Below are positions 1-64,000 of a stretch of DNA of 64,000 bases, piece after piece (position 1 is the stretch's first letter; each line of letters opens with the position of its first letter). Where the stretch lies: contig NZ_JAKZFS010000003.1 of NCBI RefSeq assembly GCF_022808915.1, positions 248,001 through 312,000 on the forward strand, written 5' to 3'. This stretch comes from Fundidesulfovibrio terrae (lineage in GTDB: Bacteria; Desulfobacterota; Desulfovibrionia; Desulfovibrionales; Desulfovibrionaceae). The notes under the pieces were generated by a model. That model worked only from the letters and a program-made list of their open reading frames with translations. It was not told where the DNA came from and did no database searches. A program made the position numbers and the translations under genes.

Positions 1-32
1 GGGACGGAGCAGCGAACATGCCTTGACGTTCC

Positions 33-66
33 GGGGGCCGAAGCGAGAGCTTCGGCCCCCGCTTTT
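33..66 (+). terminator. Intrinsic terminator of an upstream gene
   Basis: A perfect 12-bp stem (33-44 with 49-60) closes a GAGA tetraloop and is followed by GCTTTTC. It should end transcription of a gene lying left of the window and insulate the riboswitch-gdx unit. Confidence 0.8.
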
Positions 67-67
67 C

Positions 68-96
68 TTGACATCCGGGCCGAAACGGGTAGCTGA
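68..96 (+). promoter_or_regulatory. Candidate sigma-70 promoter for the gdx riboswitch transcript
   Basis: A consensus -35 box TTGACA lies at 68-73. The matching -10 region around 90-96 (TAGCTGA) is weak. Its place just after the upstream terminator and before the riboswitch hairpins fits a promoter for gdx, but the -10 box is not convincing. Confidence 0.35.
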
Positions 97-123
97 GTGC
101 CCGCTTCGACGACGATTCCGGGC

Positions 124-176
124 GGACGGGACGACCCGCCCCGCCCCATGTCCATCCTCACTCGGGGACGACCCCG
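124..176 (+). promoter_or_regulatory. Guanidine-II (mini-ykkC) riboswitch
   Basis: Two GC-rich hairpins both carry the tetraloop ACGA: CGGG-ACGA-CCCG at 127-138 and CGGGG-ACGA-CCCCG at 163-176, with about 24 nt between them. Paired short hairpins with ACGR loops are the defining structure of the guanidine-II class. The second hairpin ends 7-8 nt before the ribosome-binding site AAAGGGAG (183-190) of a Gdx-type exporter, the commonest target of this class. Guanidinium binding is expected to free the ribosome-binding site. Structure and context are seen directly; ligand binding is inferred. Confidence 0.88.
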
Positions 177-197
177 CAAGCCAAAGGGAGCATATCC

Positions 198-515
198 ATG
201 GCCTGGGGCATTCTTTTCCTCGCCGCCGCATTCGAAATCGCCTGGGCGTCCGGACTCAAGGCCACGCAGGGGTTCACGCGCCCGCTGGCCACGGTCGTGG
301 TCGCCGCATGCATGATCGCCAGCATGGTTCTTTTGGGGCTTGCCGCCAAGCACCTGCCCATGGGCACGGCCTACGCGGTCTGGACGGGCGTGGGGGCGCT
401 GGGCACGGCCGTCATCGGCATCGCGCTCTACGGGGAGCCCGCGACCCTGCCCAGGCTCGGCTGCATCGCCCTCATTGCGCTTGGAGTCATGGGGCTCAAG
501 TTCTTCTCACGCTGA
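198..515 (+). CDS. gdx: Guanidinium exporter Gdx (SugE-type SMR family)
   Basis: A 105-residue, four-helix inner-membrane protein of the small multidrug resistance family. It matches E. coli SugE/Gdx closely in length and motifs: the essential membrane glutamate is E13, inside FEIAWASGLK, and GTAYAVWTGVGA lies in the third helix. Gdx proteins work as dual-topology dimers that exchange guanidinium for protons, unlike EmrE-type drug exporters. The ATG follows AAAGGGAG with 7-nt spacing, directly after the guanidine-II riboswitch, which independently supports the substrate. It appears to be a single-gene unit. Confidence 0.95.
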   Translation: MAWGILFLAAAFEIAWASGLKATQGFTRPLATVVVAACMIASMVLLGLAAKHLPMGTAYAVWTGVGALGTAVIGIALYGEPATLPRLGCIALIALGVMGLKFFSR

Positions 516-670
516 TTCGCTGCCCCCACACCGCTTGTGCGGTTCCCCTGGCAGCCTTGCGGCCCGATGAGCCGGGCTTCTCACCATCCGGACAGCGCTC
601 GGGAACGCTCCTTGCTTTCCAGCAGGAGGCGGAATCATTTTCCCACTCCAACTCCGGCAAGGAGCTCCTC

Positions 671-1141
671 ATGATCGAATCCGTCGCAGCCCAGGGATAT
701 TCCCAATCGGCCCAGGCCGCAGCCAGGGCCGACGCCGTGGCTTCCGCGACCGAGGCCCAAGGGAGTGCATCCAGGTCGTCCTCGACGACGGCATCCTCCA
801 AGGACAAGGTTTCCTTCTCCGAGGCCGCCAAGGCGCTCTCCAAGCTCATTGGGAAGTACCAGGGCAAGATCGACGAGGAGGACACGGACGGTTCGCAGGG
901 CGATCCCGCGACCAGGATCAAGAAGAAGATCAAGGAGCTCCAGGAGAAGATCGCCAAGGTGGAGCAGAGCGACATGCCCGCCGAGGCCAAGCAGTCCGCC
1001 GTGAAGGGCCTGGAGACCGAGATGGCGTCGCTTACGCAGCAGCTCGCGCAGCTGACGGCCAAATCGTCAGGATCGGGCGGCAGCTCGGCGCTCTTATCCT
1101 CGGCCGGGAGCCTCTCCGGCCTGGGATCTCGCAAGGCCTAA
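671..1141 (+). CDS. Small coiled-coil protein, FlxA-like
   Basis: A 156-residue protein with a low-complexity Ala/Ser/Gln N-terminus (1-55), a charged helical middle with heptad character (about 75-132, rich in K, E and Q) and a Gly/Ser-rich tail. There is no signal peptide or membrane helix. Layout and composition resemble FlxA-like proteins, but the match is weak and function is unknown. The ATG at 671 follows AAGGAG; the open frame reaching back to base 23 runs across gdx and the riboswitch and is not coding there. The gap 516-670 shows only a weak hairpin near 530-543. Confidence 0.7.
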   Translation: MIESVAAQGYSQSAQAAARADAVASATEAQGSASRSSSTTASSKDKVSFSEAAKALSKLIGKYQGKIDEEDTDGSQGDPATRIKKKIKELQEKIAKVEQSDMPAEAKQSAVKGLETEMASLTQQLAQLTAKSSGSGGSSALLSSAGSLSGLGSRKA

Positions 1142-1158
1142 CGGGCACGAGCCTCATA

Positions 1159-1199
1159 GGGGATTCCAAAGGGAGGCACTCCCTTTGGCCGCCGGAGGC
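1159..1199 (-). repeat. Palindromic intergenic element, copy A
   Basis: Read on the minus strand: head GCCTCCGGCGGCC, a hairpin stem CCAAAGGGAG with loop TGC and its exact complement, then the tail GAATCCCC. The same head and tail recur at four other places in the window with different but still complementary stems. It sits between convergent genes, just left of a terminator hairpin. Confidence 0.8.
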
Positions 1200-1228
1200 C
1201 TTCGCCGCTCGACATTTCCACCCACACG

Positions 1229-1257
1229 AAAAAGGCCGGGACTGGCCCGGCCTTTCG
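1229..1257. terminator. Bidirectional intrinsic terminator
   Basis: A 10-bp stem AAAGGCCGGG / CCCGGCCTTT (1231-1240 with 1246-1255) with loop ACTGG. The uridine run is stronger on the minus strand (CCTTTTTCG), so it probably ends the long polysaccharide operon whose last gene stops at 1276. On the plus strand it can serve the coiled-coil gene. Confidence 0.8.
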
Positions 1258-1275
1258 TTCACGATTTGATGCGCC

Positions 1276-2334
1276 TTACTGCGCCGCGGTCTTGGGCTTG
1301 GGCACCCTGACCACCACGCCCTTGGGCTGCTTCTCGATGACCGGTTCCGAGAACGTGGCCAGATCCTTGTCGCGGTAATCGATCACCACGCGCAGCTTGT
1401 CCGGATGCGCGCCCAGGCGGACCTTTTCCATCAGGCCGTTCTGCACGGTCACAGCCCCCCCGCCGCTGGTCTGCCACGGTCCCCAGAGGTCCACCGCAAG
1501 CCGGGCCGGAGCCTTGGCATGGAACGAGGTGACCCGCTCCAACGGCGCGTCGGTGACGATGGTGAGCACGAATTCGCTCGGATTATCCTGGACCTTGATG
1601 TCGAGCACCTTGCCCCCTGCGGACACGGCGGATTTCTCCCCCCCGCCTGCGGGCTGGTCGGCCTGCTTTGGCGCGGTGAACTGCGCCTGGACGGATTGCC
1701 CTGATGCCTGCTCGACCTTGGCCGCGGACTTGGCGGTTTCCTTGGGCTGGGGCTGGGCTGCGGCAGGAGCCTCCGCCTGGGCGTTGGCCGTCTCGGCGGC
1801 GTCCCCGCCCTTGGCGTCGGCCGGAACCTGTCGTCCCAGCTTGGCCGAGCGAACCTTCTTCTCGTCGCTGGTGACGGCGGGCTGTGTAAGCCCGTTGTCC
1901 CGCGCAGTCTCCACTGCGGGCTGCACGGCCTGCGGAGCGGCGGCCTGGGCCTTGTCGTCCGGAGCGGACAAGGCCGGAGAGGCCGTCTGGTCCGCCGGAG
2001 ATTCCCCGCCGGATTTGGAGGCCTGGCCGGATTCCCTCGCGGGCTCCGGCTTGGGCGTTGCCCCGTCGCCCGGAGCGGCCTGTTGGGCAGTCTTGGGGGC
2101 GGCGCCCTCCTCGCTGGCGGAAGGCAGGGTCTGCGACTCGGTTGGCCCCTGAGGCTGCGGCTCCTGCCCGGCCACGAACTTGGTCGGCTCGGAGGGCTGC
2201 GAGGACTTGGGCGGTTCCATCCCGAGATTCCTGAAGGGATTGCGGAACTGGAACATGTTCAGTGAAAGCCCGAGGAAAAGGGCCACCACGATGATCATCA
2301 GTCTCAGATAAACCGGATTCTTGCGGTCTGCCAT
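1276..2334 (-). CDS. AMIN-domain membrane-anchored protein
   Basis: A 352-residue protein with one N-terminal membrane segment (about 11-29, no lipobox), a long Pro/Ala/Glu/Gln-rich periplasmic linker (about 35-245) and a C-terminal AMIN-like domain (about 245-348) containing VLDIKVQDNPSEF and ARLAVDLWGPW. AMIN domains bind cell-wall or envelope polysaccharide and appear in amidases and secretins. It is the last gene of the polysaccharide operon, 6 nt after the glycoside hydrolase, so a role in anchoring or surface organisation of the polymer is plausible but inferred. Confidence 0.8.
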   Translation of the reverse strand: MADRKNPVYLRLMIIVVALFLGLSLNMFQFRNPFRNLGMEPPKSSQPSEPTKFVAGQEPQPQGPTESQTLPSASEEGAAPKTAQQAAPGDGATPKPEPARESGQASKSGGESPADQTASPALSAPDDKAQAAAPQAVQPAVETARDNGLTQPAVTSDEKKVRSAKLGRQVPADAKGGDAAETANAQAEAPAAAQPQPKETAKSAAKVEQASGQSVQAQFTAPKQADQPAGGGEKSAVSAGGKVLDIKVQDNPSEFVLTIVTDAPLERVTSFHAKAPARLAVDLWGPWQTSGGGAVTVQNGLMEKVRLGAHPDKLRVVIDYRDKDLATFSEPVIEKQPKGVVVRVPKPKTAAQ

Positions 2335-2340
2335 GGTGCG

Positions 2341-3366
2341 CTACCTGCCCTGCCCCAGTAGTTTGGCCTGCTCGGCAAAGACGAACGCGGCCGGTTTGGA
2401 GACGAACTCCGTTGTGTAGAGACCGAAATAGTATTGCGGCGGCCGGTCCCAATCGATGAAGTACAGGGCCATGGAGACGTACTTGAAGCGCGTCTCGAGC
2501 ATCTCCAGGGACTTCTTGAGGTACATGGCCTGGCGCTGCTCCCCTATTTCCCCGGATGACCAGCCCCATTCGGTGATCCACAGCGGACGGCCGGACTGGC
2601 CGTGGCTTTCCATGATGCGGTGGATGAGGCTTATGTCGTCGAAGTTGTTGTCCCACTGCTTGAACTGGTCCGGGGCCACCTTGGTGTAGGGGTGGATGGC
2701 CACCACGTCCGGATGGATCCCCTTCTCGTAGAGGGTCTCCAGGAACAGGTAGCCGGGCATGCTGCCCTCGCCCACGAAGGTCAGGTTGCCCAGGCCCCCC
2801 AGGGCGATCTCGGCGTCCTTGTCCACGGAGCGGATCACCTCGCGCATGGCCGTGTACCAGGCCACGTACTGGTCGAGATTGGGCTTGGGGCGCCAGGCGT
2901 CGCTGATGTTCTCCTCGTTCCAGAGTTCCCACTTGCGCACCTTGCCCTTGTAGCGCTGCGCGGCCTCACGCATGAAATCCTTGTACTGGGCGAGCCACGC
3001 CTCGAACTTCGCGGGGTCCGTGGGCACGTGGAGCCAGTACTGGTCCTCGGAGCCGGTGGCCCCGCTGGCCCAGGCGGGCGATCCGTACACGCACATGAGC
3101 GGCTCGATGCCCGCATGGACGAGCATGTCCACGATCTGGTCGAACTGCGACCAGTCCCGCTTGCCTTTTTCCGGCTCTACCCTGTGCCAGAGAAAACTGT
3201 TGCGCGAGACCTTGGCGTAGACCGTCTTGGCCAGTGTCACGGCGCGGGCGTTGACCCCCTGGTCGTCGGAGAAGGTCATGTCCATGTGCAGCCCGAGCTG
3301 CAGGGCCTGGGCCGGACACACGTACGCGAGGAGAACCAGGAGCGCGAGAAGGAGTGTTCTTTTCAT
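2341..3366 (-). CDS. Secreted glycoside hydrolase, clan GH-A type
   Basis: A 341-residue protein with a Sec signal peptide (about 1-21, KRTLLLALLVLLAYVCPAQA) and a TIM-barrel glycosidase fold. Two candidate catalytic glutamates are visible: E151 in WELWNEEN (acid/base) and E266 in WITEWGWS (nucleophile), the arrangement of GH5/GH39-like enzymes. The ATG overlaps the stop of the upstream glycosyltransferase (ATGA), so translation is coupled. In this operon it would trim or release the exported polysaccharide in the periplasm. The exact GH family is uncertain. Confidence 0.85.
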   Translation of the reverse strand: MKRTLLLALLVLLAYVCPAQALQLGLHMDMTFSDDQGVNARAVTLAKTVYAKVSRNSFLWHRVEPEKGKRDWSQFDQIVDMLVHAGIEPLMCVYGSPAWASGATGSEDQYWLHVPTDPAKFEAWLAQYKDFMREAAQRYKGKVRKWELWNEENISDAWRPKPNLDQYVAWYTAMREVIRSVDKDAEIALGGLGNLTFVGEGSMPGYLFLETLYEKGIHPDVVAIHPYTKVAPDQFKQWDNNFDDISLIHRIMESHGQSGRPLWITEWGWSSGEIGEQRQAMYLKKSLEMLETRFKYVSMALYFIDWDRPPQYYFGLYTTEFVSKPAAFVFAEQAKLLGQGR

Positions 3367-4304
3367 TTCTCTGGCCGGGGTTGGTCCGCTGGATGTGAGA
3401 CGGAACTGTTGAGGCCCGAAATGTAGCCGAAAATCTTGCCGCAATCCATGGTCACGAGCATGGCCAGCATGGTGGCCATGGCCTTTGCCGACAGCGGATA
3501 CAGACCCAGGCGGCGGAAGTTGCGCACCGGCTGCCACAGGTAGGCGCAGAAGCCGGCGGACAGGGGCAGCAGCCACAGCGGCCTGGACAGGCTCAGGCAG
3601 AACATGAGCACGCCCCCCCCGTAGGCCGCGAGCCGGATCATATGCCGCCTGGTGTGCTGGCGGGCCTTGCCGTCGCCCTGCATGTACAGGAAGAACTGCC
3701 GGTAGATGGCCCGGTAGCCGGGTCGCATGTGCCAGCGCACCACGGCCGATGGCTCCATGCGCATGGCGAAGCGGCTGGCGCGGATCTTGTTGTGGAACCA
3801 GGTGTCCTCGGAGAAGTCGAGCCATTCCGGATAGCCGCCCAGCTCTTCCCAGACGACCTTGCGGAAGGCCAGGGAACGGCTGGAGATGGCGAAGCGGTCG
3901 ATACTCTTGGAAGACCGGAAGAGGTTGTGCATGGCGTACTGGCAGGCGTCGAAAAGACGTTCCACCACCGGCTCGTAGCCGCCCACCACCACGTCCGCCC
4001 CGCGCAGGTCGCTGATGCGCTCGAGCCACCCCGGATCGAGCAGGCAGCCTGCGTCGGTGACGGCGATGACCTCGCCCGAGGCCAGGGATATGGCCCGGTT
4101 GCGCCCGCCCGCGATGTTGCAGGGGGTCGATTCCAGCAGCACGTCCAAGGGATGCGCCCGGATGATCTCAAGCGTGCCGTCGGTGGAGCCGCCATCCACG
4201 ATGACCAGCTCGTCAGGGAGGCGGGTCTGGGCGGCCACGGAATCCAGGAAGGCCCCCATGCTGGAGGCCTCGTTCTTCACGGTGACGATGAGGCTTACGC
4301 GCAT
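3363..4304 (-). CDS. Glycosyltransferase family 2 with C-terminal membrane helices
   Basis: A 313-residue protein. The N-terminal GT-A fold starts with VSLIVTVKNEASSM and has the nucleotide-binding DGGSTDGT; AVTDAGCLLD holds the metal-binding acidic residue where DxD is usual, and DFSEDTWF is the likely catalytic-base region. Hydrophobic helices (about 225-290) near the end suggest membrane attachment. The start ATG overlaps the end of the upstream GT4 gene by 10 nt. It probably adds one sugar of the repeat unit on the cytoplasmic face; donor and acceptor cannot be read from the sequence. Confidence 0.88.
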   Translation of the reverse strand: MRVSLIVTVKNEASSMGAFLDSVAAQTRLPDELVIVDGGSTDGTLEIIRAHPLDVLLESTPCNIAGGRNRAISLASGEVIAVTDAGCLLDPGWLERISDLRGADVVVGGYEPVVERLFDACQYAMHNLFRSSKSIDRFAISSRSLAFRKVVWEELGGYPEWLDFSEDTWFHNKIRASRFAMRMEPSAVVRWHMRPGYRAIYRQFFLYMQGDGKARQHTRRHMIRLAAYGGGVLMFCLSLSRPLWLLPLSAGFCAYLWQPVRNFRRLGLYPLSAKAMATMLAMLVTMDCGKIFGYISGLNSSVSHPADQPRPEK

Positions 4305-5458
4305 TGGCGGTACACTTTCTCGCTTAAGGTTTCGACCGCAGCAGCCCAGGTGTAGCGCCGGGCGATCAGTTCGCGCCCCGCAAGGCCCAGCCGCCGGGCC
4401 AGGTCCTCGTCGCCGAGCGCCGCAAGCAGCGCCTCGGCGAAGTCGCGGGCGGTATCGGCCACCAGCAGGTGCTCGCCGGGGGACACCTCCAGGCCAGAGC
4501 AGCCAAGCCCGGTGCTGACCACGGCCACGCCGAAGGACAAGGCCTGCAAAATCTTGAGCCGCGTGCCGCTGCCCACGCGAAGCGGACACACGAACACCCG
4601 GGCCCGCCGGTAGTATCCGGAGACGTCGTCCACGCGTCCGGTGACGGTCACGCCGGGCCCTGCCAGGGCGGTAACTCCTGGGCCCGGGTCCTTGCCCACG
4701 ATCCACAGCCGGGCCTCGGGCTCCCGGGCCGCCACCAGCGGCCAGACCTCCGCGCAGAACCAGCGGATGCCATCCACGTTGGCCAGATAGCTCATGAGCC
4801 CGGTGAACACCACATCCTTTCCCGTGGGAAATTCTCGTTCCTGCAAGGATTCCACAGCGTTGGGCACGGTGACCGTGTTCCTGTTGGCCGCGAGGAAGAA
4901 GTCCCGGTCCGCATCCGAGCAGGCCAGCACCGCGTCCATGCGCGCGGCCACGCCCAGCTCGAAGCGGCGCATGAACACGGACTGGAGCCGGTGGTGCAGC
5001 TTGCGCAACGGATTGCGGCATCGGCGGGAGTTGCCCGCGAGGACGTCGGTCTCCACGTTCTGGGTGTCCATGACCTTGAGGCAGGAAAGATCCTGGATGA
5101 GCTGCGCCCCGTAAGGGTACACGGCGTGGACCGCGTCGTGGACCCGGGCCGCTTCGGCAACGGCCCGGCGCAGGCGCGCGTCCCGGTAGATCACGGCCAG
5201 GAAGGGCGCGGCGCACAGATAGCCCAGGAACATGTGCCACAGCTTGCCCCACCTGCTCCAGGGAAGCTCCACGGCATCCACCCTGGCGAACCGGGTGCGC
5301 AGGTGCGCCACACCCTCACGGTCGCCGGGCCTGCGGATGGTGGTCAGCAGGGACACGTCGTGGCGCTTGGCCAGTTCGGCAAGCACGCCCATGATCCTGA
5401 GCTTGCCCCCCTCGTCCGGGGGCCAGGGGCATACGGGTGAGTAGAACAGGATACGCAT
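4295..5458 (-). CDS. Glycosyltransferase family 4
   Basis: A 387-residue GT-B enzyme. The N-terminal acceptor domain begins RILFYSPVCPWPPDEGGKLR with the usual Gly-rich loop, and the C-terminal donor-binding half contains VVFTGLMSY, RLWIVGKDPGP and the region PLRVGSGTRLKILQALSFG where GT4 enzymes hold the conserved glutamate of the EX7E motif (here ILQALSFG, diverged). It has GT4 length and no membrane helix. It is 8 nt downstream of the GT2 gene and overlaps the next by 10 nt, so it is co-expressed in the polysaccharide operon. Confidence 0.87.
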   Translation of the reverse strand: MRILFYSPVCPWPPDEGGKLRIMGVLAELAKRHDVSLLTTIRRPGDREGVAHLRTRFARVDAVELPWSRWGKLWHMFLGYLCAAPFLAVIYRDARLRRAVAEAARVHDAVHAVYPYGAQLIQDLSCLKVMDTQNVETDVLAGNSRRCRNPLRKLHHRLQSVFMRRFELGVAARMDAVLACSDADRDFFLAANRNTVTVPNAVESLQEREFPTGKDVVFTGLMSYLANVDGIRWFCAEVWPLVAAREPEARLWIVGKDPGPGVTALAGPGVTVTGRVDDVSGYYRRARVFVCPLRVGSGTRLKILQALSFGVAVVSTGLGCSGLEVSPGEHLLVADTARDFAEALLAALGDEDLARRLGLAGRELIARRYTWAAAVETLSEKVYRQCA

Positions 5459-5466
5459 GACGACGC

Positions 5467-6354
5467 CTACCGTCCGGACAAGCCGCGCGTCAGCCCGCTC
5501 ACATAAGCGGGGATGCGGTCGAAGGCTCCGCGGCGCAGGAAACGCAGCATGCAGCGGGGCAGGTCATGCAGGAATATCCACAGGTAGGCCGCGAGCCGGT
5601 TGGGCCAGGGATAGAACTTGGCCAGGAAGTAGGCCCGGCTGCGCATGTAGTGGTGCCAGTAGCGGGCGCTGCCCACCCCGCCCATGGAGCGGCTGACCTT
5701 GTGCCACAGCTTGGCCCGGGGCACATAGACCACCCGGTGCCCGCGCTGGGATGCGCGCAGGCAGAAGTCCACCTCGTCGAAATAGATGAAATAATACGGG
5801 TCGATGCCATCAAGCTCCGTATAAAGCGAGGTCCGGGCCAACAGGCAGCAGCTGGTGATGTAGTCCGTCTCCTCCTCCACGTCGTGCTGTCCCCGGTCCT
5901 TCTCCTCGTAGCCCACGTGGGCGCAGTCGCCGCGCCAGGGCATGACGGTGCCCCCGGCGAACCAGATCACGTCCGGCTCGGAGTGGTAGTACATCTTAGG
6001 CCCGACGATGCCCATGCGCGGGTCGGATTCCAGCACGTCCACCAGGATGGAGAGCATGTCCGGGGCCACCACGGTGTCGTTGTTCAGGAGCATGATGCAG
6101 TCGAAGCCGCGCTCGCGCGCCCGGGCGATGCCCACGTTGTTGGCCCGGGCGATACCCAGGTTTTCGCCGTTCTCGATGAAGTCCACGTCGGGCCGGGAGC
6201 GGAACACTTCGAGGGAGCCGTCCGTGGAGCCGTTGTCCACCAGGATGACCCCGTAGTCGGGATAGTCCATGCCCGCCAGGGACTGAAGGCAGTCCAGGGT
6301 GTCCTGGAGGTTGTTCCAGTTCACCAGGACGATGGCCACGGAAGGCTTACGCAT
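5467..6354 (-). CDS. Glycosyltransferase family 2, rhamnosyltransferase-like
   Basis: A 295-residue GT-A protein. It shows VAIVLVNWNNLQDT, the DNGSTDGS nucleotide-binding loop, LLNNDT (DxD equivalent) and YYFIYFDEVDFCLRASQRGH, typical of WbbL-like rhamnosyltransferases and relatives. The ATG at 6354 is chosen because the longer open frame to 6399 begins with TTG and adds a basic extension outside the fold. It lies 66 nt downstream of the epimerase gene and 8 nt before the GT4 gene. Confidence 0.87.
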   Translation of the reverse strand: MRKPSVAIVLVNWNNLQDTLDCLQSLAGMDYPDYGVILVDNGSTDGSLEVFRSRPDVDFIENGENLGIARANNVGIARARERGFDCIMLLNNDTVVAPDMLSILVDVLESDPRMGIVGPKMYYHSEPDVIWFAGGTVMPWRGDCAHVGYEEKDRGQHDVEEETDYITSCCLLARTSLYTELDGIDPYYFIYFDEVDFCLRASQRGHRVVYVPRAKLWHKVSRSMGGVGSARYWHHYMRSRAYFLAKFYPWPNRLAAYLWIFLHDLPRCMLRFLRRGAFDRIPAYVSGLTRGLSGR

Positions 6355-6420
6355 CGTGGCACCAGCCTTGGCGGATGGACGTTTTCGCCCCCAGGACAAA
6401 ACGAGTCGAAAGAGCCCGCA

Positions 6421-7530
6421 TCACCGCACCAGCCTGTGCTTGCGCAGCTCGTCCCAGGCCTTGTCCACCATGTCGTGGGCATTCTCGCCCTCGGCCCAGC
6501 TGGTGAGCCGGGCGATGCCCTCCTCCAGGCTCATGGCGGGCTTGTAGCCCATGGCCGTGATGGCCGAGCAGTCGCCGAAGCAGTGGCGGATGTCGCCCGC
6601 CCGGAACTGGCCCGTGACCTGAGGCTCAACGTCGGAGCCGATGACCCGGCCGATGGTCCGGGCCAGGTCCAGCACGGTGAGGGGATTCCCCGACCCCACG
6701 TTGAAGGCCCTGTTGTCCATGTCCGGATTCTCCATGGCCAGGATGTTGGCCTGGACGATGTCGGACACGTGCACGAAGTCGCGCATCTGCAGGCCGTCCT
6801 CGAAGATGAGCGGCGGCTGGCCGTTTTTGAGCCTGGAGCAGAAGATGGCGCACACCCCGGTGTAGGGATTGGAGAGCGACTGGCGCGTGCCGTAGCCGTT
6901 GAAGTAGCGCAGGGCCACGGCGGGCACCGGGGAATGCCGCCCGAAACTCAGGCACATCTCCTCCTGGTCGCGCTTGGTGACGGCGTAGACCGAATCCGGG
7001 CGCATGGGGTGGTCCTCCCGGGTGGGCACCGGGCGGGCCGCCTGGCCGCAGGCCGCGCAGACCATCTCGTAGTTCTTGGCCTCAAGCTGGGTCTGGGTGC
7101 GCGCCGCCACCTTGGAGCCGCCGCAGCCGGGGCAGAGGTAGCTGCCCTCGCCGTAACAGCTCATGGAGCTGGCCACCACCACCTTGCGCACGCAGTGCCT
7201 GCGGTTGGCCAGATGGTCCAGGATGGCGGCCGTGCCCAGGCAGTTGGACTCCACGTAGCGCACGGGCTCGTACATGGACTGGCCCACCCCCACTCGGGCG
7301 GCCTGGTGGAAGATCACCTCCACGCCGTCCAGGGCGTTGGCCAGAAGCCCCTGGTTGCGCACGTCGCCGATGATGGTGACGGCCTTGGGGTTGGCGTAGG
7401 CGGGGTAGCTGCCCCGGTGGACCTGATACTCCAGGTTGTCCAGAACCGCCACGTCCAGGCCCTTTTCGATCAGGGCGTCCGTCAGGTGCGAGCCGATGAA
7501 TCCGAGCCCGCCTGTGACCAAAGCTCTCAT
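6421..7530 (-). CDS. NAD-dependent sugar epimerase/dehydratase with a CxxC-CxxC insert
   Basis: A 369-residue extended short-chain dehydrogenase. The NAD-binding GGLGFIGSH is at 7-15 and the catalytic YxxxK is Y182-K186. Between the active-site serines (SSMSCYGEG, 121-129) and the catalytic tyrosine lies an insert with CPGC (133-136) and CAAC (158-161), which looks like a small zinc ribbon. Similar inserts are, to my knowledge, found in dTDP-L-rhamnose 4-epimerase-like proteins, so this may make a deoxyhexose donor for the operon's transferases. Substrate is not certain. The start overlaps the polymerase gene by 4 nt. Confidence 0.85.
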   Translation of the reverse strand: MRALVTGGLGFIGSHLTDALIEKGLDVAVLDNLEYQVHRGSYPAYANPKAVTIIGDVRNQGLLANALDGVEVIFHQAARVGVGQSMYEPVRYVESNCLGTAAILDHLANRRHCVRKVVVASSMSCYGEGSYLCPGCGGSKVAARTQTQLEAKNYEMVCAACGQAARPVPTREDHPMRPDSVYAVTKRDQEEMCLSFGRHSPVPAVALRYFNGYGTRQSLSNPYTGVCAIFCSRLKNGQPPLIFEDGLQMRDFVHVSDIVQANILAMENPDMDNRAFNVGSGNPLTVLDLARTIGRVIGSDVEPQVTGQFRAGDIRHCFGDCSAITAMGYKPAMSLEEGIARLTSWAEGENAHDMVDKAWDELRKHRLVR

Positions 7531-8990
7531 ATTTCGTTTTCCCAGGGATTTTGGGCCTCTCGGGCCAGGATGAACACACTGCCGAGGATGAACGCATTGA
7601 TGGGGGTCATGTTGTCGATGTTGAACATGGGACCGAACATGGAAATCACCAAGTTCCCGGCCAAGACGCCGCACATGGCCAGCTGGGTGGCCCGCACCGC
7701 CGGGTCGGCCAGGAAGCGCAGCGACCGCACCGCCGTCCACATGGCCGTCAGCGGCAGGAACATGAAACTGGCCAGTCCGACGGCCCCCATCTTCACCAGC
7801 AGCCACATGTAGCTGTTGTGCATGTAGATGTCGTGGCTCAGGTAGCCCAGCTGTTCCGACTCGGCGTCGTACATGGGGCTTTCGAAGACCACCCGCGTGC
7901 CCAGGCCGTTGCCCCAGATCGGGCTGCGGGCGATCAGGGCGCTGGCGGCCTCCCACTCGCGCAGGCGGTGCAGGGAGGATATGTCCTCCTTGAACTCGCG
8001 CAGGGACAGAACCCGCGTCACCACCGACTCGATGGGGTTGACGGCCTTGGGCGAAATCACGCTGTGGGCCACCCAGATGATGCACCCTCCCACCGCCACG
8101 AAGACCGCAAGCTTGAGCATGAGTCGCTTGATGGCCGGTTCGGCCACCAGGAACATGAAGGCCAGGCCCGAGGTCAGGCCCAGGTAGGCGCTGCGGAAGA
8201 AGGTCACGGCCAGCGCGGTCAGGTTGAGCAGGCCGACGGAAAGCGACAGCACGGGACGAAGCCCGAACAGGTAGAAGGTGAACCCCAGGATGACCGGGGG
8301 CAGGTACGCGCCCAGCTCCAGGAGCACCACCCGGATGCCCTCGCCGTAGAGCAGCACCTCGCCCACGCCCATCCAGTAGTTCACCAGGATGCGCACCGAC
8401 GAGAACACCGACACGCCGAGCAGAATCCAGACGCTCTGGCGCAGAGCGGCGGAGTCGAATTCGGCGATCAGGGGGATGACCAGCAGGTATTGCAGCAGCG
8501 GGCGAAGCTCCAGCAGGGCGTCCTTGAAGTAGATGCCCGAGGTGAGCGACCCCAAGGCCGACGCCGTGGCCACGGCCATATACACGAGCACCAGGGAGCA
8601 GAACACCTTGGGAAGCCGCAGCACCACGCGCTTGAACACCAGCACCCGCACCGCCCAGGATATGAGCACCACGGCCAGAAGAAGGTCCGAGGGCTTGAGC
8701 CCGCCGCCCGCGAAGGGGATGTCGTACTGGTAGAGCTCCCCGCGCCCGAAAACCATCATGATGGACACAGACAGTATAATGGCCGGGCGCAGACTCTTGA
8801 GGCTCAGGATCAGAAAGAAGATTCCCCCCAGCACTCCCACGCCGATCCCTGCGCCGGCGGCCGAGACCAGCCAGCCAAGCGCAAGCCCGGTGGCGATCAC
8901 GGCCGCATGGACGGAGAACAGCCTGGAGGCCAGGGTGGGAACGCGGCGATCCATGGCCCGCCGCCCCTGCCGGGCTTGTCCTGCGGCCAC
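7527..8990 (-). CDS. Wzy-type O-antigen polymerase/ligase-like membrane protein
   Basis: About 487 residues with roughly 10-12 hydrophobic segments and a large periplasmic loop in the second half (about 335-395) containing RLREWEAASALIARSPIWGNGLGT and HDIYMHNSYMWLLVKMG, the pattern of the O-antigen ligase/polymerase family (PF04932). It would join repeat units in the periplasm. Start choice: GTG at 8990 has GGTGAGG nine bases upstream; ATG at 8954 would shorten the protein to 475 residues without touching a membrane helix. Confidence 0.82.
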   Translation of the reverse strand: MAAGQARQGRRAMDRRVPTLASRLFSVHAAVIATGLALGWLVSAAGAGIGVGVLGGIFFLILSLKSLRPAIILSVSIMMVFGRGELYQYDIPFAGGGLKPSDLLLAVVLISWAVRVLVFKRVVLRLPKVFCSLVLVYMAVATASALGSLTSGIYFKDALLELRPLLQYLLVIPLIAEFDSAALRQSVWILLGVSVFSSVRILVNYWMGVGEVLLYGEGIRVVLLELGAYLPPVILGFTFYLFGLRPVLSLSVGLLNLTALAVTFFRSAYLGLTSGLAFMFLVAEPAIKRLMLKLAVFVAVGGCIIWVAHSVISPKAVNPIESVVTRVLSLREFKEDISSLHRLREWEAASALIARSPIWGNGLGTRVVFESPMYDAESEQLGYLSHDIYMHNSYMWLLVKMGAVGLASFMFLPLTAMWTAVRSLRFLADPAVRATQLAMCGVLAGNLVISMFGPMFNIDNMTPINAFILGSVFILAREAQNPWENEI

Positions 8991-8993
8991 GGG

Positions 8994-9875
8994 TCAGGGC
9001 CTCACCCGCTTGTTCGCGCGCAGGGCGTTGCGGACAAGCGTGAGCCATTTCCAGGCCCGGATCCCGGCCAGGGTGAGCGTGCGCGCCAAGCCGTGTTCAG
9101 GATGGGTGTTCTTGACGCAGAAGAGTTCCATGGAATCGTAAAAGGCATGGATCATCCGGGTGCTCTGGGCGCGCGAACTCTGTCCCTTGAGGTGCACCAC
9201 CGTGCACCCCGGGTTGTAATGGACCTCGAAGCCAGCCCGGGCGAACCGCCAGCACCAGTCCATGTCCTCCATGTACATGAAGTAGTCCTCGTCCAAAAGC
9301 CCCACGCGATCGAGGGCCTTGCGTGTGACCATCATGTAGGCCCCGTTGACCGCGTCCACCCGGGCGGGATGCCCCTCGTCCAGATACGTGAGGTTGTAGC
9401 GGGCCAGCAGCGGGCTTTTGGGGAACCACCGGGAAAGCCCGGAGGCGCGGCAGAATCCGTCCCAGGCCGAGGGGAAACTGCGGCGGCAGGCCAAGTCCAG
9501 GGAGCCGTCCCCGGTCACCAGGCGGCAACTGACCATGCCCGCGCGGGGATGCGCGTTCAGAAAGCCGATGGAATGGTCGAAGCAGTGGTCGCCCACCACC
9601 GTATCCGGGTTGAGGAGCAGCACGAAGGGAGTGTCCGCCTCGCGCAGGGCCAGGTTGTTGGCCTTGGAGAATCCCAGATTTTCCGGGCTGGCCGTGAGCC
9701 GCACCAAGGGATGGCGGGCGCGCACAGCCTCCACCGTCGAGTCCGTGGAGGCATTGTCCACCAGATGGACCTCATAGGAGACGTCCTGGACGCTGCGCTC
9801 AAGGGAATCCAGGCATCCCAGCAGGACTTCGCGGCAGTTGTAGCTGACGATGGCGACGGTCAGGTCTTTAGGCAC
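8994..9875 (-). CDS. Glycosyltransferase family 2, WbbL-like
   Basis: A 293-residue GT-A protein with LTVAIVSYNCREVL, DNASTDST, LLLNPDT (DxD equivalent) and YFMYMEDMDWCWR near the middle, all hallmarks of WbbL-type rhamnosyl- and related transferases. No membrane segment except a hydrophobic patch near the end. It is 3 nt from both neighbours and therefore firmly within the operon. Donor sugar unknown. Confidence 0.88.
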   Translation of the reverse strand: MPKDLTVAIVSYNCREVLLGCLDSLERSVQDVSYEVHLVDNASTDSTVEAVRARHPLVRLTASPENLGFSKANNLALREADTPFVLLLNPDTVVGDHCFDHSIGFLNAHPRAGMVSCRLVTGDGSLDLACRRSFPSAWDGFCRASGLSRWFPKSPLLARYNLTYLDEGHPARVDAVNGAYMMVTRKALDRVGLLDEDYFMYMEDMDWCWRFARAGFEVHYNPGCTVVHLKGQSSRAQSTRMIHAFYDSMELFCVKNTHPEHGLARTLTLAGIRAWKWLTLVRNALRANKRVRP

Positions 9876-9878
9876 GGC

Positions 9879-11321
9879 TCAGCTCGTCTTCGCCCTGAAC
9901 ACCGCGAAGGGTGTTTTCAAAAGGATCTTGATGTCCAGCCAGATGCTCCAGTTGTCGATGTAGTCCAGGTCCTGGCGGAGGCGCTCGTCGAAAGTGACCC
10001 GGCCACGGTCTCCGATCTGCCACAGCCCGGTGATGCCGGGCTTCACGGAGAAGCGGCGCTTCACGGACGGATCGTCGATGCGCTCGATCTCGTAGGCGAA
10101 GAGCGGGCGCGGCCCGACCAGGCTCATCTCCCCGCGCAGGACGTTGAAGAACTGCGGCAGCTCGTCGATGCTGTACTTGCGCAGGAACGCGCCCACGCGG
10201 GTGACGCGCGGATCGTCCTTGATCTTGAAGGCAGGCCCGGTCTCGTAGTTGAGCGCTGCCACGTCCTTGAGGCGCGCCTCGGCGTCGGCCACCATGGAGC
10301 GGAACTTGAGCATCCGGAAGGGGCGCATGCCGAGCCCCGCGCGCCACTGGGAAAAGATCACCGGACCCGGGGTGGACAGCTTGACCGACAGGGCGGCCGC
10401 GAAAAAGAGCGGCGACAGGACCAGCATGGCGGCCAGGGCCCCGCACACGTCCAGCAGGCGCTTGAGGAAGCCCTCGAAACCGCTCATTCCGGCAAGGCCC
10501 AGGGACAAAAGCTGGGCTCCCTCCCCCTCCAGCCAGAAGCGCTTGGAGCGCAGCCGGTCCGTGGCCAGCATGAGCTTGATGTCCACGCCCCGGGTGGCCG
10601 CGAGGTCGATGATCCATTCGGTCTCTTCGTAGAACTTGCGCACCGGCAGCCCCACCACCAGTGAATCGACCACCCTGCCATCCAGGAGCTTGGGCAGGCT
10701 GGCGATGGCCCCGAGCCTGCGGATGCCGAGCTCCTGCAGGGCCGAGGAGCCGGCCCAGTCGTCGTCCACGAAGCCCAGGACGTCTATCTGCCCGGTCTCG
10801 CGCTTCTCGCGGTGCTCCGCGAGGAACTCGGCCATGCGCGGCCCCGAGCCCACCAGGATGACCTGAGGGGTGAAGGAGCCGAACCGCCAGTCACGGCTCA
10901 TGATCCGGCTGATCAGGAAGCGCTCCGCCGCCACCAGGAAGAAGGTCGCGGGCCACAGCACCAGAAGATAGCCGGGGTCCACGGGACGTCCGGTGACCAC
11001 CCCCATGCACCCCATGATGACCACGCCCGTAAGGCAAGCTCCCACGAGCCGCTGGGCCTTGATGCGCCATTTGCCGCGCCGCCACGGGTCGTAAAGGCCG
11101 AAGCCCCAGAAAAGCACCCGCCACATGACCAGCGAGCCCGCCACCAGGATCACGCTGCCCACGCGCACGCGATAGTCCAGCGCGGCCCGTATGGTGTCGG
11201 GCCGGTCGATAAGATGGATGGACCCGGCCAGCCAGAAGCTGGCCATCATGGCCAGACAGACCGCGGCGAGGTCCCACGTTCGGTAGACTTTGAAGCGCTC
11301 CCAGAGGCTCGGGATGTGCAT
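9879..11321 (-). CDS. Polyprenyl-phosphate glycosyl-1-phosphate transferase (WbaP/WcaJ type)
   Basis: A 480-residue initiating sugar transferase. Four to five N-terminal membrane helices (about 15-135) precede a Rossmann-like domain (about 140-260) and a C-terminal bacterial sugar transferase domain (about 285-475) starting KRLLDVCGA, with [44 protein letters not shown] and [15 protein letters not shown]. This family moves a sugar-1-phosphate onto undecaprenyl phosphate, the first step of repeat-unit assembly. Length and domain order match the family. Confidence 0.93.
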
Positions 11322-11360
11322 GCTCGTCCTCTTAAGACCGGCCGGACGGCGGGCCCGGAA

Positions 11361-13688
11361 TCATATCTGGCGGTAGAGCCAGCTTGGTATGTAGAACCGG
11401 CGCTTGTTGAGCACGACCCCCAGAATGCGGGCGTTGACCTCTTCCAGCCGCTCCTTGGTGCGCTCGACGATCTGCACGCGCACCCGCTCGGCTTCCACCA
11501 CCAGGATCACGCCATCCGCCACCGTGGCGATGCGGGTGGGGACGTTGGAGCGCCATACGGCCGGACAGTCGATGACGATGTAGCCGAAGCCGTCGCGGTA
11601 TTTGCCCACCACGGCTTCCATGTACCGGGGGTCGATGCAGGCGTCGTCGCCGGTGAGCGCCCCGCCCGCGGGCAAGAGCCACAGGCGGGGATAGTCGGGT
11701 TGGGCCACCGGCTCCACATAGTCGGTGCGCCCGGCGATCAGATCGGAAAGGCCGTGGGAATCGCCCAGGGTGCAGAAGACCTCCTGCATGCACGGGCTCC
11801 CCAGGTTGGCGTCGATCAGGAGCACCTTCTCGCGGCTGTTCTTGGCCAGGGAAATGGCCAAGTTGGCGGCCACGGTGCTCACGCCCTCGCCGTCGTAGCT
11901 TGCGGTGACGGCGATGCTGCGGGGAGGCTTGGAGAGCTCGGAGCGCTTCAGAAACAGTCTGTCCCACATGTTGTCGTAGAAACGCTCGGTATGAACCCGG
12001 GCGTAGGCGCGGGACTCCGGAGTCCTGGGAGGCTCTGGCTTGCCCGCGAACTGCTCCTTGATGCTGGTCCCGAGCTTCACCGCCGCGTCACGGAACATTC
12101 TCCCAGCCCCGCCCCCTTCTCCGGGCGGTGCCCCCGGCGCCTCGCAGGATTCGGCCTTGAAGAACCTGGCGGGCACGTCCAGCAGCACCGGCAACATGAT
12201 GGAGTATTCCACATCCTCGGGCCGGTTCACGGTGTGGTCCAGATATTCCAGGATGAAGGCCAGGGCCAGCGAGCCGATGACGGCCAGCACCAGGCCGGCG
12301 GCCAGATTGCGCAGCATCCTGGGCTTGACGTGGCGCACGGGAAGGGAAGGCTCCTGCACGATGCTGATGCTCGAAATGCGCTGGGTCTTGAGGGCCTCGT
12401 CGATGCGGGCCTCCTCCAGACTGTTCTTGTACTTCGAGTAGTTGGCGGAGAGGACGTCCTTTTCGCGTTCGAGATTCTTCACGGAATACTCGAACTCGTT
12501 CAGGTCGCGGAAATCGTTCATGAGCTTGTCCATCTGCGTGCCGAGCACGGTGCGCTTGGCCACGAGCGCGGAATGGACGGTCTCCTCGGCCACCAGGGAG
12601 CTTGTGAGCTCCATGAAGATGGGGTTGGTGCCCACCACGGTCTGGGTACGGTTGCTGGCCTGCTCCTTGAGCATCTTCTCGGCCTCGGCCACCTGGCGGG
12701 CGATCTCCTTGGCCTGGGCGGTGTCGGGCTTGTAGATGGAGAGAATCTCCTGCTGCTTCAGCTGGAGCCGGAAGAGGTCCTGGCGCATGTAGTCGTAGGC
12801 CTGGTTGGCCACGTTCTTCTGCACCTCGCGGGTCATGGTCTCGGGGAATTTGGCCAGCTGCGCGCGCACCGAGTCCACCTTGGCCTTGGAGGCGGCAACG
12901 CTCGAGTCGGTGCCCTCCACTTGTTGGCGCAGGTAGGAGTATTGGTCGCGCAGGGTGCGCTGCTGGTCTTCCACCGAGGAGATGCCCAGGCGATTCTTGA
13001 GCTCCAGCAGCTGGTTCTCCGTCCTGAGCAGGGCCTGTCGCACCTGCTCGGTCTGCTGCAGGAAGAATTCGTAGGAGCCGGGAGTCCAGTGCGCGGAAAT
13101 GTGCTTGTCCTGGTACGCCTCGATCAGGGTGTTGAGCACCTGCTGCGACAGCTTCGGGTCCTGGGATTCGTAGGACAGCGCGATGATGTTGGAGCGCGGC
13201 AGGGCCTCGATCTTGACGGACTGCATGACTGTGCGCACGGCCTGGTCGCGTTCGCGTATGGTCGCGCGCAGCAGGGCGTCCCCGGCCATGGGTTTTACCG
13301 GCTCGTCATCCTTTTCGAGGATGCGGTCCGCCCCCACGGACGTGACCACCCGCTCGGCCATCTCCTGGCTCTGCAGGATGATCATCTCGGAGTTGACCTC
13401 TGTCTCGCGGTTCTGCTGGACGCTCACCACCTGCCCCGACGCGGCCACGGTGGGGTCGATGACCGCCGACTGGCGGCCGAGCTTGATGAGGATCTCCGCG
13501 TCGGACTTGTATATCCGGGGGGCCAGGAACGTGCCCGTCACCACGGCCAGAAGCACGGAAAAGAAGAACAGCAGCACGTTGGCCTGGTGCCGGAAGAGCA
13601 CGTGATAGACGTCGCGCATGGTCTTGGGCGCCACTTTCGACCCCAGGACCGAGTGCGTGATGGGAGAGCCTATGGAGGTGAAGTTCAT
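11361..13688 (-). CDS. Wzz/GumC-type chain-length protein fused to a degenerate BY-kinase domain
   Basis: A 775-residue inner-membrane protein. It has an N-terminal Wzz domain with first helix at about 37-55, a long periplasmic coiled-coil region (about 170-430), a second membrane helix near 455-478 and a cytoplasmic ParA/CpsD-like ATPase domain (about 575-770). The Walker A reads SYDGEGVST: the catalytic lysine is replaced by V603. A Walker B-like FGYIVIDCPAV is present, and the C-terminus has only two tyrosines instead of a Tyr cluster. It should control chain length and couple to the Wza-like protein, but autokinase activity is doubtful. Confidence 0.9.
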   Translation of the reverse strand: MNFTSIGSPITHSVLGSKVAPKTMRDVYHVLFRHQANVLLFFFSVLLAVVTGTFLAPRIYKSDAEILIKLGRQSAVIDPTVAASGQVVSVQQNRETEVNSEMIILQSQEMAERVVTSVGADRILEKDDEPVKPMAGDALLRATIRERDQAVRTVMQSVKIEALPRSNIIALSYESQDPKLSQQVLNTLIEAYQDKHISAHWTPGSYEFFLQQTEQVRQALLRTENQLLELKNRLGISSVEDQQRTLRDQYSYLRQQVEGTDSSVAASKAKVDSVRAQLAKFPETMTREVQKNVANQAYDYMRQDLFRLQLKQQEILSIYKPDTAQAKEIARQVAEAEKMLKEQASNRTQTVVGTNPIFMELTSSLVAEETVHSALVAKRTVLGTQMDKLMNDFRDLNEFEYSVKNLEREKDVLSANYSKYKNSLEEARIDEALKTQRISSISIVQEPSLPVRHVKPRMLRNLAAGLVLAVIGSLALAFILEYLDHTVNRPEDVEYSIMLPVLLDVPARFFKAESCEAPGAPPGEGGGAGRMFRDAAVKLGTSIKEQFAGKPEPPRTPESRAYARVHTERFYDNMWDRLFLKRSELSKPPRSIAVTASYDGEGVSTVAANLAISLAKNSREKVLLIDANLGSPCMQEVFCTLGDSHGLSDLIAGRTDYVEPVAQPDYPRLWLLPAGGALTGDDACIDPRYMEAVVGKYRDGFGYIVIDCPAVWRSNVPTRIATVADGVILVVEAERVRVQIVERTKERLEEVNARILGVVLNKRRFYIPSWLYRQI

Positions 13689-13691
13689 GCG

Positions 13692-14432
13692 CTAGAAATT
13701 GGTCTGCACGCCAAGGGACTTGACCACCGGCCCGGCTCCGGAGTCGGTGATCGAGGCGGCCATGCCGGTCCGGGGAACCATCTTGTTGATGTACTGCTCG
13801 ACGAAGTCGTTGACCTGGGTGATGACGGTCCTGGGCACCCAGACGATGTCCCCGGGCTGCAGCCAGAACACCTTGCCCGCCTTGCCGTCGAGCTCGTCGG
13901 TGAGATCCACCTTGCAGCCGTAGCGCTCGTCGCCCTTGTGGCGCACCACGATGATGCTGGACATAGCCGCCGTCTTGGGGTCCTGCCCGCCCGCGCGCAT
14001 CACGGCCTCCAGGGCGGTCATGCGGTTTCGCACCCGTATGAGCCCGGGGGAGCGCACCTCTCCGCCTACGTAGACCTGCAGGTTGGACTGGGAGCGCATG
14101 ATCACCGTGAGGTCGGGATAATTGAGCTTGCCCGAGTACATCTCGGACAGCTCGCGGCGCAGCTGGGCCAGGCTCTTGCCCTCGGCCTGCACCTCGCCGA
14201 CCATGGGCAGGTCGATCTTGCCGTCGGAGCGAACGGCCTGGGAATCGTTGAACTGCGTGGCGTAGGTGAAGCGGAACTCCAGCACGTCGCCCGCGGCGAT
14301 CGTCACTGGATCGACCGGCTCCAAGGCCATCTCGGACGATTTCTTGGCCGGTTTGGCGCACCCGGCCACGCACAGGACGACCGTCAGGATCAATGCGGCC
14401 GCCCGTAGCGGAGTCATGTGCCAGACATTCAT
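13692..14432 (-). CDS. Wza-like polysaccharide export lipoprotein
   Basis: A 246-residue outer-membrane polysaccharide export protein. The signal peptide ends in a lipobox, CVAG followed by C25. The Poly_export domain starts at DPVTIAAGDVLEFRF (about 43) and is followed by SLBB-like repeats (VYVGGEVRSPGLIRV and WLQPGDIVWVPR). ATG at 14432 is preferred to an in-frame GTG nine bases earlier because GAGG lies at a usable distance. It is the first gene of the 11-gene operon and ends 3 nt before the Wzz-like gene. Confidence 0.9.
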   Translation of the reverse strand: MNVWHMTPLRAAALILTVVLCVAGCAKPAKKSSEMALEPVDPVTIAAGDVLEFRFTYATQFNDSQAVRSDGKIDLPMVGEVQAEGKSLAQLRRELSEMYSGKLNYPDLTVIMRSQSNLQVYVGGEVRSPGLIRVRNRMTALEAVMRAGGQDPKTAAMSSIIVVRHKGDERYGCKVDLTDELDGKAGKVFWLQPGDIVWVPRTVITQVNDFVEQYINKMVPRTGMAASITDSGAGPVVKSLGVQTNF

Positions 14433-14532
14433 GATTCGCACGCACCTCTACGCAGTATGGACCATCCGGGCCTTTCACCGGCCCTTCTGCAACGAGAGTC
14501 CCGGGGGCGCAACGATGTACATTCCCTGCCGC

Positions 14533-14549
14533 ATGCAAACTACGTGCAA
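14533..14549 (-). promoter_or_regulatory. Candidate sigma-54 promoter of the polysaccharide operon
   Basis: The minus strand reads TTGCACG-TAGT-TTGCA, which matches the -24/-12 consensus TGGCACR-N4-TTGCW at every position except the first G of the GG pair. It lies about 100 nt upstream of the Wza-like start codon in the right direction. That G is normally one of the most conserved bases, so this is only a candidate. Confidence 0.35.
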
Positions 14550-14836
14550 GGCAAGAAAGAGTCAATACGATCAGCGCGATTGTCCACCGGAAGCAACACT
14601 TTTTGGAGATTGTTCTCCCGCTCCAGCCACCGGATCTGAGGGCGTACATCAAAAAATGTCGCAATGAAATTATTGAAAAACGCAATGCCGAAAGAACCCA
14701 ACAACGGCACAATCAAATCAAAAAACCTCCCGTTCCTCTCTGCGAAACGGGACCGGATCAAAAATGCATTCGACCAGTTTTTCAACCGCACGAACACCTG
14801 CCTGCGGCGAAGGATCTCCTGCGCATCGAGATGCAT
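14540..14836 (-). CDS. Unconfirmed 98-codon open frame in the low-GC region
   Basis: The predicted product has a basic N-terminus, a hydrophobic stretch (about 42-63, LIVPLLGSFGIAFFNNFIATFF) and a charged C-terminus. I do not recognise it. There is no convincing ribosome-binding site and third-position GC is much lower than in neighbouring genes, so it may be chance or a recently acquired small gene. Its 3' end overlaps the candidate sigma-54 promoter. Confidence 0.22.
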   Translation of the reverse strand: MHLDAQEILRRRQVFVRLKNWSNAFLIRSRFAERNGRFFDLIVPLLGSFGIAFFNNFIATFFDVRPQIRWLERENNLQKVLLPVDNRADRIDSFLPCT

Positions 14837-14921
14837 TCATGACGCCGCTTCCCGCGTTGACTTCGCCTCCTGCGTTCCGTAGCCAGTCTTGAACAGCCGC
14901 GCCAAGACGCCGGACAACTCC

Positions 14922-16487
14922 ATGGACCATAAAAGCATCAATACGTCTTTCTTCCGCACTTCGCTGTTCGTGGTATCCATAAACATCCTGAGCAAGGTGC
15001 TCGGCGTGGCCAGGGAGGCTTTGGTCGCGGGCAGCTTCGGCGCGCGCGAGGCCACCGACGCCTTCTTCACCGCCTGGAGGCTTCCCGACGTTCTGTTCAA
15101 CAGCCTGCTCGGCGTGCTCATCGCCAACACCTTCATCCCCGTCTATTACGAACTCACCCAGAAGCACGGCGAAGAGGCCGCCCGGCGATTCGCCCGCGCC
15201 GCCTCGGGAGCGGTGCTTGCCGTGCTTGCCGTGCTGGGGGCGGCCTACGCCCTCTTCGCCCCGGCCATCATGGAATTTCTCGCCCCGGGCCTCGACCCGC
15301 AGGCCCACCAGCTGGCCACCAGAATGGCCCGGATGCTCGCGCCCGTGGTGCTGGCCGGAGGGATCACCGGCCTGTTCCGGAGCCTCCTGCACGCGCACCG
15401 GCAGTTCATCGCCCCGGCGTTTCTCCCTGTGGTGCAGAACGTCTGCGTCATCGTCATGCTCCTTACCCTGACCGGCACCTACGGCGTGGAGGTCATGGCC
15501 CAGGCACTGCTCCTCTCCTCGGTCCTCCAGGCGCTCATGCTGCTCGTCCCCCTGAGGCGCGACGGAGCGGTCCCGGCCCCGGCCGTGGACGTATCCGATC
15601 CGGGCCTCAAGCGCATGGGGGCGCTCATGCTTCCCTCGCTGGCCACCTTCGCCCTGGGCAACGTGGTGCCCCTGGTGGAGGTGCACCTGGCCTCGGAGGT
15701 CTCCACCGGGGCCATCTCCTACCTGAGCTACGCCTACCGGCTGTTCTCCCTGCCCGAACAGATCTTTGTCCTGGCCCTCTCCGCCATGCTCTTCCCCTTC
15801 CTGGCCCGCGACGCCAGCCTCGGCGACAACGGGGCCATGGCCGGCAAGCTGGCGGCCGGGATGCGCCTGAGCCTCTACCTGATGCTGCCGCTGGGGATGT
15901 TCCTCGTCGTGTACAGCCACGAATTCGTCCGGGTGTTCCTGGGCTGGGGCTCCTTCGACGATGCCGCCGTAGCCGGGACCGGACTCACCCTGGCTGCCTA
16001 CTCGGGCGGGCTCTTCGCCGTGTGCGCGCGCAACCTCCTGGTGGACGCCTGCTTCGCCCTCAAGACTCCGGGCCTGATCCTCAAGGCGGCCGCAGCCATG
16101 ATCCCCGTCAACGTGGCCCTGGACGTATGGCTCGCAAAAACGCTCGGCACGCCGGGACTGAGCCTGGGCTTCTCCCTCACCGCCGTACTGCACTGCGCCA
16201 TGCTGTACCTGGCCTTGCGCGCAAGGCTCGAAGGCCTGGACCAGCGGGCGCTGCTGGCCGCGTTCGGCCGGGCCACGCTGGCTGGCCTGGCCATGGCGGC
16301 GGCCTGTTGGTGGCTCAGGCCCGCAATCGTCGGGATCATCGACGGGCGCGGCTTCGCAAGCAGGCTCGCCGCCCTGGTCCTGGCCGGATCCGTCGCGTTG
16401 GCCGTCTACGTGGGCGTCCAGGCGCTCCTGCGCTGCCCCGAGCAGGGGCTCATCGCGGCAGCCGTGCGCCGCAGAGGGAAGCCATGA
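14922..16487 (+). CDS. murJ: MurJ/MviN-type lipid flippase
   Basis: A 521-residue protein with about 14 membrane helices and MurJ landmarks: the N-terminal SKVLGVAREALVAGSFGA, then ATDAFFTAWRLPDVLFNSL, and the arginine- and acid-containing central cavity residues of the MOP superfamily. MurJ flips lipid II. Because this gene sits with a glycosyltransferase beside a polysaccharide operon, it could instead flip an oligosaccharide lipid. ATG at 14922 is chosen; an upstream in-frame TTG (14889) would add 11 residues. It overlaps the next gene by 4 nt (ATGA). Confidence 0.85.
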   Translation: MDHKSINTSFFRTSLFVVSINILSKVLGVAREALVAGSFGAREATDAFFTAWRLPDVLFNSLLGVLIANTFIPVYYELTQKHGEEAARRFARAASGAVLAVLAVLGAAYALFAPAIMEFLAPGLDPQAHQLATRMARMLAPVVLAGGITGLFRSLLHAHRQFIAPAFLPVVQNVCVIVMLLTLTGTYGVEVMAQALLLSSVLQALMLLVPLRRDGAVPAPAVDVSDPGLKRMGALMLPSLATFALGNVVPLVEVHLASEVSTGAISYLSYAYRLFSLPEQIFVLALSAMLFPFLARDASLGDNGAMAGKLAAGMRLSLYLMLPLGMFLVVYSHEFVRVFLGWGSFDDAAVAGTGLTLAAYSGGLFAVCARNLLVDACFALKTPGLILKAAAAMIPVNVALDVWLAKTLGTPGLSLGFSLTAVLHCAMLYLALRARLEGLDQRALLAAFGRATLAGLAMAAACWWLRPAIVGIIDGRGFASRLAALVLAGSVALAVYVGVQALLRCPEQGLIAAAVRRRGKP

Positions 16488-17677
16488 GCAAAATCCGCGT
16501 CCTGCACGTGCTCAACCATTCGCCCTGGTACTTCCGGGACCCGACCCGGCCCATGGACGCGCAGTCCATGACGGACGACTGGCATGTGCGCACCGCCACG
16601 GCCCTGCACCGCGCCTTCCCCGGCCGGTTCGCCCTGGAATGCTGGCGGCCGGACTGGCGCGAACCCCGGGAAAAGACCGTCGACGTGAACGGCCTCGCCT
16701 GCCGCATCTTCCCGTCCCGCCCCGCCCCGCTGGGAAAGTTCAGCTACGAAACGAGCCTGCCCATGCTCCGCGCCCTCTGGGGCAAGGCCCGGCGGGAACG
16801 CTTCATCCTGCACATGCACGAGGTGCACTCGGCCTTCGGCGTCCTGGCCGGACTGCTGCCGCGAAACGCCATCAAGACCGCTCACAACCACGGCACCCCG
16901 CCCCTGGGCCTGCGCCTGGCCGAGGGCCGCCCCCCCGCCAAGCGCCTGGCGCTCACGGCCGCGCTGCCCCTGGAGAACGCGTCCCTTGCCCGCTACGGCC
17001 ACGTCTTCGCCATCTCCGACCGGGAGCTGTCCTACCTGCGCGGACGCCGCGTGCCCGCCTCCAAGCTCACCATGGGGGTGGACTTCCAAGCCTTCACCCC
17101 CCGGGACAAGGCCCTGGCCAGGCAACGCCTCGGATTGCCCGCCAAGGCCAAGATCGCCTTCTACATCGGGCGCTACTTCCGGCTCAAAGGCGTGGACAAG
17201 ATCCTGGACGCCATGGACGCCGTGCGCTCCTCGCTCCCCGAGGCTTGTCTCCTGATGGCCGGGGGATTCCCCCAGGACGAACTTTTCGAACAGGTGATGG
17301 CCAGGGCCGACCGGGGGATGCCCCGCGTGCCCCACGCCGACCTGCCGGACTACATCGCTGCCAGCGACTTGTGCATCATCAACGTGGCCGAACCGGGGCT
17401 CCTGGGCATCGGCATGGCCGCCGTGGAGGCCATGGCCATGGACGTGCCCGTTCTCTCCAGCGCCCTGGGGGAATTCCCCGGACCGGCCGCCGAGCGCGAC
17501 AGGCTGGGGATATGGTACCGCCCCGGCCGCGACGACCTGGCCCAGGCCGTACGGCAGGGGCTCGCCCTGGAAGCCGGCCCCTGCCCGCGCGAGATCGCCC
17601 GGAAATACTACGACTGGCCGGTCATCGCGGCGGAGATCGCCCGTGTTTACGAGGAGCTTTGGGACGCGAGGCAATGA
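16484..17677 (+). CDS. Glycosyltransferase family 4
   Basis: A 397-residue GT-B protein. It starts KIRVLHVLNHSPWYFRDPTRP, has a predicted acceptor domain with HMHEVHSAFG, and a donor domain with IAFYIGRYFRLKGVDKILDAM followed by GIGMAAVEAMAMDVPVLSS, the region of the GT4 EX7E motif. No membrane helix. It is translationally coupled to the MurJ-like gene. It probably adds a sugar to the same envelope polymer; specificity unknown. Confidence 0.85.
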   Translation: MSKIRVLHVLNHSPWYFRDPTRPMDAQSMTDDWHVRTATALHRAFPGRFALECWRPDWREPREKTVDVNGLACRIFPSRPAPLGKFSYETSLPMLRALWGKARRERFILHMHEVHSAFGVLAGLLPRNAIKTAHNHGTPPLGLRLAEGRPPAKRLALTAALPLENASLARYGHVFAISDRELSYLRGRRVPASKLTMGVDFQAFTPRDKALARQRLGLPAKAKIAFYIGRYFRLKGVDKILDAMDAVRSSLPEACLLMAGGFPQDELFEQVMARADRGMPRVPHADLPDYIAASDLCIINVAEPGLLGIGMAAVEAMAMDVPVLSSALGEFPGPAAERDRLGIWYRPGRDDLAQAVRQGLALEAGPCPREIARKYYDWPVIAAEIARVYEELWDARQ

Positions 17678-17690
17678 GGAGGGAGGAGGA

Positions 17691-17735
17691 GCCTCCGGCG
17701 GCCAACGGGCTGCGCCATCCGGACACCCTTTTTGC
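17691..17735 (+). repeat. Palindromic intergenic element, degenerate copy B
   Basis: The head GCCTCCGGCGGCC is intact and is followed by AACGGGCTGCGCC, but the 3' stem arm is eroded (ATCCGGACACCCTTTTT instead of CCCTTTGGAATCCC). It lies between the convergent glycosyltransferase and endonuclease IV genes. This copy has lost most of the hairpin. Confidence 0.6.
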
Positions 17736-17743
17736 TTCGCACC

Positions 17744-18601
17744 CTAGACCGGCGATTTCCCGATCAGCTTTTGAAGCGCCTTCAGATTCTTCACGTCTTC
17801 CAGCAGTTCCTTCTCCTTGTGCGTCTCAAGCACCATGGGCAGCCCAATCAGCGCCGGATGGTTCATGACCACCCGGAAGCCCTCCAGCCCGATGGCGCCC
17901 TCTCCGATGTGCTCGTGCCGGTCGAGCCTGGACCCGAGCCCTCCCTTGGAATCGTTGACGTGCACGAGCTTGAGCCTCTCCGGGTCCAGAAGCGCAAGCG
18001 CCGCGTCCAGGCCCTGGCGCGTCGCCACATCGTATCCTGCCGCGAAGGCGTGGCAGGTGTCCAGGCACAGTCCCAGGCGGCAGGGATGCTTCGAGCGGGC
18101 GATGATCCCGGCCAGTTCCTCCAGGTCGGCCCCCAGTCCCGTACCCTGTCCGGCGGTGTTCTCCAGGAGGATCATAGGGCCGTCCCCGCCCTTTTCCAGG
18201 GCTAGGTCGAGGGTCCGGGCCGCCCGCTCCAGGGATTCCTCGAGCCCGGCTCCGGTGCGCGAGCCCGGGTGCAGCACCACCCAGGGGATGGACAGCGCTC
18301 GGCAGCGCTCGAGTTCCTCGGCCAGGGCCCCGGCCGAGCGCCGTCTGGCCGCCTCGTCCGGCGAGGCGATGTTGAGCAGGTAGGAGGCGTGGCTGGCCAC
18401 CGGGTAGCCACCCCACTGTTCCCAGGCCCTGGCGAAGGCGTCCGCTTCTTCGGCGCTCACCGGGGCTGCCTCCCACTGGCGCTGGTTGCGCGTGAAAATC
18501 TGCAAAGCCGTGCCGCCTACCTTGATGATGCGCTCGAAGGCCGTATGGAGGCCGCCCGAGACGGATTCATGAGCCCCAAGGAGTCGTTTATTACTGTTCA
18601 T
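17744..18601 (-). CDS. nfo: Deoxyribonuclease IV (AP endonuclease)
   Basis: A 285-residue TIM-barrel endonuclease IV that cuts 5' of abasic sites in base excision repair. Zinc-ligand motifs of the family are visible in order: LGAHESVSGG, SHASYLLNIASP, VVLHPGS, ILLENTAGQG, LCLDTCHAFAAGYD, LVHVNDSKGGLGSRLDRHEHIGEG and LETHKE. The ATG at 18601 follows AGGAAATTATTA; a TTG frame to 18619 is less likely. It is a housekeeping gene inserted among envelope genes, on the opposite strand. Confidence 0.95.
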   Translation of the reverse strand: MNSNKRLLGAHESVSGGLHTAFERIIKVGGTALQIFTRNQRQWEAAPVSAEEADAFARAWEQWGGYPVASHASYLLNIASPDEAARRRSAGALAEELERCRALSIPWVVLHPGSRTGAGLEESLERAARTLDLALEKGGDGPMILLENTAGQGTGLGADLEELAGIIARSKHPCRLGLCLDTCHAFAAGYDVATRQGLDAALALLDPERLKLVHVNDSKGGLGSRLDRHEHIGEGAIGLEGFRVVMNHPALIGLPMVLETHKEKELLEDVKNLKALQKLIGKSPV

Positions 18602-18703
18602 TAATAATTTCCTGACCAAAATGAGATTGTGGAGATCAGTTTGGAATGCTATTTATTTTTCTCCGCACGAAACATCCCCGCGGAGCGAAACATCCGTATC
18701 TTT

Positions 18704-19921
18704 ATGACCAATACCGCATACGTAACTCTCTGGTACCCCAAGCCTTCGGAAACCTTCGTAGTCGGAGAAGTGGCCGCCCTGCGCGCCCTCGGCATGCCCG
18801 TGAAGGTCTACACTCTTTATGGCAAGCTTTCCAAGCACATCAGCAAGGACATGGAAGCCAGCTGCTCGCCCGTTGAGCGCCTGGGCACCGTGAGCGTCTT
18901 CCGCTGCCTGGCGGCGCTGCGCTGGTGGTGGAAGAACCATCCGGAACTCTTCAGGCGCACGGCCAAGACCGTGCTGGGCCGCTTCTGGCGCGATCTGGAG
19001 CAGACCGGCGAGAACTCCTGGGCCTTCCTCACCGGCTGCCTGCTGGCCCGGCATTTCCAGGAGGAAGGGATCACCCATATCCATGCGGGCTGGGCCAACG
19101 GCCCGGCCACGGCGGCCTGGACGGCCTCGCTGCTGACCGGCATCCCGTTCAGCTTCACCGGCCGCGCGGGCGACATCTACCCGCCCGACGGCGCCCTTGA
19201 GGAGAAGATCGCGGCGGCCGCCTTCGTGCGCACCGACGCGGCGTTCAACCTGGAATACCTGCGCCAGTTCACCTGGGAAAAGCGCGACGACATACACCTT
19301 GTGCGCAACATGCTCTCCTGGGAGGTGCCCGAGCCGGGCGAGGTCCCCATGCGCGAGCCATACAGGCTGCTGGCCATCGCGCGTTTCGTCAAGACCAAGG
19401 GGCTGGACGTGCTTCTGGACGCCTGCGCGCTGCTCAATGAGCGCGGGGTGGACTTCCGGCTGACCCTGGCCGGGTCCGGCCGCATCGAAAACGCCCTGCG
19501 CGCCCAGGCCAAGCGCCTGGGCATCGAGGACAAAGTCGATTTCCCGGGCTTCGTGCTGCACCGCGACGTCCCTGACCTGATCCGGGCCCACGATATCTTC
19601 GTGATGCCGAGCAAGATCGGCTCCACCGGTGACCGCGACGGCCTGCCCACGGTGATCATGGAGGCGCTTTTGGGGCGCATCCCGGTGGTGGCCACCGACG
19701 TCGGGGGCATCCGGGAGGTGATCCGCGACGGCGAGACCGGGCTTCTCATCCCGCAGCGCAACCCCGAAGCCATCGCGGACGCCATCCTGAAGCTCGGCCG
19801 CGACCGCGGGAACGCCCTGCGCATGGCCGAAAACGGCAAGCGGATCGTCATCGACTTCTACGACACCGCGCGCAACGCCCGGACCTTCTACAAGTTCATT
19901 AGCGGCGAAGAGCCCGCCTGA
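18704..19921 (+). CDS. Glycosyltransferase family 4 (colanic-acid type)
   Basis: A 405-residue GT-B enzyme. The N-terminus TAYVTLWYPKPSETFVVGE matches the WcaL/AmsK-like start (FPxxSETFxxxE). The donor domain has LLAIARFVKTKGLDVLLDA, LAGSG and PTVIMEALLGRIPVVATDVGGIREVI, with the conserved glutamate in IMEALL. ATG at 18704 is preferred to GTG at 18629, which lies in the AT-rich divergent promoter region shared with nfo (18602-18703). It probably acts on the same or a second exopolysaccharide. Confidence 0.88.
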   Translation: MTNTAYVTLWYPKPSETFVVGEVAALRALGMPVKVYTLYGKLSKHISKDMEASCSPVERLGTVSVFRCLAALRWWWKNHPELFRRTAKTVLGRFWRDLEQTGENSWAFLTGCLLARHFQEEGITHIHAGWANGPATAAWTASLLTGIPFSFTGRAGDIYPPDGALEEKIAAAAFVRTDAAFNLEYLRQFTWEKRDDIHLVRNMLSWEVPEPGEVPMREPYRLLAIARFVKTKGLDVLLDACALLNERGVDFRLTLAGSGRIENALRAQAKRLGIEDKVDFPGFVLHRDVPDLIRAHDIFVMPSKIGSTGDRDGLPTVIMEALLGRIPVVATDVGGIREVIRDGETGLLIPQRNPEAIADAILKLGRDRGNALRMAENGKRIVIDFYDTARNARTFYKFISGEEPA

Positions 19922-19933
19922 ACGAAATATAAA

Positions 19934-20132
19934 GATGCCTCCGGCGGCCAGAGAGGGCGCTGCCCTCTCTGGACTCTCCCGCCAGGGGGATCATCCCCCT
20001 GGACCCTCAATGAGCTTCGCGTTCACCAGCGTAATAACGCTGGTGAACGCGAAGCTCATTGAAAGTTTTCGAAGGAGAGTCCAGAGAGGAAACTTTTTTC
20101 AAAAAGTTTCCTCTCTGGCCGCCGGAGGCATC
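19934..20132. repeat. Composite nested inverted-repeat element, copy C
   Basis: Two palindromic elements face each other between convergent genes. The outer 23-bp arms are perfect inverted repeats (19934-19956 with 20110-20132), both starting GATGCCTCCGGCGGCC. Inside are hairpins with stems GAGAGGG/CCCTCTC (19951-19969), CCAGGGGG/CCCCCTGG (19982-20002) and an 18-bp-arm hairpin with 2-nt loop (20081-20098 with 20101-20118). At the centre is a perfect 26-bp-arm palindrome (20007-20032 with 20037-20062) around AATA. It likely also terminates both flanking transcripts. No transposase is present. Confidence 0.9.
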
Positions 20133-21218
20133 CTACTTCTTCCTCTCCACCAGCCTCTCCAGAATATCCGCATGCCGCCCCGCGACGCTCGTAAGCGAGT
20201 GCTCGGCCTGCGCGATCCTGCGTCCGGCCTCGCCGAAGCACCTGCGCAGCTCCTCGTTGGCGACCAGCTCGCCCAGCGCCTGGGCCAAGGCTTCCGGCTC
20301 CTTCTTGGATACGACGAAACCGGTGCGGCCGCTACGGATCACCTCGGGCACTCCGCCCACCGCCGTTCCCACGCAGGGCAGCCCCATGGCCATGGCCTCC
20401 AGGAGCACGTTGGGCATGCCTTCGTTTTCCGAGCTGAGCGCCACCACGTCGGCGGCGGCGAAATGCGGCCTGGGGTCCGGCACTCCAGGCAGAAGCTCCA
20501 TGGCCTCGCGGGCAGGGCTCGCGCACAGGCGCGCGGCCAGGCGCTCGCGCAGTTCGCCGTCGCCCACCAGCCGCAGGCGGGCGTGGGGATGCTCGCGGTG
20601 AACGATTTCGAAGGCCCGGATGAGGGTCTCGTGGTCCTTGATGGGGGCCAGGCGCGCCAGGCACAGGATCACGCAGGTCCGGGGAGCGACGGGTGTTCCG
20701 GCCACCGGAGCGAAATATTCGGTGTCCACGCCGGTGGGGATCACCTCGATGCGCCCTTCCGGCAGCCGGTAGCGCGTCATCAGGGCCTGCTTCAAGGCCC
20801 GCGCGTTGCAGATGTGGAAGTGGGCCAGGTGCTTCAGCAGGGCCTCGTGCTGCCGCCACAGGTCGTCCCCGCCCCGGCAGTTGGCCACGACGACGGGCAC
20901 GCGGGACAGACGGCCGAGCACCCGGCCCCAGATATTGGGCACCACGGTGAGCGCCATGAGGACCTGGGGCCGAAAGCGCGAAAGACCGCGCCACAGGCCC
21001 CACAAGCCTCCCGGTCCGACGGCGCGGGCGAGCGAGAGCTGGCGTACGGCCAGCCCGTACTGCCGGGCCCTGGGCAGGAAATCCCCGCCGCCCATGAGGG
21101 TCCAGATTTCCGTTTCGAAGCGGGAGGGGTCCAGGCGCCGGGCCAGTTCCAGGGCGTGGCGCTGGGTGCCGCCGAGTTCGAGGTCCTGCAGCAGCAGGAC
21201 GGTCTTGATAGGACGCAT
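20133..21218 (-). CDS. Glycosyltransferase family 4
   Basis: A 361-residue GT-B enzyme starting IKTVLLLQDLELGGTQRHALELA, with the Gly-rich loop of the acceptor domain. The donor half has VILCLARLAPIKDHETLIRAF, RLVGDG and EGMPNVLLEAMAMGLPCVGTAVGGVPEVI with the EX7E motif complete. Similar to exosortase-cluster and capsule GT4 enzymes. ATG at 21218 begins the conserved core; the longer frame to 21314 is not supported. It is divergent from the flippase gene at 21296. Confidence 0.88.
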   Translation of the reverse strand: MRPIKTVLLLQDLELGGTQRHALELARRLDPSRFETEIWTLMGGGDFLPRARQYGLAVRQLSLARAVGPGGLWGLWRGLSRFRPQVLMALTVVPNIWGRVLGRLSRVPVVVANCRGGDDLWRQHEALLKHLAHFHICNARALKQALMTRYRLPEGRIEVIPTGVDTEYFAPVAGTPVAPRTCVILCLARLAPIKDHETLIRAFEIVHREHPHARLRLVGDGELRERLAARLCASPAREAMELLPGVPDPRPHFAAADVVALSSENEGMPNVLLEAMAMGLPCVGTAVGGVPEVIRSGRTGFVVSKKEPEALAQALGELVANEELRRCFGEAGRRIAQAEHSLTSVAGRHADILERLVERKK

Positions 21219-21295
21219 GGTTGTATGAAATGACTCCGTCTTCCGGCTGGCCTCGTTTACGGCAAATCCCCCCGGCCCGCCACGAAAAACCATCC

Positions 21296-22711
21296 ATGAG
21301 CTCCCAGCACTCAATCATCCGCAAATTCCTGCACCTGGCCACGGCCCAGTGGGTGCGCGACGGGCTGCACACGGCGCTCATCGTCACCCTGGCGCGGGCC
21401 AGCGCCGCAACCTACGGCGAATTCGTGCTGGCCTTTTCCCTGGCCCAGTTCATCCTGTTCCTGGGCGAATTCGGCCTGAACCAGCCCATGGTCATGGCTC
21501 TGAGCCGCAAATGGGGCGACAAGGGGCAGGTGCTGGCCCAGTACGGGCTCATCAAAATCGCGTTGCTCGGAGCCGGGATGATCGGGGTGACGGCGTTCTG
21601 CCTCATCCAGGGCTATTCGAACGGACTTTTGTGGATGTCGCTGGGCATCTGCGCCGGGTGCGGGCTGGAGCCCCTGGCAGGATCGTTCTTTGTGGCCCTT
21701 CGGGTGCAGCACAGGCAGGACCAGGAAGCGTACGTACGCTCGGCCTCGGCCATGCTGGGGTACGGCTACGCCCTGACCGCGCTGTACCTGGGCTGGCCCG
21801 CCTGGAGCTTCGGCCTGTTCAAGGTGGTGGAGAACCTGTGCAACCTGTGCGGCTCGGCCTGGCTGTGCATGCGCTGGGACGAGGTCTCGGGGCTGTCGCT
21901 CGGGCGCCGGGGTGTAGCCCGGGCCTGGCGCACCGCCGTCGGGGGGCTCGTGTTCGTGGCCATGGCCCTGGCGGCCATCGGCTACAACAAGGCCAATGTG
22001 TTCTTTCTGCAGCGCCACGGCGGTTCCGAGGCCGTGGGGGCCTACGGCACGGCCTGGGAACTGGTGGACGGGGTGTCCAACCTGGCGGCCTCGCTCCTGC
22101 TCTCGGGGGTAATCTATCCGCTGCTGGTGAAGCTGTGGCGCACCGACAAACAGGCGTTCGCGGCCCTGGCCCGCAACTGCGCCCGGACGCTCACGGCAGC
22201 GAGCCTGCCGGTGATGGCCGTGCTGGCCATGGAGTGCGACCGGCTGCTTCCGCTCATCTTCGGGCAGGCCTATGCGCCGAGCGCCTGGGTGGTGGCCTGG
22301 CTCGCGCCCTCCATCCTCATCGCCTTCCTGCACAACCTGGCGGCGTACATGATGCTGGCCTTCATGCGCGAGCGCCTGCTGCTGGCCATCTACACCGGTG
22401 GCCTGCTGGCCGGGCTGGCCCTGTGCTGGATGCTCATCCCGGGTTCGCCGTTGTGGGGCTCGGCCGTGGCCATCGTGGCCACCAAAGCCCTGGTGGGGGC
22501 GTGCACGGTGGGCTACTGCCAGCGGCGCGTGGGCTTCATGGACGCGGGCCAACTGGCCTTGGCAGGGGCTTGCGCCGCCCTGGCCGCCGGGCTGTGGTGG
22601 GGAGTCTCCCGCATCGGCCCGCGCGAAGCGGCCGAAGCCTGCGCCCTGGCCCCTCTTCTGTGGCTTTTGTGGCGCTGGCGTCCCCGCAAGGCCGCGCCTG
22701 CACCCAAATAG
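21296..22711 (+). CDS. Wzx-like oligosaccharide flippase
   Basis: A 471-residue polytopic protein with about 12-14 membrane helices, starting with a basic amphipathic segment (IIRKFLHLATAQWVRDGLHTALI) and YGEFVLAFSLAQFILFLGEFGL, typical of MOP-superfamily polysaccharide exporters. It would flip lipid-linked repeat units to the periplasm and so complement the Wzy-like polymerase and Wzz/Wza-like proteins in the left operon. ATG at 21296 starts the conserved region; the open frame to 21221 begins with TTG. Confidence 0.85.
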   Translation: MSSQHSIIRKFLHLATAQWVRDGLHTALIVTLARASAATYGEFVLAFSLAQFILFLGEFGLNQPMVMALSRKWGDKGQVLAQYGLIKIALLGAGMIGVTAFCLIQGYSNGLLWMSLGICAGCGLEPLAGSFFVALRVQHRQDQEAYVRSASAMLGYGYALTALYLGWPAWSFGLFKVVENLCNLCGSAWLCMRWDEVSGLSLGRRGVARAWRTAVGGLVFVAMALAAIGYNKANVFFLQRHGGSEAVGAYGTAWELVDGVSNLAASLLLSGVIYPLLVKLWRTDKQAFAALARNCARTLTAASLPVMAVLAMECDRLLPLIFGQAYAPSAWVVAWLAPSILIAFLHNLAAYMMLAFMRERLLLAIYTGGLLAGLALCWMLIPGSPLWGSAVAIVATKALVGACTVGYCQRRVGFMDAGQLALAGACAALAAGLWWGVSRIGPREAAEACALAPLLWLLWRWRPRKAAPAPK

Positions 22712-22712
22712 A

Positions 22713-22736
22713 AAGGGCGGCCCCGAGGCCGCCCTT
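22713..22736. terminator. Bidirectional intrinsic terminator
   Basis: Stem GGGCGGCC / GGCCGCCC (22715-22722 with 22727-22734) with CCGA loop, flanked by A and T residues. It lies between the convergent flippase gene and the small membrane-protein gene and can serve both. Confidence 0.75.
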
Positions 22737-22763
22737 CTGTGTTTTCGTACCTGTCGCGATCTT

Positions 22764-22934
22764 CTATCCGTGCGCGCCAGGGAAGAACACCGAACTCACC
22801 CAGTAGAGCACGAAGAGCAGCACCACGCCGAGCGAAATGCTCCAGGTGATGAGCTGCTTCTCAATGGGCATGAGCGGCTCCCACTCCATCTTCTTTATTT
22901 CTTCCGCTATCTTCACGTTGTTGTCCAACTGCAT
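22764..22934 (-). CDS. 56-residue single-helix membrane protein, companion of the YeiH-type transporter
   Basis: The product begins MQLDNNVKIAEEIKKMEWEP, has one membrane helix (about 28-50, including SLGVVLLFVLYWVSSVFF) and ends PGAHG. AAGGAG lies 8 nt upstream of the ATG, a strong ribosome-binding site. It is the second gene after the 477-residue transporter on the same strand, 36 nt apart. I do not recognise a named family; a small accessory subunit or regulator of the transporter is the likely role. It is easily missed because of its size. Confidence 0.75.
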   Translation of the reverse strand: MQLDNNVKIAEEIKKMEWEPLMPIEKQLITWSISLGVVLLFVLYWVSSVFFPGAHG

Positions 22935-22970
22935 GAGCGTCTCCTTTTGGAAGGTGTCCGGTCTGGTCTG

Positions 22971-24404
22971 TTACGCCAGAGGCGGCTTCACGCCATGGAA
23001 GAACAGCCAGGAGATGAACAGGCCGATCCAGATGATGAAGCCGAAGAGGCAGACCACGTACACCATGGCCAGCCTGCCGATGCCCTCTTCCCAGAGCTTG
23101 CGGAAGTTGGACACCACGCCGATGGTGAAGAAGGTCAGGATGAAGAACAGCACCCGGAAGGTACTGGTCTCGCCGATGAGGCCCTTGCCCACCTTGAGCA
23201 GGTCCGGCCCCTTGGCGCACAGCACCAGCATGATCAGGAAGGTGATGACGTAGCCCAGCACGAAGCGAGGGAAGCGGTCCAGGATGTCGGAGAACTTCAT
23301 GGCCCGGCCTTCCTTGCATTCGATCTTGGCGCACCAGACCCAGGCCAGCACGAAGGACCACACACCGATGAACACGTCGATGAAAATCTTCACCGTGGTG
23401 GCGGTCATGGTGACCCAGCCTTCCTGGTACTTGATGCCTTCCGTGGCCAGAGCGTGGGCGCGGATGAGGGCATCGGCGATGGCGCCGGAGGCGATGGCGC
23501 CGCCGTCGCTCTTCACGGCCAGGCCCATCCAGGCGCCGGCCACCAGGGGTTCGGTGGAAAGGCCCCACTGGGCCACGAAAGGCAGGATGAGCATCTCGAC
23601 GCAGGTGAACACGACCACCAGCGAGGAAACCATGATGGGCACCACGGGACGGGCGCGGATGGCCCCGCCGGTGGCGATGGCGGCGGACACGCCGCAGATG
23701 GAGATGCCCGACGCCAGGGGCGCGGCCCATTCGCGGGAGAACTTGAAGTATTTGCGGGCCACGAAATACACCAGGGCCCAGTAGATCAGATAGGCTTCAA
23801 CGATGGCGCACAGGCCCCGGAAAATCACCGAGGAGGCCAGGCCCAGGGCGTCCACGGCCTTCACGCCCAGTTCCGCGCCCAGGATGACGATGGCGATCTT
23901 CACGTACATTTCCGGCCGCAGGGCCTCCTTGAGGGAGTCGGCCACGCCGGGGAAGAAGTTGCCCACGATGATGCCCGCCACCAGGGCGATGATGAATCCC
24001 GCCTCGCCGGTCAGGCCCATGGACCATGTCAGCTTGTACTTGGCCAGCTCGTTGGGAGTGGCGGCGATGACGGCGTGGTTGCCCAGCGCGAAGCAGCCGT
24101 AGCAGACCAGGAACACCACAGTGAAGCCCTTGATGAACTTCAGGGTGTCTCCGCCCAGCATGGTCACGCCCACGGCCAGGAAGCCGGTCACGAACAGGTA
24201 CATGTACAGCAGCGACATCCAGCCGCTGATCTTGAAGACTCCGGACGCGGGGGAGAATATTTTCGACGCGTCCGTCCACACGTTGGTTTTCAGGCTCCAG
24301 CCCAAGAGATCGACCCCGGCGAAGTTGAACGCGCCGAGCCCGAAGAGGATCATGCCCAGGATCAGGGCAAGCTTGTCTTCCGTCAGCCAGTTTTTTTGAG
24401 CCAT
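22971..24404 (-). CDS. YeiH-family putative sulfate exporter
   Basis: A 477-residue inner-membrane protein with about 11-12 helices. The family core is clear: EMYVKIAIVILGAELGVKAV, SREWAAPLASGISICGVSAAIATGGAIRARP and GAWMGLAVKSDGGAIASGA. It is longer than E. coli YeiH (about 350) through extra N-terminal helices and a C-terminal extension. Members are annotated as putative sulfate exporters, but transport has not been firmly shown. In a sulfate reducer, sulfate or another sulfur oxyanion is plausible. GAGGAGA precedes the ATG. Confidence 0.85.
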   Translation of the reverse strand: MAQKNWLTEDKLALILGMILFGLGAFNFAGVDLLGWSLKTNVWTDASKIFSPASGVFKISGWMSLLYMYLFVTGFLAVGVTMLGGDTLKFIKGFTVVFLVCYGCFALGNHAVIAATPNELAKYKLTWSMGLTGEAGFIIALVAGIIVGNFFPGVADSLKEALRPEMYVKIAIVILGAELGVKAVDALGLASSVIFRGLCAIVEAYLIYWALVYFVARKYFKFSREWAAPLASGISICGVSAAIATGGAIRARPVVPIMVSSLVVVFTCVEMLILPFVAQWGLSTEPLVAGAWMGLAVKSDGGAIASGAIADALIRAHALATEGIKYQEGWVTMTATTVKIFIDVFIGVWSFVLAWVWCAKIECKEGRAMKFSDILDRFPRFVLGYVITFLIMLVLCAKGPDLLKVGKGLIGETSTFRVLFFILTFFTIGVVSNFRKLWEEGIGRLAMVYVVCLFGFIIWIGLFISWLFFHGVKPPLA

Positions 24405-24782
24405 ACGGTTCTCCTCGAGTTAGGAATCAGGAACGCATGAACCCGCACCAGACACTAGTTATAAATACCTACAACCCGGTTTCGCCATTGTAAAGGTTCA
24501 TCATTGTTGAATCATGTTGGGTGAAGGGTCATGAAGCGGCCTGTCTGGCCGCACGGCGGATCCGTTCCTTCCGGGGCGGCCCGATCGAGCATTACATTTT
24601 TGAAACGGTTTGCCGGCCAAAGCCCGCGCCCGGGGCGTGATCCAACGCGTCTTGTCGTCCGGAATCCGCCGTCGCCGGGGCTTTTCAGGCAAGGTCCTTC
24701 CTGGTATGCAGCGCCACCGTTTTGCGGTTCGGTTATGTTTCTGCTACGAGTGCGGGGAGCCGGATTCGCCAGGAGGTGCGCC
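24405..24782. other. Divergent intergenic region, YeiH-type transporter / truncated kinase
   Basis: The left part (24450-24520) is AT-rich and probably contains the promoter for the transporter operon. The right part is GC-rich and ends in the strong ribosome-binding site AGGAGG of the kinase gene. No riboswitch-like structure or convincing open frame was seen. Confidence 0.5.
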
Positions 24783-26105
24783 ATGCAACCCCGTCCTTAT
24801 TTCACACGCCTGCTCGCCATATCCCTCGCGCTTCTTTTCGGCGCGGCGGTGTTCATCTTCTACGAGACCAGCTTCAACGCCCAGGCCGTGCAGCTGAAGG
24901 AATTCGAGGAGCGCGAGGCCAACACCCTGCGCGTGGTGGAATGGCTGCTGGCCTCCAAGGCCCCCTATTCCGGGGCGGAGTCGCTGCGCGGCCAGATCGG
25001 CGAACTCTCCAAGCGTTTCGGCATCCGCATCACCTACATCGAGGACGGCAAGGTGCTGGCCGAATCCGACCTGCCTCCCGCCGAGGCGGACAAGATGGAA
25101 GACCACTCCACCAGGCCCGAGGTGGTGGAGGCCGTGAAGACCGGATTCGGGCAATCCAACCGTTACAGCAACACGCTCCAGACCGAGATGCTCTACGTGG
25201 CCACCAGCATGAAGGGCACCGCCGGACTGCCCGACGGCGTGCTGCGCATCGCCGTGCCGTTCTCCGCCGTGCAGAAGTCGCTCTCGGAGTCGCGCTCGCG
25301 CTTCCTGGCCGTGGTGGCCGCCATGGTGCTGTGTTCGGTGGTCCTGGTGGTGTTTTTGGTGCGGCGCACCCAGGCCATGCTGCGCTCCTTCGGCCAGGTG
25401 GTGGGAGACCTGGGGCGCGAAGCGGCCCCGGACAAGATTCGCGTCTATCCCGGAACGGAGTTCAAGCCCCTGGTGGATTCCATCAACGTGCTGGCCAAGC
25501 AGGCCCGCAAGAGCATGCGCCACCTGCACGAAACCCGCTGCCAGTACGAGGCCGTGCTCGGCAAGATGACCGACGCCGTGGCCGTGCTGGACCAGGACGG
25601 GGTCATCCTGGCCCACAACGCCGCCCTGGAGTCGCTTCTGGACAACCCAGCCCTGCCCCCGGTCGGGCGGAACGTCCTAGAGGCCGGGCTTGGGCTCGCG
25701 GTGCACAACGCCGTGCGCGAAGCTTACGGCCAGGATTCCTCCGGCCCACGCCGCTTCGTGACCACCCTGCTCGGCGGAAAGATCGCCGACGTGGACCTGG
25801 TCCCCTACGCCACGGCCAAGGGCAAGCCCCGCCTGATCCTGGTGCTGCACGACATCACCGCCATGAAGAACGCGGAGCTCATCCTGCGCGAGTTCGTCAT
25901 CAACGCCTCGCACCAGCTGCGCACCCCGCTCACCAGCATCCAAGGCTACGCCGCCACCTTGCTGGAATCGCCTCCCGAGGACATGGAGCAGGCCCAGGGC
26001 ATGCTCTCGACCATTCTCAGAAAAAGCCAGGACATGAGCGCCGTGGTCACGGAGCTCCTGGACACTGCCGCGCCCCAGGCCGAAAGCGCACGCCGGCAGT
26101 CATAA
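24783..26105 (+). CDS. PhoR-like histidine kinase lacking the ATP-binding domain
   Basis: A 440-residue membrane sensor. Helix 1 (about 9-29), a periplasmic sensor domain (about 30-175), helix 2 (about 177-197), a HAMP-like linker, a PAS domain (about 255-360) and a HisKA domain with the phospho-acceptor H377 in ASHQLRTPLTS. The protein ends only 63 residues after H377, so the N, G1 and G2 boxes of the HATPase domain are missing. The stop is followed within 35 nt by the DUF47 gene, leaving no room for the lost domain. Context suggests phosphate sensing; it cannot phosphorylate itself alone. Confidence 0.88.
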   Translation: MQPRPYFTRLLAISLALLFGAAVFIFYETSFNAQAVQLKEFEEREANTLRVVEWLLASKAPYSGAESLRGQIGELSKRFGIRITYIEDGKVLAESDLPPAEADKMEDHSTRPEVVEAVKTGFGQSNRYSNTLQTEMLYVATSMKGTAGLPDGVLRIAVPFSAVQKSLSESRSRFLAVVAAMVLCSVVLVVFLVRRTQAMLRSFGQVVGDLGREAAPDKIRVYPGTEFKPLVDSINVLAKQARKSMRHLHETRCQYEAVLGKMTDAVAVLDQDGVILAHNAALESLLDNPALPPVGRNVLEAGLGLAVHNAVREAYGQDSSGPRRFVTTLLGGKIADVDLVPYATAKGKPRLILVLHDITAMKNAELILREFVINASHQLRTPLTSIQGYAATLLESPPEDMEQAQGMLSTILRKSQDMSAVVTELLDTAAPQAESARRQS

Positions 26106-26139
26106 ATAAAGACAAACCGCATACGCCCAAGGAGCCCCC

Positions 26140-26778
26140 ATGGGATTTTCCCTCTTCCCGAAGGACGTCAAGTTCTTCGACCTCTTCAAGGACCAGAACC
26201 GGAAACTGCTCAAGGCCGTGACCATCCTGGACGAGATATTCCACAGCTTCGAGGATGTCGAAGACCGCTGCACGCGCATCAACATCATCGAGGCCGAAGC
26301 CAACACCATCTCGCGGCGCATCTCCACGGAGTTGTCCTCTACCTTCATCACTCCCATCGACCGTGAGGACATCCACCAGATCAACATCACCCAGGAAGCC
26401 CTGATCAACATCGTCAAGGCCACGGCCACGCGCATCGGGCTCCTGGACTGCGGCGAGGTCCTCTACCCCTCGCGCAGGCTGGTGCGTTCGCTCAAGATCA
26501 TGATCGAGGAGGCCGGGCACCTCCTGGGCAAGCTCTCCCAGAACAAGCCCGCCAAGGAACACATCGAGATCATCAAGGCCCACAAGTACGAGTGCGAGAT
26601 GCTCCTGCTGGTGGGGCTCGGCGAGCTCTACGAAACAAAGGACCAGAAGAAGGACGACGCGGCCTCCATCATCCACATCGTCAAGTGGAACCACATCTAC
26701 GGCCGTATCGAGCAGGCCGTGGAACGCGCCGAACGCTTAAGCGACGTGCTCGAAGGGGTCCTGCTTAAACATGCCTGA
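26140..26778 (+). CDS. DUF47/PhoU-like regulator of Pit transporter
   Basis: A 212-residue all-helical protein of the DUF47 (TIGR00153) family, which resembles PhoU. Visible landmarks: FFDLFKDQNRKLLKAVTIL, INIIEAEANTISRRISTEL, SSTFITPIDREDIHQI and VKWNHIYGRIEQAVERAERLSDVLE. Members are usually encoded next to Pit-type phosphate transporters and are thought to control them. Here its last 8 nt overlap the Pit gene, so the two are co-translated. Confidence 0.92.
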   Translation: MGFSLFPKDVKFFDLFKDQNRKLLKAVTILDEIFHSFEDVEDRCTRINIIEAEANTISRRISTELSSTFITPIDREDIHQINITQEALINIVKATATRIGLLDCGEVLYPSRRLVRSLKIMIEEAGHLLGKLSQNKPAKEHIEIIKAHKYECEMLLLVGLGELYETKDQKKDDAASIIHIVKWNHIYGRIEQAVERAERLSDVLEGVLLKHA

Positions 26779-27781
26779 GATACCTCTTCTCCTCATTGTG
26801 ATCGTGGTCGTCGCCCTGGTGTTCGATTTCACCAACGGCGCCCACGACTCGGCCAACGCCATCGCCACGGTCGTGTCCACCAAGGTGCTCTCCCCCAGGA
26901 CGGCCGTGCTCATGGCTGCCGCGCTGGACCTGTTCGGGGCCTTCCTGGGCACCGAAGTGGCCCAGACCGTGGGCAGCGGCATCGTGGGGCCGGACGTTGT
27001 CGCAGGCTGCAAGATCCTGGTCCTGGCGGCCCTGTTCGGGGCCATCTGCTGGAACGTCCTCACCTGGTATCTGGGAATACCGTCCTCCTCTTCCCACGCC
27101 CTGATCGGGGGCCTGGTCGGCGCGACCATCGCCTACAAGGGCTGGGACGCCCCGAGCTATGCCTCCATCATCAAGAAGGTCGTCGTGCCGCTCTTGGCGT
27201 CGCCAGTGGCCGGTTTCCTGATGGGGTATTTTCTCATGGTCCTGCTGTCCTGGCTGTTCGTGAAGGCTCATCCCAGGACAGTCAACACCGCCTTCAAGAA
27301 GCTCCAGATCCTCTCCTCGGCCGTCATGGCCACCAGCCATGGCCTCAATGACGCCCAGAAGACCATGGGCGTCATCACCCTGGCCCTGGTCATATTCAAG
27401 ATCCAGCCCGACGTGAGCATCCCCGTCTGGGTCAAGATCGCGTGCGCCACGGCCATGGCGCTCGGCACCGCGAGCGGTGGCTGGAAGATCGTGAAGACCA
27501 TGGGCCACAAGATATTCAAGCTCGAACCCGTGCACGGCTTCGCCGCCGAAACCGCCGCTGCGGCGGTCATCATGAGCGCCTCGGCCATGGGCGCGCCCAT
27601 CAGCACCACCCACACCATCTCCACCACGGTCATCGGCGTGGGAGCCTCCAAGCGCTTCTCGGCCGTGCGCTGGGGGGTGGCGGGCAACCTCGTGATCGCC
27701 TGGGTGTTGACGATTCCGGCTTCGGCGTGCGTGGGGGCGCTTTGCTTCTGGGCGCTGGAACTGATGGGGCTGGGCGGGTAG
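26771..27781 (+). CDS. pit: Low-affinity inorganic phosphate transporter (Pit/PHO4 family)
   Basis: A 336-residue polytopic protein with both PHO4 repeat signatures: FDFTNGAHDSANAIATVVSTKVLSP at the N-terminus and SHGLNDAQKTMGVITL in the second half, plus PSSSSHALIGGLVG and APISTTHTISTTVIGVG. It imports metal-phosphate with protons or sodium. It forms an operon with the DUF47 gene and the truncated sensor, ended by a strong terminator. Confidence 0.94.
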   Translation: MPEIPLLLIVIVVVALVFDFTNGAHDSANAIATVVSTKVLSPRTAVLMAAALDLFGAFLGTEVAQTVGSGIVGPDVVAGCKILVLAALFGAICWNVLTWYLGIPSSSSHALIGGLVGATIAYKGWDAPSYASIIKKVVVPLLASPVAGFLMGYFLMVLLSWLFVKAHPRTVNTAFKKLQILSSAVMATSHGLNDAQKTMGVITLALVIFKIQPDVSIPVWVKIACATAMALGTASGGWKIVKTMGHKIFKLEPVHGFAAETAAAAVIMSASAMGAPISTTHTISTTVIGVGASKRFSAVRWGVAGNLVIAWVLTIPASACVGALCFWALELMGLGG

Positions 27782-27804
27782 ACCGCTCCGGCGCCGTCAC
27801 ATGC

Positions 27805-27839
27805 AAAAAAAGGCCGCCCCTCACGGGGCGGCCTTTTTT
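27805..27839. terminator. Strong bidirectional intrinsic terminator
   Basis: Stem AAAAAAAGGCCGCCCC / GGGGCGGCCTTTTTT with loop TCAC. It has poly-A and poly-T on both sides and lies between the convergent pit and marR-like genes. Confidence 0.92.
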
Positions 27840-27865
27840 GATGCGCCAGGATCGGTGCGGCCGGG

Positions 27866-28327
27866 CTATCCGGCAGCCAGCAGATTGTCGCGCATGGCCA
27901 GCAGCACGGTGTGGGCCAGGCGCACGTCGCCCTCGGGGATGCCCCGGGCGATCTCGCGCTCCACGCTCTGCGCCGCCTGCACCAGTTCGTCCAGGAAGGG
28001 CTCGGCCTTGTCCGTGAGGCTCACGTGCTTCACCCGCCGGTCGCCGGGCACGGCGTCCCGCTTCACCCAGCCCATGCCCTCCAGCCGGTCCAGGAGCCTC
28101 ACCAGCGAGGGGCCCTCCACGAAGAGCGCGTCGGCAAGCTCCCGCTGGGAGATCGGGCCTCCACTGCACAGAAGCGTGCCAACCACGTTCCACATGGCCT
28201 TGGAGAGCCCGTGGCGACGCAGCCGCTCGTCGATCCTGGACCGGAACGCCCGGCTCACTTCCTTCAGCGTGACAAAGAACCCCTCGATGCCCTCCCTCGG
28301 CACGGCCGAGCACGGCTTGAGCTTCAT
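27866..28327 (-). CDS. MarR-family transcriptional regulator of the RND operon
   Basis: A 153-residue winged-helix protein. The helix-turn-helix region is CSGGPISQRELADALFVEGPSLVRLLDRLEGMGWVKR and the wing is PGDRRVKHVSLT, both typical of MarR. ATG at 28327 overlaps the pump stop codon (ATGA) and has AAGGGGGA upstream, which is better than an ATG at 28348. It is the third gene of the adaptor-pump-regulator operon, so autoregulation through the palindrome at 32756-32775 is likely. Confidence 0.9.
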   Translation of the reverse strand: MKLKPCSAVPREGIEGFFVTLKEVSRAFRSRIDERLRRHGLSKAMWNVVGTLLCSGGPISQRELADALFVEGPSLVRLLDRLEGMGWVKRDAVPGDRRVKHVSLTDKAEPFLDELVQAAQSVEREIARGIPEGDVRLAHTVLLAMRDNLLAAG

Positions 28328-31300
28328 GACTCGTCCCCCTTGCGCCATTTGCGCCCGATGTTTCCGAGGCTCATGATGAGCTTGAAGAAGACCGGGATGA
28401 ACAGGGGAGCCAGGAAGGTCGCTCCGAGCATCCCGCCGATCACGCCCGTTCCGATGGCGTGCCTGCTGTTGGCGCCCGCGCCCGAGCTCAGGGCGAGGGG
28501 AACGCAGCCCAAAACGAACGCGAGCGAGGTCATGATGATGGGTCGGAAGCGCAGGCGCGCGGCCTCCATGGCCGCCTCGGCCAGGGTGCGTCCCTGCTTG
28601 TAGCTCAAGACCGCGAATTCCACGATCAGGATGGCGTTCTTGGCCGCAAGGCCGATGAGCGTCACCAACGCCACCTGGAAGTAGATGTCGTTTGAGAGCC
28701 CCCGGGCCCAGGTGGCCAGGATGGCCCCGAACACGGCGAAGGGCACGGCCAGCACCACGGCCAGGGGCAGGGTCCAGCGCTCGTACTGGGCCGCCAGGAT
28801 GAGGAACACCATGATGATGCCGAGCAGGAACACCAGGGCCGAGGAGCCGCTGGCCGCCTTCTCCTGGTAGGAGGAGCCGGACCAGGCCAGGCTGTACTCG
28901 GCGGGCAGCACCTCTTTCGCCACGGCCTCCATGGCCGCCATGGCCTGGCCCGAGCTGAAGCCCGGCGCGGGCGAGCCCATGAGCTTGGCCGCCGGGAACA
29001 CATTGAAGCGCTCCATCACCTCGGGGCCGCTGGACTGGCTGACATTCACCAGCGACGGCAGGGGGATCATCTCGCCCTTGGCCGTGCGCACGAACACGTC
29101 CCGCAGGGCCTCGGGCCGGTCGCGGAAGTCCGCCTCGGACTGCAGCGTCACCCGGAAGGTGCGGCCGTACTTGTTGAAGTCGTTGACGTAATAGGCCCCG
29201 AAGGTGGCCTGCATCACCTCGAACACGCTGCCCACGGCGACGCCCTGGGCCAGGGCCTTGTCGCGGTCCAGTTCCACGTGCAGCTGGGGCACGTTGGCCC
29301 CGAAGGTCGTGGACACCCGGGCCAGCTCCGGCCGCTTGCCCGCCGCCGCGATGACCTTTTCGGTCATGGCCGCCAGGGCCTTGCTGTCGCCCTCGCCGCG
29401 GCTCTGGATGTAGGCCTCGAAGCCGCCGGTGGTGCTCATGCCGGTGATGGGCGGCGGGTTGAAGGCCAGCACCATGCCGCTTGGGATGCCCATGCCCAGG
29501 CCGAAGATGCGCTTGACCAGGTCAAAGGAGCTCTGGCCCGGCGCGTGGCGCTGTTCCCAGGGCTTCAAGGTGATAAACGACGTGCCGTAGTTGGAGCGGT
29601 TGGCCCCGGTGAGCGCGTCGTAGCCCGCGAAGGTCGCGGTCTCGGCCACGGTGGGGTCCTTGCTGGTCATGTCGTCCAGAACGGCGCAGATTTCGCGGCT
29701 GCGCACAAGCGACGCGCCGTCGGGCAGGATGGTGGCCGCGATGACGAACCCCTGGTCCTCGTCGGGGAGCATGGCCCCGGGCACCAGCTTGAAAAGCCCC
29801 CACGAGACCGCGCACAATCCCGCGAACAGGGCCACTGCCAGCACAGGCCTGCCGAGCAGGAAGCGCACGCCGCCCACGTAGCCGTCAGTGAACTTCTCAA
29901 AGCCTGCGTTGAAGGTCCTGAAGAACCCGCGCGGGGCGTGGTGCAGGTCGGGCAGCAAAAGCGAGCACAGGGCCGGGGTCAGGGTCAGGGCCACGATGCC
30001 GGAGATCACCACGGACACCGCGATGGTGATGGCGAACTGCTTGTACAGTTCGCCCGTCAGCCCGCCCATGAAGGCCACGGGCACGAACACCGAGCACAGC
30101 ACCAGCACGATGGCGATGATGGGCCCGGTCACCTCCTCCATGGCCCTGGCCGTGGCCAGCGGCGCGCGCAACCCCTCCGAGCGCATGATGCGCTCCACGT
30201 TCTCCAGCACCACGATGGCGTCGTCCACCACGATGCCGATGGCCAGCACCATGCCGAAGAGCGTCAGGGTGTTGATGGAGAATCCGAGGGCGTACATGCC
30301 CGCGAACGCGCCCACGATGGACACGGGCACGGCCAGGAAGGGAATGAGCGTGGCCCGGAAGTTCTGCAGGAAGAGGTACACCACGAGAAACACCAGGAGC
30401 ATGGCCTCGCCCAGGGTCTTGACCACCTCGTGGATGGACACGCGCACGAACTCCGTAGTGTCGTACACCACCGAGTGGGTGATGCCAGCCGGGAAGCGCG
30501 CCGAGAGCTCGGCCATCTTGGCCTTGACCGCGTCCGAGGTCTGCAGGGCGTTGGCCCCGGGAGCCAGGAACACGCCCATGGGCACGGTGGGCTTGCCGTT
30601 GTGCTTGCCAGAGAAGTTGTAGTCTTTCGCGCCGAGCTCCACCCGAGCCACGTCCTTCAGGCGAAGCGACGAGCCGTCCGCCTCGGAGCGCAGGATGATG
30701 TTCCCGAACTCCTCGGGCGTGGTGAGGCGACCCTTGGTGGTGACCATGTAGTTGATGTCCACGCGCTGGGCCGTGGGCTCCTGGCCGATGCGTCCGGCCG
30801 CGTACTGGGCGTTTTGCTGGTTGATGGCCTGGGCCACGTCGCCCGGCGTGAGCTTGAGCTGCGCCAGCTTGTCCGGGCGCAGCCACACGCGCATGGAATA
30901 GTCCTGGCTGCCGAAGATCACGGCGTCGCCCACGCCCGGCAGGCGCCTGAGCTCGTCAAGCACGTTCACCAGGGCGTAGTTGCTGATGAACACCGTGTCG
31001 TAGCGGCCGTCAGGGGAGTCCATGGTCAGGACCTGCAGGAAGTTCGAGGACTTCTTGCTCACCGTGACGCCCTGCCTGCGGACCTCCTCGGGCAGCGAGG
31101 TAAGCCCCGACTGCACCCGGTTGTTGACGTTGATGGTGGCCTGGTCAGGATCGGTGCCCACGGCGAAGACCACCGAGATGCTGATGGACCCGTCGCCCGC
31201 GCTGGTTGAGCGCATGTAGAGCATCCTGTCCACGCCGTTGATCTGCTGCTCAAGCGGCGCGGCCACGGTCTGGGCGATCACCTCGGGGCTCGCCCCCGGA

Positions 31301-31449
31301 TAGTACGCCTGGACCTGCACCTCGGGCGGGATGATGTTGGGGTACTGGGCGATGGGCAGGGCGTTCATGGCCACGAGGCCCGCCATGACGATGACCAGCG
31401 AAATGACCGTGGAGAAGATGGGGCGGCTCAGGAAAAAACGCGACAGCAT
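28324..31449 (-). CDS. RND multidrug efflux pump, HAE1/AcrB family
   Basis: A 1041-residue inner-membrane pump of full AcrB length with 12 membrane helices and two large periplasmic loops. The proton-relay aspartates D409 and D410 are present in GIVVDDAIVVLENVER, and the N-terminus FFLSRPIFSTVISLVIVMAG is typical. It would expel hydrophobic drugs or toxic metabolites from the periplasm in complex with the adaptor encoded upstream. No TolC-like outer-membrane gene is in this operon, so it must use one encoded elsewhere. Confidence 0.95.
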   Translation of the reverse strand: MLSRFFLSRPIFSTVISLVIVMAGLVAMNALPIAQYPNIIPPEVQVQAYYPGASPEVIAQTVAAPLEQQINGVDRMLYMRSTSAGDGSISISVVFAVGTDPDQATINVNNRVQSGLTSLPEEVRRQGVTVSKKSSNFLQVLTMDSPDGRYDTVFISNYALVNVLDELRRLPGVGDAVIFGSQDYSMRVWLRPDKLAQLKLTPGDVAQAINQQNAQYAAGRIGQEPTAQRVDINYMVTTKGRLTTPEEFGNIILRSEADGSSLRLKDVARVELGAKDYNFSGKHNGKPTVPMGVFLAPGANALQTSDAVKAKMAELSARFPAGITHSVVYDTTEFVRVSIHEVVKTLGEAMLLVFLVVYLFLQNFRATLIPFLAVPVSIVGAFAGMYALGFSINTLTLFGMVLAIGIVVDDAIVVLENVERIMRSEGLRAPLATARAMEEVTGPIIAIVLVLCSVFVPVAFMGGLTGELYKQFAITIAVSVVISGIVALTLTPALCSLLLPDLHHAPRGFFRTFNAGFEKFTDGYVGGVRFLLGRPVLAVALFAGLCAVSWGLFKLVPGAMLPDEDQGFVIAATILPDGASLVRSREICAVLDDMTSKDPTVAETATFAGYDALTGANRSNYGTSFITLKPWEQRHAPGQSSFDLVKRIFGLGMGIPSGMVLAFNPPPITGMSTTGGFEAYIQSRGEGDSKALAAMTEKVIAAAGKRPELARVSTTFGANVPQLHVELDRDKALAQGVAVGSVFEVMQATFGAYYVNDFNKYGRTFRVTLQSEADFRDRPEALRDVFVRTAKGEMIPLPSLVNVSQSSGPEVMERFNVFPAAKLMGSPAPGFSSGQAMAAMEAVAKEVLPAEYSLAWSGSSYQEKAASGSSALVFLLGIIMVFLILAAQYERWTLPLAVVLAVPFAVFGAILATWARGLSNDIYFQVALVTLIGLAAKNAILIVEFAVLSYKQGRTLAEAAMEAARLRFRPIIMTSLAFVLGCVPLALSSGAGANSRHAIGTGVIGGMLGATFLAPLFIPVFFKLIMSLGNIGRKWRKGDES

Positions 31450-31464
31450 GCCTGATCCTCCACC

Positions 31465-32691
31465 CTACCCGGCCTGGCCGTCGGGGCTCTTGGCGGGAGC
31501 CTCTGCGGGGCTCTTGGCGGTGGGCTCCGCCCCGGCTTCCCTGGGGTTCACCGGAGCGCCGGGGTGCACCTTGATGACGCCCTCCACCACGATGCGCTCG
31601 CCGGACTCCAGCCCGGACTCGATCAGGTAGGCGTTGCCCTGGGTCTCGCCCAGGGTCACGATGCGGGGCTCCACCATGTTCTGGGCGTTCACCACCCAGA
31701 CCATGGCCCCCTGCTGGGTCTGGAGCACCGCGCCCTGGGGGATGGTCATGGCCTGCTTGAGCACCGCCCCGGCAAGCTTGGCTCGGACGAACTGCCCGGG
31801 CATGAGCGCGCCGTCGGGGTTGGGCACCTCGGCCCGGGCCTTGACCACGCCCGTCTGGGCGTCCACCTGGGTGTCGGTGAAGTTGACCTTTCCGGGGAGG
31901 GGGTACACGCTTCCGTCGGCCAGCACGAGGCGTACCTCGAAGTCCTGCCCGTTCTCGAAGGCCATCCTGCCCGAGGCGCGGTTGGCGCGGAACTTCATGG
32001 CCTGGGCGCTGGGGATGGAGAAGTTCACGTACACCGGGTCGATGCGGTTGACCACGGTGAGCAGGCTCGAATCCGCGCTCGTGCCCACCAGGCTCCCCTC
32101 GGAGCGGGTCTCCTTGCTGGTGACCCCGGTGATGGGCGCCTCCACCCGGGTGTAGCCCAGGTTGATGCGCGCCTCGCGCACTTTGCCCTGGGCGGCGCGG
32201 ACCTCGGCCGTGGCGGACTCGTAATTGGTCTGGGCGTCGTCGGCGTCCTTCTGGCTGACCACGTCGGCCTGGCGCAGCTTGCGCATGCGCTCCAGGTCGC
32301 GCTTGGTCTGCGCGAGCCTGGCCTCGGCCTGCTCCAGCGCCCCCTGGGCCTGCTCCAGGGCGGCCTTGAACGGCTCGGGGTCGATCAAAAACATCAGGTC
32401 GCCCTGGCGCACCTGGGTGCCCTCGACATAGGCCCTTTTCAGCAGGATGCCTCCCACGCGGGCGCGCACCTCCACCTCGCGCGAGCCAGTCACCTGGCCC
32501 ATGTATTCGATGTTCAGGGGAAGGTCCCCGCGGCTGATGGTCTTCACCACCACCTCCGGGGCGGGCATGCCCCCGGCGGGCGCGGATTGCCCCGAGCTTT
32601 CCTTGCCGCAGCCGGAAAGCGCCAGCAGGCACCACAGGAGGAGAAGAACGGCGTTCACGCGCGGTGCGCGTTGCGGACGAGACACTGGCAT
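31465..32691 (-). CDS. RND periplasmic adaptor (AcrA/MexE type lipoprotein)
   Basis: A 408-residue membrane fusion protein. The signal peptide ends at lipobox LSG-C28. Then come the barrel-sandwich half EVEVRARVGGILLKRAYVEGTQVRQGDLMF, a coiled-coil hairpin (about 100-165), the second lipoyl half YTRVEAPITGVTS, a beta-barrel and a membrane-proximal domain. It bridges the pump to an outer-membrane channel. First gene of the operon, 15 nt before the pump gene. Confidence 0.94.
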   Translation of the reverse strand: MPVSRPQRAPRVNAVLLLLWCLLALSGCGKESSGQSAPAGGMPAPEVVVKTISRGDLPLNIEYMGQVTGSREVEVRARVGGILLKRAYVEGTQVRQGDLMFLIDPEPFKAALEQAQGALEQAEARLAQTKRDLERMRKLRQADVVSQKDADDAQTNYESATAEVRAAQGKVREARINLGYTRVEAPITGVTSKETRSEGSLVGTSADSSLLTVVNRIDPVYVNFSIPSAQAMKFRANRASGRMAFENGQDFEVRLVLADGSVYPLPGKVNFTDTQVDAQTGVVKARAEVPNPDGALMPGQFVRAKLAGAVLKQAMTIPQGAVLQTQQGAMVWVVNAQNMVEPRIVTLGETQGNAYLIESGLESGERIVVEGVIKVHPGAPVNPREAGAEPTAKSPAEAPAKSPDGQAG

Positions 32692-32755
32692 GGGGGATAC
32701 TCCTTGGAACGTGGCGAACGACGCGGATAGGCGAGGTCCGGAATCGATAGCGGTT

Positions 32756-32775
32756 AATTAGTTAGCTATCTAATT
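32756..32775. promoter_or_regulatory. Palindromic MarR-type operator
   Basis: AATTAG-TTAGCTAT-CTAATT is self-complementary at 18 of 20 positions; only positions 7 and 14 break symmetry. Size and AT-rich arms suit a MarR dimer site. It overlaps the candidate -10 box of the efflux operon promoter, so binding would block transcription. Confidence 0.75.
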
Positions 32776-32795
32776 TTGTGCGGGAGAAGTGTCAA
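32767..32795 (-). promoter_or_regulatory. Promoter of the RND efflux operon
   Basis: On the minus strand a consensus -35 TTGACA (32790-32795) is followed after 17 nt by TAGATA (32767-32772). The -10 box lies inside the MarR-type palindrome. The adaptor start codon is about 75 nt downstream. Confidence 0.6.
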
Positions 32796-32840
32796 GCGGG
32801 AAAGCCTGCGGAAAGAACAAGAGCAAGAGCAGGAGAAGAT

Positions 32841-32953
32841 GCCTCCGGCGGCCAAAGGGTTGACTCGGGACGTCCTGGCCCTCGCCCTGCGGGCGCTGCA
32901 AGCAGCGCCCAATTCCGCCATCCTGCGGAATTGGCAGACCCTTTGGAATCCCC
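32841..32953 (+). repeat. Palindromic intergenic element, expanded copy D
   Basis: The head GCCTCCGGCGGCC is followed by the stem CCAAAGGGT (32852-32860), whose exact complement ACCCTTTGG is at 32938-32946, then AATCCCC. Unlike the short copies, 77 nt lie between the arms and contain two more hairpins: GGGCGCTG/CAGCGCCC (32891-32910) and CCAATTCCGC/GCGGAATTGG (32909-32934). Confidence 0.8.
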
Positions 32954-33000
32954 TGTAGCTCTCGCGTCGCTCGATGCGGGTTCGCACCAGCCGGGTGAGA

Positions 33001-33672
33001 CTATCTGGCGATCATGGCCCGCAGCACGTCGGCCGCGCCCTCGGCGTTGTGGCTCATGTCGTGCGTGTATTCGATGAACTTCACGAAGCGATATATTTCC
33101 CGGAAGTCGGCGTCCGCCGCGAAGGACTCTCGCTGCAGCTTGCGCGACGCTTTCGCGGCCCGGTGATGCTGCAGCCGCACCTCGTGGTAGGTCTCCTTCA
33201 CACCGGAACGGTCCTTGGTGGCCCCGTAGACCAGGTCCATGGTGCCCACGATGGCCGGCTTCAGGAGTTCCACCGTGCGGCAGGCTTCCCGGGCCAGCGA
33301 CCGGGCCGAGGCGGTCAGGTCCTTGGAGAGGTCCAGCCTGCGCATGCCCAGCCAGTTCAGGGCGTCCTGGGCGGAATCCAGGATGTTGTCCTGGCTGCGG
33401 GTGAAGTTGAGGAACAGGGTCTTGTCCACTTCCATGAAGATGTCGCGGGGCAGTCGGTTCCTTATGCGCCGCTTGATCTTGTCGGCCTGCCCCTCCAGGG
33501 TGTCGATCTCCACCGTGAGGGCCTGGAAGCCGGCCCCGTGGCCATTGTTCAAGTATTCCTTGAGAGCCGCCTCCACCACCATGACGCCCTTGGCCACCGG
33601 CTCGTAGTGTTCGAGCAGGCCCGGAAGGCATTTGCGGCCGGTCAGGCTCGAAATGAGTCTCGAAACAAACAT
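33001..33672 (-). CDS. Second DUF47/PhoU-like protein, not linked to a transporter
   Basis: A 223-residue helical protein of the DUF47 family: GLLEHYEPVAKGVMVVEAALKEYL, TLEGQADKIKRRIRNRLPRDIFM and FVKFIEYTHDMSHNAEGAADVLRAM. It is distinct from the copy at 26140-26778 and has no Pit gene beside it, so its partner is unknown. It is monocistronic, with a terminator-like hairpin in its 5' leader. Confidence 0.85.
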   Translation of the reverse strand: MFVSRLISSLTGRKCLPGLLEHYEPVAKGVMVVEAALKEYLNNGHGAGFQALTVEIDTLEGQADKIKRRIRNRLPRDIFMEVDKTLFLNFTRSQDNILDSAQDALNWLGMRRLDLSKDLTASARSLAREACRTVELLKPAIVGTMDLVYGATKDRSGVKETYHEVRLQHHRAAKASRKLQRESFAADADFREIYRFVKFIEYTHDMSHNAEGAADVLRAMIAR

Positions 33673-33728
33673 GCGGCGGCTCCTGGGTTCGATTTCACGA
33701 AGGATGTCCGTCTAGGGGTAAGAAAAAT

Positions 33729-33751
33729 CCCGCACCTTGGCAAGGTGCGGG
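33729..33751 (-). terminator. Terminator-like hairpin in the leader of the second DUF47 gene
   Basis: CCCGCACCTTG-G-CAAGGTGCGGG forms an 11-bp stem. On the minus strand it is followed at once by ATTTTTC, so it is a functional-looking intrinsic terminator for leftward transcription. No leftward gene lies between it and the start of the plus-strand kinase gene, so it stops either a leader RNA or antisense transcription. Confidence 0.6.
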
Positions 33752-33888
33752 TCACGCGATCGCCGCATGGTTGTGAATTGTGTCACGACGCCTTGCAAAG
33801 CGTATCGGGAGGATATAGGAGCCAGACACAGACGCGAGAAGGGAAAGCCCATCCAGAAGTGGCTTCGGCCCTTGCGCTCGGACCCGAC

Positions 33889-35427
33889 ATGCACCGGACA
33901 CCCCAAGCAAGCCAGACGGCCGACCTCGAATCCCTGTACGGGGGCCTTCCCATGGCTACCGTCCTGGCCGGGCCCGACGGCCGGATACTCTTCGCCAATC
34001 CCGAATTCTTCGCACTGACGGAATGCACATCCGCCGACCTCGAGATCATGGGCTTCGACGACCTTGTCGGCGTGTTCAGCCCCTCCATCCGCGACGACGT
34101 GACCGAAGGCGTCTGGCTGGACATGGACAAGCCCATTGCCCGATCCGACGGCAGGCTGGCCTGGGTGCGCATCCGCGTGGACCATGCTCCCCTGCGGGAC
34201 GGCGGCGAGGCCCGCAGGCTCCTGGTGGACGACGTCACCCGCTACAAGGTGGCCATGGAAGGACTCTTGAACCGCAAGAACCTCTACCAGTCCATCGTGG
34301 AGACCCGCCCGGACCTCATCTGCTGCTTCCTGCCGGACTGGAGCCTCACCTACGCCAACTCGGCCAGCGCCCGCTTTTTCGGCAAGCATCGCGAGGACAT
34401 CGTGGGCGAGGACTTCCTCATGCTCGTGGAGCCGGACCTGCGTGACCGCCTGAGCCAGGCCGTCACGAGCATCACCCAGGACAATCCCATCGCGGAGCTC
34501 GAGTACAAGGCCGCCCAGCCCGACCCCGACGCCCCGCCCTTGTGGATGCGCTGGATCATCCAGGGGTTCTTCTACAAGACCGGCCACATCAAGGACTACC
34601 AGGCCGCGGGCATGGACGTGACCGGCCAGAAGGTGACGGAATCGCAGTTCATGCACGCCGACCGGCTGGTTTCCCTGGGCACGCTCGTCTCCGAGGTGGC
34701 CCACGAGATCAGCAACCCCAACAATTTCATAATGCTTAACGCCCCCCTGGTGCTGGACCTCTGGCGGGCGGTTTCCCCCGGCCTGGAGAAGCTTGCCGCC
34801 GAGGGCGGCGGGCTCCTGGGGGGCATTCCCTTCTCCGAGGTGTCGCGCGACGTGCCCCAGCTTCTGACCGGCATCGTCGAAGGCTCGGAGCGCATCCGCG
34901 ACTTCGTGCGCGAGCTCAAGAACTTCGCCCGCCAGGACTTCGAAAGCGGCTTCGAGATGCTGCCGGTCAACGACGTGGTCCAGTCCGCGGTGCTGCTCAT
35001 GAGCAAGACCATCGGCATGCACACCAGCCGCTTCTCGGTGCGCTACGGCGCGGGGCTGCCCCTGGTGCGCGGGCGCAGGCAGCGCCTGGAGCAGATCGTG
35101 GTCAACCTCGTCCAGAACGCCTGCCACGCCCTGCCCGGCGCAAGCCACGGCATCGAGATCGAAACCCTACACCACGAGCCCACCGGCAGCGTGCGCATCG
35201 TGGTGCGCGACGAGGGCGTGGGCATCCGCCCGGACGACCTGCCCCGGGTCACCGAGCCGTTCTACTCCACCAAGCGCGACCAGGGCGGCACGGGGCTCGG
35301 GCTTTCCATCTCCCTGGCCATCGCCCGCGAGCACGGCGGACGCCTGCTCATCGATTCCGTTCCGGGCCAGGGCACCACCGCCGTGGTGGACCTGCCCGCC
35401 GCTTCTGCGGACATGGCCCTGACATGA
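33889..35427 (+). CDS. Soluble PAS-PAS histidine kinase
   Basis: A 512-residue kinase without membrane segments. PAS domains lie at about 15-125 and 135-245; the HisKA phospho-acceptor is H272 in SEVAHEISNPNNF. The ATPase domain has the N box (VNLVQNACHALPG), G1 (DEGVGI) and G2 (GGTGLGLSI). The H-box HEISNPNN is of the NtrB-like class. It overlaps the sigma-54 activator gene by 4 nt (ATGA), so they form a two-component pair. The start is not certain: no good ribosome-binding site precedes ATG 33889, and a GTG lies 30 nt upstream. Confidence 0.9.
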   Translation: MHRTPQASQTADLESLYGGLPMATVLAGPDGRILFANPEFFALTECTSADLEIMGFDDLVGVFSPSIRDDVTEGVWLDMDKPIARSDGRLAWVRIRVDHAPLRDGGEARRLLVDDVTRYKVAMEGLLNRKNLYQSIVETRPDLICCFLPDWSLTYANSASARFFGKHREDIVGEDFLMLVEPDLRDRLSQAVTSITQDNPIAELEYKAAQPDPDAPPLWMRWIIQGFFYKTGHIKDYQAAGMDVTGQKVTESQFMHADRLVSLGTLVSEVAHEISNPNNFIMLNAPLVLDLWRAVSPGLEKLAAEGGGLLGGIPFSEVSRDVPQLLTGIVEGSERIRDFVRELKNFARQDFESGFEMLPVNDVVQSAVLLMSKTIGMHTSRFSVRYGAGLPLVRGRRQRLEQIVVNLVQNACHALPGASHGIEIETLHHEPTGSVRIVVRDEGVGIRPDDLPRVTEPFYSTKRDQGGTGLGLSISLAIAREHGGRLLIDSVPGQGTTAVVDLPAASADMALT

Positions 35428-36839
35428 GCGCGTCCCCGACCCCCCTGAACCCGATCCTGCTGGTAGACGACGAGGAGCAGGCCCTTCGCAGCTACGACCT
35501 CAACCTGCGCTATTCCGGCCTCACCAACACCATCCGCTGCTCCGACCCCCGCGAGGTCAAGGACATCCTGCGCTCGCGCGAGGTCTCGCTGGTCATGCTG
35601 GATCTGTCCATGCCCCAGATGCGCGGCGAGGACGTGCTCTCCTTCATCAAGAGCGAATATCCGCACGTGCCGGTGATCATCGTCACCGGCTTCGACGAGG
35701 TGGAGACCGCCGTGCGCTGCATGCGCGCCGGATCGGCCGACTACCTGGTCAAGCCCGTGGACCGCGCCCACCTGCTCTCCGCCGTGCGCCACGCTCTGGA
35801 AGCCAGGCAGGCTCCCGCCGCGCCCGCCCAGGCCAAGCAGGACGCCCCCGCCGGGACCGATGACCCCCTGGCGTCCATCGTCACCGTCAACCCGGGCATG
35901 AAGTCCATGCTGGCCTACGTGCAGGCCGTGGCCGCCTCGGACGAGCCCGTGCTGGTGGCGGGCGAGACCGGCGTGGGCAAGGAACTGGTGGCCCGGGCCA
36001 TCCACGGCGCAAGCGGCCTGCGGGGCAAGTTCGTGGCCGTGAACGTGGCCGGGCTCGACGACGCCATGTTCTCCGACACCCTCTTCGGCCACAAGAAGGG
36101 AGCCTTCACCGGGGCCAACATCGGCCGCCGGGGGCTCATCGAGGAGGCGGCCGGAGGCACCCTCTTCCTGGACGAGATCGGCGACCTGCCCAAGAATTCG
36201 CAGCTGAAGCTCCTGCGCCTCATCCAGGAGCGCGAATACTACCCCCTGGGCTCCGACGCCGTGAAGCCCATGGAGGCCCGGATCATCGTGGCCACCAACG
36301 TGGCCCTGGAAGACGCCATCGAACAGGGGACGTTCCGGCGCGACCTCTTTTTCAGACTGCGCACCCACTACGTGCGCATCCCTCCCCTGCGCAGCCGCAT
36401 GGACGACCTGGGGCCTCTCACGAGGCACTTCCTGGAAAAGGCCGCCGAACGCCTGGGCAAGGAGCCTCCCAAGACGCCCACCCAGCTCGCCGGGCTGCTC
36501 GGAGGGCATGCCTTCCCCGGAAACGTGCGCGAACTGGAGGCCATGATCTTCAACGCCGTGGCCCTCTGCGAGGGCGGCGTCCTGCCCCTGGAACCCATCC
36601 GGGAATGGATCGGCTCGGTTCGCGGACGCTCCGGCGCGGAACTCTTTCCCGCCGTGCTGGAGGAAGGGGCGGCCGCGGTGCCGACCCTCAAGCAGATCGA
36701 GGAGCGCACCATCAGCGACGCCCTGCGCAAGGCCGGGGGCAACCAGAGCGTGGCCGCCAAGATGCTCGGCATCACCCGCCAGGCATTGAACAGGCGGCTC
36801 CTGACCAAGAAGCGCAAGGCAACTTCCGAAGATATCTGA
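35424..36839 (+). CDS. Sigma-54-dependent response regulator (NtrC family)
   Basis: A 471-residue regulator. The receiver domain has D15/D16, phospho-acceptor D60 and K110; the AAA+ domain (about 155-390) has Walker A GETGVGKE (180-187), the sigma-54 contact loop GAFTGA (226-231) and Walker B GTLFLDEIGDL; a Fis-type helix-turn-helix ends the protein (GNQSVAAKMLGITRQALNRRL). With the GAFTGA loop intact it should activate sigma-54 promoters under control of the overlapping kinase. Targets are not evident. Confidence 0.95.
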   Translation: MSASPTPLNPILLVDDEEQALRSYDLNLRYSGLTNTIRCSDPREVKDILRSREVSLVMLDLSMPQMRGEDVLSFIKSEYPHVPVIIVTGFDEVETAVRCMRAGSADYLVKPVDRAHLLSAVRHALEARQAPAAPAQAKQDAPAGTDDPLASIVTVNPGMKSMLAYVQAVAASDEPVLVAGETGVGKELVARAIHGASGLRGKFVAVNVAGLDDAMFSDTLFGHKKGAFTGANIGRRGLIEEAAGGTLFLDEIGDLPKNSQLKLLRLIQEREYYPLGSDAVKPMEARIIVATNVALEDAIEQGTFRRDLFFRLRTHYVRIPPLRSRMDDLGPLTRHFLEKAAERLGKEPPKTPTQLAGLLGGHAFPGNVRELEAMIFNAVALCEGGVLPLEPIREWIGSVRGRSGAELFPAVLEEGAAAVPTLKQIEERTISDALRKAGGNQSVAAKMLGITRQALNRRLLTKKRKATSEDI

Positions 36840-36904
36840 CGCTTTCCCATAGATACCCCCTGCTGCGCTTGCTATTTCCGCCTACTTGAAACAAGAATCG
36901 GAGC

Positions 36905-38875
36905 GTGGAAAGGCGCACGTACACTTCCCCGAACGGCGGTCCTCCCTCCTGGCAACCTGGAGGGGAGACGCACAAGGCTCCGTCGCAGCACCTCAGGCGG
37001 GCATGGACCGGGTACGCCCTCGCCTTCGTTCTGTGCGTGGCCACCCTGGTGCTGCGCCTGAGCCTGGGAAACAGCAACGGCACCCCGCCGATGCTCATCC
37101 TGTACATGATCCCGGTGATCATCTCCGCCTCGGTGGGCGGGGTGGGAGCCGGGCTCTTCTGCACCTGCCTGGCGGCCCTGTTCGCGTCCTACTTCCTGCT
37201 GACCCCCTCCGACTCCTTCGCCATCGCATCCGTCCATGACCTCGTCAACTGGGCCACCATGGTCGCAACCGGCCTGGTGATCAGCGTCATCGTCGAAGCC
37301 CTGCACCGCACAAAGCGACGGATCGAAACCGAGTACGAACGCTACCGCGCGGTGGCGGACAACACCTACGACTGGGAATTCTGGCTCGACCCCGCAGGCA
37401 AGTCCCTCTACCAGTCTCCTTCCTGCAAGCGCATCACCGGCCACAGCGCGGCCGAGTTCGAGGCCGATCCCGGCCTGCTGGAGCGCCTGGTGCATGCGGA
37501 AGATCTCCCCGCCTTCAAGGCCCACCGCCACGGGGTGGTGGGCGATCAGGTCGCGGGCGAATTACACTTCCGCATCATCCGCCCGGACGGGGACATTCGG
37601 TGGATCGAGCACTTCTGCCAGCCCGTGTTCGACTCGGGCGGCGCCTACCTGGGCGCGCGCGGCAGCAACAGCGACATCACCGACCGGAAAAGGGCCGACG
37701 AGGCCTTGCGGGAAAGCGAGGAGACTTTCAAGAAGCTCTTCGACGAGTCGTCCGATCCCATCCTGCTCATGCGGAGCGGACGGTTCATCGAGTGCAACGA
37801 GGCCGCGCTCCGGCTGCTGGGAGCCCCCAACAAGGAGACGTTCCTCAACTCCACCCCCCTGGACATCTCTCCCGAAAGCCAGCCGGACGGCAGGCTTTCG
37901 GCCGATGCCGCGCCGGGGTTCATCGGACGGGCCTTCACCGAGGGCAACAGCCGTTTCGAATGGATGTGCAAACGCTACGACGGGAAGCCGCTACTCATCG
38001 AGGTGTCGCTGGTGCCCATCATGCTCAGGGGAGAGCGCCTGCTGCACAACACCTGGCGCGACATCACCGAGCGCAAGCGCATGCAGGAGGTGCTGGTCCA
38101 GACGGAAAAGCTCATGAGCGTCGGAGGCCTGGCCGCGGGCATGGCCCATGAGATCAACAACCCCCTGGCGGGCATCCTGCAGGGGGTGCAGGTGATCAGG
38201 CGGAGGCTGGACCCGGGACTCGAGGGCAACCGGTCGGAGTCCAGTGAGTGCGGCTGCTCGCTGGACGCGGTCAACGCCTATCTCAAGAATCGCCAGATAC
38301 CGGATTTCCTCGACGGCATCGAACAGTCGGGCCAGCGGGCGTCCAGGATCGTGGCCAACATGCTCGAATTCAGCCGCAAGAGCGACCAGGCTTTCGCCCG
38401 GTGCGACCTGAATGAAGTCGTGGACAAGGCCGTCAATCTGGCCGCCAGCGATTTCGACCTGAACAAGAAATACGATTTCAAGTCGATCCGGATCGTCAAG
38501 GACTACGCGCCCGAACCGGTCTTCGTGAACTGCGACCCGGCGGAGTTGCAGCAGGTGTTCTTCAACCTGCTCAAGAACGCGGCACAGGCGTTGGCGACCG
38601 CGAAGCAGCCCGCGCCGGAACCGGCCATTCGCCTGCGCACCGGCCGAAGGCAGGAGGTGGCGGTCGTCGAGGTGGAGGACAACGGGCCGGGCATCCCCCC
38701 CGAGGCGCTCAAGCACGTGTTCGAGCCGTTCTTCACCACCAAGGAGCCCGGCCAGGGCACAGGACTGGGGCTTTCGGTGTCCTACTACATCGTCACCGCC
38801 CACCACGGCGGTCGCATGGGCGTGGAGTCTCCCCCCGGCTCCGGGGCCAGGTTCGTGGTGGAACTGCCCGCATAA
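36905..38875 (+). CDS. Membrane histidine kinase with DUF4118-like helices and two PAS domains
   Basis: A 656-residue kinase. Three to four N-terminal membrane helices (about 35-130) resemble the KdpD-type DUF4118 module; PAS domains follow at about 145-265 and 275-395; the phospho-acceptor is H415 in GMAHEINNPLAG, and the ATPase boxes are FFNLLKNAAQAL, DNGPGIP and GQGTGLGLSV. The GTG start at 36905 is the only in-frame start before the first helix, although its ribosome-binding site is poor. No response regulator is adjacent downstream. Confidence 0.88.
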   Translation: MERRTYTSPNGGPPSWQPGGETHKAPSQHLRRAWTGYALAFVLCVATLVLRLSLGNSNGTPPMLILYMIPVIISASVGGVGAGLFCTCLAALFASYFLLTPSDSFAIASVHDLVNWATMVATGLVISVIVEALHRTKRRIETEYERYRAVADNTYDWEFWLDPAGKSLYQSPSCKRITGHSAAEFEADPGLLERLVHAEDLPAFKAHRHGVVGDQVAGELHFRIIRPDGDIRWIEHFCQPVFDSGGAYLGARGSNSDITDRKRADEALRESEETFKKLFDESSDPILLMRSGRFIECNEAALRLLGAPNKETFLNSTPLDISPESQPDGRLSADAAPGFIGRAFTEGNSRFEWMCKRYDGKPLLIEVSLVPIMLRGERLLHNTWRDITERKRMQEVLVQTEKLMSVGGLAAGMAHEINNPLAGILQGVQVIRRRLDPGLEGNRSESSECGCSLDAVNAYLKNRQIPDFLDGIEQSGQRASRIVANMLEFSRKSDQAFARCDLNEVVDKAVNLAASDFDLNKKYDFKSIRIVKDYAPEPVFVNCDPAELQQVFFNLLKNAAQALATAKQPAPEPAIRLRTGRRQEVAVVEVEDNGPGIPPEALKHVFEPFFTTKEPGQGTGLGLSVSYYIVTAHHGGRMGVESPPGSGARFVVELPA

Positions 38876-39030
38876 GAACGGACGCTTTTCGCGTCCTCAG
38901 GATTGCCGTCGCGCCTCTCGCGGCCCCCCCCGCATCGAGAACCGCACAGCCCGGCTGCTTCAGGTTTCGCGGCCGCCCGCAAGCCCCCGTCCCTCCCGTG
39001 GACCACAAGGCAACAGGCATTCATGCGTCC

Positions 39031-39059
39031 TTGACAGCCACCACCACACAGCCTACGAA
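39031..39059 (+). promoter_or_regulatory. Candidate sigma-70 promoter of the VOC gene
   Basis: TTGACA (39031-39036), a 17-nt spacer and TACGAA (39054-39059) lie about 100 nt before the VOC start codon. The -10 box has three of six consensus bases. The rest of the 38876-39162 gap shows nothing else. Confidence 0.35.
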
Positions 39060-39162
39060 GCATAAGCCTGGACCCCCATCTCTCGCGGGCCACAAGAAAT
39101 GGATTCTCCTTCCGGGTCCACAGGGGGGCAAACGCCCCGCCATTAAACGCGAGGAACGAAAC

Positions 39163-39570
39163 ATGGCGTCACAGATCTTCGTGAACCTGCCGGTGAAAGA
39201 TCTCGATAAATCCATGGAATTCTTCACCAAGCTTGGATTTTCATTCGACCCTCGGTTCACGGCCGCCAAGGCAGCCTGTCTGATACTCGGAGAGAACACC
39301 TTTGTAATGCTCTTGCTGGAACATTTTTTCAAAACGTTCACAAAGAAAGAAATCAGTGACGCAAGCAAGAGCACCGAAGTATTGATCGCTATAAATGTGG
39401 ATACGAGAGAAAAAGTCGGCGAGCTGATACAAAAAGCTGTCGAAGCCGGCGGATCGATCTGCATGGATCCCGAGGATCACGGCTGGATGTACGGACACGG
39501 CTTTGCAGACCTTGACGGCCATCAATGGGAAATTCTCTACATGGATATAAATGCGGCCCTTCAAGCCTGA
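39163..39570 (+). CDS. VOC-superfamily (glyoxalase/bleomycin resistance-like) protein
   Basis: A 135-residue single-module VOC protein starting QIFVNLPVKDLDKSMEFFTKLGFSFD and ending with the second beta-alpha unit (GWMYGHGFADLDGHQWEILYMD). The last motif supplies a typical metal-ligand glutamate. The related group includes glyoxalase-like proteins of unknown substrate. It is monocistronic with GAGGAA before the ATG. Its codon use is noticeably lower in GC than the genes on either side, which suggests a later arrival. Confidence 0.9.
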   Translation: MASQIFVNLPVKDLDKSMEFFTKLGFSFDPRFTAAKAACLILGENTFVMLLLEHFFKTFTKKEISDASKSTEVLIAINVDTREKVGELIQKAVEAGGSICMDPEDHGWMYGHGFADLDGHQWEILYMDINAALQA

Positions 39571-39694
39571 CTTCTCCGGATGCCCGCATGCGCAGCACGA
39601 CCGTCAGGCGGCCATACGGCGCTCATGCTGTTGCCTCCAGCGGTTTTAAACGCCATATCCACTGACCGGCCGGCATTCAGGCGTCAGCCTCCCC

Positions 39695-42010
39695 CTACTC
39701 CCCGCCTCCGGCCCGCTCCCCCGCCACGGGCAGACGGATGAAGAAGCTCGCCCCGCCGTCCTCGTTGTTCACCACATTGATGGACCCGCCGTAGTCCTTG
39801 ATGATGCCGTAGCTGATGGAGAGCCCAAGCCCAGTGCCCTTGCCCACCTGCTTGGTGGTGAAGAAGGGCTCGAAGATGCGGGCCATCATGGCTTCGGGGA
39901 TGCCCGTGCCGGTGTCCGAGATGCGCACGCTGACGAAGCCGTTGTTGTGCATGGTCTTGATGCCGATGCGCCGGGGCGACTGGGGGTCGCCGGTCTTGGC
40001 GGCGCGCTCCTCGATGGCGTCGCGGGCGTTAATCAGGAAATTGATGAACACCTGCTCCATGCGGTTGGCCTCGCAGCGCACCAGGGGCAGCTTCTCGTCC
40101 AGCTCCCAGGCCACCTCGATGCTTCGCAGCGAGAGCTGCTGGCTGAAGAAGTCGAAGGACCGGCGCAGCACGTCGTTTAAGGCCACCGCCTCCAGGTGGA
40201 TCTCCGATTTTCTCCCAAACTCGCGCATGTGGTTGATGATTTTCGTGGACCGCTCCACCTGCTCGGCCACCAGCTCGGTCACGCGCTTGAGCAACGCCTC
40301 GGCCGGGGGCTCGCCGCGCGACAGGCTGCGCTTGATGAGGTCCACGCTGGTCTGGATCACGGACAGGGGCTGATTGATCTCGTGGGCCACGCCGGTGGCC
40401 ATCTCGCCCAGGGTGGCCATCTTGCTGGCCTGGATGAGCTGTTGTTCGGTCTCGAGCCTGTTGGAGATGTCCGACACGGTCACCAGATAGACCTTGTTCT
40501 TGTTGAATTCCGAGGGCGAAGAGTTGATGGAGACGAAGAACTCCCGCCCGTCCTTGGTGATGTGCTTGGTCTGGTCGATGTCCTGGCCCTTCTTCATGGC
40601 CTTGACGAAGGCCGCCTTTTCCACGTCCGCGAAAAGGTCCAGGAAGCTCATCTTGGCCAGCTCGCTCTTTTCGAACCCGTAGAGGTGCACGGCCCCCCGG
40701 TTGCAGTCGCGGATGGAGAAGTCCGCCTGGTCCAGCACGAACACCGCGCTGGGGATGTTGTTGAAGATGTCCATGTACTTCTTTTCGGAGCGCTTGAGCT
40801 CGCCCTCGAGCTCCTTGCGTTCGGTGATGTCCAGGCACATCTCCATGGCCGCCACCAGGTTTCCCTGCCCGTCGTAGATGGGGGCCGTGTTCACGATCCA
40901 GTGGGCCATGGACCCGTCGCGGTAGCAGCCGGACTCCTCCGTGGTGTGGAACCTGCCGGATTTGAAGGTCTTCTCCACGGGGCAGTCCGGGCATTTGGAG
41001 TCGCGGTTCTTGTAGGCTTTGTAGCAGTGCTCCCCCAGCTTGGCGTTGAAGCGCTCCTCGAAGGTCTTGTTGAAGCGCAGCAGCCGGAAGTTGCGGTCCT
41101 GCACGGTGATGATGCAGGGCACGCCCTCGAAGAGGTCCTGGTAGAGGTTCTTCTGCAGGGAGAGCTGCTCGTTCTTGGCCACCAGGTCGGCCCCCATCTG
41201 GTAGATGGCCTCGGCCAGCTGCCCTATTTCATCGTGGGCCACCACGCTTCTGCGCCGCAGCGTCTTGCCTTGGGCGATGAGCCGGGCGTCGCGGATGATC
41301 CGGGTGATGGGGCGCTTGATGAGCGCGAAGAAAAGCCCGGCCAGGGTGGCGAAGGTGATCACGAACTGGGCGAAGGCCAGGTAGAGCGTGTGCTGCCTGC
41401 TCTCGCTGATGATGGTGTCCGAGTCGGCCAGGGAGAAGGCCAGGTCCAGAACGCCCAGGATCTTGTCCTCGGCCCGGTGGAAATGGCAGCCGGAGGGGTC
41501 GGAGCATCCCTGCTCGTTGAGGATCGGGCTCACCAGCCGCAGCACGCGCTCGCCGTGCTCCTCGGAATCCTTGTAGATGGCCTCCGTGAGCGTGGGCTGG
41601 AGCTTGGGCACCAGCCCCTGGTGGCACGCCTGGCAAAGAGGGTCCTTGCGGGAGATGAAGACATGGGGCTGCTCGCCGGCGCTGGCGAACATCACCTCGC
41701 CGCCCTTGTTGATGATGCGAACCCCGCGTATCTCCTTCAGTTTGCTGTAGTTTCCGACGATCTGCTGGATGTCCTCGCGGGAGTTGAGCATCATGGCGTA
41801 GTGCAGGCCGAGCTTCACCGTGCTGGCCACGCGGTCCGCGCCCAGGGTGAGGCTCTCGATGGTGGCCTCCCTCTGGTTCTCCACGTGGTACCAGGACCAC
41901 AGGAAGATGCTGGCGAACAGGATGAAGGCGATGGGAAAGATGATCTTCAGGATCAGCTTGTTGCGCAGCGAATCGAGAAACTCGCGCACCAGGCCCGGTT
42001 GCGGATTCAT
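39695..42010 (-). CDS. Membrane sensor histidine kinase with periplasmic heme-c motif and cysteine-rich PAS
   Basis: A 771-residue kinase. Helices at about 20-40 and 208-231 enclose a periplasmic domain with a canonical heme-c motif C126-QA-C129-H130 and a second pair C169/C175-H176 with CX5CH spacing. HAMP (about 232-285), a PAS domain with CPDCP (about 290-410), a second PAS (about 415-520), HisKA with H543 in GVAHEINQPL and an ATPase domain (NFLINARDAI, GKGTGLGLSI) follow. Redox or gas sensing through heme is the likely input. Its ATG overlaps the upstream REC-kinase stop (ATGA). Confidence 0.9.
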   Translation of the reverse strand: MNPQPGLVREFLDSLRNKLILKIIFPIAFILFASIFLWSWYHVENQREATIESLTLGADRVASTVKLGLHYAMMLNSREDIQQIVGNYSKLKEIRGVRIINKGGEVMFASAGEQPHVFISRKDPLCQACHQGLVPKLQPTLTEAIYKDSEEHGERVLRLVSPILNEQGCSDPSGCHFHRAEDKILGVLDLAFSLADSDTIISESRQHTLYLAFAQFVITFATLAGLFFALIKRPITRIIRDARLIAQGKTLRRRSVVAHDEIGQLAEAIYQMGADLVAKNEQLSLQKNLYQDLFEGVPCIITVQDRNFRLLRFNKTFEERFNAKLGEHCYKAYKNRDSKCPDCPVEKTFKSGRFHTTEESGCYRDGSMAHWIVNTAPIYDGQGNLVAAMEMCLDITERKELEGELKRSEKKYMDIFNNIPSAVFVLDQADFSIRDCNRGAVHLYGFEKSELAKMSFLDLFADVEKAAFVKAMKKGQDIDQTKHITKDGREFFVSINSSPSEFNKNKVYLVTVSDISNRLETEQQLIQASKMATLGEMATGVAHEINQPLSVIQTSVDLIKRSLSRGEPPAEALLKRVTELVAEQVERSTKIINHMREFGRKSEIHLEAVALNDVLRRSFDFFSQQLSLRSIEVAWELDEKLPLVRCEANRMEQVFINFLINARDAIEERAAKTGDPQSPRRIGIKTMHNNGFVSVRISDTGTGIPEAMMARIFEPFFTTKQVGKGTGLGLSISYGIIKDYGGSINVVNNEDGGASFFIRLPVAGERAGGGE

Positions 42011-43923
42011 GCGGATCTGGTCCTCGGCACGGTGACGATGATGGAGGTGCCCTCTCCGGGCTCGGAACGCACGTCGATGGTCCCGCCGTGGCGCTCGATG
42101 ACCTGGTTGGAGATGAAGAGCCCCAGGCCCGTGCCGCGCGACCCCTTGGACGAGAAGAACAGGGTGAACATCTTCTCGCGGGTCTCTTGGTCCATGCCCA
42201 TGCCGTCGTCCGCGACCTCGAAACGCACGTTCCGGGCGTCGGCCGCCACTTTGAGCACGACATGGTGCTCGGGCCGGGTGTCGTCCTCGGCGCATGCGTC
42301 CACGGCGTTCTCAAGGAAATTCACCAGGGCGGCGGACATGGCCGTCTCGTCCAGATCCATGGACCCCAGGTCGGGAGCGGCCTCGAGCTGGAACGCCACC
42401 CTGCGCAGGGCCGCCTTGGGCTCGATGATGGCGGCCAGGTCCGAGGCGAAGCCCGCCAGATCCACCGGCGCGGTCTCGGCCTCGCGGGACTTGGCGTAAT
42501 AGAGGATGTCCAGCACCATCTTGCGGATGCGCCCGATCTTGTCCTTGACGATGGCCCAGCCCTCGCGCAGGCGGCCTGGGTCGTCACGCTTGAACCCGGC
42601 CTCCACCTTGTACACCCCGCCGTCCAGCGACGTGAGCAATCCCTTCACGCCGTGGGACATGGACCCGAGCATAAGCCCCAGCGAGGCCAGATGATCCTGC
42701 AGTTCGCGAATCTGGGTGATGTCGGTGGAAATTTCCATCACCTGCTCGATGTTCCCTTGCTCGTCGTGCACCGGGGCCGTCTGGATGAGCACGATGCGCT
42801 GGGCGCCGTCCCTGGTGGTGACCACGGTCTCCCACTGGTGGGATTCGCCGTCGTCGAAGGTCTGGATGATGGGGCATTCCTGGCAGGGGTCCTCGCGGTG
42901 CTTGAAGACGTCGTGGCATTTGGCGGCGCGTATCTCGCCGAAGTCCTGCCGGAAGCGGCGGTTGGCCTCCACGATGTTGAAGTCGCGGTCCACCACCTCG
43001 ATGTAGCAGGGCGCGGAGTCGAAGAGGCGGTGGTACTTCTCGCGGGCGGAGCGCAGCTCCTCCTGGAGCCTGCCCACCTCGGTCACGTCCACGGAGAGCT
43101 CGATGACCAGCTCAACCTGCCCTTCCTTGCTCATGATGGGCGCGGTGTGCACGATGACCGGCACCTCCCTGCCCTCCAAGTCCATCAGGGTTTCGCGGCT
43201 GCGCTGGGACGTGCCGTGCTCGATGGTCATGGCCACGGGGCAGGCGTTGCCGCTGCCCTGGCGCTGGGCGTAGACCTCCCAGGACTGCTGGCCGGTCTTG
43301 TCGCCCAGGCGGTCCCGGTAGAGCTGGTTGACGGCCACCACCTCGAGGTACCGGTTGTGGATGGAGATGAAGCAGGGCAGCTCGTTGAAGTAGCCCATGC
43401 CCTCGTCGCAGGTCTCCACCAAGCAGCGCATGGCCGAGGACAGCCCCTCCACCACCTGGCCCACGGCCAGCTGGCGCTCGAGCTCCACCAGCCGGGCGGA
43501 CTTTTCCTTGACGATGCGCTCCAGGTTCAGGGTGTGTTCGCGCAGCTGGCGGCGCATGGAAATCTTGTCGGCGGCGCGCCTCAGCGCGCTCACCAGAAGC
43601 TCGTCGCGGATGGGCTTGGTGATGAAGTCCAGGGCCTCCTGCTGGAGGCTTTTGACGACCAGGTCCATGTCCCCGTGGCCGGAGATCATGATGACCTCGA
43701 TGTCCGGATTCTCCGCCTTGACGCGTTTCAGGAGCTCGATGCCGTCCATGCCGGGCATCTTGATGTCGGTGAGGACGATAGTGGGCGAGAACAGCTCGAG
43801 GGTTTCCAGGGCCTCCTCGCCGCTGCCCGCCGTCTGGACCTCGTAGCCCAGGTCGGCGATGGAGAGCCCGAGTATCTCCCGGATGGCGTCCTCGTCGTCG
43901 ACCAACAACACCTTCTCGCTCAT
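42007..43923 (-). CDS. REC-PAS-PAS histidine kinase
   Basis: A 638-residue soluble hybrid. The receiver is N-terminal (D9/D10, phospho-acceptor D53, K103), followed by a coiled linker, two PAS domains (about 165-285 and 290-405) with cysteine motifs NACP and CQECP, and a kinase core. The H-box is unusual, SMSHGVKG with H424, lacking the normal acidic residue after His; the ATPase boxes (NFLENAVDAC, DDGMGM, SRGTGLGLFI) are complete. Translation is coupled to the heme-motif kinase, suggesting phosphorelay between them. AAAGGAG precedes the ATG. Confidence 0.9.
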   Translation of the reverse strand: MSEKVLLVDDEDAIREILGLSIADLGYEVQTAGSGEEALETLELFSPTIVLTDIKMPGMDGIELLKRVKAENPDIEVIMISGHGDMDLVVKSLQQEALDFITKPIRDELLVSALRRAADKISMRRQLREHTLNLERIVKEKSARLVELERQLAVGQVVEGLSSAMRCLVETCDEGMGYFNELPCFISIHNRYLEVVAVNQLYRDRLGDKTGQQSWEVYAQRQGSGNACPVAMTIEHGTSQRSRETLMDLEGREVPVIVHTAPIMSKEGQVELVIELSVDVTEVGRLQEELRSAREKYHRLFDSAPCYIEVVDRDFNIVEANRRFRQDFGEIRAAKCHDVFKHREDPCQECPIIQTFDDGESHQWETVVTTRDGAQRIVLIQTAPVHDEQGNIEQVMEISTDITQIRELQDHLASLGLMLGSMSHGVKGLLTSLDGGVYKVEAGFKRDDPGRLREGWAIVKDKIGRIRKMVLDILYYAKSREAETAPVDLAGFASDLAAIIEPKAALRRVAFQLEAAPDLGSMDLDETAMSAALVNFLENAVDACAEDDTRPEHHVVLKVAADARNVRFEVADDGMGMDQETREKMFTLFFSSKGSRGTGLGLFISNQVIERHGGTIDVRSEPGEGTSIIVTVPRTRSA

Positions 43924-44031
43924 TGCTCACTCCTTTCGGTGCGTGCCCCCCACGCTGACGGACCATACCGCGAGGGGCAAGAAGCGGCAACCATGCTTTC
44001 GAATAGGGGACCTGGGAGGGAGGAAACGGCG

Positions 44032-44065
44032 AAGGCGCGGGCTTCCTGTGGGAAACCCGCGCCTT
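44032..44065 (-). terminator. Hairpin after the receiver gene, probable terminator
   Basis: A 14-bp stem AAGGCGCGGG-C-TTCC / GGAA-A-CCCGCGCCTT with one mismatch and a TGTG loop lies 44 nt downstream of the receiver stop codon. The uridine run is short, so termination strength is uncertain. Confidence 0.55.
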
Positions 44066-44109
44066 GCGATATCGTCTGGCCGCGAAACTGCCGGCCTTGG
44101 CCCTTGAAA

Positions 44110-44466
44110 CTAGGCGCCGATCATCTCCGCGACCATTTTCAGGGTCTTCTCGGTGTCCACGGGCTTGGTCAGCACGGGGACGTTCTTGGTGAGCACCGGC
44201 GGGCGGGGGCCCACGCCGCTGATCACGATGACGGGGATCTCGGCCAGCTGGGGTTCCTGGCGGAGCTTGACGTAGAACAGGGTGCCGCCGCGGGCGGGCA
44301 TGTCCATGTCCAGGGTGATGAGATCGGGGACGTGGACCTGGGCCATTTCCAGGCCCTCGACGCCGTTCTTGGCGCCCACGGTCTCATAGCCGGCCTCTTC
44401 AAAGACGTCCTTGAGGTACGAGATGATCTCGGGATCGTCGTCGATGATGAGGATCTTCTTGGCCAT
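44110..44466 (-). CDS. Single-domain response regulator (receiver only)
   Basis: A 118-residue CheY-like protein with all functional residues: acidic pair D10/D11, phospho-acceptor D53 in LDMDMPARGG, S83 in VISG and K101 in LTKPVD. There is no output domain. It is the third gene after the SQR-like and DUF1641 genes on the same strand (38 nt from DUF1641), so it may belong to that operon rather than to the kinases downstream. It could also be a phosphorelay partner of the REC-PAS-PAS kinase next door. Confidence 0.9.
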   Translation of the reverse strand: MAKKILIIDDDPEIISYLKDVFEEAGYETVGAKNGVEGLEMAQVHVPDLITLDMDMPARGGTLFYVKLRQEPQLAEIPVIVISGVGPRPPVLTKNVPVLTKPVDTEKTLKMVAEMIGA

Positions 44467-44504
44467 AGTAACCTCGCGTTTTCGCGGCTAGGCCGCTTTA
44501 TTGG

Positions 44505-45152
44505 TTATTTCAGCTTGCCCAGGGCCTTGACCATTTCCATGGCCACGCCGATGCCGTTCTTGACCTCGGAATCGGACAGAGCGCCCACCACGCCGAACAT
44601 GCCCACCGGCTTGGCGTTGGCCAGGTCGATGTTGGCGGGCATGTCGGTGAGCTTCTCCAGGAGTTCGAGCATCTTGGGGTCGCTCATCTTCTTGAGCAGG
44701 CCGATGAGGACGACGAAGCTGTCGCCCATGGCCTCGATGTCCTCGGGGCCGTAATGCTGCGCGATCTTGCCGCGGACTTCCAGCATCGCCTCGTAGGTGC
44801 GGAACACGCCCTTCTGCTCCAGGGTGCCCAGGTAGCGCACCGTGTTGTGCAGGGCGGACTTCATCATCGGCTCCATGGTGTGCCACATGTCGATGATGGT
44901 CTCGAGCGCCTCCATGGCCCAGGTCAGGTTCTTCACGTTGGTGAGGAACTTCTTGACCAGGGGCATGAGGTCTTCCAGCTGGAAGCTGTCCTCCACGTCC
45001 TTGAGCTCGTTGATCATGACGTAGAGAGCTTGCTTCATGATGGGGTTGAGATCCCGGACGAGATCGTCCATGGGCTCCCTGGCTTCCCGCATGACAGCCA
45101 GTTCGGCCTCTATCTTGCCGAGTTTTTCGAGAATGAGATCCTCTTTGCTCAT
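44505..45152 (-). CDS. DUF1641 protein, SQR-associated
   Basis: A 215-residue, mostly helical, soluble protein. The C-terminal part (about 130-205: YGPEDIEAMGDSFVVLIGLLKKMSDPKMLELLEKL and KPVGMFGVVGALSD) matches DUF1641. Members are commonly encoded beside SQR-like flavoproteins or formate dehydrogenase genes, and their biochemical role is unknown. Here it lies 11 nt after the SQR-like gene, which implies joint function, perhaps as an assembly or membrane-recruitment factor. Confidence 0.85.
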   Translation of the reverse strand: MSKEDLILEKLGKIEAELAVMREAREPMDDLVRDLNPIMKQALYVMINELKDVEDSFQLEDLMPLVKKFLTNVKNLTWAMEALETIIDMWHTMEPMMKSALHNTVRYLGTLEQKGVFRTYEAMLEVRGKIAQHYGPEDIEAMGDSFVVLIGLLKKMSDPKMLELLEKLTDMPANIDLANAKPVGMFGVVGALSDSEVKNGIGVAMEMVKALGKLK

Positions 45153-45163
45153 GATCTCTTCTC

Positions 45164-46402
45164 CTAGAAGCCTTTGCCAGGCCGCTTCTTGCCGGCCATG
45201 AACATCTGGGGTTCGAGGGGCAAATCCTTACCCTTGAGCATGAGGTTGAAGTACACCCATTTGAACATCATCTTGCCCCAGTAGTTCATGTAGGACTCTT
45301 CCAGCAAGGCGAAGGGTCCGATTCCGGGGAACGGATATTTGCCCGGCAGAGGCTCGACCTTGTAGTTGAAGTCGATGAGGGCGGCCTTCTCGTAGCCGGT
45401 GACGATGAAGCAGTTGGAGTGGCCGTCGAACTCGGGGCGGGGCTCCAGGCCCTCGATGTCGCGGTGCAGGTTTTCCACCAGCACGTCGGCCTCGAAGTGG
45501 GTCACGGAACCGGCCTTGGAAGTGGGCACGTTGGTGGCGTCGCCCAGGATGTACATGTTCTCGTAATCCACCGACTTCAGGGTGTTGTGGTGGGTCTTCA
45601 TGTAGCCCATGGGATCGCCGATGTCGGAGTCGATGATCACCTGGGAACCGAAGTTGGGCGGGATGGCCACCAGCAGGTCGTACTCGACCTCGTCGCCCTT
45701 CATGGATTCCATCACGCCGCGCTCGGCGTCGACGGCCGCGATCTCGAAGTTGGGGGTGATCTTGATGTTCTTCTCTTCGCAGATCTTGCCCAGGGCGGCG
45801 GCGGCAACCGGCTTGGTGAAGGCGCCGGTGAGCGGGGTGACCAGCTCGATCTCGATGTTGTGGCGGGTGCCTTCGGTCATGAAGAACCAGTCGGCCAGGA
45901 ACAGGAACTCCAGGGGCGCGACGGGGCACTTGATGGGCATCTCGGCGATGTTCAGGACCAGCTTGCCCTTTTCGAACCGGGCCAGCTTGTGGGCCAGGTC
46001 CACCGCGCCGTTGGGGGTGTAGAAATCGTGGATGTTCTTCTTCCAGCCGTCCATCATGCCTTCGATCTCGTCGGGCATGATGCGGCAGCCGGTGGACACG
46101 ACGATCCAGTCGTACTCGTACTTGCCGTTGGTGGTGGTGACGACCTTTCCAACGGGATCGACGTTGCTGATCTCTTCGTTGACGAAGTTCACGCCGGCCG
46201 GGATGAAGCCGGACAGAGGACGGATGCAGTCCTTGATGTCATAGATACCGAAAGGCACGAAGAGCCAGCCGGGCTGGTAGTGGTTGACCGTGTTGCGGTC
46301 GATGACGGTGATGCTCCACTCTTTCTCGTCCAGCTTCTGGCGCATCTTGTTGGCGATTATGCAACCGCCGGCGCCGGCACCAAGAATAACAAGCTTTTTC
46401 AT
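45164..46402 (-). CDS. sqr: Sulfide:quinone oxidoreductase-like flavoprotein
   Basis: A 412-residue FAD enzyme of the pyridine nucleotide-disulfide family. The dinucleotide motif GAGAGG is at 8-13, WIVVSTGCRIMP near 100-110 and the second FAD motif MYILGDATN near 283-291. Two cysteines lie where SQRs carry the sulfide-oxidising pair: C159 in KCPVAP and C331 in SNCFIV. SQRs oxidise sulfide to polysulfide and reduce quinone at the membrane surface. In a sulfate reducer it might detoxify sulfide or run in the reverse direction. GAGGAG precedes the ATG. Confidence 0.85.
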   Translation of the reverse strand: MKKLVILGAGAGGCIIANKMRQKLDEKEWSITVIDRNTVNHYQPGWLFVPFGIYDIKDCIRPLSGFIPAGVNFVNEEISNVDPVGKVVTTTNGKYEYDWIVVSTGCRIMPDEIEGMMDGWKKNIHDFYTPNGAVDLAHKLARFEKGKLVLNIAEMPIKCPVAPLEFLFLADWFFMTEGTRHNIEIELVTPLTGAFTKPVAAAALGKICEEKNIKITPNFEIAAVDAERGVMESMKGDEVEYDLLVAIPPNFGSQVIIDSDIGDPMGYMKTHHNTLKSVDYENMYILGDATNVPTSKAGSVTHFEADVLVENLHRDIEGLEPRPEFDGHSNCFIVTGYEKAALIDFNYKVEPLPGKYPFPGIGPFALLEESYMNYWGKMMFKWVYFNLMLKGKDLPLEPQMFMAGKKRPGKGF

Positions 46403-46875
46403 GTCCTAACGGCTCCTCTGGTGGTTTGAAACCTAGGTTTTCCGATAACCCCCAAGCGTCCCTGGGGAGTCCCCAATTTCCGCGTACGAAGGCCCTAAAG
46501 CAAGGCTCGGGCCAGGGGGCGCGATCAAAAATAGTATAATTATATCAGTAATATAAATCCTAAAGACCACCCCAGGAATACCCGCCGGACAGCAACATCG
46601 GTTGACAACGACCATGGGGACACCCGCAAAACCAAGAAAAGGCGCGGACCGCCTGAAACGGCAACATTCGTTGTCACGTCAGCATTTGTTGCGGTACGTT
46701 TCGCTGCGGCCAGGCGCGCGCGAGCCGCTAAGGAGGAATAAACAGCCGGAACCGGCTCGGAATTTTAGTTTTTCTTTACTCCGGCGTCCGAAATGGACTA
46801 TGGGAATGGCATGTTCGTACTCCGTTCGGACCTTCAGCCCCGGCGCGGGGCGATCACCAGACGAGGACACGCCGC
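46403..46875. other. Divergent control region between sqr and nuo operons
   Basis: It contains an AT-rich block (46527-46557) with TATAATTATA, suited to -10 boxes on both strands. Three related sites of the form CAAC-N4-GTTG lie at 46593-46604, 46662-46673 and (one mismatch) 46680-46691. A short hairpin AGCCG-GAAC-CGGCT (46744-46757) is followed by a T-rich run, and could be a weak attenuator. A strong Shine-Dalgarno-like AAGGAGG near 46729 has no start codon after it. No open frame here looks coding. Confidence 0.55.
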
Positions 46876-47289
46876 ATGACGCCCATGGACACATCCATCG
46901 CCGCCGCCCTCTCCCCATGGGAGCCGGGGGGCTTAAGCCTCTTCGTGTTCGCCGTGCTGGTGGGGGGGCTCATCGCCACCCTGCTGGTGCTGACCCGGCT
47001 GGTGAATCCGCCCAGGAGGAGCCCCGAGAAGGACCGGCCCTACGAGTGCGGGATCATCCCCACCGACGAGCCCGCCTTCCGCTATCCGGCCCCGTTCTCG
47101 CTGGTGGCCATGGTCTTTCTGATCTTCGATGTGGAAACCGCCTTCATCTACACCTGGGCCGTTTCCTTCGACGCCATAACCGCCGCGAGCTTCATGGGGA
47201 TCGCCGTATTCATCGGCGTGCTGCTTTTAAGCCTCTGGTATCTCTGGCTCAAGGGAGGGCTCCAATGGGGCATGGCCAGCAGACGATGA
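46876..47289 (+). CDS. nuoA: NADH-quinone oxidoreductase subunit A
   Basis: A 137-residue membrane subunit of complex I with three helices. The conserved loop [12 protein letters not shown] contains the characteristic cysteine, and [16 protein letters not shown] in helix 2 holds the conserved acids. First gene of the nuo operon. The start may be ATG 46876 or ATG 46885. Its last 25 nt overlap the next gene. Confidence 0.95.
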
Positions 47290-49658
47290 CCGCGCCCGGC
47301 TCGGCGCCGCAAAACGCGGTGGACCTCGCCGTGGACTGGTGCCGGGCCAACAGCCTCTGGCCGTTCTTCTTCGGGCTTTCCTGCTGCTTCGTGGAGGAGG
47401 CCACGGCCTTCACCTCCCGCTACGACATCGCCCGCTTCGGCTCCGAGGTGTTCCGGGGATCGCCCAGGCAGTCCGACGTGCTCATCGTGTCGGGCACGAT
47501 ATTCAAGAAGGTGGCTCCCATCGTGCTTCGGCTCTACGAGCAGATGGCCGAGCCCCGCTGGGTGATCTCCATGGGCTCGTGCTCCAACACCGGCGGCATG
47601 TACGACGTCTATTCCGTGGTGCAGGGCGTGGACCAGATTTTGCCCGTGGACATCTACGTGCCCGGCTGCCCTCCCAGGCCCGAGGCCCTCTTGCACGGCC
47701 TGATGGAGTTGCAGAAGAAGGTGAAGCTGGAGCGCCCGTCGCGATCCATCGTGGGGCTCTCCGGCGGCGTCCAGGGCGGGAGGACGAGCGAGCTGTTCGA
47801 AGGCGTCACCAAGGCCATGGACACGCGCGGCCCCGGCTTTACGGGCACGGCCGTGCGGGGAACCTCGGCCACGCCGCCCGGTTTCTCAGGCAGCCGCTCC
47901 CGGCTCATGTGGACGCCGCCCGCCGCGCGCATTGAGGTTTCCGGGCCGGACCGGTCACTGGCCGATGAACTCTCCGAACGCTTCGGCGAAGGCGTCGAGA
48001 GCCTGGAGCCCGTCTCGGACATGCTCACCCTGCGCGTGGCCCCCGAGACGGCCCACGACGTGCTGGCCTACCTGAAGACCCGACCGGCCTCGCCCTACCC
48101 CCGCCTGGAAGACCTGACCGCCATCGACGAGTCCGCCCGGCAGGCCAAGCAGGGCTACCCTGACTACCACCTGGTCTACACCCTGCTCAATTTCCGCAAG
48201 GCGTCGCGGCTTCGCATCAAGGTGCCCCTCGAGGGAGAGGCGCCGGACGCCGCCAGCGTCACCGACGTCTGGCCCACGGCGGACTGGTACGAGCGCGAGG
48301 TGCGCGACATGTTCGGCATCGGCTTCACCGGGCGCGCGCCCCTGAAGCCGCTGATCCTGCCGCCCAACTGGCCCGGGCATCCGCTGCGCAAGTCCCATCC
48401 GCGCCGCTCCACGGAAATGGCCCCCTTCACCCGGGAGGACCTGCCCTCCCTGGAGCCCGTGGACGCCACCGAACTGCTGGGGCGCGCAGCCGGCGAAGAG
48501 GAGATGTTCCTCAACTTCGGGCCGCACCACTATGGCACCCACGGCGTCATGCGCTACGTGCTGGCCCTGCACGGCGAGACCATAAGGGACATGGACATCG
48601 AGATCGGCTACCACCACCGGGGCGTGGAGAAGATCGCCGAGCACCAGTCCTGGCACCAGTTCATCCCATACACCGACCGCGTGGACTACCTGGCGGGGCT
48701 GGCCAACAACCTCTCCTACGTCACGGCGGTGGAGAAGCTGGCCGGGATCAAGGTGCCCGACAGGGCCGAGTACATCCGGGTGATGCTCTGCGAGTTCTTC
48801 CGCCTGTCGAACCACCTGCTCTGGTTCGGCACCTTCGTGCAGGACCTGGGCATGATGAGCGCGGTGTTCTACACCTTCCGCGAGCGCGAGATGGTGCTGG
48901 ACTTCATCGAGACCGTCACCGGCGGGCGGCTGCATCCCTCGTGGCTGCGCATCGGCGGCGTGCCCCAGGACCTGCCCGACGGCTGGCGCGACCAGGTGGA
49001 CCGGTTCGTGAAGATATTCCCCTCGCGCATCAAGGAGTACGAGGCGCTCTTCAGCAAGAATCCCATCTTCACCGCCCGCACCAAGGGCGTGACCCCGGTG
49101 TCGGCCGAGGACGCCGTGCAGTGGGGCATCACCGGCCCCAACCTGCGCGCCTGCGGCCCGGCCTGGGACCTGCGCAAGAAGATCCCCTACGGGGCCTATC
49201 CGGCCTTCGATTTCGAGGTGCCCACCGCCCACACCGGCGACTGCTACGCCCGCTATGTGGTGCGCATGGAAGAGATGCGCCAGAGCCTTCGCATCATCGA
49301 GCAGGCCGCCCGGGACATGCCCCCGGGGCGCATCATGACCGACGACTACCGCTACGTGCTGCCCGACAAGAAGGATGCGCTCAAGGACATCGAGAGCCTG
49401 ATCCACCACTTCGTGAATTCGTCGCGCGGGCCCACCTTGCCCCGGGGCGAGGCTTACCACGCCACCGAATCGCCGCGCGGGGAGCAGGGCTACTACGTGG
49501 TCAGCGACGGGCTCACTTGCCCCTACCGGCTGCACATCCGCTCGCCGGGATACGCCAACGTGCAGGCCCTCAGGCACTACGTGCCGGGACACACCATCCC
49601 GGACCTGGTCGCCACCGTGGCTTCCATCGACTACATTCTGCCGGACATCGACAGGTAA
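47265..49658 (+). CDS. nuoBCD: Fused NADH-quinone oxidoreductase subunits B, C and D
   Basis: One uninterrupted 797-residue frame carries three peripheral-arm subunits. NuoB (about 15-165) binds cluster N2 through C40, C41, C106 and C135, with spacing as in E. coli. After a Gly/Ser/Thr-rich linker (about 165-220) comes NuoC (about 222-380, with [21 protein letters not shown]). NuoD (about 410-797) opens with [21 protein letters not shown] and has the quinone-site histidine region. AAGGGAGG precedes the ATG at 47265. CD fusions are well known; the added B subunit is less usual. Confidence 0.95.
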
Positions 49659-49672
49659 GGAGACGCGCCCGC

Positions 49673-50167
49673 ATGCTGCCCGAGGAACTGGAGCAAACTC
49701 TGCGCGACATGGTGGCCCACACGGACCAGCCCAGGGAGATGGCCGTGGACGTGCTCTACGCGCTGCAGAACCACTACGGCTACCTGTGCGACGAGGCCAT
49801 CGAAGAGGCGGCCAAGCGCCTGGGCATGAGCCCCCTGGAAGTGGACGGGCTGGCCACCTTCTACGACTTTCTCTACCGCGAACCGGTAGGCCGCTACGTC
49901 ATCCACGTGTGCGACGGCGTGGTCTGCTGGATGCACCGGGTGGACGGCGTGTTCCGCCACCTGCAGGACGTTCTCGGCATCGAAGTGGGCCAGACCACGC
50001 CCGACGGCATGTTCTCCATCCTGCCCACGGCCTGCATCGGCGACTGCCAGAACGCGCCCGGCATGCTGGTCAACGGCAAGTACTACGGCAGACTCACCAA
50101 CGAAAAGATCGACGAGATCCTCGCCCGGCTGCGCGAACACGGCGAGGAGATCGTGGTGTGCAGGTAG
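49673..50167 (+). CDS. nuoE: NADH-quinone oxidoreductase subunit E
   Basis: A 164-residue thioredoxin-like [2Fe-2S] protein. Cluster N1a ligands are C80 and C85 (HVCDGVVCW) and C121 and C125 (TACIGDCQ), in the expected Cx4C and Cx3C spacing. It pairs with NuoF. TAAGGAG lies upstream of the ATG, 14 nt after nuoBCD. Confidence 0.95.
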   Translation: MLPEELEQTLRDMVAHTDQPREMAVDVLYALQNHYGYLCDEAIEEAAKRLGMSPLEVDGLATFYDFLYREPVGRYVIHVCDGVVCWMHRVDGVFRHLQDVLGIEVGQTTPDGMFSILPTACIGDCQNAPGMLVNGKYYGRLTNEKIDEILARLREHGEEIVVCR

Positions 50168-50170
50168 GCC

Positions 50171-51565
50171 ATGTCTGAACTCGTACTCTTCAGGAACCGC
50201 GGCAAGCGCCGCCACGTCCACCTGGACGAATACCGCGCCAACGGCGGCTACGAGGGACTGACCAAGGCCGTGACCTCCATGGCCCCGGCAGAGGTCATCA
50301 AGGAAGTGCTGGACTCCGGCCTGCGCGGGCGCGGCGGCGCGGGTTTCCCTGCCGGGCGCAAGTGGGGCGGCGTGTCCCTGGACAGCCCGCACCCGCGCTA
50401 CATCCTGTGCAACGCCGACGAAATGGAGCCCGGCACCTTCAAGGACCGCATCATCATCAACGCCGACCCGCACCTCATCATCGAAGGCATGGCCCTGGCC
50501 GCCTACGCCATCGGCGGGGACAAGGGCGTGATCTTCATCCGCCCCTCCTACGAGCTCGAAGCGGAACTCATGACCATCGAGATCGAGGAGGCGCGCGCGG
50601 CCAATCTTCTGGGCAAGAACATCCTGGGCACGGACTTCAGCTTCGACATCATCGTGCACCGAAGCGGCGGCCGCTACATCTGCGGCGAATCCGGAGCCCA
50701 GCAGCGCGCGGTCATGGGCGTGCGCCCCAATCCCATCGAGACCGGCTACCGTTCCGCCGTGCGCGGCCTGTGGGACAAGCCCACAATCGTCAACAACGTG
50801 GAAACCCTGGCCAGCGTCCCCGGCATCATCCGAAACGGCGCGCAGTGGTTCAAGGACCTCTCCGCCACCCCCGGCGGAGACGGGGCCAAGCTCTACGCCG
50901 TGAGCGGCATGGTGGCCAACCCCGACTGCTTCGAGCTGCCCTCGGGCACCACCCTGCGCGAGATCGTCTTCACCCACGCCGGGGGGATGCTTCCGGGCAA
51001 GAAGTTCAAGGCCGCGCTGCCCGGCGGCACCTCCACCACGTTCATGTCCGAGAAGTACCTGGACCTTCCGCTGGACTTCCAGACCTTGCGCGACAACGGA
51101 TTCCGCCTGGGCACCGGCGCGGTGATCGTCTTCGACCAGGACACGTGCCTGGTGGCGGCCACGCTCAACATGTCGCACTATTTCGCCCGAGAGTCCTGCG
51201 GCTGGTGCACCCCCTGCCGCGACGGCCTGCCGCTGGTGCTGGATCTGCTCACGCGCATCGAGAACGGCACGGGCACCGCGGAGGACGTGGCGGCCCTTCG
51301 GCGCACCGCTCAGCACATGGATTACGCCAACTGCGCCTTCGCCCCCGGGGCGGCCGCGCCGGTACTCGGCCTGCTGGACTATTTCATGGACGAGGTCATG
51401 GCCCACATCGAGGGCAAGGAGTGCCCGTTCGGCTCGCAGCCGGCCCTGCCCTGGCAAGGCGACCGCTACGCCGTCATCACCACCTGGCCCGGAGCGCCCG
51501 AGGGCAGTTGCCCAGGCGCGCGGCCCAGGCCCAAACCGAGGCGGATCGTCTCATGCCCGATCTGA
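50171..51565 (+). CDS. nuoF: Complex I subunit F with a diverged NADH-binding region
   Basis: A 464-residue FMN and [4Fe-4S] protein. The FMN motif GLRGRGGAGFPAGRKW (50-65) and NADEMEPGTFKD (81-92) are intact, and N3 ligands C343, C346, C349 and C388 are present. The usual signature GEETAL...SLEG after RYIC is replaced by GESGAQQRAVMG (172-183). A gap-free comparison with E. coli NuoF gives E to S174, K to T191 and F to R194, positions tied to NADH binding in the Thermus enzyme. Either the donor site is altered or the electron donor is not NADH. Confidence 0.9.
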   Translation: MSELVLFRNRGKRRHVHLDEYRANGGYEGLTKAVTSMAPAEVIKEVLDSGLRGRGGAGFPAGRKWGGVSLDSPHPRYILCNADEMEPGTFKDRIIINADPHLIIEGMALAAYAIGGDKGVIFIRPSYELEAELMTIEIEEARAANLLGKNILGTDFSFDIIVHRSGGRYICGESGAQQRAVMGVRPNPIETGYRSAVRGLWDKPTIVNNVETLASVPGIIRNGAQWFKDLSATPGGDGAKLYAVSGMVANPDCFELPSGTTLREIVFTHAGGMLPGKKFKAALPGGTSTTFMSEKYLDLPLDFQTLRDNGFRLGTGAVIVFDQDTCLVAATLNMSHYFARESCGWCTPCRDGLPLVLDLLTRIENGTGTAEDVAALRRTAQHMDYANCAFAPGAAAPVLGLLDYFMDEVMAHIEGKECPFGSQPALPWQGDRYAVITTWPGAPEGSCPGARPRPKPRRIVSCPI

Positions 51566-54045
51566 TCATCGACGGACTTTCCGTCTCCGTGCCTGAGGGC
51601 ACCACGGTCCTCGAAGCGGCCGAGCAGGTGGGGATCATGATCCCGCGCTTCTGCTTCCATCCGGCGCTCGGGCCCGCGGGCTCCTGCCGCATGTGCGCGG
51701 TGATGTTCACCGACGGCCCCGTGAAGGGCCTGCAGATGAGCTGCATGGTCACGGCCAAGAACAGGATGGTGGTGGACACCGGACACCCCGAGGCCCTGGA
51801 GTTCCGCAGGCACATCGCGGAGCTGCTCATGCTGCACCACCCCCACGACTGCCCGGTGTGCGACGAGGGCGGGCACTGCCTGCTCCAGGACACCACCATC
51901 TCCTGCGGACACGGCATCCGGGAATTCAAGGGCAAAAAGCGCACCTACCGCAACCAGGAGCTGGGGCCGCTGGTCATCCAGGAGATGAACCGCTGCATCC
52001 ACTGCTACCGCTGCGCGCGCTACTACCAGGAGTTCGCGGGCGGCCGCGACTTCGGCCCCGTGCGCATCGCCGGGGACGTGGCCTACGGCCGCTACGCCGA
52101 GGGCCCCCTGGAGAGCCCCTTCGCGGGGAATCTGGTGGAGGTCTGCCCCACGGGGGTGTTCACCGACAAGCCCTCGCGCCACAAAGCCCGCCACTGGGAC
52201 CTGGAGCGAAGCCCCTCGGTGTGCCTGAGCTGCAGCCTGGGCTGCAACACCACCGCCTCGGCCCGTTACCGCTCCATCATCAAGATCGAGGCCCGGCACA
52301 ACCCCGAGGTCAACGGGCATTTCCTGTGCGACCGGGGCCGCCACGGCTACGAATACGCCAACCTGGCCGACAGGCCGCGCTCGGCCCAGGTGGACGGACA
52401 GGACGTCTCCATGCAGGCCGCCATGTCCGAGGCCGCCAAGCGCCTGAAGGCCATCGTGGCCGAGCACGGGCCGGGCTCCGTGGCCTGCCTGGGCTCGGCG
52501 CGCCAATCGCTCGAGAGCCAGGCGGCGCTCAAGATGCTGGCCCAGAAAGCCGGGTGGACCGCCCCCGAGTTCACCTCGGGCAGCCACCGCAAGCTGAACA
52601 TGCTCGCCGCCGTGGCCGGGCTCGGGCGCGACCTGCACGTGTCCATGAACGCCATCCCCACGTCGGATTGCATCCTGGTGGTGGGGGCCGGACCGCTCTC
52701 CGAAGCCCCCATGCTGGCCCTGGCCATCCGCCAGGCCGCCCGCAAGGGCGCGGCCGTGGCCGTGATCGACCCCAGGCCCGTGGAGATGCCGCTCGACTTT
52801 ACGCACTTCCCCGCCCGCAGGCACGATATGGAGGCCGCCCTCGGGGCGATCCTGCGCCGGGCCTTTCCGGAGGCCACCCCCGAGGACGCCGGGTTCCTGG
52901 CGGCGCTTTCGCCGGATATGCCCGAAAACGCCGCCCCTCCCGGCTGGGAGGAGTTCGCGGCGAGACTGGCCGAAAGCGCCTTCCCGGTCATCGTGTGCGG
53001 CTCGGACATCGTCCGGCTCTCCACCCCGGCCCTGGCCGCGGCGGGGGCGAAGCTCCTGGCCAAGCGCCGGGGCCGGGCCGGATTCTTCCCGGTGCTGGCC
53101 GGGGCCAACGCCCACGGCGCGGCGCTCATGAACCCGGACACGGCCACCAGCTTCGACGACGTGCTCGCGGGCATCGACGACGGGCGCATCAAGGCGCTCA
53201 TCTGCATGGAGTCCGACCCCGTGGCCCGCTTCGCCGACCACGCCCGCATCCAGGCGGCCATCCACAAAATCGACCTGCTCCTGTGCGTGGACTTCCTACC
53301 CTCGGCCACGCGCTGGCAGTCGCACGTATTTTTGCCCTGCGAAACGGTGTTCGAGTCCGGCGGCAGCTTCATCAACCAGGAAGGGCGCGTGCAGTACGCA
53401 AGCCCGGCCTTCGCTGGCGGTACGCCCATGGCCCTGACCCTGAAAAACGGACACCCGCCCAGGACCTACGCCAAGGGCGTGCCCGGATCGCAGCCCCTGC
53501 CCGGATGGGATTTGCTGGCCGGGCTGGCCGACGCCCTGGGATGCAGCTTCGATGCGGGATTCCATCCCTGGCGGGCCGTGGCCGACGCCTCGCCCGCCCT
53601 GGCCGGACTCGCTCCCGAGAGGTGGCCCCACGACGGCGCGCTGGTGTTGCCGGACGTTGCCCCCGGAGCGTCCCTTGACGCCAGGCCCTCGCCCATCCCG
53701 CCCGACCTGGCCGCCGACCTCATCATCACCGAGCAGGCCTTCGGAACGGAAGAGCTCTCCAGCTACGGAACCATCCTGAAAAGCCTGGCCCCCACGCCCC
53801 AGGTGGTGCTGCACACCCTGGACGCCAACACCATCGAGCTGCGCGAGGAGGACTTCGTGCTGCTCTCCTGCGGCACCGGGCCGGTCAACTGCTACCTGCG
53901 CATGGTGGACAACATGGCCCGTTCCACCGTGGTTCTGCCACGGCGGCACGACAGCGGCTGGCGCCACGCCGTGGCCAGCGGCTACACCGTGCAGCTCGAG
54001 CTTCTGCGAAAGCACCCCGCCGGCCCCGAGGAGGAACTGCCATGA
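51553..54045 (+). CDS. nuoG: NADH-quinone oxidoreductase subunit G
   Basis: An 830-residue iron-sulfur and molybdopterin-fold subunit. N1b: C34, C45, C48, C64. N5: H96, C100, C103, C109. A [4Fe-4S] set C148, C151, C154 and C198. The optional N7 cluster is also encoded (C224, C227, C231, C259). The C-terminal half (about 270-830) is the large molybdopterin-type domain without catalytic cofactor. The start overlaps nuoF by 13 nt. Confidence 0.94.
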   Translation: MPDLIIDGLSVSVPEGTTVLEAAEQVGIMIPRFCFHPALGPAGSCRMCAVMFTDGPVKGLQMSCMVTAKNRMVVDTGHPEALEFRRHIAELLMLHHPHDCPVCDEGGHCLLQDTTISCGHGIREFKGKKRTYRNQELGPLVIQEMNRCIHCYRCARYYQEFAGGRDFGPVRIAGDVAYGRYAEGPLESPFAGNLVEVCPTGVFTDKPSRHKARHWDLERSPSVCLSCSLGCNTTASARYRSIIKIEARHNPEVNGHFLCDRGRHGYEYANLADRPRSAQVDGQDVSMQAAMSEAAKRLKAIVAEHGPGSVACLGSARQSLESQAALKMLAQKAGWTAPEFTSGSHRKLNMLAAVAGLGRDLHVSMNAIPTSDCILVVGAGPLSEAPMLALAIRQAARKGAAVAVIDPRPVEMPLDFTHFPARRHDMEAALGAILRRAFPEATPEDAGFLAALSPDMPENAAPPGWEEFAARLAESAFPVIVCGSDIVRLSTPALAAAGAKLLAKRRGRAGFFPVLAGANAHGAALMNPDTATSFDDVLAGIDDGRIKALICMESDPVARFADHARIQAAIHKIDLLLCVDFLPSATRWQSHVFLPCETVFESGGSFINQEGRVQYASPAFAGGTPMALTLKNGHPPRTYAKGVPGSQPLPGWDLLAGLADALGCSFDAGFHPWRAVADASPALAGLAPERWPHDGALVLPDVAPGASLDARPSPIPPDLAADLIITEQAFGTEELSSYGTILKSLAPTPQVVLHTLDANTIELREEDFVLLSCGTGPVNCYLRMVDNMARSTVVLPRRHDSGWRHAVASGYTVQLELLRKHPAGPEEELP

Positions 54046-55037
54046 CCCTCTGGCTGACGGGACTGGCCCTGCTGTTGGTGAAGCTGGCCCTGGTGCTGGT
54101 GGTGGTGCTGGCCATCGCCGCCTACCTGGTGCTCCTGGAACGAAAGCTCTTGGGGCGCTTCCAGCAGCGCTTCGGCCCCAACCGCGTGGGTCCCTTCGGG
54201 CTTTTGCAGCCCCTGGCCGACGGGGCCAAGATGCTCCTCAAGGAAGACCTCATCCCGGCCGGGGCGGACCGCTTCCTGTTCATGATCGTGCCCGCCGTGC
54301 TGCCCGCGGCCACGCTCCTGGCCTTCGCCGTGGTGCCCTTCGGCACCGACATCACCGTCATGGGCCAGAAGGTGCCCATGGTCATCTCCGACCTGGACGT
54401 GGGGGTGCTCTTCGTGCTGGCCCTGTCGTCGGTTGGCGTCTACTCCCTGGCGCTCGGCGGCTGGGCCTCCAACAGCAAGTACAGCGTGCTCGGAGCCGTG
54501 CGGGGTGTCGGCCAGATGATCAGCTACGAGCTGCCGCTCGGGCTCACGCTGGTGCCCATCGTCATGATGGCCGGGTCCATGAGCCTCGTGGACATCGTGG
54601 ACGCCCAGGCGGACATGCCCTTCATCGTGTACCAGCCCGTGGCCTTCGTGCTCTTCCTCATAAGCGCCCTGGCCGAGATCAAGCGCACCCCCTTCGACCT
54701 AGCCGAGGCCGAAAACGAGCTCCAGGCCGGGTTCCACATGGAATACAGCGGCATGCGCTTCGCCCTGTTCTTTCTCGGCGAATACATGAACATGATCTTC
54801 CTGGGGGCCCTGGCGGCCGTATTCTTCCTGGGCGGATGGCGCGGGCCGGTGCTGCCGCCGGTGGTGTGGCTGCTGCTCAAGGCCTTCATCATGCCGGTGC
54901 TGCTCATCTGGATTCGCGCCACGCTGCCGAGGCTTCGGCCCGACCAGCTCATGCGCCTGTGCTGGGTGTGGCTTGCGCCGCTGGCGCTTGTGAACATTCT
55001 GGCCACCGGAGCGGTCATGCTCTTTATCAAGGGATGA
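54042..55037 (+). CDS. nuoH: NADH-quinone oxidoreductase subunit H
   Basis: A 331-residue membrane subunit with eight helices at the quinone-site entrance. Conserved LERKLLGRFQQRFGPNRVGPFGLLQPLADGAK and EIKRTPFDLAEAENELQAGFHMEYSGM are present. The ATG overlaps the nuoG stop by 4 nt. It connects NuoBCD to the proton-pumping arm. Confidence 0.96.
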   Translation: MTLWLTGLALLLVKLALVLVVVLAIAAYLVLLERKLLGRFQQRFGPNRVGPFGLLQPLADGAKMLLKEDLIPAGADRFLFMIVPAVLPAATLLAFAVVPFGTDITVMGQKVPMVISDLDVGVLFVLALSSVGVYSLALGGWASNSKYSVLGAVRGVGQMISYELPLGLTLVPIVMMAGSMSLVDIVDAQADMPFIVYQPVAFVLFLISALAEIKRTPFDLAEAENELQAGFHMEYSGMRFALFFLGEYMNMIFLGALAAVFFLGGWRGPVLPPVVWLLLKAFIMPVLLIWIRATLPRLRPDQLMRLCWVWLAPLALVNILATGAVMLFIKG

Positions 55038-55050
55038 TGGGGATAACGGC

Positions 55051-55605
55051 ATGTACCAGAAGAACGGATTTCTCAAAAGCGCCATCGAGGGCACCACGGG
55101 CCTGCTGGAACCCTTCCAGGTGGTGTTCAAGCACCTCTTCCGCAAGCCCATCACCGAGGAGTACCCCGAGTTCAAGCGCGAGCTGCCGGAAAGGACGCGT
55201 GGGCGCATCGTGCTCACCCGCAGCCCCGACAACGAGGAGCGCTGCGTGGCCTGCCAGTTGTGCTCGGCCGCCTGCCCGGTGAGCTGCATCTCCATGCAGT
55301 CCGCCGTGCGTGAGGACGGTCGCCGATACGCCGAGTGGTTCCGCATCAACTTCGGGCGCTGCATCTTCTGCGGCCTTTGCGAGGAGGCCTGCCCCACCCT
55401 GGCCATCCAGCTCACGCCCGACTTCGAGATGAGCGCGGACGATCCCCTGAAGCTCGTCTACGAGAAGGACGACCTGTTGGTGGACCACGGCGGCAAAGAC
55501 CCGGACTACGATTTCTACAGGCACGCGGGCGTGGCCGTTGGGCGCGGGCCAGGCACCCACGAGGACGAGCTGCCCGCCGTCAACATCAAGAGCAACTACC
55601 CATGA
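55051..55605 (+). CDS. nuoI: NADH-quinone oxidoreductase subunit I
   Basis: A 184-residue protein with two ferredoxin-type [4Fe-4S] motifs: C65, C68, C71, C75 and C104, C107, C110, C114 (clusters N6a and N6b). The N-terminal helices dock on NuoH. It relays electrons from NuoG to N2. It ends 110 nt before nuoJ, the only large gap in the operon. Confidence 0.96.
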   Translation: MYQKNGFLKSAIEGTTGLLEPFQVVFKHLFRKPITEEYPEFKRELPERTRGRIVLTRSPDNEERCVACQLCSAACPVSCISMQSAVREDGRRYAEWFRINFGRCIFCGLCEEACPTLAIQLTPDFEMSADDPLKLVYEKDDLLVDHGGKDPDYDFYRHAGVAVGRGPGTHEDELPAVNIKSNYP

Positions 55606-55635
55606 GGGCGGATCGTCTGGTCGGACGGGGAGAAA

Positions 55636-55673
55636 GCCTCCGGCGGCCAAAGGGCTGCGCCCTTTGGAATCCC
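55636..55673 (+). repeat. Palindromic intergenic element, copy E, inside the nuo operon
   Basis: Head GCCTCCGGCGGCC, stem CCAAAGGG with loop CTGCG and exact complement CCCTTTGG, tail AATCCC. It is the minimal intact form of the family. It lies in the nuoI-nuoJ gap on the coding strand and has no poly-U tract, so it is not a typical terminator; an RNA-processing or stability hairpin is possible. Confidence 0.85.
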
Positions 55674-55714
55674 GTATCGCTTCGCGTCGTGGCAGGCGCG
55701 CTTGGGGTGATGAT

Positions 55715-56251
55715 ATGAGCGTAACACAAATACTTTTTTATGTGCTGGCAGGAGTCATCGCCGCGTCCACCGGGCTGGCCGTGTTCCAGCGCCAGCCGGT
55801 GCACGCCGTGGTCTACCTGGTGGTGTCCTTCTTCGCCACGGCGGTGCTCTTCGGGCTCTTCGGCGCGCCGCTTCCCGCCATCCTGCAGATCATGGTGCCC
55901 GCCGGGGCGGTGATGGTGCTGTTTCTCTTCATCATCATGCTGCTTGGCCGCGAGGAGCCCAAGCCCCGCGACCTGGCCACCATGCGCTGGATCGGCCCGG
56001 CCGCCCTGGCGGCCGTAGCGGCCGTGGCCGGGGCGGTGCTGCTGTCCCTACCCGTCCACGAGGCCGTCCCCATGGCCATGGCCAAGGCGTCGGCCAAGGA
56101 GCTCGGGCGCTTCGTGTATCAGAACTACTGGCCCGCCGTGGAGGCCGTGTCCGTGCTCTTCTTCGTGGCCTTGGCCGGGGCCATGTTCCTGGTGCGCGAC
56201 TTCAAGGCCCGGGGCGCCGAGAAGCCCGGCAATGAGGAGGCCCAGCCGTGA
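55715..56251 (+). CDS. nuoJ: NADH-quinone oxidoreductase subunit J
   Basis: A 178-residue membrane subunit with five helices. The helix-3 segment VMVLFLFIIMLLG has the pi-bulge-type pattern of NuoJ, and QRQPVHAVVYLVVSF is the usual helix-2 motif. The last helix is followed by a short charged tail. It begins after the palindromic element and overlaps nuoK. Confidence 0.94.
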   Translation: MSVTQILFYVLAGVIAASTGLAVFQRQPVHAVVYLVVSFFATAVLFGLFGAPLPAILQIMVPAGAVMVLFLFIIMLLGREEPKPRDLATMRWIGPAALAAVAAVAGAVLLSLPVHEAVPMAMAKASAKELGRFVYQNYWPAVEAVSVLFFVALAGAMFLVRDFKARGAEKPGNEEAQP

Positions 56252-56553
56252 CCGCTCCCCTCGAACACGTCCTGGCCCTGGCAGTGCTCCTTTTCGCCAT
56301 GGGAGCCTTCTGCGCCCTGGCCAGGCGCAACCTGATCATGATCCTGCTCGGCGTCGAGATCATGCTGAACGCCTGCTCCATCGCCCTGGTGGGGGCCTCG
56401 CTCAAGTGGCAGGCCATGGAGGGACAGGCCTTCACCCTCTTTCTCATGGCCCTTACGGCGGCGGAGGCCTCGGTCGGGCTGGCGCTCTTCGTCCACGCCC
56501 GCAAACGCGCCGGGACGCTTGATTCCGGCGGCTACTCCAGCATGAAGGGATAG
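56248..56553 (+). CDS. nuoK: NADH-quinone oxidoreductase subunit K
   Basis: A 101-residue three-helix subunit. The two conserved membrane glutamates are in LLGVEIMLNA (helix 2) and LTAAEASVGLAL (helix 3). GTG start at 56248 overlaps the nuoJ stop (GTGA) and has GAGGAGG upstream. Confidence 0.96.
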   Translation: MTAPLEHVLALAVLLFAMGAFCALARRNLIMILLGVEIMLNACSIALVGASLKWQAMEGQAFTLFLMALTAAEASVGLALFVHARKRAGTLDSGGYSSMKG

Positions 56554-56556
56554 CCC

Positions 56557-58440
<1,884 letters not shown>

Positions 58441-58444
58441 ACGC

Positions 58445-59890
58445 ATGAACGCCTGCCCCCTGCTCTCTGCCGTCACCTTCCTGCCCCTGGCGTTCGCCCT
58501 GGGAGCCCTGCTCCTTGGCAAGCGCCCGGACGCCTGCCGCAAGTTCAGCCTTGCGGCCGCCCTGTTCCACCTGGGGTTCACGGCCTGGGCCATGGCCCTG
58601 CCCCTGCCGCTCATCGAAGACGCGGCCTGGATACCGGCGCTCGGCGCGCGCTACGCCCTGGAAATGGACGGCGTGAGCGGCGTCCTCTCGCTCATGACCT
58701 CGTTCCTCACCGTGATTGCGGTGCTGGTGTCCTGGAAGGAGATCGGCGAGAAGGTCGGGGCCTACCACGCCCTGATCTTCGGCGTGGCCACCACGGCTCT
58801 GGGCGTGTTCCTGGCCCGGGACCTGCTTCTTTTCCTGGTGTTCTGGGAAGCCCAGCTGGTGCCCATGTTCTTCATCATCGCCGTGTGGGGCCACGAGGAG
58901 AAGCGCCGCGCCGCCTTCAAGTTCTTCCTGTTCTCCATCGCGGGCGGGCTGTTCATGCTGCTGGCAGCCGTGTGGCTGTATCTCGCCCACGGCGCCATGA
59001 CCGGCACGTACACTTTCTCGCTGGCCGCGCTCATGGCCTCGCCAGTGGCTCCGGCAGCGCAGGGCTGGCTTCTGGCCGCGTTCCTTCTGGCCTTCGCCAT
59101 CAAGACCCCCATCGTGCCCCTGCACACATGGCTGCCCGACGCCCACACCCAGGCCCCCACGGCGGGCAGCCTGCTGCTGGCCGGGGTGCTCCTCAAGACC
59201 GGCTCCTACGCCCTGGCCAGATGGGCCATCCCGCTCTTCCCGCAGGCATCCGCGCAGTACTGGTGGGTGCTGGCGGCCCTGGGCGCTGGCGGGCTGGTCT
59301 ACGCCTCCTGGGTGGCCTTCGCCCAGACCGACGCCAAGCGGCTGGTGGCCTACTCTTCGGTTGGCCACATGGGGCTCGTCGTGCTGGGGTTGGCCGTGTG
59401 GAAGACCGCCACGCTGGAGGGCGCGGTGCTGCTCATGGTGAACCACGCCCTGACCACGGGCGCGCTGTTCGTGATGGTCGGCATGCTCGGCGAACGCGCC
59501 CACACCCGCGAGATGGCCCGGTTCGGCGGGCTGTGGAAGAGCATGCCCACATTCAGCGGATTCTTCCTCTTGTTCGCCATGGCTTCTGCGGGTCTTCCGG
59601 GCCTGGGCAACTTCGTGAGCGAAATGCTCATCCTGCTGGGTTCCTACGGGACCGCCCCGCTGGGCGCTGCCCTGGCCTTCGGCGGGCTGGTGCTCACCCT
59701 GGCCTACGTGCTCAGGCTCGTGCAGGCCATGCTGTTCGGCGAAAGCGCCACGGATCACGCCTACCGGGACCTGACTCCCCGCGAGGCGTTGATCCTGGCT
59801 CCCCTGGCCGCCTGCGTGGTGGTCCTGGGCGTGGCCCCGTGGATGATCCTGGACCTGATACGAGGCCCCCTCAAGGCGCTGCTGGCGTAA
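58445..59890 (+). CDS. nuoM: NADH-quinone oxidoreductase subunit M
   Basis: A 481-residue antiporter-like subunit with about 14 helices. FWEAQLVPMFFIIAVWG has the conserved channel glutamate and AFAIKTPIVPLHTWLPDAHTQAPTAGSLLLAGVLLKTG carries the conserved lysines. It pumps protons between NuoL and NuoN. Starts 4 nt after nuoL. Confidence 0.95.
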   Translation: MNACPLLSAVTFLPLAFALGALLLGKRPDACRKFSLAAALFHLGFTAWAMALPLPLIEDAAWIPALGARYALEMDGVSGVLSLMTSFLTVIAVLVSWKEIGEKVGAYHALIFGVATTALGVFLARDLLLFLVFWEAQLVPMFFIIAVWGHEEKRRAAFKFFLFSIAGGLFMLLAAVWLYLAHGAMTGTYTFSLAALMASPVAPAAQGWLLAAFLLAFAIKTPIVPLHTWLPDAHTQAPTAGSLLLAGVLLKTGSYALARWAIPLFPQASAQYWWVLAALGAGGLVYASWVAFAQTDAKRLVAYSSVGHMGLVVLGLAVWKTATLEGAVLLMVNHALTTGALFVMVGMLGERAHTREMARFGGLWKSMPTFSGFFLLFAMASAGLPGLGNFVSEMLILLGSYGTAPLGAALAFGGLVLTLAYVLRLVQAMLFGESATDHAYRDLTPREALILAPLAACVVVLGVAPWMILDLIRGPLKALLA

Positions 59891-59900
59891 GGACACGACC

Positions 59901-61316
59901 ATGAACGCACTGCTCACCAGCTATCTTCCCATGCTGATCCTGGGGCTCGGAGCCCTGGCGGTCTTCGTGTGCGGGGCGCTTTCGCCCACGCGGGGGACGC
60001 TGTTCCGATCAATCGCCCTGTTGGCCTCGGGCGCGGCCTGCCTCTCGGCCCTGGCCATGGTTCCGGACGCCACCCAGACCTTGGTGGACGCCGGGCCTTA
60101 CGCCCGCTTCTTCACCGCCCTTCTGTGCGGCGTGGCCTTCGTATGCCTGTTGTTCGCGGGGGAATACGCGCGCCTGCGAGGCTTCGAGCGAGACGAGTTC
60201 CACGCCCTGATCCTCCTGGCCACGCTGGGCATGGTGATGCTGGCCGTATCCACCGACTGGATCATGTTCGCCATCGCCCTGGAGATATTGTCGCTCTCGC
60301 TCTACGTGCTCATCGCCTCCCGCCGGGAGAAGTCCCTGCCCCTGGAGGCGGCCATCAAGTATTTCGTGCTGGGCGCGGTGGCCAGCTCCATGGTCTTCTT
60401 CGGCATCGCCCTTGTCTACGCGGCCTCGGGCTCCATGGACCTGGCCGCGAGCCTGGTCAAATCAGGCACCCAGGGCACGGGCCTTCTGGGCATGGCCTTC
60501 ATCCTGATCGGGCTTGGCTTCAAGCTCTCGCTGGCCCCCATGCACCTGTGGACCCCCGACGTCTACCAGGGCGCGCCCGCCCCAGTGGCGGCCTTCCTCT
60601 CCGGCGGGGCCAAGGTGGCGGCCTTCGCGGCGCTCTTACGCCTGGCCATGACCCAATCTCCCGTGTGGACGGCCGTCGAGCCAGCCCTGTGGGCGCTCAC
60701 GGCCCTGTCGCTGGTCGGCGGGACGCTGGGCGCGCTGACCCAGCCCAGCGCCAAGCGCATGCTGGCCTACTCTTCCGTCACCCACGTGGGATTCATGGTG
60801 CTGGCGCTGCTGGCCGTGGGAACGGCCGGGCCGGGACCGGCCATGTTCGCGGCCGCGGCCCTGGCGGTGATGGACGTGGCCGTGTTCGGCTGCCTGGGGC
60901 TTCTTTCGCCCATCGACCAGGACGCCGACCTGGTGGACGGCCTGCGCGGCCTGGGGCGCTCGCAGCCCGGCGTTGCCGGGGTGCTGGCCCTGTCGCTCCT
61001 GACCCTTGGCGGCCTGCCCCCCACCATCGGCTTCATGAGCAAGCTGGTGGTGTTCAAGGCGGCGCTCGCCGCCGGCTACCTGTGGCTTTCGGTCATCGCC
61101 GTCGCCATGGCAATCGTTGGCGTGTTCTACATCTTGCGGGTGCTGGCCGCGCTCTACGCCGAACCGGACGAGAACGCACCGCTCCCGGTGCTGGCGGCCC
61201 CCGGCGCGTCCGGCTGGCTGGCCGTGGCCATCTCGGCCCTCCTCATGATCGGCCTGGGCGTCGCGCCCATGCCCGTGCTGGACGCGGCCGCCCTGGCCTT
61301 CAAGACCATCCCCTGA
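59901..61316 (+). CDS. nuoN: NADH-quinone oxidoreductase subunit N
   Basis: A 471-residue antiporter-like subunit with 14 helices. FAIALEILSLSLYVL, GFKLSLAPMHLWTPDVYQGAPAPVAAFLS and LGGLPPTIGFMSKLVVF are the usual NuoN signatures. Last gene of the operon, followed by a strong terminator. Confidence 0.95.
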   Translation: MNALLTSYLPMLILGLGALAVFVCGALSPTRGTLFRSIALLASGAACLSALAMVPDATQTLVDAGPYARFFTALLCGVAFVCLLFAGEYARLRGFERDEFHALILLATLGMVMLAVSTDWIMFAIALEILSLSLYVLIASRREKSLPLEAAIKYFVLGAVASSMVFFGIALVYAASGSMDLAASLVKSGTQGTGLLGMAFILIGLGFKLSLAPMHLWTPDVYQGAPAPVAAFLSGGAKVAAFAALLRLAMTQSPVWTAVEPALWALTALSLVGGTLGALTQPSAKRMLAYSSVTHVGFMVLALLAVGTAGPGPAMFAAAALAVMDVAVFGCLGLLSPIDQDADLVDGLRGLGRSQPGVAGVLALSLLTLGGLPPTIGFMSKLVVFKAALAAGYLWLSVIAVAMAIVGVFYILRVLAALYAEPDENAPLPVLAAPGASGWLAVAISALLMIGLGVAPMPVLDAAALAFKTIP

Positions 61317-61353
61317 CGCGATCCTTCCCTTCCAGAGCCATGTTTTTCCAAGA

Positions 61354-61384
61354 ACGAGGGGCCGGGAACACCCCGGCCCCTCGT
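61354..61384. terminator. Intrinsic terminator of the nuo operon
   Basis: A perfect 13-bp stem ACGAGGGGCCGGG / CCCGGCCCCTCGT with loop AACAC lies 37 nt after the nuoN stop. It is followed by CGTTT on the plus strand; on the minus strand the run TTCTTGGAAAAA is weaker. It also faces the convergent glgP gene. Confidence 0.8.
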
Positions 61385-61418
61385 CGTTTGGCGGCCTCCG
61401 CACGTGAGGACTCCGGCC

Positions 61419-63893
<2,475 letters not shown>

Positions 63894-64000
63894 GGGCGTC
63901 TCCTTTTCGCGGTTGTCCGGGATGGACTCCTACCACATGTACCGCGAGACCAGAGCCCGCACAACTTGAATCCATCCCAAACACAATCCCACCGCCCGGC

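Follow-up and report, generated by a model that had tools for sequence, protein, structure and literature searches.

A remodelled nucleotide pocket in the NuoF subunit of a Desulfobacterota complex I suggests NADPH as its partner

The 64-kb stretch of Fundidesulfovibrio terrae DNA analysed here (the window) carries a complete complex I operon whose NuoF subunit has lost the residues that select NADH and kept those of the FMN domain and of the nicotinamide end of the site. The changed block is conserved within the genus, and the protein is identical at three of four variable pocket sites to a NADP+-specific homologue. The key Glu is missing throughout one Desulfobacterota clade and was lost repeatedly in the phylogeny. 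On this basis, the complex is probably a natural NADPH:menaquinone enzyme, or one working in reverse on NADP+. Complex I is generally treated as an NADH enzyme. An NADPH-using form is known to us only from engineering: the E. coli complex was reportedly engineered to use NADPH (Morina, 2011), and searches of an open-licence library listed no title or abstract describing a complex I that uses NADPH naturally.

The nuo operon and the changed block of NuoF

The operon occupies positions 46876 to 61316 on the + strand, from nuoA to nuoN, with nuoF flanked by nuoE and nuoG. The genes nuoH to nuoN were called as open reading frames read by eye, and their order is conserved in the relatives L112 to L116. 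The features are as follows.

46876 to 47289, + strand: nuoA; open reading frame, Pfam Oxidored_q4
47286 to 49658, + strand: fused nuoBCD, 790 aa; Pfam Oxidored_q6, Complex1_30kDa and Complex1_49kDa
49673 to 50167, + strand: nuoE; open reading frame, Pfam 2Fe-2S_thioredx
50171 to 51565, + strand: nuoF, 464 aa, with altered nucleotide pocket; open reading frame, Pfam, AlphaFold model and structural match
50360 to 50371, + strand: Lys64 (kept, equivalent to Thermus Lys75 and FdsB Lys157) to Gly67 (changed) of NuoF; alignment
50690 to 50761, + strand: changed pocket block, NuoF residues 174-197 (SGAQQRAVMGVRPNPIETGYRSAV); alignments, equivalence to FdsB Glu259, Lys276 and Leu279
50690 to 50692, + strand: discriminator codon of Ser174; alignments
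50741 to 50743, + strand: discriminator codon of Thr191; alignments
50750 to 50752, + strand: discriminator codon of Arg194; alignments
51553 to 54045, + strand: nuoG; open reading frame, Pfam cluster and molybdopterin domains
54042 to 55037, + strand: nuoH; by eye, order as in relatives
55051 to 55605, + strand: nuoI; likewise
55715 to 56251, + strand: nuoJ; likewise
56248 to 56553, + strand: nuoK; likewise
56557 to 58440, + strand: nuoL; likewise
58445 to 59890, + strand: nuoM; likewise
59901 to 61316, + strand: nuoN; likewise

The nuoF reading frame has 464 codons without an internal stop, and residues 7-414 of its product align with E. coli NuoF. An earlier note on this DNA had described a replaced run in the protein, with Thr191 and Arg194 standing for a Lys and a Phe. 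Our alignment to E. coli NuoF confirmed this with zero gaps: GRYICGE is followed by SGAQQRAVMG in the window against ETALINSLEG in E. coli, and then by VRPNPIETGYRSAV. Ser174, Thr191 and Arg194 align to E. coli Glu183, Lys200 and Phe203 (numbering verified against an E. coli locus), which we take to be Thermus Glu185, Lys202 and Phe205. The Glu/Lys/Phe signature of NADH-specific NuoF is absent. The second and third positions lie at +17 and +20 from the Glu site, the same spacing as Glu259, Lys276 and Leu279 in FdsB of R. capsulatus. A fourth pocket position has also changed, with Gly67 at what is presumably the place of Thermus Phe78. Identity to E. coli NuoF falls to 6/24 over residues 174-197, compared with 81/154 over residues 20-173 and 98/214 over residues 198-412.

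The rest of the input module appeared ordinary. Pfam Complex1_51K, SLBB and NADH_4Fe-4S all scored above cut-off in NuoF, and the search of NuoE, NuoF and NuoG returned the usual domains with none extra. The N3 cysteines C343, C346, C349 and C388 were invariant in all 17 aligned rows, C80, C85, C121 and C125 were present in NuoE, and NuoG retained its usual cluster domains, in agreement with the claim of the earlier note that these parts are intact. The AlphaFold model adopted the overall NuoF fold, and its best structural match was 8e9g_F (Z 48.9, rmsd 1.8 over 422 residues); the modelled loop 191-193 had pLDDT below 50. NuoF scored below three NCBIfam cut-offs (TIGR01959, 461.4 against 558.65 bits; NF008436, 433.1 against 749; NF010120, 334.9 against 389), and automatic annotation may therefore overlook the protein or give it a wrong name. 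At the C-terminus, residues 421-464 (51431 to 51562) form a Pro/Arg-rich tail that ends in SCPI, carries cysteines 447 and 462 and is conserved in the genus; the tails of L006, L007 and L032 hold cysteines as well.

Two further observations concern the surroundings. Divergent from the operon and upstream of it, the - strand between 44110 and 46402 encodes a Pyr_redox_2 flavoprotein, a DUF1641 protein and a response regulator; by eye, the flavoprotein resembles a sulfide:quinone oxidoreductase. The NuoD part of the fused gene (47286 to 49658) reads GPHHYGTHG near the quinone site, instead of what we take to be the usual motif, GPQHPxTHG.

The changed block was not an artefact of one sequence. 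It occurs in four congeners (79-91% identical) with a few conservative changes. Nonsynonymous divergence ranged from 0.013 to 0.066 over residues 165-200 and from 0.058 to 0.187 elsewhere in the gene, and was lower in the former in all five pairs; synonymous divergence was similar in the two parts in the same pairs. The pocket block is more strongly constrained than the remainder of nuoF. In the genus, nuoF is present in six of seven genomes, counting the window's own, and five of these six copies share the block; the sixth (G004, 60% identical) has a related form, CGEASAQ...GGPR. One congener genome rated 100% complete gave no nuoF match at 1e-50. The earlier note had named a sequencing error as a possible cause of the changes. 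Close relatives did not have the canonical residues, nothing interrupts the frame, and the congeners share the block, which is under constraint; this rules out sequencing error, frameshift and pseudogene.

Distribution of the altered pocket

Among the best 80 of 590 relatives in named genomes, the Glu was absent from 11 (L032 to L042) and present in 69. The 11 came from Desulfobulbaceae, Syntrophales, Desulfobacterales and other deltaproteobacterial MAGs, and in every one of them nuoE and nuoG flank nuoF, which rules out a role outside complex I for these relatives. An even draw of the phylum comprised 395 genomes, 323 of them with a match; of the 49 highest-ranking matches other than that of the window itself, 26 had no Glu. 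Taken with the named-genome scan, this rules out an oddity of one genus.

A tree of 87 rows (85 different) was built by a quick method without the pocket columns. Copies of the window gene, L121 and L031, were left out; outside the clade described next, 15 loci of the earlier set were added, and the others (most gammaproteobacterial and several HydB-like loci) were not used. One Desulfobacterota clade of 40 rows (38 distinct; SH-aLRT 99) lacked the Glu in all 40, with Ala in 16, Gly in 9, Val in 8, Ser in 5 and Asn in 2. The sister clade, 13 Desulfobacterota rows with support 93, had Glu, Lys and Phe in all 13. The Glu state changed at least three times on this tree: in the 40-row clade, in a group of L152, L153, L157 and L159, and in the HydB-like L008 and L010. 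Since the fork that joins the L152 group to other rows had support of 81-86, three losses are the minimum on the best tree.

At position 194, the 41 rows with Glu had Phe in 36, Tyr in 4 and His in 1, while the 46 rows without it had Tyr in 19, Arg in 14, His in 10, Leu in 2 and Phe in 1; within the 40-row clade the counts were Tyr 19, Arg 10, His 9, Phe 1 and Leu 1. At position 67, Phe or Leu occurred in 38 of the 41 rows with Glu, and Thr, Gly or Ser in 36 of the 46 without. A sign test of co-change had three independent pairs, too few to reach significance. The equivalents of Thermus Lys75, Glu95, Asp103 and Glu184 were kept in all 46 rows without Glu, and those of Glu97 and Tyr180 in 44, two HydB-like rows having Asp and Phe.

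In the 11 named loci and in 22 short loci of the clade from the phylum draw, the altered-pocket genes have complex I genes as neighbours. Of these 22, all but L138, which lies at a contig end, had a nuoE match in the fetched stretch (21 loci), and all but L129 had a nuoG match (21 loci). NuoBCD was fused in 14 of 14 testable altered-pocket loci, against none of the five canonical loci tested; the fusion was scored where both ends lay inside the locus, so the partial L035 and L041 were excluded.

Two other sets of relatives were noted. L152, L153, L157 and L159 form a second, separate Desulfobacterota set of NuoF without the Glu. Their sequences are of the type GEGTAL...HKTPRQT, and position 194 is occupied by Arg, His or Leu. 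The HydB-like L008, L010, L011 and L012, from relatives of the same order, read CGESTAL...KYIRS, with Ser and Arg at the discriminator sites, and are possibly NADP+-type bifurcating enzymes.

Electron donor of the altered complex

FdsB of R. capsulatus is a homologue of NuoF in which Glu259 forms a hydrogen bond with the 2'-hydroxyl of NADH (PMC10671435). Each of the single exchanges E259G, E259Q, E259K, E259R, K276A and L279R gave NADP+ activity, of which the wild type had none (PMC10671435). One double variant failed to express, and those that could be made did not outperform the single ones; the authors state that other residues must contribute (PMC10671435). Variants of Lys157 were inactive, marking this residue as essential (PMC10671435). 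The same paper states that E. coli complex I with the equivalent Glu exchanged has a higher affinity for NADPH (PMC10671435). On the opposite side of the site, Glu95, Glu97, Asp103 and Glu184 have a nicotinamide-side role according to a study of Aquifex NuoEF (PMC6560083). As these residues are kept, hydride transfer to or from a nicotinamide should still be possible at the site. The reading of the earlier note, which starts from lost NADH-pocket signature residues, held in part: the NADH-selecting residues have been replaced, whereas the FMN and nicotinamide-end residues and the essential Lys remain.

The nearest match of the pocket was found in a hydrogenase. In the structure 8a6t_B, which is HydB of T. 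kivui, the residues at positions 67, 174, 191 and 194 are Gly, Ser, Arg and Arg, compared with Gly, Ser, Thr and Arg in the window. Purified T. kivui HydABC is reported to reduce NADP+ and not NAD+ (PMC8578170). It is this match, together with the FdsB exchanges at the same sites, that leads us to choose NADPH, or NADP+ in reverse.

As the best explanation, we infer that this is a complex I of the proton-pumping type with an input subunit adapted to accept hydride from NADPH in the place of NADH or, running in reverse, to donate it to NADP+. Neither the binding of FMN nor the nicotinamide end of the site would have changed. At the adenosine end, Ser would replace the Glu that bonds the 2'-hydroxyl of NADH and that would repel the 2'-phosphate of NADPH; Thr would replace the Lys; and the Arg in place of the adjacent Phe could pair with the 2'-phosphate. 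Electrons would then pass through the usual Fe-S chain, presumably to menaquinone.

The direction of flow is a separate question, compatible with the NADPH reading. The complex may run mainly backwards, with quinol and the proton-motive force driving NADP+ reduction. In Seep-SRB2, a Desulfobacterota group, complex I has been proposed to work in reverse and form NADH (PMC10553843), and NADPH is a biosynthetic reductant. The sequence holds nothing that fixes direction, and we consider mainly reverse operation possible, though on the doubtful side.

A broadened enzyme, using NADH and NADPH both at useful rates without strong preference, is unlikely. The FdsB variants that gained NADP+ activity did retain some NAD+ activity (PMC10671435), and the Tyr or His found at position 194 in 28 of the 40 clade rows need not enforce a 2'-phosphate. 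However, the nearest pocket match is the HydABC that is strict for NADP+ (PMC8578170), and in the window's lineage all the discriminators have been replaced, not one. With Arg in 10 of the 40 rows, the argument from Arg applies to the window's lineage and not to the whole clade, and the NADPH case appears strongest for that lineage.

It is less likely still that the complex remains an NADH enzyme with its adenosine end rebuilt differently. Besides the kept nicotinamide end, this reading draws on 9mqx_B, from a bifurcating tungsten aldehyde oxidoreductase solved 'with NADH', whose residues at 67, 174, 191 and 194 are Ser, Ser, Lys and His. The absence of the Glu from an NADH-bound protein means that Glu loss alone does not prove NADPH use. 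Nevertheless, 9mqx_B retains Lys at position 191 and lacks an Arg at position 194, and neutralising the Glu in FdsB lowered both activity and affinity with NAD+ (PMC10671435).

The donor that the earlier note suggested, ferredoxin or another flavoprotein in place of any nicotinamide, is the weakest reading and very improbable. The loss of NADH-selecting residues and the conserved cysteines of the genus tail speak for it. Against it, the changed sites are the NADH/NADPH discriminators, which NADPH fits better; of the 46 rows without Glu, 44-46 retain the residues of the FMN domain and the nicotinamide end; most of the clade rows listed have either no tail or a dissimilar one; and Pfam finds nothing beyond the usual domains in NuoE, NuoF and NuoG.

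The genome offers a setting for an NADPH-using complex. It has dsrA, in line with the sulfate reducer named in the earlier note. The note's view of a complex I that is complete apart from a re-tooled input module is supported as well. A gene pair scored above cut-off for NCBIfam NF004862 and TIGR01316, presumably the make-up of NfnAB; such an NfnAB-like pair could connect NADH and NADPH. The genome encodes a single Complex1_51K protein, and neither NQR2/RnfD/RnfE nor PntB gave a match in it, absences that are not proof in a genome rated 96.84% complete. It is plausible, though short of probable, that the whole Desulfobacterota lineage with fused NuoBCD and lost Glu is a natural NADPH:menaquinone oxidoreductase fed by Nfn from NADH and ferredoxin, or forms NADPH in reverse.

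Physiological potentials are given as about -380 mV for NADPH and about -280 mV for NADH, with -74 mV for menaquinone (PMC9304861). With menaquinone as the presumed acceptor, NADPH would give a redox span for pumping about one and a half times that of NADH. If the NADPH reading is correct, a donor of lower potential heads the chain and leaves more driving force to pump protons where the quinone is itself of low potential, and the annotations and flux models of these bacteria carry the wrong donor. Should NADPH use prove common among the complexes I of Desulfobacterota, new accounts would be needed of how their energy is balanced, what Nfn does and where the reductant for carbon fixation comes from. 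There would also be a natural counterpart of the engineered specificity switch to study. The NADPH claim is testable by a few exchanges in the existing E. coli or Aquifex NuoEF systems.

Comparison with known systems

With canonical NuoF/Nqo1 (E. coli, Thermus thermophilus and Aquifex aeolicus), the window protein shares its fold, domains, place in the operon, FMN and N3 parts and nicotinamide-end residues. It differs at the adenosine end, where Glu, Lys and Phe have become Ser, Thr and Arg and the Phe or Leu at position 67 has become Gly. Glu and Phe are retained in the 7q4v, 7t2r and 9bov chains, as in E. coli NuoF.

T. kivui HydB (8a6t) is like the window protein in the equivalents of Gly67, Ser174 and Arg194, and the window carries the HydB-type signature of a non-acidic residue at 174 with Arg194. 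Unlike the window protein, HydB is a 630-aa subunit of a soluble hydrogenase, has Arg at 191 and is 42% identical in the fold alignment. The extra N- and C-terminal cluster domains of HydB/BfuB (chains of about 580-630 aa) are absent from the window NuoF, and only the NuoF core matches the HydB chains. The 9mqx_B chain shares the change of Glu to Ser, but keeps the Lys and has His at 194.

The engineered FdsB variants (E259G/Q/K/R, K276A and L279R) and the Glu variants of E. coli complex I were changed at the same positions and in the same sense as the window protein, and they gained NADP(H) activity. They are single or double laboratory changes with residual or poor kinetics, whereas the changes in the window are natural, combined and lineage-wide.
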